Assembly (NCBI RefSeq): GCF_900188405.1 | Contig: NZ_FZOF01000015.1 | Location: forward strand, 1-64,000 | Length of the DNA: 64,000 bases | Origin: Actinacidiphila glaucinigra | GTDB taxonomy: Bacteria; Actinomycetota; Actinomycetes; Streptomycetales; Streptomycetaceae | Reading direction: 5' to 3' | In this document: positions 1 through 64,000 of the stretch, in pieces | Layout of the letters: every line of letters starts with the position of its first letter | Numbering within the stretch: the stretch's first letter is position 1 | Program-made: the position numbers and the translations under genes | The notes under the pieces: generated by a model | Databases searched by the model: none | Told to the model about the DNA's origin: nothing | What the model saw: only the letters and a program-made list of their open reading frames with translations

Positions 1-10
1 GTTTCATAGT

Positions 11-130
11 GTTTCGGTGGTCATAGCGTTAGGGAAACGCCCGGTTACATTCCGAACCCGGAAGCTAAGCCTTTCAGCGCCGATGGTACTGCAGGGGGGA
101 CCCTGTGGGAGAGTAGGACGCCGCCGAACA
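11..130 (+). rRNA. rrf: 5S ribosomal RNA
   Basis: The sequence has the Streptomyces 5S pattern. It starts GTTTCGGTGGTCATAGCG, has the central CCGAACCCGGAAGCTAAGCC block, and ends with ACGCCGCCGAAC, which pairs with the 5' end. The exact 3' end is uncertain by a few bases. The 16S and 23S genes should lie upstream, outside the window. Confidence 0.96.
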
Positions 131-137
131 AATATTG

Positions 138-181
138 AGCCCCGGCTCCCGAGTTTAATCACTCGGGGGCCGGGGCTTTTC
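138..181 (+). terminator. Intrinsic terminator of the rRNA operon
   Basis: A 16-bp stem (138-153 with 162-177, one G-U type mismatch) and an 8-base loop are followed by a run of T. It sits directly after the 5S gene and so ends the rRNA operon. Confidence 0.93.
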
Positions 182-186
182 TGCGT

Positions 187-1227
187 TCAGCGCACTCCGG
201 TCCAGATGACCGGCTTCAGTACGTCGTCGCGGACGGCGCAGCCGCCCACCCTGCCGTTGTCGGCGGCGGCGAAGGCATCCGCGTCGCCGTCCTCCTGGAG
301 GCGGGGCAGCGCGCGGATCGGCCCCGTGCCGGTCCAGAACTCGGCGGTGCCGGGCGGGTATCCGGGCGGAGAGCCGAAACTGGTCGGGGCGCCGCCGACG
401 ACGAGGCCCGTGGTGGGACTGATCGCCCGGAAGTAGCCCTCGTTGTAGTAACCCGGCAGACCGGGGACGCGTATGCCATCCGCGGTGTACGGCGGGTCCC
501 AGTAGGTCTCGTACTGGCTGTCGGAGAAGAAGTCGCCGGCGCTGCCCACGATGCGGCCGTGTTCGTCGACGGCGGCGGGGGCGTAGGAGACTCCCTCGGG
601 AAGCTCGGTGGGCAGCAGGCGTTGGGCCGGTTCGTCGGTTCCCGCGGGCCAGACCACGGCGCCGTCGCCGTCGGCGCCGACGACCGTGCCGGAGTTGTTG
701 ATGCTGACGGCGCTCCACACGGAGGAGAACGGGCTGGAGGACCGCAGTTCGCGCTCCACGGCGTCGCGGTGCCAGACGTACGCCGTGTGGTTCTCGCCCG
801 TGCCGACGATACGGCCGTGGTCGTTGACGTCGTTCGCGGTCAGGCTGTTCGGGAGGATCGTGGCGGTGCGCCGGCCCTGCCGGTAACTGAAGCCGACGGC
901 GTGATCCCAAGAGGGGAAGAGCACGGTGCCGACCATCAGTCCGTGCCGGTTGACGGCGCTGACCTCTCCCGTTCCGTAGCCGTAAGCGGCCGGGAACGGG
1001 ACGCGGTGGACGCTGCGTCCGGTCCAGTAGACCGGGGCGTTGCCGCTGGATCCGCCCGCGATGCCCGGGTGGCCCAGGGCGTGGACCTGCCCGTTGCCGC
1101 CGGGGAGCGTGTCGAGGACGTGGATGCGCGGTCCGGCTGCGACGGCGGCCGCGACCGCGGGGGCGGCCGGGGTGACGAGGGCGGTCAGGCCCGCCCCGGC
1201 GAGTGTGAGGAAGCTTCGGCGTCTCAA
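187..1227 (-). CDS. Tat-exported HAF-repeat protein
   Basis: 346 residues. It starts with TTG at 1227, preceded by a GGGGGA ribosome site. The N-terminus MRRRSFLTLAGAGLTALVTP is a twin-arginine signal, so the protein is probably exported. The mature part has repeated units with a V-N-x-x-G-x-x-V-G core (VNRHGLMVG, VNDHGRIVG, INNSGTVVG, VDEHGRIVG), each followed by a short strand ending in a W or Y. This is the pattern of HAF-type extracellular repeats, which probably form a beta-propeller. No catalytic residues are evident. It is convergent with the rRNA operon, and the 138-181 hairpin lies between. Ligand and role are unknown. Confidence 0.8.
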   Translation of the reverse strand: MRRRSFLTLAGAGLTALVTPAAPAVAAAVAAGPRIHVLDTLPGGNGQVHALGHPGIAGGSSGNAPVYWTGRSVHRVPFPAAYGYGTGEVSAVNRHGLMVGTVLFPSWDHAVGFSYRQGRRTATILPNSLTANDVNDHGRIVGTGENHTAYVWHRDAVERELRSSSPFSSVWSAVSINNSGTVVGADGDGAVVWPAGTDEPAQRLLPTELPEGVSYAPAAVDEHGRIVGSAGDFFSDSQYETYWDPPYTADGIRVPGLPGYYNEGYFRAISPTTGLVVGGAPTSFGSPPGYPPGTAEFWTGTGPIRALPRLQEDGDADAFAAADNGRVGGCAVRDDVLKPVIWTGVR

Positions 1228-1349
1228 GGATGTCCCCCTTCCGCCGGGACGCGGTGCCCCGTCGGCCGTCCATGATGGGCGAGGGGTGCCGGCGGACGGG
1301 TGGATTCAGCCCGGACCGGCCGGATCCGGTGCCCGACTACAGTGGGGCG

Positions 1350-1997
1350 GTGCGCTATGACCTGGTCATCTTCGACAACGACGGCGTGCTCGTGGACAGC
1401 GAGCCGCTCTCCAACCGCATTCTGGCGGGCCTGCTGACGGAGCTGGGCCACCCCACCACCTATGAGGAGTCCGTCCGGGACTACATGGGTGCGGCGATGC
1501 ACCGCGTCCACGACCTGGTGGCGGAGCGCACGGGCCGGCAGTTGCCCGCGGACTTCGACGCCACGTACTACGCGCGGGTCTTCGAAGGCTTCCGGCGTGA
1601 ACTGGAGCCGGTGCCCGGTGTGGTGACCGTGCTGGGGAAACTGGCGGCGGACGGTGTCCCGTACTGCGTCGCGTCCTCCGGCAGCCACGAGCGGATCCGG
1701 GTCGCGCTGAAGAAGACCGAGTTGTACGGGTACTTCGGCGAGGAGCGGATCTTCAGTTCGCAGGACGTGGGACGCGGGAAGCCGGCGCCCGACCTGTTCC
1801 TGCACGCGGCGCGCACGATGGGCGTGGCGCCGGAGCGGTGCGCCGTGGTGGAGGACAGCCCGCTCGGGGTGCGTGCCGCGGTGGCGGCCGGGATGGACGC
1901 CTACGCGTTCACGGCGATGACGCCCGCGGAGAAACTGGCGGGGGCGCGGGAGCTGTTCGGGGACATGGCGGAGCTGCCCGCGAAACTGTTCGTGTGA
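1350..1997 (+). CDS. HAD-family phosphatase (phosphoglucomutase-like)
   Basis: 215 residues from GTG 1350. The first motif, FDNDGVLVDSEPL, carries the nucleophile aspartate and general-acid aspartate of the haloacid dehalogenase superfamily. A helical cap with YMGAAMHRV follows, then motif II (CVASSGSH), a lysine in GRGKPAPD and motif III VVEDSPLGV. This is the beta-phosphoglucomutase/GPH-like subgroup, so the substrate is probably a phosphosugar. The start is chosen because the domain begins there and a -10 box TACAGT (1338-1343) lies 6 bases upstream, which suggests a leaderless mRNA. An in-frame extension back to 1230 has no family similarity. Confidence 0.88.
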   Translation: MRYDLVIFDNDGVLVDSEPLSNRILAGLLTELGHPTTYEESVRDYMGAAMHRVHDLVAERTGRQLPADFDATYYARVFEGFRRELEPVPGVVTVLGKLAADGVPYCVASSGSHERIRVALKKTELYGYFGEERIFSSQDVGRGKPAPDLFLHAARTMGVAPERCAVVEDSPLGVRAAVAAGMDAYAFTAMTPAEKLAGARELFGDMAELPAKLFV

Positions 1998-2040
1998 TCG
2001 ATCTACCCGTCCGTAGCTCGCGGCCCTACGCTGCACGCTC

Positions 2041-3270
2041 ATGGAGGGCTTCGGCGGCGGTTTGCGTCATGGACGGGCCTCGTTGGCCGTCGGTTTCTTC
2101 GCACAGGGGGCGGCCTTCGCGCTGCTGGTGACCCGGATCCCGGCGCTGCAGGACCGGTACGGCGTCAGTGACGCGCTGCTGCCGGCGTTCCTCGCCGCGG
2201 TGCCCGTGCTGGCGGGCGTGGGGAGTGTCGCCACCGAGCACCTGGTGAAGCGGGTGCGGCCGAGTGTGGTGCTGCGCTGGGTGCAACCGGTGGTGTGCCT
2301 GGCGCTGCTGGGCGCCGGTGCCGGGAACGCGCTGTGGCAACTTGCCGCGTCGCTGGCCGTGTTCGGGATATGCGTCGGCGCCCTGGACGCGTCCATGAAC
2401 ATGCTCGGGGTGAGCCTGCAGCGTGCGTACGGGCGCAGCATCATGCTGGGCTTCCACGCCGCGTACAGTCTCGGCGGCATCCTGGGGGCGTCGCTGGCCT
2501 GGGCGGGAGCGCACTGGCACCTGTCGCTGGCGGTGCTGTACGGGCCGGTGGTGGCGGTGCTGATCCCGCTGACGCTGGTCGCCAGCCGCTGGTACGTCGA
2601 CCGGAAGACGGAGGCACATGACGCCACGGCCACGGCCACGGCCGCCGCGGCTCCAGTGGCGATGCGGCTGCTGCTCCCGCTGTGCCTGGTGATGGCGTTC
2701 GCGTACATCGGCGACTCCACCGTCTCCAACTGGAGCGCGAAGTACCTGCAGGACGTGCTCGGCGGCTCCGAGCAGCTGGCCACCGTCCCGTACAACGTCT
2801 ACATGGTCACCACCCTGCTGGGCCGCTCGGTCGGCGACCTCGGTGTGCGGCGGTTCGGGGCGGCCGCGGTGGTGCGTACGGGCGCGCTGGTGGCGGCAGC
2901 GGGCTTCGCGGTGGTCGCGGCCGCGCCGGGCGCGTGGGTGGGGATGGCGGGTTTCACGCTGCTGGGTCTGGGGTTGTGCGTGATCGTGCCGCAGACGTTC
3001 GCGGCTGCCGGGCGGCTGTTCCCGGGGGCTTCGGACACGGCGATCGCGCGGCTGAACATCTTCAACTACGTGGGTTTCCTGGTCGGTTCCCCCCTGGTGG
3101 GGGCCCTGGGCGATGCCTGGAGCTACCGGGGGGCGATGCTTGTGCCGATGCTGCTGGTGGCGGCGACGCTGCTGTACGCCCGCTCGTTCGGGACGGAGCC
3201 CGCCCGATACGGTGTCGACCATGAGCGGCCGCGCACAGCTGATGTGGGACGAGCAGGTAACGGGCTATGA
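2041..3270 (+). CDS. MFS transporter
   Basis: 409 residues with about 12 hydrophobic segments, an integral membrane permease of the major facilitator superfamily. The loop after helix 2 (TEHLVKRVRPSVVLR) is a weak form of the family's basic loop. The central loop holds an alanine/threonine-rich stretch near residue 200. The MFS class fits, but nothing shows the substrate. A -10 box TACGCT (2027-2032) lies 8 bases before the ATG and there is no ribosome site, so the transcript is probably leaderless. Its last 50 bases overlap the start of the following acuC-like gene in another frame. Confidence 0.85.
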   Translation: MEGFGGGLRHGRASLAVGFFAQGAAFALLVTRIPALQDRYGVSDALLPAFLAAVPVLAGVGSVATEHLVKRVRPSVVLRWVQPVVCLALLGAGAGNALWQLAASLAVFGICVGALDASMNMLGVSLQRAYGRSIMLGFHAAYSLGGILGASLAWAGAHWHLSLAVLYGPVVAVLIPLTLVASRWYVDRKTEAHDATATATAAAAPVAMRLLLPLCLVMAFAYIGDSTVSNWSAKYLQDVLGGSEQLATVPYNVYMVTTLLGRSVGDLGVRRFGAAAVVRTGALVAAAGFAVVAAAPGAWVGMAGFTLLGLGLCVIVPQTFAAAGRLFPGASDTAIARLNIFNYVGFLVGSPLVGALGDAWSYRGAMLVPMLLVAATLLYARSFGTEPARYGVDHERPRTADVGRAGNGL

Positions 3271-4396
3271 CTTCGGTCGCGGCCACCCGATGGACCCGGT
3301 GCGGCTCGCACTGACCATGGGGCTGGTCCGGGCGCTCGGACTGGACCGGGCGCTCACCGTCACCGCGGCCCCCGTGGCCGGCGACTCGACACTGTGCCTG
3401 GTGCACGACGCGGAGTACGTGGCGGCGGTGCGCCGCGCCTCCGCCGACCCGAAGGCCATGACGGAACTGGCGTACGGCCTCGGCACCGAGGACACCCCGG
3501 CGTTCGCGGGCATGCACGAGGTCTCGGCGCTGATCGCGGGCCAGTCGGTGGGGGCGGCCGAGGCGGTGTGGCGCGGCGAGGTGACGCACGCGGTGAACTT
3601 CGCGGGCGGGCTGCACCACGCGATGCCGGGGATGGCCTCGGGTTTCTGCGTCTACAACGACGCCGCGCTGGCCGTCGCCCGGCTGCTGGAGCTGGGCGCG
3701 GAGCGCGTCGCGTACGTGGACGTGGACGTGCACCACGGGGACGGCGTCCAGACGGCCTTCTGGGACGATCCGCGCGTGCTGACGATCTCGCTGCACGAGC
3801 ACCCCCGCACGCTCTTCCCGCAGACCGGCTGGCCGGAGGAGACCGGCGGCCCGGCGGCGGAGGGCGGCGCGGTGAACGTGGCGCTGCCGGCCGGCACCGG
3901 GGACGAGGGCTGGCTGCGGGCGTTCGACGCGGTCGTCCCCGAGCTGCTCGCGGCCTTCCGGCCGCAGGCGCTGGTGACCCAGCACGGCGCGGACACGCAC
4001 TTCGAGGACCCGCTGGCGCACCTCGCGGTGAGCCTGGACGCGCAGCGGGCCGTGGCGGAGGCGCTGCACGGCCTGGCGCACGAGCACGCCGAGGGCCGGT
4101 GGGTCGCCCTGGGCGGGGGCGGATACGCGGTGGTGGACGTGGTGCCCCGGACGTGGGCGCACCTGGTGGGCATCGCCGCGGGGCAGCCGGTCGCGCCGGA
4201 GACGGCGACGCCCGAGGAGTGGCGGGCGGAGGTGTACCGCAGGACGCGCCAGATGGGGCCGTTGTGGATGACGGACGGCCGGGACGCGGCGTTCAGCGGT
4301 TTCCACGACGCGGGGTACGACCCGGCGGACCGGCTGGACCAGGCGATCCTGGCGACCCGGCGGGCGGTCTTCCCGCTGCACGGGCTGCTGCCCTAG
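3221..4396 (+). CDS. acuC: AcuC-type deacetylase (histone deacetylase fold)
   Basis: 391 residues. The arginase/deacetylase fold is clear: VHDAEYVAAV, GGLHHAMPGMASGFCVYND, then YVDVDVHHGDGVQ, which holds the zinc-binding aspartate and histidine, later QHGADTHFEDP and GGGGYAV. AcuC enzymes remove acetyl groups from lysines; in Bacillus AcuC acts on acetyl-CoA synthetase. Cytoplasmic. ATG 3221 is chosen because the family N-terminus (MWDEQVTGYDFGRGHPMDP) follows within 10 residues and a -10 box TACGGT (3208-3213) lies 7 bases upstream, inside the end of the MFS gene. Confidence 0.9.
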   Translation: MSGRAQLMWDEQVTGYDFGRGHPMDPVRLALTMGLVRALGLDRALTVTAAPVAGDSTLCLVHDAEYVAAVRRASADPKAMTELAYGLGTEDTPAFAGMHEVSALIAGQSVGAAEAVWRGEVTHAVNFAGGLHHAMPGMASGFCVYNDAALAVARLLELGAERVAYVDVDVHHGDGVQTAFWDDPRVLTISLHEHPRTLFPQTGWPEETGGPAAEGGAVNVALPAGTGDEGWLRAFDAVVPELLAAFRPQALVTQHGADTHFEDPLAHLAVSLDAQRAVAEALHGLAHEHAEGRWVALGGGGYAVVDVVPRTWAHLVGIAAGQPVAPETATPEEWRAEVYRRTRQMGPLWMTDGRDAAFSGFHDAGYDPADRLDQAILATRRAVFPLHGLLP

Positions 4397-4424
4397 GTAC
4401 GACCGGATCCCCACGGGAATGGGC

Positions 4425-5978
4425 TCAGGCGCCGGTGCGCAGCAGCTGCGCCGCGCGTTCCGCGATGGCGTAGACGGTGGCGTTCGTATTGGCGGAGACC
4501 GGGCCCGGCATCACGGACGCGTCGGCCACCCGCAGGCCGTCGACGCCGCGTACCCGCAGTTCGGGATCGACGACGGCGTAGGCGTCGGTGCCGATGCGGC
4601 AGGTGCCGGCGTAGTGGTTGTAGGAGCGCAGGTTGCGGCGCAGGTAGGCGCGCAGTTCGGTGGTGCCGGTGGTGTCCGGGCCGGGGAGGACCTCCTCGCC
4701 GTACCACTCGGCCAGGGCGGGGGCGGCGGCGAGCTCCCGGGCGGCGTCCAGGCCCCGCGCCATGGTGTCGAGGTCGCGGACGTCGGCGTAGTAGCGGGGG
4801 TCGATGAGCGGTGGCGCGCCGGGGGCGGTGCCGGAGAGCCGGACCGTTCCGTGGCCGTGCGGCGCCATCAGGGCGACCATGATCGTCCAGCCTTCGCCGA
4901 CGGCGGGCCCCGGCAGGCTCTCCTCGCGGATCGGGACGTCGGCGATGTGCAACTGAACGTCGGGGCCCGGCGCTTCGGGCCGGGTGCGGATCAGGCCCTG
5001 GACCTCGCCGTGGTTGTTGGCGCCGGGCGGAACGGGGCGGGCGGCCCGTACGACGACGCCGGAGAGGACGTGGTCCAGCAGGTGGGAGCCGACGCCCGGC
5101 AGGTGCACGGCGGTGGGGATGCCCCAGTGGCGCAGGTGGTTGCGGGGGCCGATGCCGGAGAGCATGAGCAGCTGCGGGGTGCCGACCGCGCCCGCGGCCA
5201 GGACGACCTGCCCGGAGGGGGAGCGGCGGGCCGTGCGCGGCTCGCCGTCGACGGCGTACTCCACGCCCGTGCAGCGGTCGCCGGCCAGGAGCACCCGGTG
5301 CGCGAGGGCTCCGGTGACCACGTGGAGGCCCGGCCGGCGTAGCGCCGGGCGCAGGTAGGCCGTGGCGGCGTCCTGGCGTACGCCGTCGGCGATGCTGAGG
5401 TCGCCCCAGCCGAACCCCTCCTCCAGGCCGCCGGTGAGGTCGCGCGCCTCGCGGTGGCCGGCCTCGACCGCGGCACGCAGGAAGGCCCGGGCGAGCGGGT
5501 GGCGGTCGGTGGCAGGGCCGACGCGCAGGGGGCCGTCCATGCCGCGCAGTTCCGGGTCGCGGTCCGGGACGCCGGTCAGGTCCTCGCTGCGGCGGAAGCA
5601 GGGCAGCAGGTCGTCCCAGCCCCAGCCGTCGGCGCCCTCGGCGGCCCAGGCGTCGTAGCCGGAGGGGTGGCCGCGCAGGAAGTTCATGGCGTTGACGGCC
5701 GAGCTGCCGCCCAGGCCGCGGCCGCGGGGCCACGGTACGACGAGGCCGGTCTCGGTCTGCGGTACGGTGCGGTCCGCCCAGTCGAGCCGGGTGCCGAGCA
5801 GGCTCGGCCAGGCCGCGGGGACGGAGACCTGCGGGGGGCGGTCGGCTCCGCCGGCCTCGAGGAGCAGCACACGGGCCGCGTCGTCCTCGCAGAGGCGGGC
5901 CGCGAGCACGCATCCCGCGGATCCCGCCCCCACCACGATGTAGTCGAACTCGTCCGCGCCCGCGGAGGTGTCGGCCAC
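4425..5978 (-). CDS. GMC-family FAD oxidoreductase
   Basis: 517 residues from GTG 5978 behind GGGAGGG. The N-terminal FAD-binding motif VVGAGSAGCVLAARL is followed by the glutamate of LLLEAGG. GMC signature 1 is seen in GGSSAVNAMNFLRGH and signature 2 in GAVGTPQLLMLSGIGP. The C-terminal block YNHYAGTCRIG carries the catalytic histidine region, and NTNATVYAIAERAAQLL closes the FAD domain. It is closest to choline dehydrogenase-like alcohol oxidoreductases, but the substrate cannot be read. It stands alone and converges on acuC. Confidence 0.9.
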   Translation of the reverse strand: MADTSAGADEFDYIVVGAGSAGCVLAARLCEDDAARVLLLEAGGADRPPQVSVPAAWPSLLGTRLDWADRTVPQTETGLVVPWPRGRGLGGSSAVNAMNFLRGHPSGYDAWAAEGADGWGWDDLLPCFRRSEDLTGVPDRDPELRGMDGPLRVGPATDRHPLARAFLRAAVEAGHREARDLTGGLEEGFGWGDLSIADGVRQDAATAYLRPALRRPGLHVVTGALAHRVLLAGDRCTGVEYAVDGEPRTARRSPSGQVVLAAGAVGTPQLLMLSGIGPRNHLRHWGIPTAVHLPGVGSHLLDHVLSGVVVRAARPVPPGANNHGEVQGLIRTRPEAPGPDVQLHIADVPIREESLPGPAVGEGWTIMVALMAPHGHGTVRLSGTAPGAPPLIDPRYYADVRDLDTMARGLDAARELAAAPALAEWYGEEVLPGPDTTGTTELRAYLRRNLRSYNHYAGTCRIGTDAYAVVDPELRVRGVDGLRVADASVMPGPVSANTNATVYAIAERAAQLLRTGA

Positions 5979-6123
5979 GGGAGACCCTCCCGTCGCTGTC
6001 GCGCTCTATGCCTGAATTGTACGGAGGGCTCCGCCGGGGGCGCCGACCCGAACAACCGCCCCTCGGGAGTGATGTTCGGGCCGTTCCGGCACGTGAGGGG
6101 GCGGTGAGGGCCACCATCGGCAC

Positions 6124-6939
6124 GTGGTGACACTTGCCGCGCTGCGGGCGCATCTGGTGGGGGCGGGGATCGCGGGGGTCGTGGCGACACCGCGGGAGAA
6201 GAGCCTGCGCAGCTATCGGCTGTTCGTGGCGGGCGATCCGCGGCAGACCCTGGGGCTGGAGCCGGCGCGGTCCTGGACGCAGTCCGGTCTTCTGCGGTTG
6301 ATGGCCGACCGATGTGGGGTTTCGCCTGACCCGGGGCACACTTCCGGGCAGGATGTGATCGACCCGGACCGCACGCTGGCGGGGCTCGAGGCCTTCGCCG
6401 TCCGGTTGAAGGAGGCCGCGCAGCGCAGGGAGCCCGTACTCATCGGTACTGGTCACCCGCATCGCCTGCTCGGATTCTACGCCGGATTGGCGGCCGCCCT
6501 GTCGGCGGCGGGATGCCCCGTCCTCACCCCATCGCATGGCCGATGTATCGACATGGCGACGCAATTCGGCCTACGCACGTACAACCTCTGGTACGTAGGG
6601 GGAGTCGCGACGGTCCGTGATGCGCCGGGTGAGGGCGCCCGTGGTGCGCCGGCGGTACACACACACTCCCCGCTCCCGGTTCGGGCCGCGCTGGCCGGTG
6701 CGGCAGGACGCGGGGGGCTGCTGCCGAGCCTCGTGGTGGGAGACCACGGCTGGGTCTGCGGAGCAGGTCAGCTGGGCATCGAGGCCATCGGACTGGCCGA
6801 TTCGGACGACCCGGCGGTTTTCGTGGCCGAGACGGAGGGCAGGGTCTCGGCCGTGGTTCCGCTTGATGACGCTGTGCGGTCCGATTACTACCGACCGCTT
6901 ACGCGCTATGTACTCAATCGAGCGTGTCTGTCACAGTAG
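6124..6939 (+). CDS. Conserved protein of unknown function
   Basis: 271 residues from GTG 6124 (GTG 6127 is also possible). I do not recognise a family with certainty. Visible blocks are PREKSLRSYRLFVAGDP near the start, LIGTGHPHRLLGFYAGLAAAL in the middle, and VVGDHGWVCGAGQLGIEAIG near the end, followed by an acidic stretch. These glycine/histidine turns look like an active site, and related Streptomyces proteins are sometimes called phosphatases; I treat that as unproven. There is no signal peptide or membrane segment. It lies upstream of the small HTH gene at 7068. Confidence 0.7.
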   Translation: MVTLAALRAHLVGAGIAGVVATPREKSLRSYRLFVAGDPRQTLGLEPARSWTQSGLLRLMADRCGVSPDPGHTSGQDVIDPDRTLAGLEAFAVRLKEAAQRREPVLIGTGHPHRLLGFYAGLAAALSAAGCPVLTPSHGRCIDMATQFGLRTYNLWYVGGVATVRDAPGEGARGAPAVHTHSPLPVRAALAGAAGRGGLLPSLVVGDHGWVCGAGQLGIEAIGLADSDDPAVFVAETEGRVSAVVPLDDAVRSDYYRPLTRYVLNRACLSQ

Positions 6940-7067
6940 TCAACCGATCGCTACTCCTCTTCCCCACTTGCATCATGCGCACCTAATCTGGGGAGGAGCG
7001 CACGTGCGAGAGGGAGTCACCGGAGGGGAAGCCGGTGCCCGTCATGTGCGGAAGGTTCAGGTGTGTC

Positions 7068-7280
7068 ATGGCTTCAAGCGAGAGGCCTCTCAACGAGGTC
7101 GTGTTCCTGACCGTGGCAGAGGTCGCCGCGGTGATGCGAGTGTCCAAGATGACCGTGTACCGGCTGGTGCACAGCGGTCATCTGCCGGCGATCCGGGTGG
7201 GGAGGTCCTTCCGGGTGCCGGAGCAGGCCGTCCATGACTATCTTCGGGAGTCCTACGTGGGGGTGGGGGAAACTGCCTGA
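7068..7280 (+). CDS. bdtA: Excisionase/MerR-like HTH protein (BdtA-like)
   Basis: 70 residues, nearly all one winged-helix DNA-binding domain: [20 protein letters not shown], then [23 protein letters not shown]. The second half forms the wing. It has no effector domain and resembles the small excisionase/BldC-type regulators. In S. coelicolor a gene in this position, two genes from the bldN neighbourhood, was named bdtA as a target of the developmental repressor BldD; the name here rests on family and position. ATG 7068 is used because the domain begins soon after. A GGAAGG lies 12 bases upstream, which is further than usual. Confidence 0.75.
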
Positions 7281-7387
7281 CGACCGCCTCGGTTTCTGCT
7301 CGGCGCTTGCGGACGGGTAGGCTGAGCCGACGTAGGTCGTGTGGGCTCGGACGCCCCGCACCGAGTGAAAACGAAGCGAGGGTAGTC

Positions 7388-7486
7388 GTGGGCTCTGTCA
7401 TCAAGAAGCGGCGCAAGCGTATGGCCAAGAAGAAGCACCGCAAGCTGCTGAAGCGTACGCGTGTGCAGCGTCGCAACAAGAAGTAA
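7388..7486 (+). CDS. bS22-like ribosomal protein (AURKAIP1/COX24 domain)
   Basis: Only 32 residues: it starts [19 protein letters not shown] and ends [13 protein letters not shown]. Almost half the residues are Lys or Arg. It matches the AURKAIP1/COX24 family, which in mycobacteria is the extra small-subunit protein bS22 bound to 16S rRNA near the decoding centre. GTG 7388 is preceded by GCGAGGG at 5-base spacing. A 21-bp hairpin follows 20 bases after the stop, so it is a single-gene unit or the end of the bdtA transcript. Easily missed because of its length. Confidence 0.88.
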
Positions 7487-7506
7487 GCGAGCTACGCGTC
7501 GCACCT

Positions 7507-7551
7507 CGCTGCCCTCCCGCCCCCACGGACCGTGGGGGCGGGAGGGCAGCG
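7507..7551 (+). terminator. Strong hairpin terminator
   Basis: Perfect 21-bp inverted repeat (7507-7527 with 7531-7551) with a 3-base loop and no T-run, as is usual for Streptomyces. It follows the bS22-like gene. Confidence 0.85.
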
Positions 7552-7667
7552 GCGTTCCCGGGGCCGCCGGGCGGGCTCCTCGACGGTGCTCGTACGTTCG
7601 GGCGTCATCACGGCGCAACAACGAACCGATACGGTGCGTACATGCGGTGCGAGGGAAGGCGCTGATC

Positions 7668-8720
7668 TTGGGCAAAGTGGTGCTGGTGACCGGAGTCGCC
7701 CGCCAGCTCGGCGGCCGGCTGGTACGACGTGTGATGCGCGACCCCGACGTCGACCGGGTGATCGCGGTCGACACGATGCCGCCCACACACCAACTGGGCG
7801 GTGCCGAGTTCGTCCGTGCCGACATCAGGCACCCGATGATCGCGAAGGTGCTGGCGGAGCACTCGGTGGACACGGTGGTCCACATGGACGTCAGCGGCAC
7901 GCTGCCCGGTCGCAGCAGCCGGACCGCGGTCAAGGAGACCAACGTCATCGGCACGATGCAGCTGCTCGGCGCCTGCCAGAAGGCCCCGACGGTGCGCCGC
8001 CTGGTGGTGAAGTCCACCACGAGCGTGTACGGCTCCGCCCCCCGCGATCCCGCGGTCTTCACCGAGTCCATGCCGCCCAAGTCGCTGCCCAGCGGCGGCT
8101 TCGCCAAGGACGCGGTCGAAGTCGAGGGCTATGTGCGCGGCTTCGCACGGCGCCGTCCGGATGTTGCCGTATCGGTTCTGCGGTTCGCCAACATCCTGGG
8201 CCCGCGGGCCGACACGCCCCTCGCCGAGTACTTCGCGCTGCCGGTGCTGCCGACCGTGTTCGGCTACGACCCGCGGCTGCAGTTCGTCCACGAGGACGAC
8301 GTCGTCGACGTCCTCATGCTGGCCCTGCGCGACGAGCGCAACGGGACGATCAACAGCGGCACGTTCAACATCGCCGGTGACGGGGTGCTCCTGCTGTCGC
8401 AGACCGCGCGACGGCTGGGGAAGCCCACGGTGCCGGTGCTGCTGCCCGCGGTGACGTGGGTGGGGCAGATGCTGCGCACCGCCGGCGTCACCGACTTCTC
8501 GCGGGAGCAGATCCGGTTGCTCACCCACGGCAGGGTCGTGGACACCACGCAGATGCGCGAGACGCTCGGCTTCGCCCCGAAGTACACCACCGCCGAGACC
8601 TTCAGCGACTTCGCCCGCAGTCGCGGCCCCGGCCTGTTGCCGCCCGATCGGCTCGCGGAGGCCGTCGACCGGCTCGCCGCCCTGGTCCCCGCGGGCGGCC
8701 CCCGAGGACTGAGCTCGTGA
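7668..8720 (+). CDS. NAD-dependent epimerase/dehydratase family protein
   Basis: 350 residues, extended short-chain dehydrogenase fold. It begins GKVVLVTGVARQLGGRLVRR, a Rossmann glycine motif variant (GxxRxxG), followed by the acidic end of strand 2 (VIAVD). Later blocks are VVHMDVSG, KSTTSVYGSAPRD and FVHEDDVVDVLMLAL. The usual YxxxK pair is not obvious after the KSTTSVYG serine block (F-A-K-D-A instead), so catalysis is doubtful. TTG 7668 is chosen because GAGGGAAGG (7651-7659) lies 8 bases upstream; GTG 7647 is an in-frame alternative. It overlaps nothing and is followed directly by the acyltransferase. Confidence 0.82.
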   Translation: MGKVVLVTGVARQLGGRLVRRVMRDPDVDRVIAVDTMPPTHQLGGAEFVRADIRHPMIAKVLAEHSVDTVVHMDVSGTLPGRSSRTAVKETNVIGTMQLLGACQKAPTVRRLVVKSTTSVYGSAPRDPAVFTESMPPKSLPSGGFAKDAVEVEGYVRGFARRRPDVAVSVLRFANILGPRADTPLAEYFALPVLPTVFGYDPRLQFVHEDDVVDVLMLALRDERNGTINSGTFNIAGDGVLLLSQTARRLGKPTVPVLLPAVTWVGQMLRTAGVTDFSREQIRLLTHGRVVDTTQMRETLGFAPKYTTAETFSDFARSRGPGLLPPDRLAEAVDRLAALVPAGGPRGLSS

Positions 8721-8746
8721 GCACTGCTGCGAGGAGGAACCGCACC

Positions 8747-9955
8747 ATGGCGGACGCCAAGGTCATCCCGTTCGACGAGGACACGCGGACGCGGAGGGGG
8801 GCGCCGCGCTCGCGCGGGCGGGCCGCGGCCCGCGGCAAGGCGGGCGGCGACGCCGGGAACGCGGTGGCCGCGCTGCCGGTCGAGGAGCGGGCCACGCGGT
8901 CCGCGGCCGCGGACGAGGCCGACGCCGTCGAAGGCGCCGTGACGGCCTCCGCGGACACCCCCGGCACCGGTGGTGCGGATGGGGCGTCCGAGGGCGCACA
9001 GACCGCTCCGGAGGGCGCTGAGGGGCATCCCGGCGGCACCCCGGGCGGTACTCCGGGTAGTCCGGGCGGCCCGCTGGCGGCGGCGCTCGGCTCGGCCGCG
9101 GACCGGCTGCTGGGGAAACCCTGGGAGCGCCGGGTGGCGCACGGCCTGGCCTTCCTGCGCCGCCGGATCACCGGCGACTACGAGGTCGACGACTTCGGCT
9201 ACGACGAGGAGCTCACCGACCAGGTCCTGATGTCGCTGCTCCGGCCGCTGTACGAGTCGTACTTCCGGGTCGAGGTGAAGGGCATCGAGAACATCCCGGC
9301 CGAGGGCGGCGCCCTGGTGGTGGCCAACCACTCCGGGACACTGCCGATGGACGGCCTGATGATGCAGGTCGCCGTCCACGACCACCACCCCGCGGGGCGG
9401 CACCTGCGACTGCTGGCGGCGGATCTGGTGTTCATGCTGCCGCTCGTCAACGAGCTGGCCCGCAAGGCCGGGCACACCCTCGCCTGCGCGGAGGACGCCC
9501 AGCTGCTGCTGGAACGCGGTGAGGTCGTCGGTGTGATGCCCGAGGGCTTCAAGGGGCTGGGGAAGCCCTTCTCCGAGCGCTACAAGCTGCAGCGCTTCGG
9601 GCGGGGCGGTTTCGTCGCGACCGCGCTCAAGACCGGGGTGCCGATCGTGCCGTGCTCCATCGTGGGCGCGGAGGAGATCTACCCGATGATCGGCAACGCG
9701 AAGACGGTGGCCCGGCTGCTGGGCTTCCCGTACGTCCCGGTGACGCCGACGTTCCCGTGGCTCGGGCCGCTGGGTATGGTGCCGCTGCCGACGAAGTGGA
9801 CGATCCAGTTCGGCGAGCCGATCCCCACGGACGGCTACGCGCCGGAGGCGGCCGAGGACCCGATGCTGGTCTTCAATCTGACCGACCAGGTGCGGGAGAC
9901 CATCCAGCACACCCTCTACAAGCTGCTGGTGCAGCGCCGCTCTGTCTTCTTCTAG
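8747..9955 (+). CDS. PlsC-type lysophospholipid acyltransferase
   Basis: 402 residues. The first 115 or so are low-complexity, rich in Ala, Gly, Glu and Arg, and probably disordered. The catalytic domain follows: NHSGTLPMDG is the NHX4D acyltransferase motif, and VMPEGFKGLGKPFSERY carries the second (EGT-like) motif. Members acylate lysophosphatidic acid or related lipids at the membrane. ATG 8747 has GAGGAGGAA 7 bases upstream; an in-frame GTG at 8717 overlaps the stop of the epimerase gene and would add 10 residues. The two genes are clearly co-transcribed. Confidence 0.87.
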   Translation: MADAKVIPFDEDTRTRRGAPRSRGRAAARGKAGGDAGNAVAALPVEERATRSAAADEADAVEGAVTASADTPGTGGADGASEGAQTAPEGAEGHPGGTPGGTPGSPGGPLAAALGSAADRLLGKPWERRVAHGLAFLRRRITGDYEVDDFGYDEELTDQVLMSLLRPLYESYFRVEVKGIENIPAEGGALVVANHSGTLPMDGLMMQVAVHDHHPAGRHLRLLAADLVFMLPLVNELARKAGHTLACAEDAQLLLERGEVVGVMPEGFKGLGKPFSERYKLQRFGRGGFVATALKTGVPIVPCSIVGAEEIYPMIGNAKTVARLLGFPYVPVTPTFPWLGPLGMVPLPTKWTIQFGEPIPTDGYAPEAAEDPMLVFNLTDQVRETIQHTLYKLLVQRRSVFF

Positions 9956-10007
9956 AGCCTCGGCCTCCGGCCTCCGGGGCTGCCGCCGGCTCGCGGGGGC
10001 CGGAACC

Positions 10008-10044
10008 CATGGTGGGCCGGGGCGTGACGCCCCGGCCCACCATG
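10008..10044. terminator. Bidirectional hairpin terminator
   Basis: Perfect 17-bp stem (10008-10024 with 10028-10044) and 3-base loop between the stop codons of two convergent genes, the acyltransferase and rsbN. Confidence 0.85.
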
Positions 10045-10055
10045 TGAGGTCCCGC

Positions 10056-11249
10056 TCAGTCGTCCCTGTCGTCCTCGGCGCTCAGCCCGAGGCCCGGGAG
10101 CAGTCCGGGCAGCAGCGGCGGGAGGGTGACCGACGGCTGGGTGCCGTCGCCGCCCGGGGAGCTGCCCCCGCTCGGCGGGGGGTCGAGCAGATCGCCCGTG
10201 CCGCCGATGAGGCCGCTGTCCGCGCTGCGGGACGCCGACGGGCTGGCCTTGTCGCCGCCGCGCTCGTCGGCCGAGCCGCTCGCGGAGCCGCTGACCGAGG
10301 GCGAGGGCCCCCGGGTGCCGCTCGCGGAGCGGTTTCCGCCGCCCGGGACACCGCGGCCGTCACTGTGGCCGGCGCCGGTGTCGGGCGGCAACAGCTTCTG
10401 CAGCGGCGCCACTTCGTCCTCTATGGCGTCGAAGACGGAGGTGACCTTGTTCCCCACGTCGTCGAGCCGGGAGGGCAGCCGGCCGCGCAGCTCCGTCCAG
10501 CCCCTGCGGTGGTTGCTGGAGAACGCGGAGAGCGTCTCGATCGGCCGCAGCGAACCGTCCTTGCGGTACGCGGCGGCGAGCAGCCGATGGCCCTCGGAGG
10601 CCTCCTGCTGCATCCCGGACAGCGCCTTGCGGATCTCGCCCACGGACTCGTCGTCGAGATCACCGCCCCGGCCGCGTTCCATGAGGCGGCGGGCCTCCTG
10701 GAGCCGGGTGGAGGCGAGGTCGAGATAGACCTTGCCACGGTCGGCGTCGTCGTCGGCGAGGTTGAGGCGCATGTCCTCCATGCCCCGTTTGAGGCCGTAG
10801 AGGGTGTCGCCGGGCAGCGCATCGGTGCTCGCGGCGGCGACGCCGCCGAGGGCACCGGCCGCCACGCCCACGGAGAGGCCGCCGGCGGCGAGCCTGCGCG
10901 ACCACGCCGAGCGCGGCTTCAGTTTGCCGAGACCGCGGCCGCCGGCGCGGTGTGCGCCCCGTCCGCCGTCGCGCTGTACGGGAACCGTCAGGGTGCCGTC
11001 GGCGAGCGCCGCCTCCATGGCGGCGATCAACTGGGCACGCTGGACGGTCTTGGTCTCCGGGTCCAGCATCGGCCGCGGCACGTCCTGCAGGGCGTCCGCC
11101 AGGGCCAGGAACGTGCCCTGGTCCGGATCCGCATGCCGGTCCGCGGCGTGGGCGCCGTGCTGTACGCCGGCGCCCGTCTGGGGGCCTTCGCCCTCGAGGG
11201 CGTCGGCGAAGGCGTTGGCCCGCCGGTGCGCCGTTGGATTCGCGATCAC
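10056..11249 (-). CDS. rsbN: RsbN, membrane anti-sigma factor for BldN
   Basis: 397 residues, DUF5667-type. The N-terminal cytoplasmic part starts VIANPTAHRRANAFADALEG, then VQRAQLIAAMEAALADG. A membrane segment rich in Gly and Ala follows (RLAAGGLSVGVAAGALGG, about residues 140-157). The long extracellular part ends in a Ser/Gly/Pro-rich tail. In Streptomyces RsbN binds and silences the sigma factor BldN; the family and the adjacent bldN support the same job here. GTG 11249 is preferred over GTG 11258 because AGGAGG (11258-11263 complement) lies 8 bases from it and would overlap the earlier codon. Confidence 0.9.
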   Translation of the reverse strand: MIANPTAHRRANAFADALEGEGPQTGAGVQHGAHAADRHADPDQGTFLALADALQDVPRPMLDPETKTVQRAQLIAAMEAALADGTLTVPVQRDGGRGAHRAGGRGLGKLKPRSAWSRRLAAGGLSVGVAAGALGGVAAASTDALPGDTLYGLKRGMEDMRLNLADDDADRGKVYLDLASTRLQEARRLMERGRGGDLDDESVGEIRKALSGMQQEASEGHRLLAAAYRKDGSLRPIETLSAFSSNHRRGWTELRGRLPSRLDDVGNKVTSVFDAIEDEVAPLQKLLPPDTGAGHSDGRGVPGGGNRSASGTRGPSPSVSGSASGSADERGGDKASPSASRSADSGLIGGTGDLLDPPPSGGSSPGGDGTQPSVTLPPLLPGLLPGLGLSAEDDRDD

Positions 11250-11465
11250 GGGCGGCACCTCCTCTCGTCATCCACCTCGACTCCCCGTAGTGCCTTCAAG
11301 GTTGTGCACCTTGAGCCTTTCCACCCGATCGAGTGATCGGAAGCGGGCAGGGCACGGCATTGGGGGGTCCGCATGTGATGCAACGAGTGCCGCCCGAGTT
11401 GGGTTACGCAGTCATGATGATCGGACCGTGGAGGCAGTCGCAAGATGAAGATCCATCCATCGCGC

Positions 11466-12260
11466 TCATCGCGCGTCGTCGGGGAGCAGCCGGGCGAGGG
11501 TCCGTACGGCCCGGTACTGCAGGGTCTTGATCGCGCCTTCGTTCTTGCCCATGATGCGGGCCGTCTCCGCGACCGAGAGCCCCTGCAGGAAGCGCAGCGT
11601 CACGCACTCCTGCTGCTGGGGGTTGAGCTTGCGCACGGCCCTGAGCAGCGACTCGTTGGACAGCGCCTCCAGGACGCAGTCCTCCGGGCTGGGCTCGACC
11701 TCGTTGGCGTCGAGCATCTCCCCGGTGGTCACCTCCAGCCGGAACCGGCTGGACTTGAAGTGGTCGGCCACCAGGTTGCGCGCGATGGTGACCAGCCACG
11801 CGCCGAAGTCGCGGCCCTGCCAGGTGAAGGTGCCGATCCGGCGCAGGGCGCGCAGGAAGGTCTCGCTGGTCAGGTCCTCGGCGGTGGCCTTTCCCCCGAC
11901 GCGGTAGTAGATGTAGCGGTAGACCGTGTCGGAGTAGTGGTCGTACAGCCGGCCGAAGGCCTCGGTCTCGCCGGCCTGGGCGCGCTCGACCAGGTCCATC
12001 ATGCGTCCGCTGTCGCTGTCGGCCGCCGGCCGGCGCGGGGTGGCGCCCGTGGACCGGTCGGTCTGCTGGGCGTTGCGGGATCGTCTGCCGACCGTGGCCC
12101 GACCGTCGGCCAGCGCGTAGGCGCGGCCGGCGGGCGCTGCCGCCGTGGCGAGTGCGGGGACGGGCACGGCGTACGCGGGGACGACGCGCAGCAGGTGCTC
12201 AGCCACCAGTGCGCGCAGCGTAGCCAGGCCAGAGGCGTCAACCCCGGTGTGTGGGTACAC
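11466..12260 (-). CDS. bldN: BldN, developmental ECF sigma factor
   Basis: 264 residues from GTG 12260 (GGGAG just upstream). The first 86 or so (YPHTGVDASGLATLRALVAE onward) form the pro-sequence known in S. coelicolor BldN, which is cleaved to give the active factor. Region 2 runs from LVERAQAGETEAFGRLYDHY to RDFGAWLVTIARNLVADHFK and binds core polymerase and the -10 box. Region 4 is LRAVRKLNPQQQECVTLRFL with the helix LSVAETARIMGKNEGAIKTL, which reads the -35. BldN drives chaplin and rodlin genes for aerial growth. RsbN is encoded 216 bases downstream on the same strand. Confidence 0.95.
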   Translation of the reverse strand: MYPHTGVDASGLATLRALVAEHLLRVVPAYAVPVPALATAAAPAGRAYALADGRATVGRRSRNAQQTDRSTGATPRRPAADSDSGRMMDLVERAQAGETEAFGRLYDHYSDTVYRYIYYRVGGKATAEDLTSETFLRALRRIGTFTWQGRDFGAWLVTIARNLVADHFKSSRFRLEVTTGEMLDANEVEPSPEDCVLEALSNESLLRAVRKLNPQQQECVTLRFLQGLSVAETARIMGKNEGAIKTLQYRAVRTLARLLPDDAR

Positions 12261-12567
12261 GGGACTCCCAGAGGCAGAACTTCCATCACGTGCAGTACGG
12301 AACCGTTCACCCGTCGTAGGGACGTGTGGGTACCGGCTTGCGTCTGAGGAGAATAACGCTTCGTACAGGCGACGCTACACCGAGTTGCTGAAATCGTCGG
12401 TTCCGCCCACTCTCTGGCGGAATGGTGATCGAGTAATTATCGAACACTGAAACGGTGTTGACCACATAGCGTCGTGAAATGCTCGCGTGGAGAGCGTGTT
12501 GTGGCTGTGTGGCTCACCGTGAACTGACGGGGCGCCAGAGGGGGACCCGGGCGTGTCGCCCGCGTCC
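12261..12567 (-). promoter_or_regulatory. bldN upstream region and probable long leader
   Basis: 307 bases without a gene, lying upstream of bldN on its coding strand. It is richer in A+T around 12420-12480 than its surroundings and contains an inverted AACAC...GTGTT pair at 12442-12460. bldN in S. coelicolor has a long untranslated leader and is repressed by BldD. I looked for the BldD palindrome (TNAC, 5 bases, GTNA) and found no clean match. Confidence 0.45.
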
Positions 12568-13488
12568 CTAGCGGCGACGGCGCTGCAGGGCCATCGCGGC
12601 GGCCGCACCGCCCGCCACGGCGCCCACGCCGGCGGCCGCCGGGATGCCGATCTTCGCCGCCTTGCGGCCCGTACGGTAATCACGCAGCCGCCAGCCCTTT
12701 TCGCGGGCGTACTTGCGCAGACGCGTATCGGGATTGATCGCATATGGATGTCCGACGAGCGACAGCATCGGGATGTCGTTCGACGAATCGCTGTACGCGG
12801 CGCAGCGCGAGAGTTCGAGTCCCTCCGCGCCGGCGAGCGCCTTCACGGCCTCGGCCTTGGAGGGGCCGTGCAGCGGCTCGCCCACCAGCCGGCCGGTGTA
12901 GACGCCGTCGACGTGCTCGGCGACGGTCCCGAGGGCGCCGGTGAGGCCGAGCCTGCGGGCGATGATCGTGGCCGTCTCCACCGGGGCGGCCGTCACCAGC
13001 CAGACCCGCTGGCCGGCGTCGAGGTGGGCCTGGGCGAGCGCGCGGGTGCCGGGCCAGATCTTGTCCGCCATGTACTCGTCGTAGATCTCCTCGCCGATGG
13101 ACATGAGTTCCTCGACGCGGTGCCCCTTGATGATCGTGAGCGCGCTCTCCCGCACCTCCTGCATGTGCTCGGGGTCCTCGGACCCGGCGATGCGGAAGTA
13201 CGCCTGCTGCCAGGCGAAGCGCGCGAGGTCGCGGCTCTGGAAGAACTTCCGCTTGTACAGGCCGCGCCCGAAGTGGAAGATCGCGGCGCCCTGCATCACG
13301 GTGTTGTCCAGGTCGAAGAAGGCGGCCGCGTGCGGATCGCCCACCACTGGGAACGCGGGGGCGCCCGCCCGGTCGTCCTTCTCCTGCGCGGGTGCCGCGA
13401 GCGCGGCCTCCGCCGCGGCCTCGCCGGCCAGCACGCTGCGCGCGGTGGCGGAGCGCTTACGGGGGGTGAGCCATCGCAGAGCGGCCAT
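12568..13488 (-). CDS. HAD-IB family hydrolase with C-terminal anchor
   Basis: 306 residues. Motif I is [20 protein letters not shown], motif [13 protein letters not shown], the lysine lies in GPSKAEAV, and motif III is [16 protein letters not shown], the SerB-like subclass IB. The substrate is probably a small phosphate ester such as a phosphoserine-like compound. A C-terminal Ala/Gly-rich stretch ([20 protein letters not shown]) followed by RRRR looks like a membrane tail. There is no ribosome site at the ATG; a -10 box TATGCT (complement of 13495-13500) lies 6 bases upstream, suggesting a leaderless mRNA. Confidence 0.87.
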
Positions 13489-13597
13489 GGGGCGAGCATA
13501 GCCAGTCCGTTGGGCAACTCCGGTGCACCGATGGAGCAGGTGAATGAACTCCTCGCGACGAGGGTGTTACCGCGGGTCGGCGGTTGACGGAGGCAGA

Positions 13598-13894
13598 ATG
13601 GCCGGCATGAGCCCTCTGTTCGGACGTGAAGCCCGCAATGCCAGGAAAGACCCGGCCGGCCGGACGGTGACGCTGATCGCCAAGCCCGGCTGCCACTTGT
13701 GCGACGACGCGCGGACGGTGATCCGCAGGGTCGTCGACGACCTGGGCGCGCGCTTCGAGGAGATGGACATCACGCGCGACGGGGAACTGCACGACCGCTA
13801 CTGGGAGCAGATCCCGGTCGTCCTCATCGACGGCGAACAGCACACGTTCTGGCGTGTCGACGAGGGCCGGCTGCGGCGCGGGCTGGGCGCCTGA
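13598..13894 (+). CDS. Glutaredoxin-like protein
   Basis: 98 residues, thioredoxin fold. VTLIAKPGCHLCDDARTVI carries the redox pair C-H-L-C, IPVVLIDGEQ holds the cis-proline, and the end is short. It belongs to the DUF836/glutaredoxin-like group, cytoplasmic. GGAGG (13589-13593) sits 4 bases before ATG 13598; ATG 13607 is an alternative. It lies between the HAD-IB gene (divergent) and the exonuclease gene upstream of rex, a position that fits a redox role, though that is inference. Confidence 0.85.
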   Translation: MAGMSPLFGREARNARKDPAGRTVTLIAKPGCHLCDDARTVIRRVVDDLGARFEEMDITRDGELHDRYWEQIPVVLIDGEQHTFWRVDEGRLRRGLGA

Positions 13895-13988
13895 GGGCCC
13901 TGATGCGACAGGTGGGCGATTTGCGCGTGTTCCTCTGGACGCGGGTGCTCGTTTACCATCAAGGCGTTTTGTGTAACGGCGGGGGTGC

Positions 13989-14711
13989 GTGAGCAAGGAC
14001 GGTGACTGCGTGCTCCCGGGCAGAATTCAGACGCGCGGCGGCTTCGCCGTGGTCGATCTGGAGGCCACCGGTTCCAGTTCGCGGCGCCACCGGGTGGTCG
14101 AGCTGGCGGTGGTGCTGCTCGACCGCGACTTCGGCCACGAGGGCGAGTTCTCCACCCTCGTCGACCCCGAGGGGCCGGTCGGCCCCACCCACATCCACGG
14201 CATCGAGTCCCGCCACGTCGAGGCGGTCGACGCCCCGCTGTTCGGGCAGATCGCCCCGAGGCTGCTGGGGCTGCTGCGGGGCAGGGTGCTGGTGGGGCAC
14301 AACGTCGGCTGCGACCGCGCCTTCCTGGCGGCGGAGTACGCCCGGCTCGGCGTGGAGTTCCCCGTCGTCCCCGAACTGTGCACCATGCGGATGGCCGCGC
14401 TGCGCGAGCCCGCGCCGGGCGGCCTGAGCCTGCAGGCGTGCGCCGAGGCCGCCGGGCTGACCGGCTGGACCGCGCACACGGCGCTGGGGGACGCCCGCAC
14501 GACGGCCCGGCTGTTCGCCTCGTACGTCCTGGACCACCCGGGTGGACCCGCGCAGGCGGACAAGGCGCTGGGGCGCGCGGCGGCGGTCGAGTGGCCGCAA
14601 CTGGCCGGGGCGGACGCGCTGTGGGTGGGGCGCCGGGGCGCGGACCGGGCTCCGGCGTGGAACGTTCCGTCGCAGCAGAAGGTTTCTTATGTCCGTAATG
14701 GGGGTGCGTGA
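13989..14711 (+). CDS. DEDD-type 3'-5' exonuclease (DnaQ-like)
   Basis: 240 residues from GTG 13989. FAVVDLEATGSSS is Exo I with Asp and Glu, VGHNVGCDRAFL is Exo II, and AHTALGDARTTARL is Exo III with the H-x4-D signature (DEDDh). This is the proofreading-type nuclease fold, here a stand-alone protein of unknown physiological substrate, probably in DNA repair or RNA processing. No polymerase part is present. The last 40 residues carry ADALWVGRRG and may extend the fold. It ends 37 bases before the Rex operator. Confidence 0.87.
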   Translation: MSKDGDCVLPGRIQTRGGFAVVDLEATGSSSRRHRVVELAVVLLDRDFGHEGEFSTLVDPEGPVGPTHIHGIESRHVEAVDAPLFGQIAPRLLGLLRGRVLVGHNVGCDRAFLAAEYARLGVEFPVVPELCTMRMAALREPAPGGLSLQACAEAAGLTGWTAHTALGDARTTARLFASYVLDHPGGPAQADKALGRAAAVEWPQLAGADALWVGRRGADRAPAWNVPSQQKVSYVRNGGA

Positions 14712-14747
14712 TGCCGGTCACTTCCCCTGGGCAAATCGGACACCATC

Positions 14748-14777
14748 TTTGTGCACGCGTTCACAAAGACATAGCCT
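14748..14777 (+). promoter_or_regulatory. Rex operator overlapping the rex-hem promoter
   Basis: TTTGTGCACGCGTTCACAAA (14748-14767) matches the Rex operator form TTGTGNNNNNNTTCACAA. A promoter fits it: -35 TTGTGC (14749-14754) and -10 TAGCCT (14772-14777) with 17 bases between. Rex bound here would block the polymerase, so the rex-hemACD operon should be repressed at low NADH/NAD+ and released when NADH rises, as in S. coelicolor. Confidence 0.93.
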
Positions 14778-14842
14778 GGCGTCCACGGGGCGGTCCCAAT
14801 GACGGGTGCCGCTCGCAGCCCAGCTCTACCCGCAGGAGCATC

Positions 14843-15613
14843 GTGGCAACTGGCCGAACTCACCGACCGGCGACCCGCAGCCGAGGGATTCCCGAGGCCA
14901 CCGTCGCCAGGCTCCCGCTGTACCTGCGGGCCCTGACCGCGTTGTCCGAGCGATCGGTGCCCACCGTCTCCTCGGAGGAACTCGCGGCCGCCGCCGGTGT
15001 GAACTCCGCCAAGCTGCGCAAGGACTTCTCCTACCTCGGTTCCTACGGAACCCGCGGCGTCGGCTACGACGTCGAGTACCTCGTGTACCAGATCTCCCGT
15101 GAACTGGGCCTCACCCAGGACTGGCCGGTCGTCATCGTCGGGATGGGAAACCTCGGGGCCGCGCTCGCCGGGTACGGCGGCTTCGCCTCCCGCGGTTTCC
15201 GCATCGCCGCGCTCATCGACGCGGACGTCCAGCTCACCGGCCGGCTCATCGCCGGGCTGCCCGTGCGGCACGCGGACGAGCTGGAGGGCATCGTCGAGGA
15301 CAACCAGGTGTCCATCGGCGTGATCACCACGCCGGCCGGGGCCGCCCAGGAGGTCTGCGACCGCCTGGTGGCCGCCGGGGTCACCTCGATCCTCAACTTC
15401 GCGCCGACCGTGCTGACCGTCCCCGACGGGGTCGACGTCCGCAAGGTCGACCTCTCCATCGAGCTGCAGATCCTCGCCTTCCACGAGCAGCGGAAGGCCG
15501 GCGAGGAGCTGGAGAGCAGCCTCACGGCGCCTCCGGTGGCGGCCAAGGCGGTCCGCGACGGCGGCCGCCGTCCGGGACCTGACGGGGACGTCCCCGCCGT
15601 GATGCCGGCATGA
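14843..15613 (+). CDS. rex: Rex, redox-sensing repressor
   Basis: 256 residues. The N-terminal winged helix includes IPEATVARLPLYLRALTAL and the recognition part NSAKLRKDFSYLGSYGTRGV. The C-terminal Rossmann domain begins VVIVGMGNLGAALAGYGGF and binds NADH or NAD+; FAPTVLTVPDGVDVRKVDLS is the usual late block, and LSIELQILAFHEQRK is the domain-swapped helix. NADH binding releases it from DNA. GTG 14843 matches the known Rex N-terminus (MATGRTHRPATRSRG) and has CAGGAG upstream. It overlaps hemA by 4 bases (ATGA), linking haem synthesis to redox state. Confidence 0.96.
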   Translation: MATGRTHRPATRSRGIPEATVARLPLYLRALTALSERSVPTVSSEELAAAAGVNSAKLRKDFSYLGSYGTRGVGYDVEYLVYQISRELGLTQDWPVVIVGMGNLGAALAGYGGFASRGFRIAALIDADVQLTGRLIAGLPVRHADELEGIVEDNQVSIGVITTPAGAAQEVCDRLVAAGVTSILNFAPTVLTVPDGVDVRKVDLSIELQILAFHEQRKAGEELESSLTAPPVAAKAVRDGGRRPGPDGDVPAVMPA

Positions 15614-17034
15614 GCCTCCTCGTCGTCGGACTGAGTCACCGCACGGCCCCCGTCAGCGTCCTGGAGCGCGCGGCGCTCGGTGAGGACACCAAGGGCAAGC
15701 TGCTGCTGGACGTCATGGCCGCCGAGCCGGCCAGCGAGGCCGCGGTGCTGTCCACCTGCAACCGCATCGAGCTGTACGCGGACGTCGACAAGTTCCACGC
15801 CGGCGTCGCCGAGCTGTCCACGCTGCTCGCCACGCACAGCGGCGTCGGCCTCGACGAGCTGACCCCGCACCTGTACGTGCACTACGAGGACCGGGCCGTC
15901 CACCACCTGTTCTCGGTCGCCTGCGGCCTGGACTCCATGGTCGTCGGCGAGGGCCAGATCCTCGGCCAGCTCAAGGACACCCTGGGCCTGGGCCAGGAGC
16001 TGCACACCGCGGGCCGGTCCCTGAACGACCTGTTCCAGCAGGCGCTGCGGGTCGGCAAGCGCGCGCACTCCGAGACCGGGATCGACCGGGCCGGGCAGTC
16101 GCTGGTCACCTTCGGTCTGGAGCAGATGGCCCAGGCCGTCGGCGGCGTCCCCTTCGAGGAATGGGGCAAGGGCAAGCGCGCGCTGGTCGTGGGCGCCGGC
16201 TCGATGAGCTCGCTCGCCGCGGCCACCCTCGCCCGCGCGGGGGCGGGCGAGATCGTGGTCGTCAACCGTACGTTCGAGCGCGCCGAGCGCCTCGCCGAGA
16301 GCGTCGGCGGCCGCGCCGCGCCCATGGACGACCTGGCCGGCGAGCTGTCGTACGCCGACATCGTCGTGTCCTGCACCGGGGCGACCGGACTGGTCCTCAC
16401 CGCCGACACCGTCGCCCGTGCCACGCTCTCCCGGGCCCTGCGCTCCGACGGCGAGCCCGTCGCGCCCATCGGGATGCTCGACCTCGCCCTGCCGCGCGAC
16501 ATCGGCCCGCTGGTGCACTCCCTGGACGGCGCCCACGTCACCGACCTGGAGACGATCGCCGCGGCCGCGGCCGACGCCCCGATGGCGGCCGACGTCGACG
16601 AGGTGCGAAAGATCGTTTCGGCTGAGGTGGCCGCCTTCGGCGCCGCCCAGCGTGCCGCGCACATCACGCCGACCGTCGTGGCCCTGCGCGCCATGGCCGC
16701 CGACGTGGTCGCCTCCGAACTGGCGCGCCTGGACGGCCGCCTCCCCGATCTGGACGAACGGCAGCGCGCGGAGGTCACCCAGACCGTGCGCCGCGTCGTC
16801 GACAAACTCCTGCACGCGCCTACTGTGCGGGTCAAGCAGCTCGCGGGAGAGCCCGGCGGCGCCGGGTACGCCGACGCGCTGCGCGAACTCTTCGACCTGG
16901 ACCCCCAGGCGGTCGCCGCGGTCAGCAGGGCCGACTCACCGCGCACACCGGTGATCCCCTCCGCTGCCGCGGCCGTCACGCCGGTGGCGTCGGCTGCTTC
17001 AGCAACGAGTGACTCGAATCGAGGGCGGGCATGA
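15610..17034 (+). CDS. hemA: Glutamyl-tRNA reductase
   Basis: 474 residues. It makes glutamate-1-semialdehyde from Glu-tRNA with NADPH, the first committed step of tetrapyrrole synthesis by the C5 route. The catalytic cysteine is C50 in LSTCNRIELY. GLDSMVVGEGQILGQLKD is the conserved substrate block, and ALVVGAGSMSSLAAATLARAG the NADPH-binding Rossmann motif. The C-terminal helical dimerisation domain ends in an Ala/Ser/Pro-rich tail. The start overlaps rex and the stop overlaps hemC, both as ATGA, so the three are translationally coupled. Confidence 0.96.
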   Translation: MSLLVVGLSHRTAPVSVLERAALGEDTKGKLLLDVMAAEPASEAAVLSTCNRIELYADVDKFHAGVAELSTLLATHSGVGLDELTPHLYVHYEDRAVHHLFSVACGLDSMVVGEGQILGQLKDTLGLGQELHTAGRSLNDLFQQALRVGKRAHSETGIDRAGQSLVTFGLEQMAQAVGGVPFEEWGKGKRALVVGAGSMSSLAAATLARAGAGEIVVVNRTFERAERLAESVGGRAAPMDDLAGELSYADIVVSCTGATGLVLTADTVARATLSRALRSDGEPVAPIGMLDLALPRDIGPLVHSLDGAHVTDLETIAAAAADAPMAADVDEVRKIVSAEVAAFGAAQRAAHITPTVVALRAMAADVVASELARLDGRLPDLDERQRAEVTQTVRRVVDKLLHAPTVRVKQLAGEPGGAGYADALRELFDLDPQAVAAVSRADSPRTPVIPSAAAAVTPVASAASATSDSNRGRA

Positions 17035-17999
17035 CGAGCCCAACCGCACTGAAACTGGGAACCCGGCGCAGCGCGCTGGCGATGGCGCAGTCCGGCATGG
17101 TGGCCGAGCAGGTCCGCCGGATCACCGGTCGTGACGTGGAGCTGGTGGAGATCACCACCTACGGCGACGTCTCGCGCGAGCACCTGGCGCAGATCGGCGG
17201 CACCGGCGTCTTCGTCTCCGCCCTGCGCGACGCGCTGCTGCGCGGCGAGATCGACTTCGCCGTCCACTCCCTCAAGGACCTGCCGACCGCCGACCCCGAG
17301 GGCCTGACCCTCGCCGCGGTCCCGCTCCGTGAGGACCCGCGCGACGCGCTCATCGCGCGCGACGGCCTCACCTTCGAGCAGCTGGCCGCCTCCCCCCGGG
17401 GCGCCCGCATCGGCACCGGTTCGCCGCGCCGCATGGCGCAGCTGAACGCCTGGGCCCGCTCGATGGGGCTGCGCGTCGAGACCGTGCCGATCCGCGGCAA
17501 CGTCGACACGCGCATCGGATACGTTGCCTCAGGCGACCTCGACGCCGTGGTGCTCGCCGCCGCCGGACTCAGCCGGCTGGGCCGCCTCGCGGAGGCCACC
17601 GAGCTGATCTCCCCCGACATCGTGCTGCCCGCTCCCGGACAGGGAGCGCTGGCCGTCGAGTGCCCTGCGGACGACGCAGGGCTCGTCTCCGTGCTCGCCG
17701 AGCTCGACGACCCGTTCACCCGGGCCGCCGTGACCGCCGAGCGCGCACTGCTCGCCGCTCTCGAGGCCGGTTGCTCCGCGCCCGTGGGCGCGCTGGCCGA
17801 TCCCGTCGTCGACGGGCACATCACCGAGCTGCGCCTGCGCGGTGTCGTCGGGACCACCGACGGCTCCTCGCTGGTGCAGATGTCCATCACCGGTCCGACC
17901 CCCGCATCCCGGGACGAAGCCGTGGCCCTCGGCCACGAGCTCGCCGACGAGATGCTCGCCAAGGGCGCGGCCGGTCTTATGGGGGAGCGCGAACTTTGA
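17031..17999 (+). CDS. hemC: Hydroxymethylbilane synthase
   Basis: 322 residues of usual length. It joins four porphobilinogen units into hydroxymethylbilane. LGTRRSALAMAQ at the start, HSLKDLPTADPEGL with the key Lys and Asp, GTGSPRRMAQL and IRGNVDTRI are family marks. C248 in EAGCSAPVGAL is the residue that holds the dipyrromethane cofactor. The start overlaps hemA (ATGA) and its stop overlaps the TTG start of the next gene. Confidence 0.96.
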   Translation: MTSPTALKLGTRRSALAMAQSGMVAEQVRRITGRDVELVEITTYGDVSREHLAQIGGTGVFVSALRDALLRGEIDFAVHSLKDLPTADPEGLTLAAVPLREDPRDALIARDGLTFEQLAASPRGARIGTGSPRRMAQLNAWARSMGLRVETVPIRGNVDTRIGYVASGDLDAVVLAAAGLSRLGRLAEATELISPDIVLPAPGQGALAVECPADDAGLVSVLAELDDPFTRAAVTAERALLAALEAGCSAPVGALADPVVDGHITELRLRGVVGTTDGSSLVQMSITGPTPASRDEAVALGHELADEMLAKGAAGLMGEREL

Positions 18000-19723
18000 G
18001 CCCCACCGCCGCCGCAGCGACCAACACGACCGCAGGCACCACCGCGGCCGGGCCGGCAGGACCGGCAGGCAGGACGGGTACCGCGGGCACCGCGGGCCAC
18101 ACCGGGACCGCGGGCACGGATATGCCGGGTTCCGCCCTCGGGCACGTCACCTTCCTCGGTGCCGGGCCCGGTGACCCCGGGCTGCTGACCCTTCGCGCCG
18201 TCGAGGCGCTCGCCCACGCCGACGTCCTGGTCGCCGACGGCCATGTGCTGGACGTCGTACGGACCCATGCCCGGCCGGGCGTGGACACGGCGCAGCCGGG
18301 CGACGCCGAGGGGGAGTTGAGCCCTTCGGCCGCCGCGGCCAAGCTTTTCACGGCCTCCGCGCGCACCGGCAAGCGGGTGGTCCGTGCGATCGCCGGCGAC
18401 CCCGGACTCGACTCCGCGGCCGCCGGCGAGATGCTCGCCTGCGCGCAGGCCGGCATCCCCTTCGAGGTCGTGCCGGGCGTGGCCGCGGCCGTGGGCGTGC
18501 CCGCGTACGCGGGTGTGCCGCTCAGCGGCGACGTGCGCTTCGTGGAGGCCGCGACCGCGTCGGCGCGGTGCTGGAACGAGGCGGGCGCGAGCGACGCGAC
18601 CCTGGTCGTCTCCACCACCCTGCAGACGGTCGCCGCCAACGCGGCGGAGCTGGTCTCCGGGGGCCGCAAGCCGGACACCCCGCTGACCGTCACCGTGGCC
18701 GGCACGACGACCCGGCAGCGCACCTGGACGGCCACGCTGTCCACGATTGCGGCCGAGCTGAAGGCGACCAAGGCGCTGCCCACGCCGGAGGGCCCCATCG
18801 CGGCGATAGCCGTGGTCGGTGAGCCGACCGCGCGGCGCGAGCTGCTCTCCTGGTTCGAGACCAAGCCGCTGTTCGGCTGGAAGGTGCTCGTCCCGCGCAC
18901 CAAGGAGCAGGCCGCGTCCCTCTCCGACCAGCTGCGCTCCTACGGCGCCGTGCCGCACGAGGTGCCCACGATCGCGGTGGAGCCGCCCCGTACCCCGCAG
19001 CAGATGGAGCGCGCGGTCAAGGGTCTGGTCACCGGACGGTACGAGTGGATCGCCTTCACCTCGGTGAACGCGGTCAAGGCCGTCCGTGAGAAGTTCGAGG
19101 AGTACGGGCTCGACGCGCGTGCCTTCGCCGGGATCAAGGTCGCGGCGGTGGGCGAGCAGACGGCCGGGGCGCTGGTGGACTTCGGTGTGAAGCCGGACCT
19201 GATGCCCAGCGGCGAGCAGTCCGCAGCGGGCCTGCTGGAGGACTGGCCGCCCTACGACCCCGTCTTCGACCCGATCGACCGGGTCTTCCTGCCGCGCGCC
19301 GACATCGCGACGGAGACGCTCGTGGCGGGGCTCGTGGAGCTCGGCTGGGAGGTCGACGACGTCACCGCCTACCGGACCGTGCGGGCCTCCCCGCCGCCGG
19401 CGGAGACCCGTGAGGCGATCAAGGGCGGCGGGTTCGACGCGGTGCTGTTCACCTCGAGCAGCACGGTGCGGAACCTCGTCGGCATCGCGGGCAAGCCGCA
19501 CAACGTGACCGTGATCGCCTGTATCGGCCCGGCCACCGCGAAGACCGCGGAGGAACACGGGCTGCGGGTGGACGTGATGGCCCCGGAGCCGTCCGTCCAC
19601 GCGCTCGCGCAGGCGCTGGCGGACTTCGGCGTCCGGCGGCGTGAGACGGCGATCGCCGCGGGCGACCCCGTCACGCGTCCCAGCGAGCGGCGTCCCGGCT
19701 CGCGGCGCAGGGCCCGCGTCTGA
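17996..19723 (+). CDS. hemD: Uroporphyrinogen-III synthase fused to SUMT-like domain
   Basis: 575 residues. TTG 17996 overlaps the hemC stop (TTGA) with GGGGGAG 8 bases upstream. After a 45-residue Thr/Ala/Gly-rich leader, residues 48-300 have the uroporphyrinogen methyltransferase (CobA) fold, starting VTFLGAGPGDPGLLTLRAVE. However, the usual GDPFVFGRGGEE motif reads GDPGLDSAAAGEM (near 134) and the GIPVTHR motif reads GVPLSGD. From LFGWKVLVPRTKEQAASL (about 295) to the end is the uroporphyrinogen-III synthase part, with IAFTSVNAVKAV and FTSSSTVRNL. The synthase is likely active and the methyltransferase possibly not. Confidence 0.92.
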   Translation: MSPTAAAATNTTAGTTAAGPAGPAGRTGTAGTAGHTGTAGTDMPGSALGHVTFLGAGPGDPGLLTLRAVEALAHADVLVADGHVLDVVRTHARPGVDTAQPGDAEGELSPSAAAAKLFTASARTGKRVVRAIAGDPGLDSAAAGEMLACAQAGIPFEVVPGVAAAVGVPAYAGVPLSGDVRFVEAATASARCWNEAGASDATLVVSTTLQTVAANAAELVSGGRKPDTPLTVTVAGTTTRQRTWTATLSTIAAELKATKALPTPEGPIAAIAVVGEPTARRELLSWFETKPLFGWKVLVPRTKEQAASLSDQLRSYGAVPHEVPTIAVEPPRTPQQMERAVKGLVTGRYEWIAFTSVNAVKAVREKFEEYGLDARAFAGIKVAAVGEQTAGALVDFGVKPDLMPSGEQSAAGLLEDWPPYDPVFDPIDRVFLPRADIATETLVAGLVELGWEVDDVTAYRTVRASPPPAETREAIKGGGFDAVLFTSSSTVRNLVGIAGKPHNVTVIACIGPATAKTAEEHGLRVDVMAPEPSVHALAQALADFGVRRRETAIAAGDPVTRPSERRPGSRRRARV

Positions 19724-19748
19724 CGGGCCCACCGCCCGCGTACCACGT

Positions 19749-19776
19749 GCCCCCGGCTCCCTGCGGAGCCGGGGGC
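19749..19776 (+). terminator. Hairpin after hemD
   Basis: Perfect 12-bp stem (19749-19760 with 19765-19776) and CTGC loop, no T-run. It separates hemD from hemB 104 bases further on, so hemB may have its own promoter or rely on partial read-through. Confidence 0.75.
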
Positions 19777-19879
19777 CGTCGCGTTCCCGGGCCGACAACG
19801 GGTCGGCATGAGCACGGCGCGTACGGGCGTACCGTGGAACGCGGAAACGGCCCGGGACGGAGAGAGGCGCGGCGCGGTG

Positions 19880-20881
19880 ATGAGCGGAAACGGAAGCGGA
19901 TACGGTCAGTTCCCCGGTACGAGGCCCCGCCGGCTGCGCACGACGCCCGCGATGCGCCGCCTCGTCGCCGAGAACCGGCTGCACCCCGCCGAGCTGATCC
20001 TCCCCGTCTTCGTGCGCGAGGGCATCGACGCGCCCGTGCCCATCTCCGCGATGCCCGGCGTCGTCCAGCACACCCGTGACACCCTCCGCAAGGCCGCCGT
20101 GGAGGCGGCCGAGGCGGGAGTGGGCGGCATCATGCTCTTCGGTGTGCCGCTGGACGAGAAGAAGGACGCCGTGGGGACGCCCGGCACGGACCCGGACGGG
20201 ATCCTGCAGGTGGCGATCCGCGACGTCGTCAGCGAGGTCGGCGACGCCCTGGTGGTCATGTCCGACCTGTGCCTCGACGAGCACATCGAGCACGGCCACT
20301 GCGGCGTGCTGGACTCCAAGGGCCGGGTGGACAACGACGCGACCCTGGAGCGCTACGCGGAGATGGCCCGGGTCCAGGCGGACGCCGGCGTCCACGTCGT
20401 CGGCCCCAGCGGCATGATGGACGGTCAGGTCGGCGTCATCAGGGGCGCCCTGGACGCCGCCGGCCACCAGGACGTGTCGGTGCTGGCGTACACGGCGAAG
20501 TACGCGTCGGCGTTCTACGGGCCGTTCCGGGAGGCCATCGGGTCCTCGCTCAAGGGCGACCGCAAGACCTACCAGCAGGACCCGGCGAACCAGCGGGAGT
20601 CGCTGCGCGAGCTGGCGCTGGACCTCGCCGAGGGCGCCGACATGGTCATGGTGAAGCCCGCGGGGCCGTACCTCGACGTGGTGGCGAAGGTCGCCGAGTC
20701 GGTGGACGTGCCGGTCGCGGCGTACCAGATCAGCGGCGAGTACGCGATGGTCGAGGCGGCCGCCGAGCGCGGCTGGATCGACCGCGACCGGGCGATCATG
20801 GAGACCCTGACCGGGATCCGCCGCGCGGGCGCGCAGTTGATCCTCACCTACTGGGCGACCGAGGTGGCCGCGCAGCTCTGA
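19880..20881 (+). CDS. hemB: Porphobilinogen synthase (ALA dehydratase)
   Basis: 333 residues. It condenses two 5-aminolevulinate molecules to porphobilinogen. The start region [19 protein letters not shown] and the two Schiff-base lysine sites (near [17 protein letters not shown] and [12 protein letters not shown]) are plain. The metal site reads C131-L-D133 ... HGHC141G, so the second cysteine of the zinc form is replaced by Asp. GGAGAGAGG (19859-19867) would also suit GTG 19877, one codon upstream. It follows the rex-hemACD operon after a hairpin and completes the route to uroporphyrinogen III. Confidence 0.96.
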
Positions 20882-20907
20882 GCCCGCGGCCGTCGGCCCT
20901 ACCGGCG

Positions 20908-20938
20908 CCGGCCCGGCGCGGTTGTCCCGCCGGGCCGG
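20908..20938 (+). terminator. Hairpin terminator after hemB
   Basis: 11-bp perfect stem (20908-20918 with 20928-20938) with a 9-base loop, 27 bases after the hemB stop. Confidence 0.7.
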
Positions 20939-21323
20939 GGCGCGGCTCACGCGCGGTCAGGTCGCGGCGTACGCAGCGAACATGGGGCGTCCCCTCCGCG
21001 CGGGCGCTGCCGTGCCCGGGGCCGCTGACCGGGTGTGATCGGCGGCAGAGGAGTGATCATGCCCGGCCGGGGCTGCAGCCCGGGCGGTGACCTGCCGAAG
21101 CAGGGTGGGCGGCGTTCTTCCCGCGCTGCCCGGACGCGGTACCCACAGATGATCGCGCGCAGGACGCGGATGTGGACGGCGCGGTTCCAGGTTGCCCGGC
21201 ATTTCATTACATCAAGTGGCGTTGGTGGCGATTCGGACTTAACGGCGTAAGTCGGTGGGAAGTTCACAGCAAGTCCACAGCAGGCGGAGGCACAAGGGCC
21301 TCCGCCGTGAAAGGAGAACCGCG
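20939..21323 (+). other. Intergenic stretch before the His-rich gene
   Basis: 385 bases with no convincing gene. The last 120 bases (from about 21200) are poorer in G+C and probably hold the promoter of the secreted protein at 21324, but I see no box good enough to name. A 63-codon ORF at 21059-21250 with a fair ribosome site is discussed among the rejected items. Confidence 0.5.
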
Positions 21324-21647
21324 ATGCGGATTCCCCGATTCGCCGCCGCGCTGGGCGTCGCTGCCGCCGTCCTTCTGGGCGGCGCCGGCGCTGCCGGCGC
21401 CGCAACGCCGCCAACGGCGGCGGTGTCGCACACGACCCAGGCGACAAACGACCGGGGCGGCGAGTACCGGTACGACGGTGACCGCGGCCGAGGCGGCGAG
21501 TTCCGCCGTGACCGAGGCCGTGACGGCCGCGAGTTCCGCCGTGACCGGGGCCGTGACGGCCGCTGGTACCACCGTCACCACCGGCACCACCCGCGCTGGC
21601 ACCACCGCCACCACCGTCACGACCACCGCTGGCACTTCCACCGCTGA
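21324..21647 (+). CDS. Small secreted histidine/arginine-rich protein
   Basis: 107 residues. A Sec signal peptide (RIPRFAAALGVAAAVLLGGAG, cut probably after AGAA) is followed by a charged mature part. It holds an 11-residue unit EFRRDRGRDGR in two copies, then a tail of clustered histidines (YHRHHRHHPRWHHRHHRHDH). Such tails bind Ni, Zn or Cu in other proteins; here that is inference. AAGGAG (21311-21316) lies 7 bases before the ATG. It could also be a cell-wall or cationic antimicrobial-like protein. No family recognised. Confidence 0.78.
   Translation: MRIPRFAAALGVAAAVLLGGAGAAGAATPPTAAVSHTTQATNDRGGEYRYDGDRGRGGEFRRDRGRDGREFRRDRGRDGRWYHRHHRHHPRWHHRHHRHDHRWHFHR
21496..21561 (+). repeat. 33-bp tandem repeat, two copies
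   Basis: Copies 21496-21528 and 21529-21561 differ at one base. A partial copy precedes them. The repeat lies in the gene for the His-rich secreted protein and adds 11 residues per unit, so the protein length could vary between strains. Confidence 0.9.
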
Positions 21648-21672
21648 GCGGTTCTGACCGGGTCGTCTCGGG

Positions 21673-21703
21673 GGGTGTCCTTCCACCGCGGGGAAGGACA
21701 CCC
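21673..21703. terminator. Convergent hairpin terminator
   Basis: 12-bp perfect stem (21673-21684 with 21692-21703) and a 7-base loop between the His-rich gene and the DUF4253 gene, which face each other. Confidence 0.82.
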
Positions 21704-21731
21704 GTGACTCGGGCCCGGCCGACGGCACCGC

Positions 21732-22538
21732 CTAGTCCCACCAGAAGGACCAGGCGGGCGCGCCCACCAGGGACTCGGCGTACGCGCGCAGCGAGCCGCT
21801 GCCCTGGGTGACGTTGTCGGGGCAGAAGGCGAAGTGCTCGGCGGCCACGGCCTCGGCCTCGTCCACCGAGGCCGGCGGCGCGGCCACGGAGAGCACGAGC
21901 ACGTCGAAGGCAATGGCCACGACGCGCACGCCGAAGCGCTCCTCCCAGGAGCGCAGGACGGAACAGAGCCGGGCCACGTCGTTCTCGTGGTTGCACGGTC
22001 CCGTCCAGCCGATGGCCGCGGGGACGTCGGCGCTGCGCCGGGCGGGGACGAGGGCCGCTCGGGGGTCCTTGAACCACCCCGCCTCGACCACGGACGCGGC
22101 GACCTCGGCCGCCCTGACGTCCGGATCGGCCTCGAACTCCCGCGCGGGGGCGAGGCCGGGCCACGTCCGGCCGAACGGGGCGGTCAGGTCCGCGTCGTCC
22201 TCGTCGGACTCCTCCTCGTCGCCCCAGAGGTCGGCGAGGACCTCGTCGGCCTCGTGGTCGCCCGGATAGGACATCGCCCGGGGGTCCAGGTCCCTGGTGG
22301 CGGGCAGCGCCCCGTCCATGGAGAGCAGCAACGGGTGCAGCCCCGCCGACATCCGCGCGGGGAGCAGCCCTTCCCAGGAGCCGGGCTCGGCGGGCCCGTT
22401 CGCGTGCCAGAGCAGCGGTTCGTGCGGGCGGCCGTCGCCCGTGGCGTCGACGAGCGTGCCGGGCGGGAGCTCGAGGCCCAGGGACCGGCCGGCCGGGTCC
22501 TGCGCGAGCTTCGGGAGCTGGTTGGGGAGCATCGCCAT
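21732..22538 (-). CDS. DUF4253 domain protein
   Basis: 268 residues. The C-terminal 110 residues fit DUF4253: AAIGWTGPCNHENDVARLCSVL, then RSWEERFGVRVVAIAFDVLVL, and the end with AEHFAFCPDNVTQGSGSLRAY and WSFWWD. The N-terminal half is less conserved and has an acidic run (DEEESDEDDADL). Function unknown; such proteins are common in polymorphic toxin immunity families and in Streptomyces generally. ATG 22538 is preferred to an upstream TTG because the conserved MLPNQLPKL start follows. It lies downstream of argS on the same strand with a strong palindrome between. Confidence 0.8.
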   Translation of the reverse strand: MAMLPNQLPKLAQDPAGRSLGLELPPGTLVDATGDGRPHEPLLWHANGPAEPGSWEGLLPARMSAGLHPLLLSMDGALPATRDLDPRAMSYPGDHEADEVLADLWGDEEESDEDDADLTAPFGRTWPGLAPAREFEADPDVRAAEVAASVVEAGWFKDPRAALVPARRSADVPAAIGWTGPCNHENDVARLCSVLRSWEERFGVRVVAIAFDVLVLSVAAPPASVDEAEAVAAEHFAFCPDNVTQGSGSLRAYAESLVGAPAWSFWWD

Positions 22539-22568
22539 GGCCGTGAATGTAGGGCCGGCCACTGACAA

Positions 22569-22610
22569 CGGCGGCCCCGGGGGGAGTGATCACTCCCGCC
22601 GGGGCCGCCG
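22569..22610 (-). terminator. Near-perfect 42-bp palindrome after argS
   Basis: The whole 42 bases pair with one mismatch, and the core GGGAGTGATCACTCCC is itself a perfect palindrome. It lies 20 bases after the argS stop and 30 bases before the next start on the same strand, so it probably ends argS transcription. Confidence 0.78.
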
Positions 22611-22630
22611 TCGTACGGACGCGGGGCGCG

Positions 22631-24376
22631 TCAGAGGCGCTCGGGCGTGCGGATGCCGAGCAGCGCCATGCCCTGCCGCAGGGTGCGGGCGGTCAGGTCG
22701 CAGAGGAAGAGGCGGTTCTCCCGCAGTTCGGGGGTCTCGGCCTTCAGGACCGGGCACTGGTCGAAGAAGGTGGTGTACGCCGAGGCCAGTGCGTACAGGT
22801 ACGAGGCCAGCTTGTGCGGCTCGTACGTCTCCGAGACGCCCGCCAGGGTCTCCGCGAACTCGTCCAGCAGCAGGCCGAGCGCCCGCTCGGCCGGGGCCAG
22901 CGGCAGCTCGGGGTGCGCGACCGGCTTCGCGTCGCCCGCCTTGCGGAGAATGGAGCGGTTCCGGGCGTACGCGTACTGGAGGTACACGCTCGTGTCGCCG
23001 TTGAGCGAGACCATCCGGTCCAGGTCGAACACGTAGTCCCGGCCGAGCGAGGTGGACAGGTCGGCGTATTTGATCGCGCCGATGCCGACCTCCTTGGCGC
23101 GGTCCGCGACCTCCTCGTCCGTCAGCTCCGAGGACTTCTCCCGGATGACGGTCGCGGCCCGCTCCACCGCCTCGTCCAGCAGGTCGACCAGCCGGAAGGT
23201 CTCGCCGGACCGCGTCTTGTACGGCTTGCCGTCCTTGCCGAGCAGCGTGCCGAACGGGATGTGGAGCGCGGTGACCTCGTCGGTCAGCCAGCCGGCCCGC
23301 TTGGCCGTCTCGAAGACCATCTTGAAGTGCAGGGCCTGCCGGGAGTCCACGACGTACAGGAGCGTGTCGGCGTGCAGGGCCGCGGTGCGGTCGCGGATCG
23401 CGGACAGGTCGGTCGCGGCGTAGCCGAAGCCGCCGTCGGCCTTCTGGACGATGAGCGGGACGGGCTCGCCGTCCTTGCCCTTGACGTCGTCGAAGAACAC
23501 GCACAGCGCGCCGTTGGAGCGCACGGCGACGCCGGACTCCTCCAGCAGCTTGCAGGTCTCGACCAGCATGTCGTTGTAGCCGGACTCGCCGACGACGTCC
23601 TCGTCGCGGATCTCGATGTCGAGCTTGTCGTAGACGGAGTTGAAGTAGATCTTCGACTCGTCCACGAACCGCTGCCACATCGCCAGCGTCTCCGGGTCGC
23701 CGGCCTGCAGGTCGACGACGCGCTTGCGCGACCGGGTCTTGAACTCCTCGTCGGAGTCGAAGACGGTCCGGGAGGCCTTGTAGAGCCGGTTGAGGCGCGA
23801 CATGGAGGCCTCGCCCGCCTCCTCGCCGGCCTCGGACGCCCCGTGGTCCAGCTCGTGCGGGTGCTCCACCAGGTACTGGATGAGCATGCCGAACTGGGTG
23901 CCCCAGTCGCCGATGTGGTGGCGGCGGATCACCGTCTCGCCCTCGAACTCGAGGATCTTGACCAGGGCGTCGCCGATCACGGAGGACCGAAGGTGGCCGA
24001 CGTGCATCTCCTTGGCCACGTTCGGCTGCGCGTAGTCGATCACCGTGGTGCCGGGCTCCGGCTTCACGGGCACGCCGAGCCGGTCGTCGGCGGCCCGGGC
24101 GGCGAGCGTCCGGGTGATCGCGGCGTCCGAGACGGTGATGTTGAGGAAGCCCGGTCCCGAGACCTCGACGGCGGCGATCAGCTCGTCGCCGGCCGGGAGG
24201 GCCTCGACGACCTGGGCGGCCAGCTCGCGCGGGTTCGCCTTGTTCCGCTTGGCGAGGCCCAGCACGCCGTTGGCCTGGAAGTCGGCCCGGTCGCTACGTC
24301 GCAGCAGCGGGTCGGCACCGAGGGCGTCAGCGACGCGCTGCTGGATCGAGGCGGAAAGCGAGTTGACCGAGGCCAT
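22631..24376 (-). CDS. argS: Arginyl-tRNA synthetase
   Basis: 581 residues, class I synthetase that charges tRNA-Arg. The N-terminal Add-1 domain binds the tRNA D-loop; the HIGH motif reads [12 protein letters not shown] after [11 protein letters not shown], typical of ArgRS. The KMSK-like loop is degenerate ([15 protein letters not shown]), as in many ArgRS. The C-terminal DALR anticodon domain ends [17 protein letters not shown] 24376 begins [15 protein letters not shown], the family start. It is divergent from lysS across 128 bases. Confidence 0.96.
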
Positions 24377-24504
24377 GGGATGGGTGCTTCCTGAGAGGGA
24401 TCGGAGATCAACCCTCAGTATCCCACGCGCTACCACTCATTTTTCTCTGGGACAATTGCCGGGTACCGCGCTACCCGCTGCACAGGTGGAAGGAAGTCGA
24501 GACA

Positions 24505-26172
24505 GTGGCTCAGAGCACCGAGGCCGACTGGGTCGCCCGCTTCGCGGACGACGTCATCGCGGAAGCCGAGCGTCGGGCTCCGGGCAAGAAAATCATCGTC
24601 GCCTCGGGTATCAGCCCCTCCGGCCCGATCCACCTGGGCAACCTGCGCGAGATCATGGTCCCGCACCTGGTCGCCGACGAGATCAAGCGGCGTGGCGTGC
24701 CCTGCGAGCACATCCTGTCCTGGGACGACTTCGACCGGTACCGCAAGGTGCCGGCCGGATACGACCCGTCGTACGCCGAGCACATCGGCAAGCCGCTGAC
24801 CTCCGTGCCGGCGCCCGAGGGCAGCTCGTACGAGACCTGGTCGGACCACTTCAAGGCCCCGTTCCGCGAGGCGCTGGCGGCGCTGGGCGTCGAGGTCACC
24901 GAGATCAGCCAGACCGTCGAGTACACCTCCGGCGCCTACCGCGAGCAGATCCTGCACGCGATGCGCGAGCGCCGGCGGATCGACGAGGTGCTCGGCCGCT
25001 ACCGGACGAAGAAGAAGGGCGGCGGCGAGGAGCAGGACGACGAGGAGGCCACGCTCGCGCAGGCCCCCGAGTACTTCCCGTACAAGCCGTACTGCTCGGC
25101 CTGCGGCAAGGACACGACCACGGTCCTCGCCTACGACGACGACACCACCGACCTCACCTACGAGTGCCAGGACTGCGGCAACCGCGAGACCGTGCGGCTG
25201 AGCGAGTTCGACCGCGGCAAGCTGGTCTGGAAGGTCGACTGGCCGATGCGCTGGGCCTTCAAGGGCGTGGACTTCGAGCCCTCCGGCGTCGACCACCAGT
25301 CGCCCGGCTCCTCGTGGATGGTCGGCCAGCAGCTCGTGCGCGAGATCTTCGGCGCCGAGCCGCCCATCGGCCCGATGTACGCCTTCGTCGGCATCAGCGG
25401 CATGGCCAAGATGTCCAGTTCCAAGGGCGGCGTGCCGATCGCGGCCGACGCGCTGCAGATCATGGAGCCGCAGCTGCTGCGCTGGCTGTACGCCCGCCGC
25501 CGGCCCAACCAGGCGTTCAACATCTCCTTCGGCGACGAGATCTCCCGCACCTACGACGAGTGGGACGCGCTGGAGCGCAAGGTCGCCGAGGGCACGGCCG
25601 CGCCGGTGGACCTCGCGGTGCACTCGCGGGCCGCGAGCACCGCGAGCGGTGAACTGCCCACCACGCCGCGCAAGCTGCCGTACCGCACCCTCGCCTCGGT
25701 CGTGGACATCACGACCGGGGACGAGGAGCAGACGCTGCGCATCCTGCGCGACTTCGACCAGGAGCAGCCGCTGGCCTCCCTGGACGAGGCCCGGCCGCGG
25801 CTGGACTGCGCCGAGCGCTGGGTCAACACCCACGTCGAGCCGGAGGCCCGTACCCAGGTGCGCACCGAGCCGGACGCAAAGGCCCTGGCGGCTCTGTCCG
25901 GCGAGGAGCGGGAGGCGCTGAAGCTGCTGGTGGACGGGCTGCCCGAGCACTGGTCGCTGGACGGGCTGACCACCCTGGTCTACGGCGTGCCGAAGATCCA
26001 GGCGGGCTTCGCGCCCGACGCCAAGCCGACGCCGGAGATGAAGGTCGCCCAGCGCTCCTTCTTCGCGCTGCTCTACAAGCTGCTGGTCGGCCGGGACACC
26101 GGTCCGCGGCTGCCCACGCTGCTGCTGGCGGTCGGTCAGGACCGGGTGCGGGAGCTGCTCGCGGCGAGCTGA
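24505..26172 (+). CDS. lysS: Class I lysyl-tRNA synthetase
   Basis: 555 residues. This is the archaeal-type class I LysRS, not the class II enzyme of most bacteria. The HIGH motif is in SGPIHLGNLREIM and the KMSKS motif reads AKMSSSKGG. A zinc-ribbon-like pair is seen (YCSACGKD and CQDCGNRE), and the C-terminal helical cage ends LPTLLLAVGQDRVRELL. GTG 24505 has GGAAGGAAG 8 bases upstream. No T-box leader is present in the short space before it. Confidence 0.96.
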   Translation: MAQSTEADWVARFADDVIAEAERRAPGKKIIVASGISPSGPIHLGNLREIMVPHLVADEIKRRGVPCEHILSWDDFDRYRKVPAGYDPSYAEHIGKPLTSVPAPEGSSYETWSDHFKAPFREALAALGVEVTEISQTVEYTSGAYREQILHAMRERRRIDEVLGRYRTKKKGGGEEQDDEEATLAQAPEYFPYKPYCSACGKDTTTVLAYDDDTTDLTYECQDCGNRETVRLSEFDRGKLVWKVDWPMRWAFKGVDFEPSGVDHQSPGSSWMVGQQLVREIFGAEPPIGPMYAFVGISGMAKMSSSKGGVPIAADALQIMEPQLLRWLYARRRPNQAFNISFGDEISRTYDEWDALERKVAEGTAAPVDLAVHSRAASTASGELPTTPRKLPYRTLASVVDITTGDEEQTLRILRDFDQEQPLASLDEARPRLDCAERWVNTHVEPEARTQVRTEPDAKALAALSGEEREALKLLVDGLPEHWSLDGLTTLVYGVPKIQAGFAPDAKPTPEMKVAQRSFFALLYKLLVGRDTGPRLPTLLLAVGQDRVRELLAAS

Positions 26173-26189
26173 GCCGGACGCGTACACGG

Positions 26190-26220
26190 CGGCGGCGGGT
26201 GGCACGGCCACCCGCCGCCG
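26190..26220 (+). terminator. Hairpin terminator after lysS
   Basis: Perfect 14-bp stem (26190-26203 with 26207-26220) and 3-base loop, 17 bases after the stop. Confidence 0.85.
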
Positions 26221-26286
26221 TCGCGCGTACGGGGCGTGAATATTCGAACGCGGTGGAGGGGTGCCCGCGCTAGGGTCGTCGCACGC

Positions 26287-26442
26287 GGGGCGGCTCACGG
26301 TGTGCTTCCTTCTCTCCATTCCAATGAACCAGCGCTCCGGCTTCCCGCCCCGCGTACGCGACCGGCGTCACCGGCCCGGACATGGGGACCGGGCACGGGA
26401 CCACCGGTTCCCCGGGGCGGCTCCCGGGCGTGCTTCCTTCTC
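26287..26442 (+). repeat. Imperfect direct repeat upstream of the RING gene
   Basis: About 28 bases starting GGGGCGGCTC and ending GTGCTTCCTTCTC occur at 26287-26314 and again at 26414-26441, with two differences and one inserted base. They lie in the 347-base gap before the RING/TerD-like gene and could be regulatory or duplicated leader sequence. A TAGGGT at 26271-26276 may be a -10 box, but no good -35 goes with it. Confidence 0.55.
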
Positions 26443-26519
26443 CTCGAAATCGCCTTCGGCGATCGATTCCAGCGCGCCCACTTCCCGCCCCGGCACGTCC
26501 ACCAGGGGGAGACACAGGG

Positions 26520-29135
26520 ATGTCCACGGCCACCACCACCGCCACCACCACCGCGCCGCGCACGCTCGCCGGCGTCCTGCTCGCACGCCGCGGAGCCGTC
26601 CACCTGCCGGCCGCGACGACCGGGCCCTCGCTCGCCACCGCGGCGGGCGTGGCGCTGCTGGAGGCGGACCTGCTCGACCGCGGCTACCTGATGGCGCCCG
26701 CCCTGCGGGCCGCGCTCACCGAGCGGAGCGAGGCCGCGCTGACCGCCGCCGGGAGTGCCCTGCTGGCCGAGGCCGACCAGGCGCTCGGCGCCGACCGGCC
26801 CCACGAGCCGCTGTTCCGCGACTTCCCCGCGAGCACCCCGCGGGACACCTTCGCCTTCTACGCCGACCGGGTCCTGACCCTGCTCTTCCAGCACCCGGAG
26901 CAGCCGTGCGTGCTGTGCGGCACGCAGGGCACCGTCCACGCCGTCTCGCCCTGCGCGCACCTGGTGTGCCGCTCCTGCTTCGACGGCGCGGACTTCTCGG
27001 CGTGCCCGGTCTGCCACCGCCGGATCGACGCGGACGACCCCTTCCTGCGGCCCCGCAGGCCCCGGCGCCTCGGCGCGCTTCGGCGTGCCCTGCCCGAGCG
27101 GCTGCGCGTGCTGCAGTACGGCGGCGACCTCGCGGCGCGGGACGCCGACGCGGAGCGCGAGATCGGCGGGCTCCTCGCCCGTACCGGCGCGCTGAGCCCG
27201 CAGGACGCCGACGACCTCGTGGCGCTGCTGGGCACCCGGGACCGGGACGGGCTGTCCTGGCTGCCGGAGCGGATCCCCGGCCGGGAGACCAAGGCCCGGG
27301 TGCTGGCCTGGCTGCTGGCCGATCCCGCCGCGTACGCCACCACCGTCCCGGCCGCCGCCGCGCGCATCGACACCGCGACCGACGTCCTGCGGCTGCTCGC
27401 CGTCCGCTCGGGCGGTGACCCCGGCCTCGTGGACCTGCCGCGCTTCGGCGCGGTCCCGCGGCCGCTGCGGCGCGCCCTGCTCGGGGTGCTCGACGGCCTG
27501 GCGCCGGACCTGGCCGCGCAGGACATGCGCCGCCACCGGCACGCGTGGCTGCGTGTCGCCGAGCGCCTGCACCCCTTCGAGCACGCGGACCGCTTCCCGC
27601 GGGCCGCCCTGGCCGTGGCGGCGCTGCGCGACACCCGCCTCGCGGACGGCGACGCGCTGACCGCGACGCTGCGGGCGGCGGCCGACGCCGCGCCGCAGGT
27701 CGACGCGACCGGGACGACGGTACGGGTGCGGGGCCGGGCGGGCCGGGTCGAGGCCGCGCTGGACGCCATGGACGTACCGGCCGCGGTCGCGCTGCTGGCG
27801 CAGCGGCCGGGCGAGTTCGTACGCCGGCTCGACCACCTGCTGCGGCTCTCCGGGGCCGCGGAGGCGGACGTCGTGCTGTCAGCGCTGGAGACGGCGGTGC
27901 CGCAGGTGTCGCCCGCGGTGCTGCTGTCCGCGCTCGGCGAGATCCGCAGCCGTCCGCAGGCGGCCGCAACCAGGGTGTTCTTCCCGAAGGGCGGCAGCGC
28001 CAAGACGCATCTGGCCGACGACGACCGGCTGCCGATCGACGCCGGCGCGGGGGAGAGGGCCGTGGCCGTGCTCCACGGCGAGGTGCTGCGGCGGGCGGCG
28101 GAGCGGGAGGCCGTCGAGGTTGCCGTCGTGGACGCCGGACTGGACGGCCTGATCGCTCCGTTCACCGAGCGCACCGCCTCGCGCGCCCTGGTGACCCTGC
28201 CGCGCGGCAGCGAACTGCCCGTGCCGGAGGGCCGGACGATCCGGCTGTTCCTGCACTGGACGGAGAGCGAGCGGTCCGGGCGGACCGACCTGGACCTGTC
28301 CACGGCCATGTTCGACGCCGACTGGCGGCGCGTGGGCCACTGCGACTACACGGCCCTGCGCTTCGGCGACGGCGCCGCGGTGCACTCGGGTGACCTGACC
28401 AGCGCCCCCGCCCCGGACGGTGCCAGTGAGTTCGTCGACCTGGACCTGGACGCCCTGGCGGACGCCGGGGTGCGCCATCTCGTCGCGCTGGTCTTCTCGT
28501 TCAACGACGTGCCGTTCGAGGAGCTGGACGAGGCGTTCGCCGGGCTGATGCTGCGCGACGAACCGGGCGACGCGGGGCCGGTGTTCGACGCCCGCGCCGT
28601 CGAGCAGCGCTACGACCTGACCGGGCGGGCGCGCACGAGCGTGCCGCTGGTGATCGACGTGGCGGGCCGCACGATGCGGTGGCTGGACGTGGCCAAGGGC
28701 GTCACCGGCACCTGCCACTCCGTGGCGCGGCACGGCGACGGCCTTGCCGCGCTCGCCGAGGGCCTCACCGGGATGTTCGCCTCCGGGGCCCGGGTGGGGC
28801 TGGGCGAACTGGCCGTCTGGCAGGCCGCGGCCCGCGCCGCGACCGTCCTGCTGCGCCACGCGGACGGCTCCACCACCGCCTACCGGCGCCGTGCCGCCGA
28901 GACGGTGGCGGAGTTCGCGGCCCGGATCGGTTCGCCGTACGCCGACCCCGCCGACGGTGCGGAGCCGGACGCGGCGCGGCTGGCGTACCTGCTGCGCGGC
29001 GACGTCGCCGTGGCCGAGGGCGGCGAGGTGTTCGCGCTGCACCCGGCGGCCCTCGACGCGGCGCGGGTGCGGCTGCTGTCGGCGTCCGACGTGGTCGCGT
29101 CGCTGGCACCGGCCGCCGCTCCGGCCGCCGGCTGA
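26520..29135 (+). CDS. RING-finger and TerD-like domain protein (MXAN_6230/SCO0854 type)
   Basis: 871 residues. Residues 130-165 form a textbook RING: C130-x2-C133-x11-C145-x-H147-x2-C150-x2-C153-x8-C162-x2-C165, within CVLCGTQG and CPVCHRR. The middle is helical. About residues 570-690 resemble TerD: IRLFLHWTESERSGRTDLDL, MFDADWRRVGHCDY and VRHLVALVFSFNDVPFEEL, with the acidic calcium-type turns. Families of this layout are known in Streptomyces and Myxococcus without a proven role. RING parts often recruit ubiquitin-like partners in eukaryotes; here none is seen nearby. ATG 26520 follows GGGGGAG at 10-base spacing. Confidence 0.85.
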   Translation: MSTATTTATTTAPRTLAGVLLARRGAVHLPAATTGPSLATAAGVALLEADLLDRGYLMAPALRAALTERSEAALTAAGSALLAEADQALGADRPHEPLFRDFPASTPRDTFAFYADRVLTLLFQHPEQPCVLCGTQGTVHAVSPCAHLVCRSCFDGADFSACPVCHRRIDADDPFLRPRRPRRLGALRRALPERLRVLQYGGDLAARDADAEREIGGLLARTGALSPQDADDLVALLGTRDRDGLSWLPERIPGRETKARVLAWLLADPAAYATTVPAAAARIDTATDVLRLLAVRSGGDPGLVDLPRFGAVPRPLRRALLGVLDGLAPDLAAQDMRRHRHAWLRVAERLHPFEHADRFPRAALAVAALRDTRLADGDALTATLRAAADAAPQVDATGTTVRVRGRAGRVEAALDAMDVPAAVALLAQRPGEFVRRLDHLLRLSGAAEADVVLSALETAVPQVSPAVLLSALGEIRSRPQAAATRVFFPKGGSAKTHLADDDRLPIDAGAGERAVAVLHGEVLRRAAEREAVEVAVVDAGLDGLIAPFTERTASRALVTLPRGSELPVPEGRTIRLFLHWTESERSGRTDLDLSTAMFDADWRRVGHCDYTALRFGDGAAVHSGDLTSAPAPDGASEFVDLDLDALADAGVRHLVALVFSFNDVPFEELDEAFAGLMLRDEPGDAGPVFDARAVEQRYDLTGRARTSVPLVIDVAGRTMRWLDVAKGVTGTCHSVARHGDGLAALAEGLTGMFASGARVGLGELAVWQAAARAATVLLRHADGSTTAYRRRAAETVAEFAARIGSPYADPADGAEPDAARLAYLLRGDVAVAEGGEVFALHPAALDAARVRLLSASDVVASLAPAAAPAAG

Positions 29136-29139
29136 GGCG

Positions 29140-30432
29140 CTACGACGCGTACTGGCCGTCGAGTTCGAGCCGGCGGCGCAGTTCGCGGACGTAGGGGCGC
29201 AGCGTGCTCTCGCTGAGCGGGCCGCCGTTGGGGCTGGAGATGCCGTAGCGGTCCTGCAGGATCAGGCCGAACTGGCGGGCGTTGGGGAAGTTGCCGAACT
29301 GCTGGTGGTAGGCCCGGAACGCGCGGTCGTAGATCTCCTCGCGGGAGGTGTCCTCCGTGACGGGCTCCGGCTCGGATTCGGGCTCGGGGTAGAAGTCCGG
29401 CTCGGGCTCCGGGGCGAACTCGGCGCGGGGCGTGGGGATCACGCCGTTGCCGTCGGCGAGGGCACGGCGGCGGTTCCCGGCGCCGACCGGGGCGGTGACG
29501 GGTTCGAGCGCGGGGGCGGGCTGCTGGTACGGCTCCGGCGCCTGGTACGGATCGGCCACCGGTTCCGGCGCGGGAGCGGAGGCGGGAGCGGGGGCCCGGT
29601 GCTCGACCTGGACCTGCGGTTCGACCGCGACCGGCTCCGGGGCCTGCTCCGGGGTCTGCCACTCGGGTTCGGGCTCGGGGCCCGGATCCGGCGCGGGGGC
29701 CGGCTGGGCGGCGGGCAGTGCGGCGGCGGGCGCGGGGGACGGGAGGTCGATGCCCGCGGCGGCCAGGCCGATGGCCGCGGTCTGCTCCATCGGCACCCCG
29801 TACCGGGCGAGCTTCAGCGGCATCAGGGACTCGACCGGGGCCTTGCGGCGCCAGGCCCGGCCGTAGCGGGCGCGCAGCCGGGCGCGGTAGACGAGACGTT
29901 CCTGCTCGACCCGGATGACCTCGTCGTAGCTGCGCAGCTCCCACAGCTTCATGCGCCGCCAGAGGCGGAAGGTCGCGAAGGGGGCCAGCAGCCAGCGGGC
30001 GAGCCGGACCGACTCCATGTGCTTGTCGGCGGTGATGTCGGCGACCCGGCCGATCGCGTGCCGGGCCGCCTCCACCGAGACGACGAAGAGGATCGGGATG
30101 ATGCCGTGCATCCCGACGCCTAGCGGGTCCGGCCAGGCCGCCGCGCCGTTGAAGGCGATCGTGGCCGCCGTCAGCAGCCACGCCGTCTGGCGCAGCAGCG
30201 GGAACGGGATGCGCAGCCAGGTCAGCAGCAGGTCGAGTGCGAGCAGCACCACGATCCCGGCGTCGATGCCTATCGGGAAGACGTTGGCGAACCAGCCGAA
30301 GTCCTTGCGGAGCGCCAGCTCGCGCACGGCCGCGTACGAGCCCGCGAAGCCGATCGCGGCGATGACCACCGCGCCTGTGACGACCACACCGATCAGGATC
30401 CGGTGCGTCCGGTTCATGCGTATCGCGGACAC
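29140..30432 (-). CDS. DUF2637 (SpdB-like) membrane protein
   Basis: 430 residues from GTG 30432 with GGGAGGG 6 bases upstream. Four membrane segments fill residues 10-130 (ILIGVVVTGAVVIAAIGFAG, then FPIGIDAGIVVLLALDLLLT), the DUF2637 pattern of the spread proteins of Streptomyces conjugative elements. After a basic stretch (FRLWRRMKLWELRSY) comes a long Pro/Glu/Ala-rich linker, and a C-terminal helical segment (FRAYHQQFGNFPNARQFGL) ending in LRPYVRELRRRLELDGQ that looks like a DNA-binding domain. It is convergent with the RING gene, with only 4 bases between. No integrase or TraB is seen close by. Confidence 0.83.
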   Translation of the reverse strand: MSAIRMNRTHRILIGVVVTGAVVIAAIGFAGSYAAVRELALRKDFGWFANVFPIGIDAGIVVLLALDLLLTWLRIPFPLLRQTAWLLTAATIAFNGAAAWPDPLGVGMHGIIPILFVVSVEAARHAIGRVADITADKHMESVRLARWLLAPFATFRLWRRMKLWELRSYDEVIRVEQERLVYRARLRARYGRAWRRKAPVESLMPLKLARYGVPMEQTAAIGLAAAGIDLPSPAPAAALPAAQPAPAPDPGPEPEPEWQTPEQAPEPVAVEPQVQVEHRAPAPASAPAPEPVADPYQAPEPYQQPAPALEPVTAPVGAGNRRRALADGNGVIPTPRAEFAPEPEPDFYPEPESEPEPVTEDTSREEIYDRAFRAYHQQFGNFPNARQFGLILQDRYGISSPNGGPLSESTLRPYVRELRRRLELDGQYAS

Positions 30433-30536
30433 CCGCGACCCTCCCAGGCTCGGAAACTGGCCTGCCCAGCCTGCCACACGGGGCAACGGGCAGGTTGCCC
30501 AAACGTGGTGAATCGGTACAGCGGATCCCGCAGTTG

Positions 30537-31241
30537 TTACGCGTTCGCCGCCGCGACCGCGGTGGCCGCCTCCTTGGCCGCCTTGAGCGCGCCGGCCTTC
30601 AGGCCGGAGCCGGCCGGGGTCTTCGCGTCCTCGAGGCCCGCGCCGTTGTAGGTGAGCACCAGCACGGCGTTCCCGGTGCGGGCGACGACCGTGACGTCCC
30701 GGTACTCCTCCTTGTCCTTCTTCGCCGTCGAGGTGACCGCGGTGCCCGCGTCCCACACGCCGTCCACCGTGACCGGGGCGCTCTTTGCGCCCTTGGCCCG
30801 GGCGGCCTCGGCGACCTGCTCGGCGTAGCGCTCCTTCGCCTGCTCCTCGGCCGAGCCGAGGCCCGCGACCGTGTCGTAGCGCTGGAGGGAGACGTCCAGC
30901 CAGCGGTACTGGTAGCCGTCCAGGCCGTTCCACGAGCAGCCGCCGCGCTCGTCGCGCTCGGCGGAGTGCGCGGGGGTGCCCGCGGGCTTCTTCGCCTTGG
31001 GGACCAGGGACTTGACGGTCTTGGCGCCGATGACCCGGCAGGGGTCGGGGAGTTCGGCGTACTTCGCGGCGACGGCGCTGGGCGACGGTGACGCGGACTT
31101 CGACGCGGGGGCCGAGGCGGCGGCCGCCTTCCGCGCGTCGTCCTTCGACGAGTCCGAGCCGGAGGAGCAGCCGGCGACGAGCATCACCGGCACGGCCGCG
31201 CCCACCAGCAGGCGGGCGAGGTGCGGGGCTGATCGGTGCAT
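30537..31241 (-). CDS. DUF3558-type lipoprotein
   Basis: 234 residues. The signal peptide ends in the lipobox LVAGC, so the protein is an outer-face membrane lipoprotein. A Ser/Ala/Lys spacer is followed by the conserved part: PDPCRVIGAKTVKSLVPKAK, then GGCSWNGLDGYQYRWLDVSL, where the two cysteines probably pair, and TVVARTGNAVLVLTYNG near the end. Function unknown. It is a clear paralogue of the protein at 38050-38796. ATG 31241 is preferred; ATG 31256 is in frame. Confidence 0.82.
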   Translation of the reverse strand: MHRSAPHLARLLVGAAVPVMLVAGCSSGSDSSKDDARKAAAASAPASKSASPSPSAVAAKYAELPDPCRVIGAKTVKSLVPKAKKPAGTPAHSAERDERGGCSWNGLDGYQYRWLDVSLQRYDTVAGLGSAEEQAKERYAEQVAEAARAKGAKSAPVTVDGVWDAGTAVTSTAKKDKEEYRDVTVVARTGNAVLVLTYNGAGLEDAKTPAGSGLKAGALKAAKEAATAVAAANA

Positions 31242-31306
31242 GGATCCTTCGCTCATTTCGTTGCGTGTCATGTCATGGCACAAACGGCCAGACTACGCGC
31301 TTCGTC

Positions 31307-32092
31307 TCATTCGTCGAGTTGATCTGCCAGCTCGGCCGCGACCTGGCGGGCGCCCATTTGCAGCTCCTCGCTGGGCGGTTCGACCGATTTGTCCGTTGAC
31401 CACTGGGAGAGTTCGACGGTGACCAGGACGTTCGCCATGCGGAAGACCACGGCGATGTCGCGGTGGAGTCCCGAGTCCTGGTTCTTGAGGACGTCGTCGA
31501 GGAAGGCCCCGTCGCCGAGGTCGTCCAGGGCGCGCGGGGAGGTGTCGCCGGTGGCCGTGACGGACGGCGAGGGGGCGCCCGAGGCCGTGGTGCTCCCGGC
31601 CTCCGTGCCGGGCGGGCCCGTGGTGGCCGACGCGGAGGCGGCGGCGTCGGCCGGCGCCGTGGCGGCCGGGATGTGGGCCGCCGCGGCCCGGCTGTCGTAG
31701 TCCGCCGTGGCCTGGCTCTCGTCGCTGACGGATGTGTCGTACGACACGACGCGCTCGAGGTCGATGTGGAGGTAGCGGTTGCCGAGCTCGGTGCGGCCGG
31801 TCCACTTGCAGCCCGCCTTGCGGTCCGTGTCGAACGTCACGGTCGCCTCGCCCGCGTAGTCGTCCGCGTCCGGGACGAACTTCTCGAGCGTGCCGGCGGC
31901 CAGCGAGCCGCACGGCTCGGGCAGCACCCGGTACCGGCCGGGCGGGGCGGCCGGGGTGGACTGCCTGCCGTCCGCGCTGTCCCCGTTGCGTGCGCCGTCC
32001 CCGGTGCCGCCCGAGCCTGTGCACCCCGCCAGCGCGGCGGCGGCGAGCGCGGTCGTGCACACCGCGGCCACCAGGCCCCGGATCCGGTGCAC
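31307..32092 (-). CDS. DUF3558-like lipoprotein
   Basis: 261 residues from GTG 32092 with GGGAG 6 bases upstream. The lipobox is LAGC after VAAVCTTALAAAA. The mature part has PEPCGSLAAGTLEKFVPDAD and KAGCKWTG, the same pair of cysteine blocks as the neighbouring lipoprotein, but a long Ala/Thr/Pro-rich insert follows and the end is RDIAVVFRMANVLVTVELSQ. It is a more distant member of the same family, on the same strand and 65 bases upstream of the one at 30537, so the two are probably one transcript. Confidence 0.8.
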   Translation of the reverse strand: MHRIRGLVAAVCTTALAAAALAGCTGSGGTGDGARNGDSADGRQSTPAAPPGRYRVLPEPCGSLAAGTLEKFVPDADDYAGEATVTFDTDRKAGCKWTGRTELGNRYLHIDLERVVSYDTSVSDESQATADYDSRAAAAHIPAATAPADAAASASATTGPPGTEAGSTTASGAPSPSVTATGDTSPRALDDLGDGAFLDDVLKNQDSGLHRDIAVVFRMANVLVTVELSQWSTDKSVEPPSEELQMGARQVAAELADQLDE

Positions 32093-32182
32093 GCGGTCTC
32101 CCGTTGGCTGCACTTGAGGTGGCCCCTTCCTCCGGCGATCGGTCCGGCGCCCGCGTAAATCCCTTGGCGGGGGTGGGCGACG

Positions 32183-32201
32183 GGTAGACACAATGTCTAC
32201 C
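32183..32201. promoter_or_regulatory. Perfect operator-like palindrome between DUF3558 gene and rtcB
   Basis: GGTAGACA-CAA-TGTCTACC, an 8+8 perfect inverted repeat in the 238-base gap between two divergent genes. The size suits a dimeric repressor. No regulator gene of obvious match lies beside it. A weak promoter for rtcB (TTGAGA at 32270-32275) lies downstream. Confidence 0.6.
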
Positions 32202-32330
32202 GCACGCGCTGCGGCCGTCGCCTGATCATGGGGCTGTATAGCTGCTTTCGCCCTTTATTTCGCTTTCCGTTGAGACGTGTTGTTTGTGTTGCCTTGATGG
32301 AAATCACCGTCCGACCCAGGGGGGATCGAG

Positions 32331-33524
32331 ATGTCGTACACAGAAGTGCCCGGAGTGCGGGTGCCCATCCGCATGTGGACCGACCCGGCCGCGGTCGAGG
32401 ACGGGGCCATGCAGCAGCTGCGCAACGTCTCCTCGCTGCCGTGGATCAAGGGCCTCGCCGTCATGCCCGACGTCCACTACGGCAAGGGCGCCACGGTGGG
32501 CTCGGTGATCGCGATGCACGGCGCGGTCTGCCCGGCCGCGGTCGGCGTGGACATCGGCTGCGGCATGAGCGCGGTGCGGACCTCGCTGACGGCGAACGAC
32601 CTGCCCGGCGACCTCTCCCGGCTCCGCTCCAAGATCGAGCAGGCCGTCCCGGTCGGCCGCGGCATGCACGACGAGGCCGTCGACCCCGCCCGGCTGTACG
32701 GCCTGTCCGCCGCCGGCTGGGACCGCTTCTGGGACGGCTTCGACGACCTGGCCGAGCCCGTCCGGTTCCGCAGGGAGCGCGCGACGAAGCAGATGGGCAG
32801 CCTCGGTTCGGGCAACCACTTCATCGAGGTCTGCCTCGACGAGGAGGGCGCGGTCTGGCTGATGCTGCACTCCGGCTCGCGCAACATCGGCAAGGAACTC
32901 GCCGAGTACCACATCGGGGAGGCCCAGAAGCTGTCCCACAACCAGGGCCTGGTCGACCGCGACCTGGCCGTGTTCATCGCGGACACCCCGCAGATGGCGG
33001 CCTACCGGCGCGACCTGTTCTGGGCGCAGGACTACGCGAAGCGCAACCGCGCGATCATGATGGCCCTGTTCCAGGAGGTGCTGCGGCGCGAGTTCCGCAA
33101 GGCCAAGGTCACCTTCGACGAGGTCATCTCCTGCCACCACAACTACGTGGCGGAGGAGCGCTACGACGGCATGGACCTGCTCGTCACCCGCAAGGGCGCG
33201 ATCAGGGCCGGCAGCGGCGACCACGGCATCATCCCGGGCTCCATGGGCACCGGTTCGTACATCGTCCGCGGCCTCGGCAACACCGACGCCTTCAACTCCG
33301 CCTCGCACGGCGCGGGCCGCAGGATGAGCCGCACCGCGGCGAAGAAGCGGTTCTCCACGCGGGACCTGGAGGAGCAGACCAAGGGCGTCGAGTGCCGCAA
33401 GGACTCGGGCGTGGTGGACGAGATCCCGGGTGCGTACAAGCCGATCGAGAAGGTGATCGAGCAGCAGCGGGACCTCGTGGAGGTCGTCGCGAAGCTCAAG
33501 CAGGTCGTCTGCGTGAAGGGTTGA
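32331..33524 (+). CDS. rtcB: RtcB-family RNA ligase
   Basis: 397 residues. RtcB joins RNA 2',3'-cyclic phosphate or 3'-phosphate ends to 5'-OH ends, using GTP and Mn2+. The metal ligands are present: GVDIGCGMSAV, the GSGNHFIEV block, LHSGSRNIG and SCHHNYV. The histidine that is guanylylated is in SHGAGRRMSR. AGGGGGGATCGAG precedes ATG 32331. No archease, RtcA, PrfH or RtcR gene is seen beside it, so its repair target and control are open. A 20-bp hairpin follows the stop. Confidence 0.95.
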   Translation: MSYTEVPGVRVPIRMWTDPAAVEDGAMQQLRNVSSLPWIKGLAVMPDVHYGKGATVGSVIAMHGAVCPAAVGVDIGCGMSAVRTSLTANDLPGDLSRLRSKIEQAVPVGRGMHDEAVDPARLYGLSAAGWDRFWDGFDDLAEPVRFRRERATKQMGSLGSGNHFIEVCLDEEGAVWLMLHSGSRNIGKELAEYHIGEAQKLSHNQGLVDRDLAVFIADTPQMAAYRRDLFWAQDYAKRNRAIMMALFQEVLRREFRKAKVTFDEVISCHHNYVAEERYDGMDLLVTRKGAIRAGSGDHGIIPGSMGTGSYIVRGLGNTDAFNSASHGAGRRMSRTAAKKRFSTRDLEEQTKGVECRKDSGVVDEIPGAYKPIEKVIEQQRDLVEVVAKLKQVVCVKG

Positions 33525-33534
33525 GCCCGGCGGA

Positions 33535-33580
33535 CGAACGGCGGGTCCGGGGCCGTGAAGGGCCCCGGACCCGCCGTTCG
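33535..33580 (+). terminator. Perfect 20-bp hairpin after rtcB
   Basis: 33535-33554 pairs without mismatch with 33561-33580 around the loop GTGAAG. No T-run. It begins 10 bases after the rtcB stop. Confidence 0.85.
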
Positions 33581-33605
33581 TACGGCGCCGGTGAGTGGAG
33601 GGGTG

Positions 33606-33866
33606 ATGCGCCCCGGAGCGCTGTGGGCGCGGCTGCTCGCCCCTGCCCGCCTTCGCCCCGCGCATCGGCCGCCGCTGTGGAGCACCGGTCAACGCCGGGC
33701 CACCGCCAGGCCGTCGGCCCCGGTGCACGCCGCGGCGGTCTTCCACCGGGCGGCGGACGACCGCGTGAGCCGGCGCGTCTGCGCGCTGCGCCCCGTGGGC
33801 CCGGACGGCCACCCCGGGCACGTCGTCGTGGCCACCCGGGGCACCCTGCTCGCGCTGCGCCGGTGA
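33606..33866 (+). CDS. Small basic protein, unknown
   Basis: 86 residues, many Arg, Ala and Pro. No family recognised; the C-terminal half (DDRVSRRVCALRPVGPDGHP then VVVATRGTLLALRR) looks more structured. Third codon positions are nearly all G or C in this frame, which supports coding. GGAGGGG lies only 2 bases before ATG 33606, so the true start may be downstream or the GTG at 33603. It is convergent with the SDR gene, 13 bases apart. Confidence 0.5.
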   Translation: MRPGALWARLLAPARLRPAHRPPLWSTGQRRATARPSAPVHAAAVFHRAADDRVSRRVCALRPVGPDGHPGHVVVATRGTLLALRR

Positions 33867-33879
33867 TCCCGCCGGGCGG

Positions 33880-34635
33880 CTACGGCTTCCGGTGCACCCG
33901 GTGCTGGGCGGCCTGGGCGCGGGGGCGGACGACCAGCAGGTCGACGTTGACGTGGGGCGGGCGGGTGACCGCCCAGGTGACCGTGTCGGCGATGTCCTCC
34001 GAGGTGAGGGGCTCGGCCACGCCCGCGTAGACGGCGGCGGCCTTCTCCTCGTCGCCGTGGAAGCGGGTGAGGGCGAAGCCCTCGGACTTCACCATGCCGG
34101 GGGCGATCTCGACCACGCGGACCGGCTCGCCGAGCAGTTCCAGGCGGAGCGTGCCGGCGAGGGCGTGGGCGCCGTGCTTGGCCGCCACGTACCCGCCGCC
34201 GCCCTCGTACGGGGTGAAGGCGGCCGTGGAGGAGAGCACGACCACGGTGCCGTCGCCGGAGGCGATCAGCCCGGGCAGGAAGGCCTGGACGGTGTTGAGC
34301 ACGCCGAGGACGTTGACCTCGTACATCGTGCGCCAGTCCGCGGGGTCGGCGGTGGCGACCGGGTCCGCGCCGAGGGCGCCGCCGGCGTTGGCGAACAGGA
34401 CGTCCACCCGGTCCAGCGAGGCGGCCAGCGCGTCGACGGCGCCGCGGTCCGTGACGTCGAGGGCGACGGCGGCCGCGGAGTGGCCAGAGGCGGTGATCTC
34501 CTTGGCGAGCGCCTCCAGACGGTCGGCGCGGCGGGCGGTGAGCACGACGTGGTAGCCGGCTTCGGCCAGCCTGCGGGCGGTGGCGGCACCGATGCCGCTG
34601 CTCGCGCCGGTCACGACTGCGGTACGGGGGCTCAT
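33880..34635 (-). CDS. Short-chain dehydrogenase/reductase
   Basis: 251 residues, classical SDR. VTGASSGIGAATARRLAEAG is the NAD(P) motif; the following TARRADRL with two arginines after strand 2 suggests NADP. VLFANAGGALG is the NAG motif, VVLSSTAAFTPYEGGGGYVAAK holds the serine, tyrosine and lysine of the active site. It is of the YdfG/3-hydroxy acid dehydrogenase-like type; the substrate is unknown. ATG 34635 has AAAGG 9 bases upstream. Monocistronic on its strand, though the monooxygenase gene at 34771 reads towards it. Confidence 0.9.
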   Translation of the reverse strand: MSPRTAVVTGASSGIGAATARRLAEAGYHVVLTARRADRLEALAKEITASGHSAAAVALDVTDRGAVDALAASLDRVDVLFANAGGALGADPVATADPADWRTMYEVNVLGVLNTVQAFLPGLIASGDGTVVVLSSTAAFTPYEGGGGYVAAKHGAHALAGTLRLELLGEPVRVVEIAPGMVKSEGFALTRFHGDEEKAAAVYAGVAEPLTSEDIADTVTWAVTRPPHVNVDLLVVRPRAQAAQHRVHRKP

Positions 34636-34770
34636 GGTCGTGGTGCCTTTCGCCGTTCGGGAGGTCGGGAGGGGCAAGTGCCCGCCCACATTCGCAGCAT
34701 AGGCGCGGTGGTGCCGGGCGCTCGCGGGGCGGTCCGCGGATCCGCGGGCCCCGGAGCCCCGCCGGTGTGC

Positions 34771-36270
34771 TCAGCCTCCCGTGCCGGCCCACGCGGCGAG
34801 GGCGGCGGCGCGGCCCCCGGCGGCGGCGCCCTCGGCGGCCCAGGCGACATGGCCGTCGGGGCGGACGAGCAGCGTGGTGCGGCCGCCGTCCGTACGGGTG
34901 ACGTGGACGGCGCGCGGGTCGGCGGCGCCGTCCGCGGGGCCCTCGGGGCTCACGAGGACGAAGCGGCCGGCGCGCAGGGCCTCGTACAGCCGGCCCTCCC
35001 GCAGGGGCAGATCGGGCGCGCGCCGGCCGGTCAGGGGATGGGCGCCGCGCGGGGCGGGATAGGCGATGCCGATGCCGGTGATCGCGCCAAGGGCCCTTCG
35101 GCGCAGTGGCGGGAGGTGCCCGACGGCCAGGGAGAGCGCGTCGCGCAAGGCGCGCTGGAGGGCGTTGTGGGCCATGGCGAGGCGGATGATGCCGCCGCTG
35201 CTGCGGAGCACCATCGCGCCCACCGGGTGCCGTTCGGCCTGATAGCTGTCGAGCAGGGCGTCGGACGCGCTGCCGCGGACCACGGCGGCGAGCTTCCAGC
35301 CGAGGTTGGCGGCGTCCTGCAGGCCGGTGTTCATCCCCTGCCCTCCCGCGGGGGAGTGGACGTGCGCCGCGTCGCCGGCGAGCAGCACGCGGCCGGCGCG
35401 GTAGACGGGCACCTGGCGTTCGTCGCTGTGGAAGCGGGAGAGCCAGCGGGCCTCGCCCATGCCGTGGTCGGTGCCCAGGGCGCGGCGCGTGATGTCGCGG
35501 ACCTCGTCGAGGCCGACCGGGTCGCCGTCGGGCCGCTCGCCGGCGCGGTCCCAGCACATCACGCGGTACCAGCCGTCGCCGAAGGGCGCGAGGAAGGCGA
35601 AGGCGTCACCGGTGCCGCCCACGGTCAGCAGTCCGGGGGGCGGCTCGGCGAGCCGGACGTCGGCGAGCACGATCGACCGGATCACGGACCGGCCGGGGAA
35701 GGGCAGGCCCAGGGCGGTCCGGACGGCGCTGCGGTGGCCGTCGGCGCCGACCGCGTACGCGGCGCGGCGGGTGGCGACGGTGCCGTCCGCGGCGCGGACG
35801 TCGAGCGAGACGCCTCCGTCGTCCTGGTGCACGGCCAGCACCTCGGCGCCGTGCTCGAAGCGCACGCCGGCGGCGCGGGCCCGGCGTTCCAGCAGCCTCT
35901 CCACCTCGTACTGGGGAGTGATCAGCAGGTACGGGAAGCGGGAGGGCAGTTCCGTCAGGTCCAGCGAGAGCCGGCGGAAGAGCCGCAGTCCGCGCAGCCG
36001 GTGGCCGGTGGCGACCAGTTCGTCGGCGAGGCCGCGGGCGTCGAGGAGTTCGAGGGTGCGGGCGTGGACGCCGAAGGCCCGGCTCAGGTTGCCGTGTCCC
36101 GGGGCGCGGCGCTCCAGGACGGTGACGGGGACGCCGGCGGCGGCGAGGTCCCCGGCGAGCAGCAGGCCGGTGGGGCCCGCCCCCACGACCAGGACCCCGG
36201 CCGGGTGGTCCGCGGTGCCGGAGCGACGGGTGGCGTCGGTGCGGTGCTGGGTGCGGTGCTCGGTGGTCAT
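34771..36270 (-). CDS. FAD-dependent monooxygenase (PHBH type)
   Basis: 499 residues, aromatic hydroxylase-like. VLVVGAGPTGLLLAGDLAAA is the GxGxxG FAD motif; YAVGADGHRSAVR is the DG motif, and VLLAGDAAHVHSPAGGQGMN is the GD motif at the second FAD site. A C-terminal thioredoxin-like part is present (FVLVSPEGPADGA, TLLVRPDGHVAWA), as in MhpA, RdmE and OxyS-like enzymes. It probably hydroxylates a phenolic or polyketide compound. ATG 36270 has AGGAGG 6 bases upstream. The promoter and a TetR-type operator array lie in the gap to the divergent tetR gene. Confidence 0.92.
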   Translation of the reverse strand: MTTEHRTQHRTDATRRSGTADHPAGVLVVGAGPTGLLLAGDLAAAGVPVTVLERRAPGHGNLSRAFGVHARTLELLDARGLADELVATGHRLRGLRLFRRLSLDLTELPSRFPYLLITPQYEVERLLERRARAAGVRFEHGAEVLAVHQDDGGVSLDVRAADGTVATRRAAYAVGADGHRSAVRTALGLPFPGRSVIRSIVLADVRLAEPPPGLLTVGGTGDAFAFLAPFGDGWYRVMCWDRAGERPDGDPVGLDEVRDITRRALGTDHGMGEARWLSRFHSDERQVPVYRAGRVLLAGDAAHVHSPAGGQGMNTGLQDAANLGWKLAAVVRGSASDALLDSYQAERHPVGAMVLRSSGGIIRLAMAHNALQRALRDALSLAVGHLPPLRRRALGAITGIGIAYPAPRGAHPLTGRRAPDLPLREGRLYEALRAGRFVLVSPEGPADGAADPRAVHVTRTDGGRTTLLVRPDGHVAWAAEGAAAGGRAAALAAWAGTGG

Positions 36271-36285
36271 GGCGGCCTCCTGGGG

Positions 36286-36383
36286 CCAACGTCTGTGGGC
36301 CAACAGTTGTTGGTCAACGCTTGTTGGCAAACCTAGTCCGGCCCCTCTGGCGATGTCAACAGGTGTTGGCCTACAGTTGTGGG
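36286..36383. promoter_or_regulatory. Array of five 14-bp operator units in a seven-unit register
   Basis: Five units fit YCWAC-N4-GTKGG: 36286-36299, 36300-36313, 36314-36327, 36356-36369 and 36370-36383. Units 1-3 and 4-5 are directly joined, and the 28-base gap is exactly two units, so all lie in one 14-bp register. They cover the start of the monooxygenase transcript, its -35, and the -10 and start codon region of tetR, so the TetR protein probably controls both genes. Confidence 0.88.
36330..36359 (-). promoter_or_regulatory. Promoter of the monooxygenase gene
   Basis: On the minus strand TTGACA (36354-36359) and TAGGTT (36330-36335) are 18 bases apart, a near-consensus vegetative promoter. 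The -35 overlaps operator unit 4 and the start of transcription falls in units 2-3. Confidence 0.85.
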
Positions 36384-36384
36384 C

Positions 36385-36963
36385 ATGACTGCGACGCCCC
36401 CCGCCCCCCGCCGGTCCGACGCCACCCGCGCGGCGATCCTCATCGCGGCCCGCGACCGCTTCGCCGCCGACGGCTACGAGCGCGCCACCATCCGCGCCAT
36501 CGCCAGGGACGCCGGCATCGACCCCTCGATGGTCATGCGCTACTACGGCAACAAGGAGGGGCTCTTCGCCGCCGCCTCCGAGTTCGACCTGCGCATGCCG
36601 GACGTGGCCGCGGTCGCGACCGAGGACGTCGGGGCCGTTCTCGTCACGCACTTCCTGGAGCGCTGGGAGGAGGACGAGGCGCTGACCGCGCTGCTGCGCG
36701 TCGGCGTCACCAACCCGGTCGGCGCCGAGCGGATGCGCTCGATCCTGCAGCGGCAGCTCGCACCGGTCGCCGCGGCCGTGTGCCCGGATCCGGAGCCCGG
36801 ACGGGCCGCGGAACGCGCCGTGCTCGTGGCCTCGCAGATCCTCGGCATGGCCGTCAGCCGGTACGTGCTCCGCTTCCCCCCGGCCGCGGCGATGCCGCGC
36901 GAGGAGGTCGTGGCCTGGCTGGCGCCCACCGTCCAGCGGTACCTGACGGCCGTGGCGCCCTGA
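36385..36963 (+). CDS. TetR-family repressor
   Basis: 192 residues. The N-terminal HTH is typical: RAAILIAARDRFAADGYERA, then TIRAIARDAGIDPSMVMRYY and GNKEGLF. The C-terminal ligand domain has the TetR_C_17-like block VLVASQILGMAVSRYVL. It is divergent from the FAD monooxygenase gene and its start touches the last operator unit. A -10 box TACAGT (36372-36377) lies 7 bases before the ATG with no ribosome site, so its mRNA is probably leaderless and self-repressed. The inducer is probably an aromatic compound or the enzyme's substrate. Confidence 0.92.
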   Translation: MTATPPAPRRSDATRAAILIAARDRFAADGYERATIRAIARDAGIDPSMVMRYYGNKEGLFAAASEFDLRMPDVAAVATEDVGAVLVTHFLERWEEDEALTALLRVGVTNPVGAERMRSILQRQLAPVAAAVCPDPEPGRAAERAVLVASQILGMAVSRYVLRFPPAAAMPREEVVAWLAPTVQRYLTAVAP

Positions 36964-37021
36964 CCCGGCGGGCGGTCGGCGTCCGCGCGGGGCGGACCCG
37001 TGAACGAAGGAGTGACGACGC

Positions 37022-38008
37022 ATGGAGCAGCCGAAGAACGTCCTCGCGGTGATCGCGCCGCACGTCGGGGGCCGCGGCGCCGGTGCCGCCCTGGCCGGGC
37101 TCTTCGGGGACCGGGCCGCCGTCACGGTCGTCGAGTCCGCCGACGAGGACCCGGCCGCGCTGGCCGCGGCCCACGTGATCATGACGGCACTGGGCCCCGT
37201 GACGGCCGGGCACCTCGCCCGGGCGTCCGCCCTGGAACTCGTCCAGTGCACCAGCCACGGCCACGAGCACGTGGACGTCGCCGCCGCCCGCGCCCGGGGC
37301 GTACCCGTGTGCACCATCGGCTCCAGCGGGGCCGAGACGCAGAGCGTCGCCGAGCAGGCCTTCGCGCTGATGCTCGCCCTCGCCAAACGGATCGTCCCCG
37401 GGCACGAGGCGCTCTCCCGCGGTGAATGGCCGCTGCCCCGCCTGCAGCGCTCGCTGACCGAACTGGACGGCAGGGTCCTCGGCGTGATCGGCCTCGGGGC
37501 GATCGGGCAGGCCGTGGCCCGGCGGGCCGGCGCCTTCGGGATGACCGTGCTCTACACCTCGCGCGGGCCCGTGCCGGCCGCGACCGAGCGGCTGCTCGGG
37601 GCCCGCCGCATGCCGCTGGAGGAACTGCTGGCCGCCGCCGACTATGTCTCCGTCCACGTCCCGCTGACCGGCGCGACCCGGCATCTGCTCGACGCGCGGC
37701 GGCTGGCGCTGCTCAAACCCACGGCCTTCCTGGTCAACACGGCGCGCGGCGCGGTCGTCGACCAGGACGCGCTGGCCGACGCCCTGGAGGCCGGGCGCCT
37801 GGCGGGTGCCGGGCTCGACGTCTTCGAACCCGAGCCGCCGCCGGCCGGGACGCGGCTGCTCCAGGCGCCCAATGTCGTCCTCTCGCCGCACGCCGGGGGT
37901 GCCACCCGGGACACCCTGGCGCGGATCGCCCGGGCCGCCGTGCGCAACGTCGTGGACTTCCTCGACGGCCGGCCGCCACGGGACGTCATCCCCGCCGCGG
38001 AGGCCTGA
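37022..38008 (+). CDS. D-2-hydroxyacid dehydrogenase family protein
   Basis: 328 residues. The NAD motif is VLGVIGLGAIGQAVARR near residue 150. The catalytic triad is in place: Arg in VNTARGAVVD, Glu in LDVFEPEPPP and His in LSPHAGGATRD. The group includes phosphoglycerate, lactate and glyoxylate dehydrogenases; the substrate cannot be told. GAAGGAG lies 9 bases before ATG 37022. It follows tetR on the same strand after 58 bases, so the two might share a transcript. Confidence 0.9.
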   Translation: MEQPKNVLAVIAPHVGGRGAGAALAGLFGDRAAVTVVESADEDPAALAAAHVIMTALGPVTAGHLARASALELVQCTSHGHEHVDVAAARARGVPVCTIGSSGAETQSVAEQAFALMLALAKRIVPGHEALSRGEWPLPRLQRSLTELDGRVLGVIGLGAIGQAVARRAGAFGMTVLYTSRGPVPAATERLLGARRMPLEELLAAADYVSVHVPLTGATRHLLDARRLALLKPTAFLVNTARGAVVDQDALADALEAGRLAGAGLDVFEPEPPPAGTRLLQAPNVVLSPHAGGATRDTLARIARAAVRNVVDFLDGRPPRDVIPAAEA

Positions 38009-38049
38009 ACGGGCCCTGCAGAAGCGGGCCTTGTCCGCCCGCCGCCGGC

Positions 38050-38796
38050 TCAGGCGCTCTGGTCGCCCTCGACGTTGGTGCCCGGGCCGAGCCCGGTGAG
38101 CGCGTCCTTGGCCACCGCCAGGGCGCCGTCGCGGACCTCGGAGTCGTCCGGCGACTTCTTGTTCTCGAAGTCGCTGCCGTTGTAGGTGACGGTCACGACC
38201 GCGTTGCCCTTGCGGAACACCACGACCGCCTCGCGCGTCTGCTGCTTGTCCTCGGTCGTCAGCTCCACGGACACGGACGCCTCGTCACCGATGCCGGCGG
38301 CCGTGATCGACTTCTTCAGGCGCTTGTACGAGGCCTTCGCCGCGGCCTCGCCGTCCTGGCCGCCGCTGTTGGTGGACACCTCGAACGTCACGTCGAGCCA
38401 CCGGTAGTCGAAGCCCTTGAGGGCGTTCCACGAGCAGCCGGTGCGGTGCGAGGGGTCGGTGAGGGAGAGCTGCTTGCCCGCCGTCTTGGCCTCCGGCACC
38501 AGCTTCTTGATGGTCGCGGCCTTGATCGCGGTGCACGGCGCGGGCGGTTTGGAGTACGTGGCGGGCGCGTCTTTCGAGCCCTCCGACCCGGAACCCGAGC
38601 CGGAGCCGGAGTCGGACCCGGAGTCCGAACCCGAGCCGGAGTCCGATCCGGACGGCGCGGCGGAGCCGGCCGGGGATCCGTTCGCCGACGTGCGGCCGGT
38701 CTCCTCGTGGGACGAGGAGGCCATCGTCCAGCCGACGATGGCGAGTATGGCGGTGGGCAGCAGACGAGCCGCCAGGGTGAGGGGCAGGGACGCCAC
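38050..38796 (-). CDS. DUF3558-type membrane-anchored protein
   Basis: 248 residues if GTG 38796 is the start. Unlike its two relatives it has no lipobox cysteine: an N-terminal hydrophobic segment (LPLTLAARLLPTAILAIVGW) serves as anchor. A 35-residue Ser/Gly/Asp linker follows. The domain itself (PCTAIKAATIKKLVPEAK, CSWNALKGFDYRWLDVTFEV, VVVFRKGNAVVTVTYNGSDF) is very close to the lipoprotein at 30537, down to the SWNxLxGxxYRWLDV block. Function unknown. Confidence 0.8.
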   Translation of the reverse strand: MASLPLTLAARLLPTAILAIVGWTMASSSHEETGRTSANGSPAGSAAPSGSDSGSGSDSGSDSGSGSGSGSEGSKDAPATYSKPPAPCTAIKAATIKKLVPEAKTAGKQLSLTDPSHRTGCSWNALKGFDYRWLDVTFEVSTNSGGQDGEAAAKASYKRLKKSITAAGIGDEASVSVELTTEDKQQTREAVVVFRKGNAVVTVTYNGSDFENKKSPDDSEVRDGALAVAKDALTGLGPGTNVEGDQSA

Positions 38797-39007
38797 GGCG
38801 GTCTTCTCTTCGTCGATCCTGAGGAACCTGGGGCTGAGGAGTGAGCGTGGGGGACGTGGGGCCTGAGCGTACGACGCGAAGATGAGATTGCCATATGAAA
38901 GTGGCCCGGGAACAGACCAGGCGCGTAGGGGTTGCGGCACCGGGCGTGACGGGTGTACCCGCGCGCCCCGTCAATCCGGGTGCGCCGGAGGCGGTGCCGG
39001 AGTCAGG

Positions 39008-39496
39008 ATGGGCGCCGTGACCGATCCCCTGTGGGCCGACGTCGCGGACGTCTTCGACCCCGTCGCCATGGGCAGGCTGCCCGATCTGTGGATCCCCGGC
39101 GTCTCCGCGGCGGACTGGCAGGCACTGCTCGACCTGGTCGTCGCCCGCGGCTGGTGGCACGCGTACGCGGAGGGCTGCCGTGTGCTGCCCCTGCCGACCG
39201 CCGCGCGGGTGCTGTCCCGGCCGTGCGACGCCGAGGTGCCGACCCTGTACGTCGAGCCCGTGCCCGGGTTCCGGGCGATCTTCCGCTTCCTGTCGGACGA
39301 GACGATCGACTTCGACATCGACCTGTACGAACTGTGGGGCCAGGAACGGCTGGACGTCTTCTGCGGCTTCCTGCGGGCGATCGGCCGGCGCCTGGACCGG
39401 ACCGTCTTCCTGTGTCCGGAAGGCGCCGGCGTGGACGTGGCGGTCCTCTGGTACGAGCCGGGTGCCGACCGCATCGCCGTCCGGCACGACCGGTGA
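39008..39496 (+). CDS. Conserved protein of unknown function
   Basis: 162 residues. I do not recognise a family. It begins TDPLWADVADVFDPVAMGRL and contains LPDLWIPGVSAADWQALLDL, a proline-rich middle, IDFDIDLYELWGQERLDVF and ends DVAVLWYEPGADRIAVRHD. No signal peptide or membrane segment. GTG 39017 is an equally good start. It ends 6 bases before the operator of the next gene and may be an immunity or sensor-like cytoplasmic protein; this is a guess. Confidence 0.65.
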   Translation: MGAVTDPLWADVADVFDPVAMGRLPDLWIPGVSAADWQALLDLVVARGWWHAYAEGCRVLPLPTAARVLSRPCDAEVPTLYVEPVPGFRAIFRFLSDETIDFDIDLYELWGQERLDVFCGFLRAIGRRLDRTVFLCPEGAGVDVAVLWYEPGADRIAVRHDR

Positions 39497-39501
39497 CAGC
39501 G

Positions 39502-39515
39502 TGGGAGCGCTCTCA
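39502..39515. promoter_or_regulatory. CebR-like (LacI-family) operator
   Basis: TGGGAGCGCTCTCA differs at one base from the palindrome TGGGAGCGCTCCCA bound by the cellulose-utilisation repressor CebR. It touches a -10 box TAGCAT (39516-39521) which lies 8 bases before ATG 39530, so a bound repressor would block the promoter. Confidence 0.75.
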
Positions 39516-39529
39516 TAGCATGCGGGGAC

Positions 39530-40525
39530 ATGAGGAGCCTGACCAAACGAGCCCTGTCCGCCGAGCAACTGACCGCCATGCTGCGGGAGTCGACGGGTCT
39601 CGGCTGCAGCGTCGAAGCGGAGCTGACGGACGGCTGGTTCAACGCCGCCTACCGGGTGCGGCTCGACGACGGGCGGCCGGCGGTGGTGAAGATCGCCCCG
39701 CCGCCGGACGCCGTCGTCCTGCGCTACGAGCGCGGCATCATGGCCACCGAGGTCATGGCGCACCGCCGCATGGCCGCCCTGGGCGGCATCCCGCTGCCGG
39801 AACTGCTGTACGCGGCACCGGAGTTCATGGCTCTGTCGGTCCTGCCCGGCACCCCCTGGGACAAGGCGGCCGACCGCATCCCCGCGGACCGGCAGGCCCC
39901 GCTCCGCCGTGAACTGGGCCGGATCGTGGCGCGGCTGCACACGCTCGCCCCGGAGGACGGCCGGTACGGCTACCCGGCCCCCGAGGCCGGTCTGTCGGCG
40001 GCGGACTGGCCGACGGCCTTCGGCGCCATGGTGGACGCGCTGCTGGAGGAGGCCGGGCACCGGCGTACCGCGCTCGGCGTCGCCCCCGAGGAGATCCGCG
40101 CGCTGGTCGCGGCGGGCGCGGACGTCCTGGCGGAGGTGACCGAGCCGCGGCTGGTCCACTTCGACCTGTGGCCCGGCAACGTCTTCGTCGCCGACGACGG
40201 CTCCGCCGTCACCGGGCTCATCGACCACGAGCGGGCCTTCTGGGGCGACCCGTCGGCCGAACTGGTCTCCCTGGCCCTCGGCGGCGACACGGGCCCCGGC
40301 AGCGACCTCGTCGCCGGCTACCGGGAGGCGGGCGGCGTTCTCGACTTCGGGCCGTCCACGCTGCACCGGCTGGCCCTGTACCGGGTCTACCTCGGACTGA
40401 TCCTGGTCGTCGAGTGCGGCCCGCGGGGCTACCCCGCCGACCACGCCGACCACGTCCGCGACGTCCTCGGCCGGTGGGTCGCGGAGCTCAGGGCCGTACG
40501 GCCGGACCGGGCCGGCCCGGCCTAG
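39530..40525 (+). CDS. APH-family small-molecule kinase
   Basis: 331 residues, aminoglycoside phosphotransferase/choline kinase fold. VRLDDGRPAVVKIAPP has the ATP-binding lysine, LVHFDLWPGNVFVADDGS the catalytic HxDxxxxN loop, and GLIDHERAFWGDPSAEL the metal-binding aspartate. Proteins of this kind phosphorylate drugs, sugars, choline or amino alcohols. The CebR-like box upstream hints at a sugar link. Start ATG 39530 has no strong ribosome site and may be leaderless. Confidence 0.88.
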   Translation: MRSLTKRALSAEQLTAMLRESTGLGCSVEAELTDGWFNAAYRVRLDDGRPAVVKIAPPPDAVVLRYERGIMATEVMAHRRMAALGGIPLPELLYAAPEFMALSVLPGTPWDKAADRIPADRQAPLRRELGRIVARLHTLAPEDGRYGYPAPEAGLSAADWPTAFGAMVDALLEEAGHRRTALGVAPEEIRALVAAGADVLAEVTEPRLVHFDLWPGNVFVADDGSAVTGLIDHERAFWGDPSAELVSLALGGDTGPGSDLVAGYREAGGVLDFGPSTLHRLALYRVYLGLILVVECGPRGYPADHADHVRDVLGRWVAELRAVRPDRAGPA

Positions 40526-40566
40526 TACAACCATCGCGCCCCGTCGCGGCACCCGGGGCCGGGGAG

Positions 40567-41118
40567 TTACCCGGCGGCGGTCGTGGGCTGCTCCACCACG
40601 TTGCGGCCGCCGAGCGGCGCCACCCGGCCGGGCTGCTCCGCCTGCCGGCCCGGCGTGAGTCCCGTGCCGGACACCGGGGTGGCGGCGTGGGCGGACGCCG
40701 GGGCGGTCGTGGGAGCCGTCGTGTGCGTGGACGTGTGCGTGGGCGTATGGGCGGGGGTATGGGCGGGGGCGGCATGGGTGGGCGCCGCGTGGGCGCCTCC
40801 GGACTGCTGCGCGGCGCCCGGGGCGATCGCCATCGGGGCGGCGGAGGAGGGCACCGCGGCGGTGACCGCGCGGGTCGCCTCCGTCTTCGGGTGCTCGTCC
40901 TTGTCGGGTGCGTGGCTCACCCCGAACCGGGTCCGCAGGTGGTGCCCGGCCGCCTCGTCGAGGCTCACGGGCCGCTGCAGCCGTACCGCCAGCCGGCTCG
41001 CCTCCCGGCCCAGTGCCGCGAGGTCCTCCCACCTCAGGTGCACGACGAGCGGCAGCTCGGCCTCGCCGTCGGGGAGCGCTTGGAGCCCCTGGAAGGGGAC
41101 GTTGCTCTGACTGTTCAT
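40567..41118 (-). CDS. Protein with small N-terminal domain and His/Thr repeat tail
   Basis: 183 residues. Residues 1-70 (LPLVVHLRWEDLAALGREAS, then RLAVRLQRPVSLDEAAGHHL) look like a short ordered domain that I cannot assign. The rest is low-complexity with Ala, Thr, Pro and His, including an HTPAHTPTHTSTHTTAPTT run. GAGGAA lies 7 bases upstream of ATG 41118. No signal peptide. It is divergent from the DUF429 gene. Confidence 0.68.
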   Translation of the reverse strand: MNSQSNVPFQGLQALPDGEAELPLVVHLRWEDLAALGREASRLAVRLQRPVSLDEAAGHHLRTRFGVSHAPDKDEHPKTEATRAVTAAVPSSAAPMAIAPGAAQQSGGAHAAPTHAAPAHTPAHTPTHTSTHTTAPTTAPASAHAATPVSGTGLTPGRQAEQPGRVAPLGGRNVVEQPTTAAG

Positions 41119-41232
41119 CGGCCGTTCCTCACCATTGGCTGCAGTGCGGTACGGCAGGGGATACGCACTCCGGCACCGCAACGTTCAGCCGCGCCCCCGC
41201 GGCGCCGTCCGCGCGGCGGGGATGATGGGACC

Positions 41233-41966
41233 GTGCGCACCCTCGGGATCGACCTCGCCGCAGGCCCCCGGACGACCGCGGCGGCGGTCGTCGACTGGCC
41301 CGGCGACGGCACGGCCGCCGTCGCCCCGCCGCTGCTCGGGTGCGCCGACGACGTGCTGGTCGACCTGCTCTCCGGCCTGGGACCGGAGGAACGCGCCGGG
41401 GTGGACTGCCCCTTCGGCTGGCCGATCCCCTTCGTCGAGGCCGTCACCGCCCACACGGCGGGTGCGCCATGGCCCGGGCGGGGCACCGGCAGCGCCGCGC
41501 ACCGGGCGACCCTGCGCCACCGCCGCACCGACATCCTCACCCACGAGGAACTCGGCGGCCGGTGGCCGCTGTCCGTCGCCTTCGACCGGCTCGGCGCCAC
41601 CGCCGCCCGCTGGGCCCACCTCGCCGACGAACTCGCCGCGCCCGCGGCCGTCCGGTGGCCCGCGACGGTTCCGGGCGGATCGCCGAGGTGTACCCCGCGG
41701 CGTCCCGCAGGCGATGGGGCCTCGGCCCCGAACGCTCCATGGCGGAACTCTGCGCCGCCGCGCCCTGGCTGCGGTGCGGCCCGGCCGAACGCGCCGCGTA
41801 CGACGGCAGCGAGCACGCCTTCGACGCCCTGATCGCCGCCCTGGCCGCCCGCGCCGTCGAACGCGGGCTCACCCGCCTGCCGTCCGGCCCCGAACAGACC
41901 CGTGCCGCGGCCGTCGAGGGCTGGATCCACGTCCCCCGCGCGGCCACCCTCCCGTCCCTGCCGTGA
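41233..41966 (+). pseudogene. DUF429 protein, frameshifted
   Basis: The N-terminal frame from GTG 41233 reads RTLGIDLAAGPRTTAAAVV, then GVDCPFGWPIPFVEAVTAH and THEELGGRWPLSVAFDRLGA, the DUF429 (RNase H-like fold) pattern. Near 41655-41665 family similarity jumps to the next frame, DGSGRIAEVYPAASRRRWGL to VEGWIHVPRAATL, ending at 41966. One base appears missing. So the gene is either broken or the base was lost in sequencing. Function of the family unknown. Confidence 0.82.
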
Positions 41967-41978
41967 GGCCCGGCCCGG

Positions 41979-42407
41979 TCAGGGGAGGCGGATCGCGAGG
42001 GTGACGACCGTGCCGACCGGGCCCGGGACGATCGTGAGGTGGTCGGTGACCAGGCGGACGAGCCACAGGCCCCGCCCGCAGCGGGAGTCGAGGCCCGGGA
42101 GCAGTTCGGGGATGACGGCGGCGTCGAAGCCGGGGCCGCGGTCGGTGACCCGGCACTGCACCTCACCGTCGGTCCGGCGCAGCATCAGGCGGCCGCGGCC
42201 GCCGCCGTGGACGATCGCGTTGGAGGCCACCTCGTTCACCGCCAGGACGAACTCCCCCCGGTGCGCCGCGGCCAGGCCCGCCCACATCGCGAACTCCTCG
42301 GTCAGCACCCGCAGCCGGGGCAGGTCGCCCTCCGCGAAGTCGCGTTCGAGCCAGCAGCCTTCGGCGGCGGGGTCGCCGGCGGACGGTTCACGCAGCTCCT
42401 CCAGCAT
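41979..42407 (-). CDS. Anti-sigma regulatory ATP-binding protein (RsbW-like)
   Basis: 142 residues, HATPase_c fold of the Bergerat type. N box: EFVLAVNEVASNAIVHGGGR. G1 box: VTDRGPGFDAAV. G2: SRCGRGLWLVRLVTDHLTI. Such proteins bind sigma factors or phosphorylate STAS anti-anti-sigma partners. It is co-translated with the MEDS-STAS gene upstream (stop and start overlap by one base, TGATG), so the two form a partner-switching pair. The sigma factor itself is not beside them. Streptomyces has many such pairs. Confidence 0.9.
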   Translation of the reverse strand: MLEELREPSAGDPAAEGCWLERDFAEGDLPRLRVLTEEFAMWAGLAAAHRGEFVLAVNEVASNAIVHGGGRGRLMLRRTDGEVQCRVTDRGPGFDAAVIPELLPGLDSRCGRGLWLVRLVTDHLTIVPGPVGTVVTLAIRLP

Positions 42408-43309
42408 CAACCGCTCACCCCGATCAGCGTCAGCCCCGGCAGGGTCGCCGCGCCCAGTCTGCGCAGCAGCGCCAGGTGGAAGGCCGAGCAGCGGACCTCC
42501 ACCCGCACCCCCCGCTCTCCCGCGGCGGCCACCAGCGTCAGCAGCTCCGCCGCGCACCCCACGTCGAGGAAGTGCAGGTCGCGCAGGGCCAGTACGAGGC
42601 GCCCGCCCTCCGCGGTCCGGCGCAGCGCGTCCCCGACCACGCCCTGGAACCGTTCCCGTGTGCTGAGGTCGGCCTCGCCGAGCAGCCGCAGCAGGCCCTC
42701 GGTGCGCGTCGCGTAGAGCGCGCCGAGCCGGGTCAGCAGGTTGCGCGGGTGCGCCTGCGCCATCGCGTCGAGCACGTCCCCGGTGAACCACCGGCGGTCG
42801 TAGGCGCAGACCTCCGCGTAGGGGCGTCCGGCGAAGAGGTGGTCGGCGTGGGTCTCGCGGTGCACCATCGCGTCGATGGGCGCGCCCATGTCGCGCACCC
42901 AGTGCATGTCGATGTACGCGCGCAGGCCCGCGTATCCGTCGCGGACCGCGCGGTCCGTCTCCTCGGTGAGCCGGCCCTGCTGCCGTACCGCCGTGAACTC
43001 GCGCTCCGGGCTGATCAGTTCGCGCATGCTGCTCAGCACGAGCTGCCCGCTCCGCCGCGCGGAGCGCACCCAGGCGTCGGCGTCCCCGGGCCGCCCGGCG
43101 TCGTCGGCCGGTCCCAGGTGGGCCAGCACCTCCGGGTCCGGCACGCCGGGGGCGGCGAAGACCATCACCCGCTCGCCGGCCGCCAGCCCGAGCCGTGCGA
43201 ACGCGGCCAGGACGTCCCAGCGTGTGTCGTCGCCGTCGTAGCTGACGAACGCGTGGTCGCCGGGCCGCATCCGCTGCACCGGGACGACCCGCACATCCGC
43301 GGCAGGCAT
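42407..43309 (-). CDS. MEDS sensor domain plus STAS domain protein
   Basis: 300 residues. The first 185 form a MEDS (DcmR-like sensory) domain: QRMRPGDHAFVSYDGDDTR, a loop with GLAAGERVMVFAAPGVPDPE and later YAEVCAYDRRWFTGDVLDAM. The C-terminal 90 residues are STAS-like: LALRDLHFLDVGCAAELL, where an anti-sigma antagonist usually carries a phospho-serine; here the position reads D-V-G-C, so a true phosphorylation serine is not evident. GAGGACGG precedes ATG 43309. Together with the RsbW-like protein it probably senses a signal and frees a sigma factor. Confidence 0.86.
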   Translation of the reverse strand: MPAADVRVVPVQRMRPGDHAFVSYDGDDTRWDVLAAFARLGLAAGERVMVFAAPGVPDPEVLAHLGPADDAGRPGDADAWVRSARRSGQLVLSSMRELISPEREFTAVRQQGRLTEETDRAVRDGYAGLRAYIDMHWVRDMGAPIDAMVHRETHADHLFAGRPYAEVCAYDRRWFTGDVLDAMAQAHPRNLLTRLGALYATRTEGLLRLLGEADLSTRERFQGVVGDALRRTAEGGRLVLALRDLHFLDVGCAAELLTLVAAAGERGVRVEVRCSAFHLALLRRLGAATLPGLTLIGVSG

Positions 43310-43957
43310 CCGTCCTCACCCCCTGGTCTCCGAGCTGCCGAGGTTAGGAGCGAGCACCACGGGACGCCAGGCGGGACCGACTCTGCCCGGGATCGCGCGG
43401 GGAGCGACCGCGACCGCGCCGTAGCTGCCCGGAAGCGCCCGTCCGTCAACGTGATGTGACGGACGGCGATCGATGTGCCGGTGGGCGCTCGTGCAACGGC
43501 CCGGCCGTGCCGCGGGACGTCACCCGGATGCGCCGTGGGGACGATGCTCCCGTCCCCGCCGTGGTCCAGTGGGTGGCGTGGCAGGGCCCCGACGCGAGCC
43601 GGGAGCCGGGCGGGCGTACGGGCGTTCAGGTGTGCGCGTGCGGGCGTCGGGACCGCGGACGGGCCGCGGGAAGGAGGTGGTGACGACGCCCCGCCGGAGC
43701 CCGGCACGGCTGTGAGAGCGACCACTTGCCCGCTTTTCGGCAGGCAGCGTGGATTAAGCGACGGTAAACTGCTTGTTCGCTATTTCTGTCGCTCGGTGAA
43801 GGGCCCGCCGCCGTCCGGTCGGGACGGTCGCGGTACGGGGAGGCCGGGCGTGCGCCAGTCGCGGGAAGCAGCCCGCGCGCCGGGACGCCGTGGTCCCCGG
43901 CCGTCCGGTCGAAGGCCGCCGGCACCGCAGTGGTCCCGAGCTTTTGGAGGGTTTGAC
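43310..43957. other. 648-base intergenic stretch before the Pls operon
   Basis: No long gene fits. It holds a perfect 10-bp inverted repeat (43439-43448 with 43457-43466) and an A+T-rich patch at about 43750-43800 that is the likely promoter area for the operon at 43958; TAAACT at 43765-43770 could be its -10, but I see no good -35. It also holds the promoter of the MEDS gene, which I cannot place. Confidence 0.5.
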
Positions 43958-44059
43958 ATGCGTCCGTCCCTGGCTGTGAGTGACCGGAACAAGGTGCCCG
44001 GCACGTCCGCCGCCGCGCCACCGACCCCCGGCTCGCCCGAGCCGGGGAGCACCGTATGA
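43958..44059 (+). CDS. 33-residue small ORF coupled to the synthetase
   Basis: Starts MRPSLAVSDRNKVPGTSAA and ends in a Pro/Ser/Gly stretch. GGAGGG (43946-43951) sits 6 bases before ATG, one of the best ribosome sites in the window. The stop overlaps the synthetase ATG by 4 bases (ATGA). It could be a translational leader, or a small protein partner. No signal peptide or cysteine. Unrecognised. Confidence 0.55.
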   Translation: MRPSLAVSDRNKVPGTSAAAPPTPGSPEPGSTV

Positions 44060-47000
44060 CGCTCGTCGAGTCGCCCCTCCCGCTCCTGGAGGACCCCGCG
44101 CCCACTGGTGCCACCGGCGTCACCTGCGCCCCGGGTACCGCGCTCTTCCGGGCCGGCGCCGCAGCGCCCGAGCGCACCCTGCTCGGCATCCTGGCCGCCA
44201 CCGCCCGGGCGCACCCCACCGCACCCGCCGTCGACGACGGCACCACGACGCTGAGCTACCGCGCCCTCGCCGCGGCGACCGAGCGCCTGCGCCACCGCCT
44301 GGCGGAGGCCGGCATCGGCGCCGGCGACCGGGTCGGCGTACGGGTGCCCTCGGGCACCGCCGACCTGTACGTGGCGATCCTCGCCGTGCTCTCCGCGGGC
44401 GCCGCCTATGTGCCGGTCGACGCCGAGGACCCCGAGGAACGCGCCCGGCTGGTCTTCTCCGAGGCACAGGTGTGCGCCGTCATCGGCGAGCACCTCGCGA
44501 TCACCCCGTGCGCCGTGCCCGGCGGCAGCGCCGGCCGCCGTCCCGGGCCGGACGACGACGCGTGGATCATCTTCACCTCCGGCTCCACGGGCAAGCCGAA
44601 GGGCGTCGCCGTCACCCACCGTTCGGCGGCCGCGTTCGTCGACGCCGAGGCGCGGCTCTTCCTCGCCGACGAGCCGCTCGGACCCGGCGACCGGGTGCTG
44701 GCCGGGCTGTCGGTGGCGTTCGACGCCTCCTGCGAGGAGATGTGGCTGGCGTGGCGGCACGGCGCCTGCCTGGTGCCCGCGCCGCGCTCGCTGGTGCGCA
44801 CCGGCCTGGACCTCGGCCCGTGGCTGGTCGAGCAGGGCATCACCGTCGTCTCCACCGTGCCCACCCTGGCCGCGCTGTGGCCCGTCGAGGCGCTGGACGA
44901 CGTCCGTCTGCTGATCTTCGGCGGCGAGGCCTGCCCGCCCGAACTGGCCGAGCGGATGGCCGTCGAGGGCCGCGAGGTGTGGAACACCTACGGTCCGACC
45001 GAGGCCACCGTCGTCGCCTGCGCCGCCCAGCTCACCGGCGAGGGCCCGGTCCGCATCGGGCTGCCCCTGGACGGCTGGGAGCTGGCCGTGGTGGACGCCC
45101 ACGGCGCACCGCTGCCCATGGGCGCCACCGGCGAGCTGGTCATCGGCGGGGTGGGCCTCGCCCGCTACCTGGACCCCGCCAAGGACGCCGAGAAGTACGC
45201 CCCGCTGCCCGCCCTCGGCTGGGACCGCGCCTACCGCAGCGGCGACCTGGTCCGCGCGGACGCGGCGGGCCTGGTCTTCGTCGGCCGCGCCGACGAGCAG
45301 GTCAAGCTCGGCGGCCGCCGCATCGAACTGGGCGAGATCGACGCCGCGCTGCAGGCACTGCCCGCCGTCGCCGGCGCGGCAGCCGCCGTACGCACCACCA
45401 AGGGCGGCAACCAGATCCTGGTCGGCTACGTCGCGGTGACCGAGGACTTCGACCAGGCCGACGCGCTCGCCAGGCTCCGCGAGGCGCTGCCCGCCGCCCT
45501 CGTGCCGCTGGTCGCCGTCGTCGGCACCCTGCCGACCAGGACCTCGGGCAAGGTCGACCGGGACGCGCTGCCCTGGCCGCTGCCCGGGCTCGAGACGCCC
45601 GCCGTGGAACTCGCCGGCACCGAGGGACTGCTCGCGGGGCTGTGGGCGGAGCTCCTCGGCGCTCCGGTGACCGGGCCCGAGGCCGACTTCTTCGCGCTCG
45701 GCGGCGGCAGCCTGACGGCCGCCCGCCTCGTCTCCCAGCTGCGCACCCGCTACCCCGCGGCCGCCGTGGGCGACGTCTACCAGCACCCCACCCTCGGGGC
45801 GCTCGCCGCACGCCTGGACGAGGCCGACGCCCGCCGCGCCGCCGCGCGCCCGGTGCGGCCGGTGCCCCGGCGGGCCGCGGCGGTCCAGCTGGCGCTGATG
45901 CCGCCGCTATTCGTCCTGGCCGGACTGCGCTGGGGCGTCGTGGCGGCGGCCATCGGCAACGTGCTGCTCCTCCTCGGCCCCTTCCCGTGGGTCCCGGCCG
46001 TCTCCTGGTGGTGGGTGCTGGCCGGCTGGGCGCTGCTTGTCAGCCCCGCCGGACGGGTCGCCGTCTCGGCCGGCGGCGCCCGGCTGCTGCTGCGCGGGGT
46101 ACGCCCCGGCACCTATCCGCGCGGCGGGTCGGTGCACCTGCGCCTGTGGGCCGCGGAACGCCTGGCGCACGTCAGCGGCGCGGGCAACCTCACCGGCGCG
46201 TGGCTGAGCCACTACGCCCGCGCGCTGGGCGCCAAGGTCGGCGACGGCGCCGACCTGCACGCGCCGCCGCCGGTCACCGGCATGCTCAAGCTCGGCAAGG
46301 GCAGCGCGGTCGAGCCCGAGGTCGACCTGTCCGGCCACTGGCTCGACGGCGACCTGCTGCACATCGGCAAGATCCGCGTCGGGGCGGGCGCCACGGTCGG
46401 CTCGCGCAGCACCCTGCTGCCCGGCGCCCGGATCGGCAAGCGCGCCGAGATCGCCCCCGGCTCCGGCGTCGTGGGCGCCGTGCGGGCCGGGCAGCGCTGG
46501 GGCGGCGTGCCCGCCGTCCGCACCGGCAAGGCCCCGCACCGCGGCGCCGACTCCCGGCCGCCGCGGCGGCTGCGCTGGGCGGCGGCGTACGAGGCGACCG
46601 CCTTCGCCCTCGACCTGCTGCCCGCGGTGTCGGCGCTGCCCGCCCTGCTGGTGCTGGCCCGCTTCCTGCGCGACGCCGGCGCCGCGCCGCTGTCCGCCGC
46701 GCTCACCGCCGTCCCCCTGGCCACGCTCGCCTGGCTGCTGACGTACGCGCTGCTGGTGCTGGCCGGGGTGCGGCTGCTGGGCGTCGGGCTGCGCGAGGGC
46801 CACCACCCCGTGCACGGCCGCGTCGCCTGGCAGGCCTGGACGACGGCCCGGCTCATGGACCGGGCCCGCGCGCATCTGTTCCCGTTCTACGCCAGCCTGC
46901 TGACGCCGGTGTGGCTGCGCGCGCTCGGCATGAAGGTCGGCCGCCACGTGGAGGCGTCCACCGTGCTGGCGCTGCCCACGATGACCACCGTCGGCGACGG

Positions 47001-47967
47001 GGCCTTCCTCGCCGACGACACCATGGTCGGCAGCTACGAACTCGGCGGCGGCCGGATGCGCATCGCCGAGGCCCGGATCGGCAAGAAGGCCTTCCTCGGC
47101 AACTCCGGGATGACCGCCCCCGGCCGCTCGGTGCCGAAGAACGGCCTGGTCGGCGTGCTCTCGTCGACGCCCAAGGGCGCCAAGGCCGGCAGCTCCTACC
47201 TCGGCATGCCGCCGATGAAGCTGCCCCGGGTCCCCGAGGAGGGCGACCGCAGCCGCACCTTCGCGCCGCCCCGGCGGCTCGTGCTGGCCCGCGCGGCCGT
47301 CGAGCTGTGCCGGGTCGTCCCCGTGATGTGCGCGGTCGCGCTGGTGGTGCTGGTGCTCGCCGGGTACGCGGCGGTGGCCGGCCGGTACGGGGTGCCCGTG
47401 GCGCTCGCCGCCGGCGGGGCGCTGCTCGCGGGCGCCGGTGCGGCCGCCTGCGCGGTGGCCGTCGTGATGAAGTGGCTGCTGGTCGGGCGGGTGCGGGCGG
47501 GCGAACGGCCGCTGTGGAGCTCGTTCGTGTGGCGCAACGAACTGGCCGACACCTTCGTCGAGGTGCTGGCCGTGCCGTGGCTCGTCGGCGCGGTCGGCGG
47601 CACCCCGCTGATGAACCTGTGGCTGAGGTGCCTGGGGGCGCGGATCGGGCGCGGCGTATGGTGCGAGACGTACTGGCTGCCGGAGGCGGACCTGGTCCGG
47701 GTCGGGGACGGCGCTACCGTCGGCCGCGGCTGCGTGGTACAGACACACCTGTTCCACGATCGGATCTTGCGGATGGACGAGGTCGTACTCGGGGAGGGCG
47801 CGAGCCTTGGCCCGCACGGCATCGTGCTGCCCGGCGCGACGGTCGGGGCCCGGAGCGCGATCGGCCCGGCCTCGCTCGTCATGCGGGGCGAGGGCGTGCC
47901 CGAGGGCACCCGCTGGCTCGGCAACCCGATCTCCGCCTGGCACACAGAGGGGGCCCGCACAGGGTGA
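44056..47967 (+). CDS. Pls/PosA-family single-module NRPS
   Basis: 1303 residues, closest in layout to epsilon-poly-lysine synthetase. An adenylation domain (about 30-510: IIFTSGSTGKPKGVAV, NTYGPTEATVV, YRSGDLVRAD, GRIRR-like GGRRIELGEID, TSGKVDRDALP) is followed by a carrier domain with S552 in LGGGSLTAARL. There is no condensation or thioesterase domain. The rest has about six membrane segments around three left-handed-helix-like repeat domains, the last ending RWLGNPISAWH. The specificity residues read D-A-E-S-I-G-T-V-V-K by hand alignment, near the Lys code. GGGGAG lies 6 bases before ATG. Confidence 0.92.
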   Translation: MTLVESPLPLLEDPAPTGATGVTCAPGTALFRAGAAAPERTLLGILAATARAHPTAPAVDDGTTTLSYRALAAATERLRHRLAEAGIGAGDRVGVRVPSGTADLYVAILAVLSAGAAYVPVDAEDPEERARLVFSEAQVCAVIGEHLAITPCAVPGGSAGRRPGPDDDAWIIFTSGSTGKPKGVAVTHRSAAAFVDAEARLFLADEPLGPGDRVLAGLSVAFDASCEEMWLAWRHGACLVPAPRSLVRTGLDLGPWLVEQGITVVSTVPTLAALWPVEALDDVRLLIFGGEACPPELAERMAVEGREVWNTYGPTEATVVACAAQLTGEGPVRIGLPLDGWELAVVDAHGAPLPMGATGELVIGGVGLARYLDPAKDAEKYAPLPALGWDRAYRSGDLVRADAAGLVFVGRADEQVKLGGRRIELGEIDAALQALPAVAGAAAAVRTTKGGNQILVGYVAVTEDFDQADALARLREALPAALVPLVAVVGTLPTRTSGKVDRDALPWPLPGLETPAVELAGTEGLLAGLWAELLGAPVTGPEADFFALGGGSLTAARLVSQLRTRYPAAAVGDVYQHPTLGALAARLDEADARRAAARPVRPVPRRAAAVQLALMPPLFVLAGLRWGVVAAAIGNVLLLLGPFPWVPAVSWWWVLAGWALLVSPAGRVAVSAGGARLLLRGVRPGTYPRGGSVHLRLWAAERLAHVSGAGNLTGAWLSHYARALGAKVGDGADLHAPPPVTGMLKLGKGSAVEPEVDLSGHWLDGDLLHIGKIRVGAGATVGSRSTLLPGARIGKRAEIAPGSGVVGAVRAGQRWGGVPAVRTGKAPHRGADSRPPRRLRWAAAYEATAFALDLLPAVSALPALLVLARFLRDAGAAPLSAALTAVPLATLAWLLTYALLVLAGVRLLGVGLREGHHPVHGRVAWQAWTTARLMDRARAHLFPFYASLLTPVWLRALGMKVGRHVEASTVLALPTMTTVGDGAFLADDTMVGSYELGGGRMRIAEARIGKKAFLGNSGMTAPGRSVPKNGLVGVLSSTPKGAKAGSSYLGMPPMKLPRVPEEGDRSRTFAPPRRLVLARAAVELCRVVPVMCAVALVVLVLAGYAAVAGRYGVPVALAAGGALLAGAGAAACAVAVVMKWLLVGRVRAGERPLWSSFVWRNELADTFVEVLAVPWLVGAVGGTPLMNLWLRCLGARIGRGVWCETYWLPEADLVRVGDGATVGRGCVVQTHLFHDRILRMDEVVLGEGASLGPHGIVLPGATVGARSAIGPASLVMRGEGVPEGTRWLGNPISAWHTEGARTG

Positions 47968-49328
47968 GCAACGGCAAGCGCGTGCGTGGCGGGGCCGCCG
48001 TCCCCGCCACGCCCGGGGCGGAGGTGTCCGCGGACTCCTACTTCCCCGAGCACGGCAACGGCGGCTACCGGGTCACCCACTACGACCTGGAACTGGATTA
48101 CCGCCCGGCGGCCAACCGCCTCTCGGGCCGGGCCCGGATCTCCGCGGTGGCGGACCGGGCCCTCTCCGCGTTCAGCCTCGACCTGGGCGCCTTCCGCCTC
48201 GACCGGGTCCTCGTCGACGGCCGCCCCGTCCGCTACACCCACCGGGCGGGCAAGCTCCGCGTGAAGCCCGCGAAGGCGCTGCCCGCGGGCCCGTTCGCGG
48301 TGGAGGTCCGCTATGTCGGCAACCCGAGGCCCGTCCGCTCCCGCGACTGGGGGGAACTGGGCTGGGAGCAGCTGGAGGACGGCGCGCTCGTGGCCAGCCA
48401 GCCGATCGGCGCGCCCTCCTGGTTCCCCTGCAACGACCACCTCGGCGACCGGGCGGGCTACCGGATCACGGTGACCGCCCCCTCGCCGTACACGGTCGTC
48501 GCCAACGGCAGCCTGGAGTCGTACCGGGTGGGCGCCTCCACGACGACCTGGGTGTACGACCAGCCGAAGCCGATGCCGCCGTACCTGGCGACCGTGCAGA
48601 TCGGCCAGTACGAGCTGATCGACCACCTCGGCGGCCCGCTGCCCCAGCCGGCCGCCGTACCGCCGCGCCTGACCGCCGACTTCGCCCACGACTTCGGACG
48701 GCAGCCGCGGATGGTGGAGGCGTTCACCGAGTTCTTCGGGCCCTACCCCTTCGGCGAGTACGCGGTCGTCGTGGTCGACGAGGAACTGGAGGTGCCCGTC
48801 GAGGCGCACGGGGTCTCCGTCTTCGGCCGCAACCACCTCGACGGCCGCCGCGGCGGCGAACGCCTCGTCGCCCACGAACTCGCCCACCAGTGGTTCGGCA
48901 ACAGCCTCGCCCTCGCCGACTGGCGGCACATCTGGCTCAACGAGGGCTTCGCCGCGTACGCGGAGTGGCTGTGGGCGGAGTCCTGCGGCGAGATGACCGC
49001 GGCCCGCAACGCGGCCCGCGCCCACGCAAAGCTGGCCGCCCAGCCCCAGGACCTGCGGCTCGCCGACCCCGGCGTCCGGCGCATGTTCGACGACCGGGTG
49101 TACAAGCGCGGCGCGCTCACTCTGCACGCGCTGCGCACGGTCATGGGCGATCCGGCGTTCTTCCGGCTGCTGCGGGCCTGGACCGCCGCCCACCGCCATG
49201 GCACCGTGACCACCGGGCAGTTCACCGCCCTGGCCCAGGAGCACACCGACCGGCCGCTGGAGGCGCTGGTCTTCCATCCGTGGCTGCACGGGACGCGGCT
49301 GCCACGTCTGCCGATCGGGGGAGCATGA
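47964..49328 (+). CDS. M1-family zinc metallopeptidase
   Basis: 454 residues. GTG 47964 overlaps the synthetase stop (GTGA). The zinc site is HELAHQWFGN with Glu 18 residues later (WLNEGFAAYAEWLW), the M1 gluzincin pattern. The N-terminal beta domain has the usual YDLELDYRPAANRLSGRARI. The exopeptidase GxMEN motif is replaced by VEAHGVSVFG, so aminopeptidase activity may differ. Epsilon-poly-lysine producers have an M1-type degrading enzyme; here it is the direct neighbour, so polymer trimming or self-protection is plausible. No signal peptide. Confidence 0.92.
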   Translation: MSNGKRVRGGAAVPATPGAEVSADSYFPEHGNGGYRVTHYDLELDYRPAANRLSGRARISAVADRALSAFSLDLGAFRLDRVLVDGRPVRYTHRAGKLRVKPAKALPAGPFAVEVRYVGNPRPVRSRDWGELGWEQLEDGALVASQPIGAPSWFPCNDHLGDRAGYRITVTAPSPYTVVANGSLESYRVGASTTTWVYDQPKPMPPYLATVQIGQYELIDHLGGPLPQPAAVPPRLTADFAHDFGRQPRMVEAFTEFFGPYPFGEYAVVVVDEELEVPVEAHGVSVFGRNHLDGRRGGERLVAHELAHQWFGNSLALADWRHIWLNEGFAAYAEWLWAESCGEMTAARNAARAHAKLAAQPQDLRLADPGVRRMFDDRVYKRGALTLHALRTVMGDPAFFRLLRAWTAAHRHGTVTTGQFTALAQEHTDRPLEALVFHPWLHGTRLPRLPIGGA

Positions 49329-49615
49329 GCGACGCGCACACGGACGAGGGCGGCGTCGTCGTCTACTGGCGGCCCGGCTGCACCTTCTGCATGAAGCTGC
49401 GCGCACAGCTGCGGTTCGCCCGGCTGCGGCACACCAAGGTCAACATCTGGCGCGATCCGGACGCCGCCGCCTTCGTGCGCTCCGTGGCGGACGGGAACGA
49501 GACCGTCCCGACCGTCACCGTGGCGGGGCGGCCCATGGTCAACCCGTCGCTGCGGCAGCTGAGGGAGGCGGTCAGGGCGTACGCCCCGCACCTTCAGCCG
49601 AAGCGCGACACATAG
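49325..49615 (+). CDS. Mycoredoxin-like glutaredoxin
   Basis: 96 residues, overlapping the M1 gene by 4 bases (ATGA). VVVYWRPGCTFCMKLRAQL has the C-T-F-C redox pair, NETVPTVTVAGRPMVNPS the cis-proline and the glutathione/mycothiol-binding edge. Mycoredoxins reduce mycothiol-mixed disulfides in actinobacteria. It ends the four-gene run and overlaps the end of the convergent phosphatase gene by 22 bases. Why it is joined to the synthetase is unknown. Confidence 0.9.
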   Translation: MSDAHTDEGGVVVYWRPGCTFCMKLRAQLRFARLRHTKVNIWRDPDAAAFVRSVADGNETVPTVTVAGRPMVNPSLRQLREAVRAYAPHLQPKRDT

Positions 49616-50034
49616 CGGCGCTGCCAGGGCGTCTCCACCGCGCGCCGGGCGTAGTGCTCCCGCACATAGGCGACGGCCTCGCCGGGCGGCACCCCGTCCA
49701 GCACCGCCAGGCACGCCAGGGCCGTCCCCGTGCGGCCCACGCCGCCGTGGCAGGCGACCTCCACGCGCTCGCCCGCCGCGCGGCGCCACGCCTCGCGCAG
49801 CGTCTCCGCGGCGGCGGCGCGGTCCGCCGGCAGCCGGAAGTCCGGCCAGCGCACCCAGCGGCCCTCCCAGGCCACCGCCGGGGGCTCGTGGCCCAGCAGG
49901 TACAGCCCGAACGCGGGGACGGGCCCGGCCGGCAGCGGGTGCCGCAGCCCCCGTCCGCGCACCAGCCGCCCCGACGGCAGTCGCAGCACCCCCGGTGCGT
50001 CAGGCTCCCAGCCGCCGGCGGGCTCAGCGCTCAT
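49594..50034 (-). CDS. Cysteine-based protein tyrosine phosphatase family protein
   Basis: 146 residues. VEVACHGGVGRTGTALACLA contains C-x5-R (CHGGVGR), the dual-specificity phosphatase loop, and the preceding FRLPADRAAAAETLREAWRR helix. The general acid is probably in VRWPDFRLP. Start ATG 50034; it overlaps the preceding gene on the same strand by 11 bases. The family could act on phosphotyrosine, phosphoinositides or RNA; I cannot say. Confidence 0.82.
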   Translation of the reverse strand: MSAEPAGGWEPDAPGVLRLPSGRLVRGRGLRHPLPAGPVPAFGLYLLGHEPPAVAWEGRWVRWPDFRLPADRAAAAETLREAWRRAAGERVEVACHGGVGRTGTALACLAVLDGVPPGEAVAYVREHYARRAVETPWQRRYVSRFG

Positions 50035-50752
50035 GGTCGCCGCACGCCGCCGGGTAGAGCACGGCACCGGTCAGGCCGCCGGCGTCCGCGGCGTCGGCCC
50101 CGAGGCCGGACAGCCGCAGGCAGGCCTCGGCGGTGGCGTCCACGGGAGGGCACTCCACGCCCACGGAGCCGACCGCGGTCACCGAGCCGTCGTGGTGCAG
50201 TTCCCCGCCCGCGGACGGCGCGGGCAGAGCGCCCCGGAGGGTGCCGAGGGCGACGACGTCACCGGACACGGCCGAGGCCTCGCGGATGTCGAATCGCCAA
50301 TGGGCGTCGCTCGCTTTGAGGAGGTATTTCCCGGACCTCCCGCATTCCGCCAGGGAATCCCCGCGGGCGCGGACCAGTTCGGCTATCGCGCAGCACAACG
50401 GGGCGTCATGTCCGGCCGCCGTGCGGAATCGGCTGAAATCGGCGAGCGGGGCGGACCGCATCGCTCGGTCGAGGAGGACGACCGCCGACTCCCGTGCGTG
50501 CGGATGGCCGTGCTCGGCGATGTCCAGCAGGAAGGGGGCCGCGACCACGGCGCCGGGAAGCACCTCGCCGGTGCGTCCGCGGAGCAGGGAACTGCTGGTC
50601 AGGGCCGCCACCGCAGAGGCGACCGAGTCGAGGTCGCGCGCGGCGGCAAGCGCCCTCAGGCCGTCCCGGGCATCCGCGGTCCGAGGGCGCGGCCGCGGCG
50701 TGGGAATGGCATTCCAATTGACGGCGTCGATCTCGGTGAGCAGCATCCGCAC
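50024..50752 (-). CDS. Conserved Streptomyces protein of unknown function
   Basis: 242 residues from GTG 50752 (GGTGGA 5-6 bases upstream; ATG 50746 is the alternative). The first half has helical repeats (AARDLDSVASAVAALTSSSL, LLDIAEHGHPHARESAVVLL), which suggest an armadillo/HEAT-like fold. The C-terminal 80 residues are beta-rich (VSGDVVALGTLRGALPAP). Its stop overlaps the phosphatase start. No family assigned. Confidence 0.68.
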   Translation of the reverse strand: MRMLLTEIDAVNWNAIPTPRPRPRTADARDGLRALAAARDLDSVASAVAALTSSSLLRGRTGEVLPGAVVAAPFLLDIAEHGHPHARESAVVLLDRAMRSAPLADFSRFRTAAGHDAPLCCAIAELVRARGDSLAECGRSGKYLLKASDAHWRFDIREASAVSGDVVALGTLRGALPAPSAGGELHHDGSVTAVGSVGVECPPVDATAEACLRLSGLGADAADAGGLTGAVLYPAACGDHER

Positions 50753-50825
50753 ATGATTCCACCCGCTCCGGAATCTCGGGGTTCCGCATGCGGGACAAGC
50801 GTTCGAGCGGCTATCCTCCGCCGAC

Positions 50826-51053
50826 TCAGGCGGTATGACGCAGATACAGCGCGCCGCAACTGTGGCAGAAGGGCTGCGCCGCCGGCGTCCCCCACACGTC
50901 CTCCGCCTGCACGGCGGCGGCGGGGGAGAGCTCCCGCCCGCACAGCCCCGTCGCGGCGCCGTCCTCGACCATGTGCCACGCCCGCGGCGGGCTGTCGCCG
51001 GCCGGGCCGCCGTTCTCGGTGTCGTACTCCGCACGCATCTCGTACACGGGCAT
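50826..51053 (-). CDS. Small protein with zinc-ribbon-like cysteines
   Basis: 75 residues. GLCGREL and FCHSCGALYLRH give one single Cys and a C-x2-C pair, possibly a metal or structural site with a histidine. GGAGG lies 7 bases before ATG 51053, an excellent ribosome site. The conserved start MPVYEMRAEYDTENGGPAGD is seen in small Streptomyces proteins of unknown role, as I recall. It precedes the 50024 gene on the same strand by 73 bases. Confidence 0.7.
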   Translation of the reverse strand: MPVYEMRAEYDTENGGPAGDSPPRAWHMVEDGAATGLCGRELSPAAAVQAEDVWGTPAAQPFCHSCGALYLRHTA

Positions 51054-51609
51054 CGTGGTGCCTCCGGGTGGGTCATGCCCCTTGTGGTGCCGGTAGTCCA
51101 GTATGTCCGCGCGCCGCGCGCCCGGCGATCGCAGTTCCGCCGGGGGCGGGGTGCGCGGCGGCGGAGCGGCCCGGGCGGCCGACTCAACGTCCGCGCGGCG
51201 CGGGTGGGTTCGGCCCCGGCGGGTGGCGACCGGCCCTCGGCCGCCCGTCGGCGGCGGAGCCCGACCGGCCCCGGCCGGGCGGCCGCCTCGTGTGACCGGA
51301 GGGCGGCGGACCGTCACCGATTTCGTCACCTTTCGTGACCGGGGAAGTTCCCACCGCACGAATAGGGTCCGAAATTAGGGGATTTCACCCTATGTATTGA
51401 CTGCGGGGAGTAATGGAATCTAAGGTTCATGTCAGAGGACGGCTTCTGTGAACCGCGTCCCGTCCGACGCTTCACGTCTGTGATGGTGCGTCCGCACCCG
51501 AGGTCCAGGCGCACCCCCCGTCGCACCAGTGCCACGCGCACCGGCCGGTGCGACCCGCGCACGGTCGTACGCGACCGGCACCGACGTTCCGCACCGAAGG
51601 GGAACGACA
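51054..51609 (+). promoter_or_regulatory. Promoter and long leader of the Gly/Tyr-rich secreted protein
   Basis: 556 bases without a gene. A promoter is clear: TTGACT (51397-51402) and TAAGGT (51421-51426), 18 apart, in an A+T-rich patch. Transcription would start near 51433, giving a leader of about 175 bases before ATG 51610. I see no riboswitch in it. The part before 51360 is empty G+C-rich sequence. Confidence 0.7.
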
Positions 51610-51912
51610 ATGCGCGTCCAGAGCATGACCATCCGCCGGGTCGCCGCCGCGGTACTCGCGGCACCGATCCTCGCCCTCGTCGGAGCCGGCGCGGCCGGCG
51701 CGGCGCCGCAGCAGGCGGCCCCCGCCTCGCACCAGTCCGTCGTCACCCATGGAGACGGCTGCCGGGGCTACGGCGACTGGGGTTACGGATGGCGTTACAA
51801 CCATCACTACGACAACGACTGTGGCTACGGATACGGCTGGGGCTACGGCTACGGAGGTTACGGCGGCTACGACAACGGATACGGCGACGGCGTCGTCGTG
51901 GTGGTGCTGTAA
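51610..51912 (+). CDS. Small secreted Gly/Tyr-rich protein
   Basis: 100 residues. A signal peptide (IRRVAAAVLAAPILALVGAG, cut after AGAA or so) is followed by CRGYGDWGYGWRYNHHYDN and then mostly Gly and Tyr with two Cys in all. The tail ends VVVVVL. Such sequences occur in surface-layer or adhesive-type small proteins; the role here is unknown. AAGGGGAA precedes ATG 51610; ATG 51625 is in frame. It resembles the protein at 21324 in size, signal and odd composition, but not in sequence. Confidence 0.72.
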   Translation: MRVQSMTIRRVAAAVLAAPILALVGAGAAGAAPQQAAPASHQSVVTHGDGCRGYGDWGYGWRYNHHYDNDCGYGYGWGYGYGGYGGYDNGYGDGVVVVVL

Positions 51913-51944
51913 CCGTCAGTGAACCCGCATCCGCCCGGCGCCCG

Positions 51945-52415
51945 TCACGGCCACACCAGGCAGTACAGCTGGTGCCCGCTCTCGTGGCAGCGCTGGGCGA
52001 AGTCCTGCCACTCGTGCAGCATCTTGTAGATCACGAACGCGTCCCGCGGGCCGCGGCGGTCGGGGACGGTGGACCAGATGAAGGCGGCGGCGCCGAGGGC
52101 CTCCTCGTCGGCCTTGCGCAACGGCTCGACGACGGAATGGGGCAGTTTGACGACGGCGTAGTCGGGATGGAGCACGACGAGTTCCAGCGGCGGGACCTTC
52201 GCCGGGGGTATGCCCTCGATCCCGGTCAGCACCATCGCGGCCATCGTCTCCGGCTTGACCTTGGTGTACATGCCCTGGCCCAGCTCGTCGCCGCCGAGTT
52301 CCTCCGGTCGCATCGAGATGGGGACCCGAGCGGCGGTGGCGCCATCGGGCGCGCCGAAGTACTTGTAGGTCACCCCCACTCGGCCACCCCTGCTCCCGCT
52401 TTTCTCAACGGCCAT
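51945..52415 (-). CDS. Conserved hypothetical protein
   Basis: 156 residues from ATG 52415. YKYFGAPDGATAARVPISMR, PEELGGDELGQGMYTKVKPE and YKMLHEWQDFAQRCHESGH are conserved-looking blocks, but no family comes to mind. It has two cysteines near the end (RCHESGHQLYCLVW). Cytoplasmic. It is divergent from hemL across 214 bases. Confidence 0.72.
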   Translation of the reverse strand: MAVEKSGSRGGRVGVTYKYFGAPDGATAARVPISMRPEELGGDELGQGMYTKVKPETMAAMVLTGIEGIPPAKVPPLELVVLHPDYAVVKLPHSVVEPLRKADEEALGAAAFIWSTVPDRRGPRDAFVIYKMLHEWQDFAQRCHESGHQLYCLVWP

Positions 52416-52629
52416 GTCGCGCTCTTTCGGCGGCCGGCGGCGCCGACCGGTGGGGCGGGCGTGCTCCGCGTCGGGGTCGTCCGACCCGTCGCCCACGTCA
52501 CCGCGTTCGCCACCGCGCTGCATTCCACTACCCGACCATCCGCAGACCCAACCGCGCAACCCGATCATCGTCTCAGATGCACGGTCGATACCTCGTCGCG
52601 CAACGCCCGGCATTTGAGAGCATGTGCTT

Positions 52630-53943
52630 GTGAGCTATCCGTACGCCTACGAAGCGCCAGTTTCTCAGACCTTGTTCGATCGAGCAGCCGTCGTGACCCC
52701 TGGTGGGGTGAACAGCCCGGTACGCGCCTTTCGCGCCGTGGGCGGTACGCCCCGCTTCATGGTGTCCGGAACGGGTCCCTACCTGAAGGACGCGGATGGT
52801 CGCGAATACGTCGACCTCGTCTGCTCGTGGGGGCCGATGATCCTCGGCCACGCCCACCCCGAGGTGATCGCCGCCGTGCAGGCGGCGGTTGCGCGGGGTA
52901 CGTCCTTCGGCACGCCCGGTGAGGGCGAGGTGGATCTGGCCGAGGAGATCGTGGCGCGCGTCGCGCCGGTGGAGCAGGTGCGGCTGGTCTCCTCCGGCAC
53001 CGAGGCCACGATGTCGGCGATCCGGCTGGCGCGCGGGTTCACGGGCCGGGCCAAGGTGATCAAGTTCGCGGGGTGTTACCACGGTCATGTGGACGCCCTG
53101 CTGGCCGCCGCGGGTTCCGGGGTTGCCACGTTCGGGTTGCCGGACACCCCCGGGGTGACGGGCGCGCAGGCCGGCGACACGATCGTGCTCCCCTACAACG
53201 ATCTCGGGGCGGTACGGGCCGCGTTCGCCGCCCACCCCGACGAGATCGCCTGCGTGATCACCGAGGCGTCGCCCGGCAACATGGGCGTCGTGCCGCCGGC
53301 CGAGGGCTTCAACCAGGGACTGGCGGACCTCTGCCGCGCGAACGGCGCGCTCTACATCTCCGACGAGGTCATGACGGGCTTCCGCGTCTCGAAGGCCGGC
53401 TGGTACGGCATCGACGGCGTCCGCCCCGACCTGATGACCTTCGGCAAGGTGATGGGCGGCGGCTTCCCCGCAGCGGCGTTCGGCGGCCGTGCCGACGTGA
53501 TGGCGCACCTCGCGCCCGCCGGCCCGGTCTACCAGGCGGGCACGCTCTCCGGTAACCCGGTGGCCACCGCCGCGGGCCTCGCCCAGCTGCGGCTGCTGGA
53601 CGACGCGGTGTACGAGACCGTCGACTCCGTCGCCGCGGAGGTGTCGGGCCTGGTCTCCGCCGCGCTCGCCAAGGAGGGCGTGGCGCACCGGCTGCAGACC
53701 GCGGGCAACATGTTCTCGGTGTTCTTCACCGAGGAGCCGGTGACCGACTACGACGAGGCCAGGAAGCAGGAGGCGTTCCGCTTCACCGCCTTCTTCCACG
53801 CGATGCTCGCCCAGGGCGTGTACCTGCCGCCCTCCGCCTTCGAGTCGTGGTTCGTGTCGGCCGCGCACGACGGCGCCGCCGTCGAGCGCGTCGCCGCCGC
53901 CCTGCCGGCCGCCGCCCGCGCCGCCGCGGAGGCCACGGCATGA
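52630..53943 (+). CDS. hemL: Glutamate-1-semialdehyde 2,1-aminomutase
   Basis: 437 residues. It turns glutamate semialdehyde (from HemA) into 5-aminolevulinate using pyridoxal phosphate. The PLP lysine is in [36 protein letters not shown] and YHGHVDALL are family marks. GTG 52630 is chosen over GTG 52624 because GAGAG lies 9 bases before it. The next gene overlaps the stop (ATGA). Together with hemA, C, D and B earlier in the window it makes the C5 route to uroporphyrinogen III complete. Confidence 0.96.
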
Positions 53944-54614
53944 GCGAGATCACGGTCGTCCACCTGATGCGGCACGGCGAGGTGGAGAACCCCACCGGCG
54001 TGCTCTACGGGCGTCTGCCCGGCTACCACCTGTCCGACCTGGGCCGGAAGATGGCCGACCGGGTCGCCGAGCACCTCGCGGGCCGCGACATCGGCTACGT
54101 CGTCGCCTCCCCGCTGGAGCGCGCCCAGGAGACCGCGGCGCCGATCGCCGCCGTCCTCGGCCTCGACGTCGCGCGCGACGAGCGGCTGATCGAGGCGGAC
54201 AACGTCTTCCAGGGCAAGACCTTCGGCGTCGGCGACGGCGCGCTCAAGCGCCCCGCCAACTGGAAGCACCTGGTCAACCCGTTCCGGCCGAGCTGGGGCG
54301 AGCCGTACACGGACCAGGTCGCCCGTATGACGGCGGCGCTGGAGGCGGCCCGGGACGCGGCGCGCGGCCACGAGGCGGTCTGCGTCAGCCACCAGCTGCC
54401 GATCTGGATCGTGCGCAGCGCCATCGAGCAGCGGCGCCTGTGGCACGACCCGCGCAAACGGCAGTGCACCCTGGCGAGCCTGACGTCCTTCACGTTCGAG
54501 GACGACCGGATCGTCTCCGTCGGCTACAGCGAGCCCGCCCGCGACCTGGTCCCCGCGCACCTGCTGGCCGGGGCGAAGCCGGTCAAGGGCGGCAGCAAGG
54601 GCTTCGGCGCGTAG
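53940..54614 (+). CDS. Histidine phosphatase (phosphoglycerate mutase-like)
   Basis: 224 residues. [15 protein letters not shown] carries the catalytic R-H-G, and [13 protein letters not shown] and [17 protein letters not shown] the second histidine part. The broad family dephosphorylates many metabolites; no substrate is clear. It overlaps hemL by 4 bases, so it is co-expressed, and may act on a small phosphate related to haem or PLP metabolism (inference). Confidence 0.9.
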
Positions 54615-54628
54615 CGGTCCCCCAGGAG

Positions 54629-54653
54629 GGCGCCGGTCACGGAGACCGGCGCC
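54629..54653 (+). terminator. Hairpin after the hemL operon
   Basis: Perfect 10-bp stem (54629-54638 with 54644-54653) with a 5-base loop, 15 bases after the stop. Confidence 0.8.
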
Positions 54654-54800
54654 ACCGCGCACGCTCCGCGACGGCCGCCGCCGCGTGACCCGATCCGGGC
54701 CCCGTCCCGGTGAATTTCCCCGCCCCGGGAAGGAACCTGCCGCCCGCGTACGGCATCTAGCGCGAGGGGGCCGAGCGAGGTACGGGGATTGGGGCGCGGA

Positions 54801-56096
54801 ATGCGGGACATCAGCCGACGAGGAGTACTGGGCCTGGCGGCCGGGGCGGCCGCCGCCGGACTGGCGGGCTGCGCCGGGGAGAGTCCCGGCGGCCGGCACG
54901 CGAGCGGGGGGTCCCCGCCGTCGCCGACGCCGTCCGCGGGCAGCCCGCGGGTGCCGCCCTCCCCGTCCCCGTCGGTGCGGACGATAGGCGACGGTTCCAC
55001 GGCGGACACCGGGCCGCAGCCGCACCAGCCCGTGGCGGAGCGCCTGGAACCGGGGCAGCAGCCGCCGCAGTTCGTGATCTTCTCCTGGGACGGGGCGGGC
55101 GAGCTGGACAACGGCCTCTTCGAGCGGTTCCGGAAGCTCGCGGTCGAGCACGACGCGAAGATGACCTTCTTCCTCTCGGGTGTCTATCTGCTCCCCGAGT
55201 CGAAGAAGAGGCTCTACAAGCCGCCGCGCAATCCCGTCGGCGCCTCCGACATCGGCTATCTCACCGACGCCCACATACGCGTCACCCTGGAGCAACTGCG
55301 GCTGGCCTGGCTGGAGGGCCATGAGATCGGCACGCACTTCAACGGCCACTTCTGCGCGGGATCCGGTTCGGTGGGCCGCTGGAGCCCGGCCGACTGGCGC
55401 AGCGAGATCGAACAGGCCGTCGGCTTCGTGGAGAAGTGGCGTACCCACACCGGCTTCACCGACCTGCTCCCGCTGCCCTTCGACTACCGCAAGGAACTGG
55501 TCGGCGGCCGTACGCCCTGCCTGCTGGGCCAGGGTTCGCTGCTGCCCACCGCCGCCCGCCTGGGCTGGCGGTACGACGCCAGCGGACCGGGCGGTCTGCA
55601 GGTGTGGCCGGGCAAGAGCCACGGGCTGTGGGACCTGCCGCTGCAGGCGGTGCCCTTCCCCGGTCGCTCCTTCGAGGTGCTGTCGATGGACTACAACATG
55701 CTGGCCAACCAGTCGGTGAACTCCACGCGCGGCAACCCCGCCCGCTACCCGGCCTGGCAGCGGCAGGCCCGCGACGCCTACCTGGCGGGCTTCAGCCGGG
55801 CGTACGAGACCAACCGGGCGCCGCTGTTCATCGGCAACCACTTCGAAGAGTGGAACGGCGGGATCTACATGGACGCCGTCGAGGACGCGCTCCGGCGGAT
55901 CGCCGGCCACCGGGACGTGCGGCTGGTGTCGTTCCGCCAGTTCACTGACTGGCTGGACGCGCAGGACCCGGCGGTCCTGGCGAAGCTGCGCACCCTCGGG
56001 CCGGGGCAGCGCCCGGCGGGCGGCTGGCGCCGATTTCTCGCGCAGGAACGTTCCTCCAAGTCCCCTTCGCCTCCTGTATCCCCTTCGTCCTCCTGA
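54801..56096 (+). CDS. NodB-like Tat lipoprotein
   Basis: 431 residues. MRDISRRGVLGLAAGAAAAG ends in the lipobox LAGC, so it is a Tat-exported lipoprotein. After a Pro/Ser-rich spacer the domain resembles polysaccharide deacetylases: FVIFSWDGAGELDNGLFERF has Asp where the first metal motif is, and GHEIGTHFNGHFC gives the H-x3-H pair. The later part (FDYRKELVGGRTPCLLGQGS) differs from standard members, so the substrate is open; a cell-wall or glycan role is likely. A hairpin at 56162-56179 follows the gene. Confidence 0.83.
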   Translation: MRDISRRGVLGLAAGAAAAGLAGCAGESPGGRHASGGSPPSPTPSAGSPRVPPSPSPSVRTIGDGSTADTGPQPHQPVAERLEPGQQPPQFVIFSWDGAGELDNGLFERFRKLAVEHDAKMTFFLSGVYLLPESKKRLYKPPRNPVGASDIGYLTDAHIRVTLEQLRLAWLEGHEIGTHFNGHFCAGSGSVGRWSPADWRSEIEQAVGFVEKWRTHTGFTDLLPLPFDYRKELVGGRTPCLLGQGSLLPTAARLGWRYDASGPGGLQVWPGKSHGLWDLPLQAVPFPGRSFEVLSMDYNMLANQSVNSTRGNPARYPAWQRQARDAYLAGFSRAYETNRAPLFIGNHFEEWNGGIYMDAVEDALRRIAGHRDVRLVSFRQFTDWLDAQDPAVLAKLRTLGPGQRPAGGWRRFLAQERSSKSPSPPVSPSSS

Positions 56097-56161
56097 GCGG
56101 CTGAGCCGACCGGTTCGCACACCTGGCCGGGTCCGCGATTAACCGTCGCTTACTTGGGGCA

Positions 56162-56179
56162 TTTGCCGCTTTCGGCAAA
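56162..56179. terminator. Small perfect hairpin before the cytochrome c genes
   Basis: TTTGCCG-CTTT-CGGCAAA, a 7-bp stem. It lies 66 bases after the lipoprotein stop and 50 bases before the TlpA gene, so it is either a weak terminator or an operator. Confidence 0.5.
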
Positions 56180-56229
56180 GCTGTCGGGGGTGCGCAAGAT
56201 CGCCCCAGGCCTCATGCGAAACTTTTCAC

Positions 56230-56847
56230 ATGAGTCCTACGCGTGCCCTCCGACGCCGTCCGCTCCGCGGTGCCGCTGCACTCGCCGGGGCGGCCGCGTT
56301 CGCGCTGGCCGTCACGGCCTGCTCGACCTCCACCGCGTCCTCCAACGGCACCGGCTCCGGGACGAACTACGTCGGCGGGACGGGTGAGATCTCCACGATC
56401 GAGCCGGGGCACCGGGTGGCCGCGCCGGAACTGAGCGGGAAGTCCGTGGAGGGCGCCCCGCTGAGCCTCGCCGACCACAAGGGCAAGGTCGTCGTCCTCA
56501 ACATCTGGGGCTCGTGGTGCCCGCCCTGCCGGGCCGAGGCACCGCACCTGGCCAAGGTGGCGAAGGAGACCGAGTCCCAGGGCGTGCAGTTCCTCGGCAT
56601 CAACACCCGGGATCTGCAGACCGCGCAGGCCAAGGCCTTCGAGAAGGAGTTCGCCATCCCCTTCCCGAGCTTCTACGACCCGTCCGGCGACCTGGTGCTG
56701 CGCTTCCCCAAGGGCAGCGTCAACCCGCAGGCCATCCCCTCCACGCTGATCATCGACCGCCAGGGGAAGATCGCGGTGCGCGCGCTGAAGGAACTCGGCG
56801 CCGACGAACTGCACGAGGTCCTCGACCCGGTGATCGCGGAGAAGTGA
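56230..56847 (+). CDS. resA: TlpA/ResA-like thiol-disulfide oxidoreductase
   Basis: 205 residues, a lipoprotein (lipobox LAVTAC) with a thioredoxin-like domain outside the membrane. The redox pair is W-C-P-P-C in NIWGSWCPPCRAEAP; IPSTLIIDRQGKI holds the cis-proline. In the CcsBA system this protein keeps the apocytochrome c cysteines reduced, with electrons from CcdA encoded next door. It starts the four-gene cytochrome c maturation run. Confidence 0.92.
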   Translation: MSPTRALRRRPLRGAAALAGAAAFALAVTACSTSTASSNGTGSGTNYVGGTGEISTIEPGHRVAAPELSGKSVEGAPLSLADHKGKVVVLNIWGSWCPPCRAEAPHLAKVAKETESQGVQFLGINTRDLQTAQAKAFEKEFAIPFPSFYDPSGDLVLRFPKGSVNPQAIPSTLIIDRQGKIAVRALKELGADELHEVLDPVIAEK

Positions 56848-56848
56848 C

Positions 56849-57607
56849 GTGAGCGCACTCGCCGCCGGTGCCAACCAGACCGTGATGAACGGCGCCCTGA
56901 TCGCCGCCGTGCCGATCGCTCTGCTCGGCGGCCTGGTCTCGTTCTTCTCGCCCTGCGTGCTGCCGCTCGTCCCCGGCTACCTGTCGTACGTGACCGGCGT
57001 CACCGGCACCGACCTGGCCGAGGCCCGGCGCGGCCGGATGCTCGCGGGCGCCTCGCTGTTCGTCCTCGGCTTCACCGCCGTGTTCGTCTCCGGCGGCGCG
57101 CTGTTCGGCAACTTCGGCTGGACGCTGCAGGAGCACAAGGCGGTCATCAGCAAGGTGCTCGGCGCGCTCACCATCGTCATGGGCCTGGCGTTCATGGGCC
57201 TGGTGGGCGGCATCACCCAGCGCGAGTTCCGCTTCCACCGCAGGCCCACGATGGGCCTGATGGGGGCGCCGCTGCTCGGCCTGCTCTTCGGCATCGGCTG
57301 GACCCCGTGCATCGGCCCGACCCTGGCCGCCGTCAACGCGCTCGCCTTCAACGAGGCCAGCGCGGGCCGCGGCGCGCTGCTCACCGTCTTCTACTGTCTC
57401 GGCCTCGGCCTGCCGTTCATCGTGGCGGCCGTCGCCTTCCGCCGCGCGCTCGGCGCCTTCGGCTGGGTCAAGCGCCACTATGTGTGGGTGATGCGGATCG
57501 GCGGTGGCATGCTCGTCGCCGTCGGACTGCTGCTCGTCACCGGCGTTTGGGACCACATCGTCTACCAGATGCAGATCTGGTCGTCCGGCTTCACTCCAGG
57601 GATCTGA
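56849..57607 (+). CDS. ccdA: CcdA, thiol-electron transporter
   Basis: 252 residues with about six membrane helices. The paired cysteines are in FFSPCVLPLVPGYLSY and GIGWTPCIGPTLAAV. CcdA carries electrons from cytoplasmic thioredoxin across the membrane to ResA-like proteins. GTG 56849 begins one base after the resA stop, so translation is coupled. Confidence 0.95.
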   Translation: MSALAAGANQTVMNGALIAAVPIALLGGLVSFFSPCVLPLVPGYLSYVTGVTGTDLAEARRGRMLAGASLFVLGFTAVFVSGGALFGNFGWTLQEHKAVISKVLGALTIVMGLAFMGLVGGITQREFRFHRRPTMGLMGAPLLGLLFGIGWTPCIGPTLAAVNALAFNEASAGRGALLTVFYCLGLGLPFIVAAVAFRRALGAFGWVKRHYVWVMRIGGGMLVAVGLLLVTGVWDHIVYQMQIWSSGFTPGI

Positions 57608-57610
57608 TCC

Positions 57611-59383
57611 ATGAGCTCCAAAGACACCGCGGGGGCACCCCCCGACGCGGCGGCGGACGCCGGTACCGACCTCGGCGCGGCCGGCGCACAGCTGTCGACC
57701 GCGCCCGTCGAGGACCTCGGGCAGGCCGTCCCCGGCTCCTTCGGAGGCGTCCGCGGGCCGGGCACGGCCGGCGCGCTCGCCTGGACCGGCCGCGAGGCCG
57801 GGGGCTGGGTGCGCTGGACGTGGCGTCAGCTCACCTCGATGCGGGTGGCGCTGATCCTGCTCTTCCTGCTGTCGCTGGCCGCCGTCCCCGGTTCGCTGGT
57901 GCCGCAGACGAGCGTCGACGAGATCAAGGCGCAGAACTTCAAGGACGCCCACACCACGGTGGCGCCGCTGTACGAGAAGCTCGGGCTGTTCAACGTCTAC
58001 AGCTCGGTGTGGTTCTCGGCGATCTACATCCTGCTGTTCGTCTCGCTCGCCGGCTGCATCGTCCCGCGCAGCTGGCAGTTCGTCGGCCAGCTCCGCGCCA
58101 AGCCCCCGGCGGCGCCGCGCAACCTCACCCGGCTCCCGGCGTACGCGACCTGGCGCACCGAGGCCGAGCCGGAGGCCGTGCTCGCCTCCGCGCAGCGCCT
58201 GCTGCGCGGCCGCCGCTTCCGCACCCAGACCGTCGGTTCGGCGGTCGCGTCGGAGAAGGGCTTCCTGCGTGAGGCCGGCAACCTGCTGTTCCACGTCGCC
58301 CTGTTCGGGCTGCTGATCTCCTTCGCGGTGGGCGGGCTGTTCAAGGCCGAGGGCGGCAAGCTGATCGTCGAGGGCGACGGCTTCAACAACACGCTCACCC
58401 AGTACGACGACTTCAAGCCGGGCACCTTCTACAACGCGGACGACCTGGACACCTTCGGCTTCAAGCTGGACGGCTTCAACGCCTCGTACGCGCGCAGCGG
58501 CCCCCAGAAGGGCACCCCGCGCACCTTCCGCGCCAACATCCGCTACTGGACGAGCCCGGGCGGCAAGCAGACGAAGACCGCGATCGAGGTCAACGAGCCG
58601 CTGGAGGTGGGCAGCTCCAAGGTCTACCTGATCGGCCACGGCTACGCTCCCGTCGTCACCGTCAAGGACGGCCAGGGCAGCGTCGTCTTCCAGGGCCCGG
58701 TCCCCTTCCTGCCGCGTGACGGCAACCAGACCTCGCCCGGCGTGATCAAGGCGATGGACGTCCGCGACCACGCCGACCGGAAGACCCAGTACGCCTTCCA
58801 GGGGATCTTCACTCCGACCTTCGCGCTGGACGCGCAGCAGGGCCCGCACTCGACCTTCCCGGCCCTGGACTACCCGGTGCTGGCCCTCACCGCCTACCAC
58901 GGCGACCTGGGCGTGGACGCGGGCCTGCCGCAGAACGTGTACCAGCTCGACACCAAGAAGATGAAGCAGTTCAAGGACGCCGAAGGCGAGATCCTCAGCG
59001 AAATGCTGCGGCCGGGCGACACCCTCGCGCTGCCCGGCGGCGACGGCTCGCTCACCTTCGACGGCGTCAAGACCTGGGCCACCTTCCAGGTCTCCCACCA
59101 GGTCGGCAACGGCTGGGCGCTGGTCAGCGCCGTGGCCGCGATCGCCGGCCTGGCCGGCTCGCTGTTCATCCAGCGCCGCCGGGTCTGGGTGCGCGCGGTG
59201 CGCGGCGACGACGGCACCACCGTCGTCGAGCTGGCCGGACTCGGCCGCAGCGAGTCGGCGCGGATCGCCGACGAGCTGGGCGAACTCGCCGACGGCCTCA
59301 CGGCCACGGCCCCGCCGCTGCCCGCGGCGGACCCCGAAGCCTCAGAAGAACCCCTGCCCCATGACGAAGGAGCGCGCGCGTGA
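57611..59383 (+). CDS. resB: ResB, cytochrome c synthase subunit
   Basis: 590 residues. Membrane segments lie near residues 70-95 (MRVALILLFLLSLAAVPGSL), about 135-155, 215-235 (NLLFHVALFGLLISFAVGG) and near 500-520 (ALVSAVAAIAGLAGSLF), with a large extracellular loop between the last two. With CcsB it forms the System II haem ligase, which attaches haem to apocytochrome c on the outer face. The N-terminal 70 residues are an Ala/Gly/Asp-rich cytoplasmic tail. Confidence 0.94.
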   Translation: MSSKDTAGAPPDAAADAGTDLGAAGAQLSTAPVEDLGQAVPGSFGGVRGPGTAGALAWTGREAGGWVRWTWRQLTSMRVALILLFLLSLAAVPGSLVPQTSVDEIKAQNFKDAHTTVAPLYEKLGLFNVYSSVWFSAIYILLFVSLAGCIVPRSWQFVGQLRAKPPAAPRNLTRLPAYATWRTEAEPEAVLASAQRLLRGRRFRTQTVGSAVASEKGFLREAGNLLFHVALFGLLISFAVGGLFKAEGGKLIVEGDGFNNTLTQYDDFKPGTFYNADDLDTFGFKLDGFNASYARSGPQKGTPRTFRANIRYWTSPGGKQTKTAIEVNEPLEVGSSKVYLIGHGYAPVVTVKDGQGSVVFQGPVPFLPRDGNQTSPGVIKAMDVRDHADRKTQYAFQGIFTPTFALDAQQGPHSTFPALDYPVLALTAYHGDLGVDAGLPQNVYQLDTKKMKQFKDAEGEILSEMLRPGDTLALPGGDGSLTFDGVKTWATFQVSHQVGNGWALVSAVAAIAGLAGSLFIQRRRVWVRAVRGDDGTTVVELAGLGRSESARIADELGELADGLTATAPPLPAADPEASEEPLPHDEGARA

Positions 59384-60462
59384 CCATCGCTGCCGCGGTC
59401 AACGAGAACGTCGCCCACACCAGCAACCTGCTGATCTACTCGGCGATGGCGGTCTACACGCTGGCCTTCCTCGCGCACATCGCGGAATGGGTCTTCGGCA
59501 GCCGCAGCAAGGTCGCCAGGACCTCCGCCGCGCTCGCCCCCGCCGCCGGGTCCGCACCCGCGGTCACCGTGACCGTGAAGCAGGACGGCGGCACCGCCAC
59601 CCTGGCGCGGCCCGAGGTCGTCACCCGGGCCTCCGCCAGTGACCGCGGCTTCGCCGACGGTCCCGGCGCGGCCGGCGACACCGAGCAGGGCGACCTCTAC
59701 GGCCGGATCGCGGTGTCCCTGACCGTGCTGGCGTGGGCGCTGCACGTGGGCGGTGTCGTGGCCCGGGCGGTCTCGGTGCAGCGCGCCCCCTGGGGCAACA
59801 TGTACGAGTTCTCCACCACCTTCGGCGCCACCGCGGTCACCGCCTACCTGGTGCTGCTCCTGCTGGGCAAGAAGGTGCGCTGGATCGGGCTCTTCCTGAC
59901 CACCTCCGTGCTGCTCGACCTCGGCCTCGCCGTCTCGGTCCTCTACACCGACAGCGACCAGCTGGTCCCGGCCCTGCACTCGTACTGGCTGTGGATCCAC
60001 GTCTCCTGCGCCATCATCTCCGGCGCGGTGCTCTACCTGGGCGCGGTCTCGAACGTGCTCTACCTCTTCCGCGACCGCTACGAGACCGGTCTCGCGGCCT
60101 CGGGCAGCGGCAACGAGGGCGCCTGGGCGAGCATCATGTACCGCCTGCCGTCGGCCGCGAGCCTGGACAAGTTCGCGTACCGCGTCAACGCCATGGTCTT
60201 CCCGCTGTGGACGTTCACGATCATCGCCGGCGCGATCTGGGCCGAGGCGGCCTGGGGCCGCTACTGGGGCTGGGACCCCAAGGAGACCTGGTCCTTCATC
60301 ACCTGGGTGGTCTACGCGGCCTACCTGCACGCCCGGGCCACTGCCGGCTGGAAGGGCCGCAAGGCCGCCTATCTGGCGTTGCTCGCCTTCGCCTGCTTCC
60401 TGTTCAACTACTACGGCGTGAACATCTTCATCACCGGCAAGCACTCCTACGCCGGCGTCTGA
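59380..60462 (+). CDS. ccsB: CcsB (ResC), haem-handling protein
   Basis: 360 residues from GTG 59380, overlapping resB by 4 bases. The haem-binding tryptophan-rich motif is EAAWGRYWGWDPKETWSFI; the flanking histidines are in HSYWLWIHVSCAIISGA. About eight membrane segments. This is the partner of ResB in System II cytochrome c maturation. The haem comes from the pathway whose genes fill other parts of this window. Convergent with the oxygenase gene that follows, 17 bases apart. Confidence 0.95.
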   Translation: MTIAAAVNENVAHTSNLLIYSAMAVYTLAFLAHIAEWVFGSRSKVARTSAALAPAAGSAPAVTVTVKQDGGTATLARPEVVTRASASDRGFADGPGAAGDTEQGDLYGRIAVSLTVLAWALHVGGVVARAVSVQRAPWGNMYEFSTTFGATAVTAYLVLLLLGKKVRWIGLFLTTSVLLDLGLAVSVLYTDSDQLVPALHSYWLWIHVSCAIISGAVLYLGAVSNVLYLFRDRYETGLAASGSGNEGAWASIMYRLPSAASLDKFAYRVNAMVFPLWTFTIIAGAIWAEAAWGRYWGWDPKETWSFITWVVYAAYLHARATAGWKGRKAAYLALLAFACFLFNYYGVNIFITGKHSYAGV

Positions 60463-60479
60463 CCGGCACCGGCCCGGGC

Positions 60480-61433
60480 TCAGCCCAGGCCGATCGCGTC
60501 CAGCTTCGCCCGCAGGTACGTGTGCGAGTCCACCGGCTCGTACGCGTGCCTGCCCACGGGCGCGGGCAGCGGCGTGACGCGGGTGCCGGGGTCGCACTCG
60601 TAGAACCACACCAGCGACATCAGCTCCTCCGCCGGCACGTCGGCCGGCGGGGGCAGCACGCGGTGCCGGCCCGAACGCCAGCGGTCGCCGGTCCAGCGGG
60701 CCATCAGGTCGCCGATGTTGACGGTGAAGGAGTCCGGGGCCCAGGGCGCGTCCTGCCAGCCGTCCTCGTCGGTGTGGACCTGGAGGCCGCCCCTGCCCCG
60801 CTGGCGGTCGAGCACCGTGACCGTGCCGAAGTCGGTGTGCGGGCCGATCCTGAACTGGCCTGGCTCCGGCGGCCCGACCACCTCTGTGCCCGGGTACCAG
60901 TTGATGTTGAAGCCCCAGGTGGGATGGCGGGTGTGCCGGGTGAAAAGGTCCCCGGGGCCGCCCAGGGCGGCGGCCAGCAGCTCCAGCAGGTGGTCGGAGA
61001 GATCGCGCATCCGCGCCACGTACGCGTCCACCAGCGGCCGCAGCCGCGGCGCCTCGTCCGGCCAGACGTTCGGCAGGAACCACTCGGCGTCCACCGCCGG
61101 GTCGCCGCTCGGCTCCTCGGCGGCGAACGACCAGGACTCCTTCAGGTCCGCGGGGGTGGCCGTGCCCTCCGCGTAGCCGTTGGCCTCCGCGCCGGGGCCC
61201 AGCCAGCCCCGGCCGCCCACCCGCACCGCGTACGGCTCCTTGACGGCGGCCGGCAGCCGGAAGAAGCCGCGGGCGGCCTCCCTGATCGCGGCGCGCAGTC
61301 CCGGGTCGACGCCGTGCCCGGTGACCAGCAGGAAGCCGGCCGAGCACAGCGCCTCGTCCACGGTGGCGGCGATGCGGGCCCGGGCGGCGGCGTCACCGCC
61401 GAGCCAGGGCCCGAGGTCGATGGTGGGGATCAC
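60480..61433 (-). CDS. Isopenicillin N synthase-like Fe(II)/2-oxoglutarate oxygenase
   Basis: 317 residues. IPTIDLGPWLGG is the family start; IGPHTDFGTVTVLD has the iron ligands His and Asp, and WRSGRHRVLPPP the second His, with the Arg that binds 2-oxoglutarate probably in that region. Other members act in plant-type hormone, antibiotic and purine metabolism. GTG 61433 overlaps the deaminase stop (GTGA) with GAGGA upstream, so the two enzymes may act in one route, perhaps nucleobase or amino-compound oxidation. Confidence 0.9.
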   Translation of the reverse strand: MIPTIDLGPWLGGDAAARARIAATVDEALCSAGFLLVTGHGVDPGLRAAIREAARGFFRLPAAVKEPYAVRVGGRGWLGPGAEANGYAEGTATPADLKESWSFAAEEPSGDPAVDAEWFLPNVWPDEAPRLRPLVDAYVARMRDLSDHLLELLAAALGGPGDLFTRHTRHPTWGFNINWYPGTEVVGPPEPGQFRIGPHTDFGTVTVLDRQRGRGGLQVHTDEDGWQDAPWAPDSFTVNIGDLMARWTGDRWRSGRHRVLPPPADVPAEELMSLVWFYECDPGTRVTPLPAPVGRHAYEPVDSHTYLRAKLDAIGLG

Positions 61434-61876
61434 GCGCCGATGTCCTCGTTCCACAGGTCGGGACGGGCCGCGACGAAGTCCGTCATCAGGGCGACGCACT
61501 CCGGGTCGTCCAGCAGGACGATCTCCACGCCGTGCTCCGCCAGCCAGTCGTGGCCGCCGTGGAAGGTGCGGGCCTCGCCGATGACCACCCGGGAGATCCC
61601 GAACTGCCGGACCAGGCCGCTGCAGTACCAGCACGGCGACAGCGTGGTCACCATCGTCGTACCGCGGTAGGTGCGCTGCCGCCCGGCGGCGCGGAACGCC
61701 GCCGTCTCGCCGTGCATGGACGGATCGCCGTCCTGTACACGGCGGTTGCGGCCGCGGCCCAGCACCGTGCGGCCGTCCGGGCCGTACAGCGCCGCCCCGA
61801 TCGGGATACCGCCCTCCGCGAGGCCCGCGCGGGCCTCCGCGACGGCCGTCGCCAGCATCGTCCGCGCGTCGTCCAT
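61430..61876 (-). CDS. Cytosine/guanine deaminase-type nucleobase deaminase
   Basis: 148 residues, zinc-dependent deaminase fold. DPSMHGETAAFRAAGRQ has the zinc histidine and catalytic glutamate (HxE), and TTLSPCWYCSGLVRQF the two zinc cysteines (PCxxC). It resembles fungal-type cytosine deaminases; guanine or other amines are also possible. ATG 61876. It is the first gene of a pair with the oxygenase. Confidence 0.88.
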   Translation of the reverse strand: MDDARTMLATAVAEARAGLAEGGIPIGAALYGPDGRTVLGRGRNRRVQDGDPSMHGETAAFRAAGRQRTYRGTTMVTTLSPCWYCSGLVRQFGISRVVIGEARTFHGGHDWLAEHGVEIVLLDDPECVALMTDFVAARPDLWNEDIGA

Positions 61877-61897
61877 GACGCCCAGTGTCCCGCAGGA

Positions 61898-62308
61898 TCA
61901 GCCGCGGGGCTGGTTGTCCTGGCCGTCTCCGGAGCCGCTCTCGCGTTCCCGCAGCTCCTCCTCGCGGCGCCGCAGGTCGGCCTCCCAGCTCTTCAGCAGC
62001 TGCTCGTCCTTCTTGTTCTCCTCGCGGAGCGAGGACAGGAACTCAGGGTTGTCGTCGGGCGCGACCCACTGCGTGCGGTGGTTGCGGTGCCACTCCGAGG
62101 GCGTGCTCCCGCTCGCCGGGGCCGTGCGGTGCTTGCCGGCCACCAGCCAGGCGATCGGGCCGATCAGCACCTCGCCGAAGAGCAGGATGACGATGACCCA
62201 GACGACCTTGGGGAGGCCACGCACCTGCTCCTCGGGCGTGTTGAGGCAGTCGATGAAGGCGTAGATCCACAACGCCAGCACCAGCAGGAACGGGATGTAC
62301 CGGATCAT
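61898..62308 (-). CDS. PLDc_N domain membrane protein
   Basis: 136 residues. Two membrane segments (IPFLLVLALWIYAFIDCL and VVWVIVILLFGEVLIGPIAW), with NTPEEQVRGLPK between, fit the PLDc_N (cardiolipin synthase N-terminal-like) domain, followed by a cytoplasmic tail with KKDEQLLKSWEADLRRREEE, probably a coiled coil. Function unknown; homologues commonly sit beside the menaquinone genes in Streptomyces, as I recall. Confidence 0.85.
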   Translation of the reverse strand: MIRYIPFLLVLALWIYAFIDCLNTPEEQVRGLPKVVWVIVILLFGEVLIGPIAWLVAGKHRTAPASGSTPSEWHRNHRTQWVAPDDNPEFLSSLREENKKDEQLLKSWEADLRRREEELRERESGSGDGQDNQPRG

Positions 62309-62396
62309 CGCGGAGGTGCCCCCCAGGCAGCGGCGGCGGGGCGCGGCAGGGCCCCGGTGACGGGTACAGGGTAGTCCGTGCCGGATACTGGACCGC

Positions 62397-63848
62397 ATGG
62401 CTTACGACGATCTTCGCTCGCTGCTGAGGGCCCTGGAGAAGGAGGGGGACCTCAAGCGCGTCAAGGCAGAGGTCGACCCGTACCTGGAGGTCGGTGAGAT
62501 CGTCGACCGCGTCAACAAGGCGGGCGGCCCGGCGCTGCTGTTCGAGAACGTCAAGGGCTCCTCGATGCCCCTGGCGATGAACGTCTACGGCACCGACCGG
62601 CGGCTGCTGAAGGCGCTCGGCCTCAAGTCCTACGCCGACATCGGCGACCGCATCGGCGGGCTGCTCAAGCCGGAGCTGCCGCACGGCTTCGTCGGCGTGC
62701 GCGAGGCCTTCGGCAAGCTCGCGGGGATGACGCACGTACCGCCGAAGAAGGTGAAGGACGCCCCCGTCCAGGAGGTCGTGCTCACCGGTGACGACGTCGA
62801 CCTGGACGCGCTGCCCGCACTGTTCACCTGGCCCGAGGACGGCGGCTCCTTCTTCAACCTCGGCCTGACGCACACCAAGGACCCCGAGACCGGCGTCCGC
62901 AACCTGGGGCTGTACCGGCTGCAGCGGCACGACCGCCGCACCATCGGCATGCACTGGCAGATCCACAAGGACAGCCGCAACCACTACCAGGTGGCCCAGC
63001 GGCGCGGCGAACGCCTGCCCGTGGCCATCGCCTTCGGCTGCCCGCCCGCCGTGACGTACGCCTCCACCGCGCCGCTGCCGGGCGACATCGACGAGTACCT
63101 CCTCGCCGGCTTCGTCGGGGGCAGGCGCGTCGAGATGGTCGACTGCAAGACCGTGCCGCTGCAGGTGCCCGCCCAGGCCGAGGTGGTCCTGGAGGGCTGG
63201 CTGGAGCCCGGGAAGATGCTGCCCGAGGGGCCGTTCGGCGACCACACGGGCTTCTACACCCCGCAGGAGCCCTTCCCGGCGCTGACCATCGACTGCGTGA
63301 CGATGCGCAGGCGTCCGCTGCTGCAGTCCATCGTGGTGGGCCGGCCGCCGACCGAGGACGGCCCGCTGGGCCGGGCCACCGAGCGCTTCTTCCTGCCGCT
63401 GCTGAAGGTCATCGTGCCGGACATCGTGGACTACCACCTGCCGGAGGCGGGCGGCTTCCACAACTGCGCGATCGTCTCGATCGACAAGAAGTACCCCAAG
63501 CACGCCCAGAAGGTCATGCACGCCGTCTGGGGCGCGCACATGATGTCGCTGACCAAGCTGATCGTCGTGGTCGACGCCGACTGCGACGTGCACAACCTGC
63601 ACGAGGTCGCCTGGCGGGCGCTGGGCAACACCGACTACGCCCGCGACCTGTCGGTCGTCGAGGGTCCCGTGGACCACCTCGACCACTCCTCGTACCAGCA
63701 GTTCTGGGGTGGCAAGGCGGGCATCGACGCGACCCGGAAGCTGCCCGAGGAGGGCTACACCCGCGACGGCGGCTGGCCCGAGATGGTGCTCTCCGACCCG
63801 GAGACCGCCGAGAAGGTCGACCGCCGCTGGAAGGAGTACGGCCTGTGA
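62397..63848 (+). CDS. Menaquinone biosynthesis decarboxylase (UbiD family)
   Basis: 483 residues. The UbiD fold is seen in AYDDLRSLLRALEKEGDLKR at the start, the prenyl-FMN-binding region (GMHWQIHKDSRNHYQ, LPVAIAFGCPPAV), EGPFGDHTGFYTP, and MMSLTKLIVVVDADCDVHNL. In Streptomyces this gene takes part in the futalosine-type menaquinone route by decarboxylation of a naphthoate intermediate. It needs prenylated FMN made by a UbiX-type protein, whose gene is not in view. The stop overlaps the next start (GTGA). Confidence 0.94.
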   Translation: MAYDDLRSLLRALEKEGDLKRVKAEVDPYLEVGEIVDRVNKAGGPALLFENVKGSSMPLAMNVYGTDRRLLKALGLKSYADIGDRIGGLLKPELPHGFVGVREAFGKLAGMTHVPPKKVKDAPVQEVVLTGDDVDLDALPALFTWPEDGGSFFNLGLTHTKDPETGVRNLGLYRLQRHDRRTIGMHWQIHKDSRNHYQVAQRRGERLPVAIAFGCPPAVTYASTAPLPGDIDEYLLAGFVGGRRVEMVDCKTVPLQVPAQAEVVLEGWLEPGKMLPEGPFGDHTGFYTPQEPFPALTIDCVTMRRRPLLQSIVVGRPPTEDGPLGRATERFFLPLLKVIVPDIVDYHLPEAGGFHNCAIVSIDKKYPKHAQKVMHAVWGAHMMSLTKLIVVVDADCDVHNLHEVAWRALGNTDYARDLSVVEGPVDHLDHSSYQQFWGGKAGIDATRKLPEEGYTRDGGWPEMVLSDPETAEKVDRRWKEYGL

Positions 63849-64000
63849 GCGCCGAATCCGCGACCCCGGATCTCTTCGGACCCTCTCCCCGCCCGGACGG
63901 CAAGGTCCGGGCGTTCCTGCGGCTGGTGATGATCGAGCACTCGGTCTTCGCCCTGCCCTTCGCCTACATCGCCGCGCTCAGCGCGATGTTCGCCGAGGAC
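63845..64000 (+). CDS. mqnP: Menaquinone prenyltransferase MqnP, 5' end only
   Basis: The window ends after 52 codons. GTG 63845 overlaps the decarboxylase stop by 4 bases. The visible end MIEHSVFALPFAYIAALSAM is the first membrane helix of UbiA-type prenyltransferases, where the conserved EH-x-x-F-A-L-P stretch begins. It attaches a prenyl chain to the naphthoquinone precursor. The identity rests on the coupled decarboxylase and this short stretch. Confidence 0.82.
   Translation, partial: MSAESATPDLFGPSPRPDGKVRAFLRLVMIEHSVFALPFAYIAALSAMFAED

Follow-up and report, generated by a model that had tools for sequence, protein, structure and literature searches.

Four open reading frames (ORFs) of Actinacidiphila glaucinigra that overlap head to tail raise the question of which polymer the synthetase among them makes and which of its neighbors belong to that activity. 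They lie in the window, the whole 64,000-nucleotide stretch of DNA analyzed here. Read from its sequence, the unit is very probably a standard actinobacterial operon for the production and trimming of ε-poly-L-lysine (ε-PL), with a lineage-added redox gene at its end. The core of synthetase and peptidase is already known; what lies outside the textbook unit is the mycoredoxin-like gene and the 33-codon leader.

Layout and conservation of the unit

The four ORFs comprise 33, 1303, 454, and 96 codons (Table 1), and each of the three junctions is a 4-base overlap, reading ATGA, GTGA, and ATGA in order. All three overlaps are kept in a sister genome, G025 (locus L045), whose synthetase is 95% identical to that of the window. 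Between the two genomes, dN/dS is 0.223 for the leader ORF, 0.173 for pls, 0.211 for the M1 gene, and 0.224 for the redox ORF. The conserved overlaps and these ratios argue against a chance run of open frames, and the head-to-tail arrangement described in an earlier note on this DNA is borne out by coordinates, junctions, and conservation in G025. Among 18 records of plasmid-borne relatives, none had 80% query coverage in one place.

Table 1. Features of the putative ε-PL unit in window coordinates.
Feature	Position	Strand	Evidence or remark
Leader ORF, 33 codons, MRPSLAVSDRNKVPG...	43958..44059	+	Stop overlaps pls start by 4 bases
Predicted Pls, ε-poly-L-lysine synthetase, A-T-(TM/C1-C2-C3), 1303 aa, ATG start	44056..47967	+	TIGR02353, 7wew, pocket, tree
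Short two-domain M1 zinc metallopeptidase, PldII-like, 454 aa, GTG start	47964..49328	+	PF01433, PF17900, HELAH
Mycoredoxin-like glutaredoxin with CTFC, 96 aa, ATG start	49325..49615	+	PF00462, TIGR02200 below cut-off, 2lqo

The synthetase and its predicted product

The earlier note had read the synthetase as a single module with adenylation (A) and carrier domains and no condensation or thioesterase domain, and profile matches agree. The A domain matches TIGR01733 (340.5 bits; cut-off 317.4), the carrier domain matches PF00550 (46.5 bits; cut-off 20.8), and the Pls/PosA terminal-domain model TIGR02353 is matched at 755 bits (cut-off 423.1) over profile positions 2–695 of 695. No Pfam match to a condensation or thioesterase domain was found in the protein. 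An A domain and a carrier followed by TIGR02353, without condensation or thioesterase domains, is the domain order by which a Pls is recognized. Pls enzymes have three soluble domains with six transmembrane helices between them. In the window protein, hydrophobic stretches at approximately 612–649, 847–872, 877–913, 1075–1113, and 1112–1146 fall between the soluble parts; they come from hydropathy only, which does not resolve the helix count, and the threshold is not specific, as the A-domain stretches 101–123 and 474–492 pass it too.

The top match of the synthetase in the PDB is the A domain of 7wew, at 682 bits, followed by a match at 407. This structure is a solved ε-poly-L-lysine synthase, and the window A domain is 69.2% identical to it over 487 residues. 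The ten pocket residues, DAESIGTVVK, at positions that follow the GrsA numbering, are identical in the two proteins. The same code is found in 104 of 112 aligned A domains; the remaining eight are the near variants L060, L064, and L066, the distant L072, and four non-Pls A domains from the window genome. Two control A domains from that genome (OWN_L001 and OWN_L006) are badly cut, and their pocket codes are meaningless. A tree of 50 of the 112 A-domain rows, from which the PosA, PDAP, and PDAB synthetases are absent, separates 47 Pls rows, with 7wew inside, from L072 and two NRPS A domains of the window genome (support 100/99). PosA (8g95) appears among the PDB matches to the distant A domain of L072. 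The comparison with S. albulus Pls and PosA by phylogeny that the earlier note had called for is answered on the Pls side only: in a tree without PosA, the window enzyme groups with the S. albulus ε-PL enzyme (7wew). The proposed Pls/PosA-type operon is thus supported and, given the 69% A-domain identity and the shared pocket, can be narrowed; the synthetase is, by its sequence features, a Pls. It would adenylate L-lysine and load it onto the carrier domain, and the membrane-linked C-terminal domains would link lysines through the ε-amino group to form a cationic polymer, the chemistry described in the literature for Pls of S. albulus and others.

A substrate predicted from a pocket code is not thereby proven, and A-domain codes can mislead: a poly-diaminopropionate synthetase was predicted as one for β-lysine (PMC4668381). 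Several cationic homopolymers also come from enzymes of the same architecture, and PosA, the δ-poly-L-ornithine synthetase of Acinetobacter baumannii, belongs to the same homopolymer synthetase family with another substrate, in a paper whose text does not contain the word "peptidase" (PMC10522769). Nevertheless, it is very improbable that the window enzyme makes poly-ornithine, poly-diaminobutyrate, poly-diaminopropionate, or poly-β-lysine, trimmed by the M1 enzyme. Its pocket is that of an L-lysine enzyme, whereas PosA is only 36% identical to the ε-PL synthetase over the A core (PMC10522769). Moreover, the peptidase-linked context is ascribed to pls, and the gene contexts of the other three poly-amino-acid synthetases are described as different (PMC8117764). 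The strain would be expected to produce ε-PL.

The M1 peptidase downstream of pls

The third ORF encodes an M1 protein (PF01433, 97.6 bits; PF17900, 35.6 bits) that carries HELAH and a downstream Glu. The PldII type is recognized by such an HEXXH-E M1 metallopeptidase whose gene follows pls directly and is coupled to it, as in the window. In S. albulus, pldII lies directly downstream of pls and is translationally coupled to it, and its repression lengthens ε-PL and lowers tolerance, as described in PMC9223678. PldII degrades and shortens ε-PL and protects the producer (PMC9223678, PMC8117764), which is the role that the earlier note had suggested for the window peptidase, trimming the product or protecting the cell. 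The S. albulus unit also has a single-module synthetase with a lysine pocket identical to that of the window, and its peptidase is of similar length (a reported 1404-bp ORF versus 454 residues). PMC9223678 places PldII outside the membrane, whereas no hydrophobic stretch was found in the window M1 at the threshold used. As the counterpart of PldII, the window enzyme would cut the polymer and so may limit chain length and protect the producer. In the distant taxon Corynebacterium variabile, synthetase and peptidase genes likewise form one operon; no polymer was detectable in culture, and the text available from this source mentions no redox gene (PMC8117764). According to the same paper, Streptomyces coelicolor M145 lacks a pls gene of its own.

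The phrase "its own M1 peptidase" in the earlier note holds insofar as the gene is present and coupled, but the coupling is not special to the window. An M1 gene lies directly 3ʹ of Pls in all 80 named relatives (the top 80 out of at least 590), and a window-specific coupling is rejected. Among same-genus loci, M1 is beside pls in 19 of 28; seven lack it, and two loci are cut off. HEXXH is present in 98 of the 99 M1 proteins found at Pls loci. The motif P-[VIL]-E-A, which we take to sit where GXMEN is expected in M1 enzymes, also occurs in 98 of 99, and in the 99th row the pattern probably caught the wrong site. The short M1 proteases 6a8z (the best solved relative, 181 bits) and 6iff (178 bits) align with the window M1 over nearly its full length, and the Glu of its P-V-E-A faces an Arg in 6a8z. 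No M1 match was found in the stretches examined for a Pls group with the same pocket (L056–L059 and L069) or for L060 (one pocket change), and a Pfam scan of four L056 ORFs and two L059 ORFs gave none; the peptidase is thus not an obligatory partner of Pls. Members of this group, L059 (71.6%) and L057 (71.4%), are among the rows with the highest A-domain identity to 7wew, slightly above the 69.2% of the window.

The leader ORF and the mycoredoxin-like gene

The leader ORF has GGAGG seven bases 5ʹ of its ATG and gave no family match in profile searches. In G025, it has no frameshift, with five synonymous and three non-synonymous changes (dN/dS 0.22). A search of 106 loci, defined by a 4-base overlap and a Shine-Dalgarno sequence, gave some such ORF at 22. 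Eleven of these rows, from 10 other genomes (L048 and L084 being the same genome), are Met-Arg (ATG-Arg) leaders of 17–33 codons with the same overlap. Together with the window, ten of them make up the whole of one weakly supported tree fork of 11 rows (82/93); L090 was left out of the tree. The 11 further rows that the search gave have 4–48 codons, are mutually unlike, and resemble background within the other 95 loci. In a second search, whose limits were too narrow and which missed most of the earlier leaders, pls started directly behind a Shine-Dalgarno sequence in 27 of 76 rows. A translated leader is what the 33-codon ORF resembles, given its good Shine-Dalgarno sequence, its dN/dS over eight changes, and the Met-Arg counterparts that ten other genomes carry. 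It may hand ribosomes to pls, and synthetase, peptidase, and redox protein would then be made in step. Compared with the S. albulus pls–pldII unit, the window adds this coupled leader and a coupled mycoredoxin-like gene, the leader comparison covering the window side only.

The last protein matches PF00462 (41.8 bits) and PDB 2lqo (Rv3198.1; 40.5 bits). It shares with mycoredoxin-type glutaredoxins their length, a CxxC (CTFC), and a TVPT (within ETVPTVTV), but its score against the mycoredoxin model TIGR02200, 79.3 bits, is below the curated cut-off of 89.5. It is therefore filed only as a mycoredoxin-like glutaredoxin, and the wording of the earlier note was apt. The gene is under purifying selection. 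It adjoins the M1 gene in two of 160 family genomes, compared by eye, and at none of the 80 named pls–M1 loci (again from the top 80 out of at least 590); among the genomes compared, only the window genome and G025 have it adjacent to the pls unit. A general part for the gene in such units is rejected on these counts.

The mycoredoxin-like gene is probably a passenger, added recently in this lineage and drawn under operon transcription, and would serve general mycothiol-dependent redox repair. Its lineage-restricted position favors this, as do two further mycoredoxin-like matches that the genome contains, at 57% and 42% identity, and the little-shared neighborhoods of its homologues. In a partial comparison across ten other genomes, with ORFs filtered by codon-position GC, the only neighbors shared beyond the gene itself were between L196 and L197, between L199 and L200, and, for two ORFs, between L198 and L199. 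What speaks against a passenger is that in G025 the gene stays coupled to the peptidase gene by exactly 4 bases. That coupling, with the purifying selection and the CxxC kept in both genomes, would also suit a functional third partner that keeps Pls or peptidase thiols reduced or guards the cell against polymer-linked oxidative damage. Such a partner is conceivable but doubtful, given the rarity of the gene beside pls and M1 and the few common neighbors of its homologues, which suggest that its position may be neutral. Unlikely as well is an integrated four-part unit in which the leader peptide gates pls translation, which would explain the reported failure of pls with a replaced promoter region, and in which the mycoredoxin has been recruited to protect the synthetase or the cell while ε-PL is produced.

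The standard production and trimming operon with a lineage-added redox gene thus remains the preferred reading. The near-constant pairing of Pls and peptidase in the relatives examined supports a dedicated degrading enzyme as part of ε-PL production. In the clade around the window, the apparent coupled leader offers a testable reason why pls reportedly works only behind its own promoter region.

The synthetase and its operon

Four head-to-tail ORFs of 33, 1303, 454 and 96 codons make up the operon, and each junction is a 4-base overlap (ATGA, GTGA and ATGA). All three overlaps are retained in G025, the nearest other genome, whose synthetase is 95% identical. Between the two genomes, dN/dS for the ORFs in order is 0.22 (from only eight changes, five synonymous and three non-synonymous), 0.17, 0.21 and 0.22. 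In the synthetase, adenylation and carrier domains are followed by the TIGR02353 Pls/PosA terminal domain (755 bits against a cut-off of 423.1); Pfam matched no condensation or thioesterase domain in it. Hydrophobic stretches at approximately 612–649, 847–913 and 1075–1146 agree with the described membrane segments, at a threshold also passed by two adenylation-domain stretches.

The best solved relative is 7wew, an epsilon-poly-L-lysine synthase (682 bits; runner-up, 407 bits). The adenylation domains are 69.2% identical over 487 residues and share all ten pocket residues (DAESIGTVVK), at positions that we take from GrsA numbering. This code recurs in 104 of 112 aligned adenylation domains, the other eight being three near variants, the distant row L072 (DFEYVGTVTK) and four non-Pls domains. 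In a tree of 50 of the 112 rows, which lacked PosA and the diaminobutyrate and diaminopropionate synthetases, 47 Pls rows including 7wew separate from L072 and two other adenylation domains of the window's own genome.

The M1 peptidase and its pairing with Pls

The peptidase is a short M1 enzyme (PF01433, 97.6 bits; PF17900, 35.6 bits) with a HELAH motif and a glutamate downstream. HEXXH is present in 98 of 99 M1s from 108 Pls loci. At the site where M1 aminopeptidases presumably have GXMEN, 98 of the 99 carry P-[VIL]-E-A; in the 99th row, the search pattern probably landed on the wrong site. P-[VIL]-E-A in Pls-linked M1s is a possible mark of isopeptide-polymer specificity. Elsewhere in the genome, a second short M1 (L077), 35% identical to the first and with no pls adjoining, is a candidate counterpart of the PLD-type enzyme reported from S. 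albulus.

An M1 gene directly follows pls in all 80 named loci, which extend from Streptomyces as far as Nocardia, Rhodococcus and Actinoplanes. They represent the top 80 among at least 590 relatives, hence closer ones, and 79 lie inside the distance cut (L120 is at -52, measured by alignment ends). Among 28 same-genus loci, an M1 gene lies right behind pls in 19 and does not in seven (L056–L060, L069 and the distant L072), with two ending at a contig edge. The pairing is thus general but can be absent. Where the Pls-M1 junction was readable (99 loci), a 4-base-overlap start is possible in 29, a different overlapping start in 45 and neither in 25. L056–L060 and L069 encode Pls with the lysine pocket code (one position different in L060) and have no downstream M1 match; in L056, pls is followed by two CAP-domain genes, one carrying sigma-70 region 2.

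According to passages of one report, translation of pldII in S. albulus is coupled to that of pls, the main degrading activity is ascribed to PldII, and repression of pldII yields longer epsilon-poly-lysine and lower tolerance (PMC9223678). Parts of another state that gene contexts differ for the other three poly-amino-acid synthetases and that pls expression depends on its original promoter (PMC8117764). The earlier note's reading of a Pls/PosA-type synthetase with a peptidase that could trim the polymer or shield the cell is therefore correct, and has already been published (PMC9223678; PMC8117764).

Other TIGR02353 proteins of the genome

Three further loci encode TIGR02353 proteins. In L073, the TIGR02353 ORF overlaps the adjacent NRPS ORF by 8 bases; the ornithine cyclodeaminase-family and PLP-dependent genes further on are of the two kinds reported to make 2,3-diaminopropionate (PMC4668381). 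L073 may encode a Pls-type system in split form whose product contains diaminopropionate. With the window's adenylation domain as query, tblastn found no such domain within the 15-kb stretches of L074 and L075, whose neighbours include a rifampin-monooxygenase-like gene and a ClpB-like gene.

Coordinates of the operon and of related genes in the same genome
Locus	Position	Strand	Feature
Window	43958-49615	+	Four-ORF operon
Window	47964-49328	+	M1 peptidase
L073 (C31:59000-74000)	7495-10389	-	Second TIGR02353 protein, 756 bits; own carrier domain, no adenylation domain
L073	4209-7502	-	NRPS: partial condensation, adenylation, carrier and thioesterase domains
L073	2111-3181, 784-1959	-	Ornithine cyclodeaminase-family gene and PLP-dependent gene
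L074 (C48)	7402-10365	-	Carrier and TIGR02353 protein
L075 (C64)	4853-7735	+	Carrier and TIGR02353 protein
L077	C64:87457-88761		Second short M1

The leader ORF and the redox gene

The 33-codon ORF has GGAGG seven bases upstream of its ATG. Met-Arg leaders of 17–33 codons that share 4 bases with the start of pls occur at L045 (the G025 locus), L046–L048, L061–L064, L067, L084 and L090 (11 rows, 10 genomes); 11 of the other 95 loci have scattered, mutually unlike ORFs. Without L090, which was outside the tree sampling, these rows plus the window form one 11-row fork, with weak support (82/93). The presence and start of the leaders are conserved, but their sequence hardly is. The reported need of pls for its original promoter (PMC8117764) might be explained, among other ways, by coupling to such a leader; pls lies behind its own Shine-Dalgarno sequence in 27 of 76 loci listed. 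A literature search on leader peptides with poly-L-lysine and Streptomyces gave no title concerning pls, and one on translational coupling gave, by title, only the pls-pldII report (PMC9223678). Just upstream of pls, two Pseudonocardia loci (L112 and L117) have short ORFs, MRPRAARCC... and MRSRAARCR..., preceded by a Shine-Dalgarno sequence.

The 96-residue redox protein has a CTFC motif and a glutaredoxin family match (41.8 bits), and scores 79.3 bits with the mycoredoxin model, under the cut-off of 89.5. Among the loci examined, its gene adjoins pls only in the window and G025: it is beside pls in none of the 80 named loci (the top 80 among at least 590 relatives) and in one of 28 same-genus loci, that of G025. 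Homologues (E <= 1e-16) occur in 52 of 160 family genomes and, by eye among the matches listed, adjoin an M1 gene only in these two. Others, of up to 82% identity, sit at other places, and ten of their neighbourhoods have little in common. The titles found by a search on mycoredoxin and poly-L-lysine concern Rhodococcus equi and Corynebacterium glutamicum, not this operon. Most simply, the redox gene would be an accessory gene that entered the operon in a single event and has been kept under purifying selection.

Judged by its sequence, this is a predicted epsilon-poly-lysine operon that follows the known pls-pldII pattern and adds to it a putatively coupled leader and a lineage-specific third gene. 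Its core is ordinary, and its two extras are modest.
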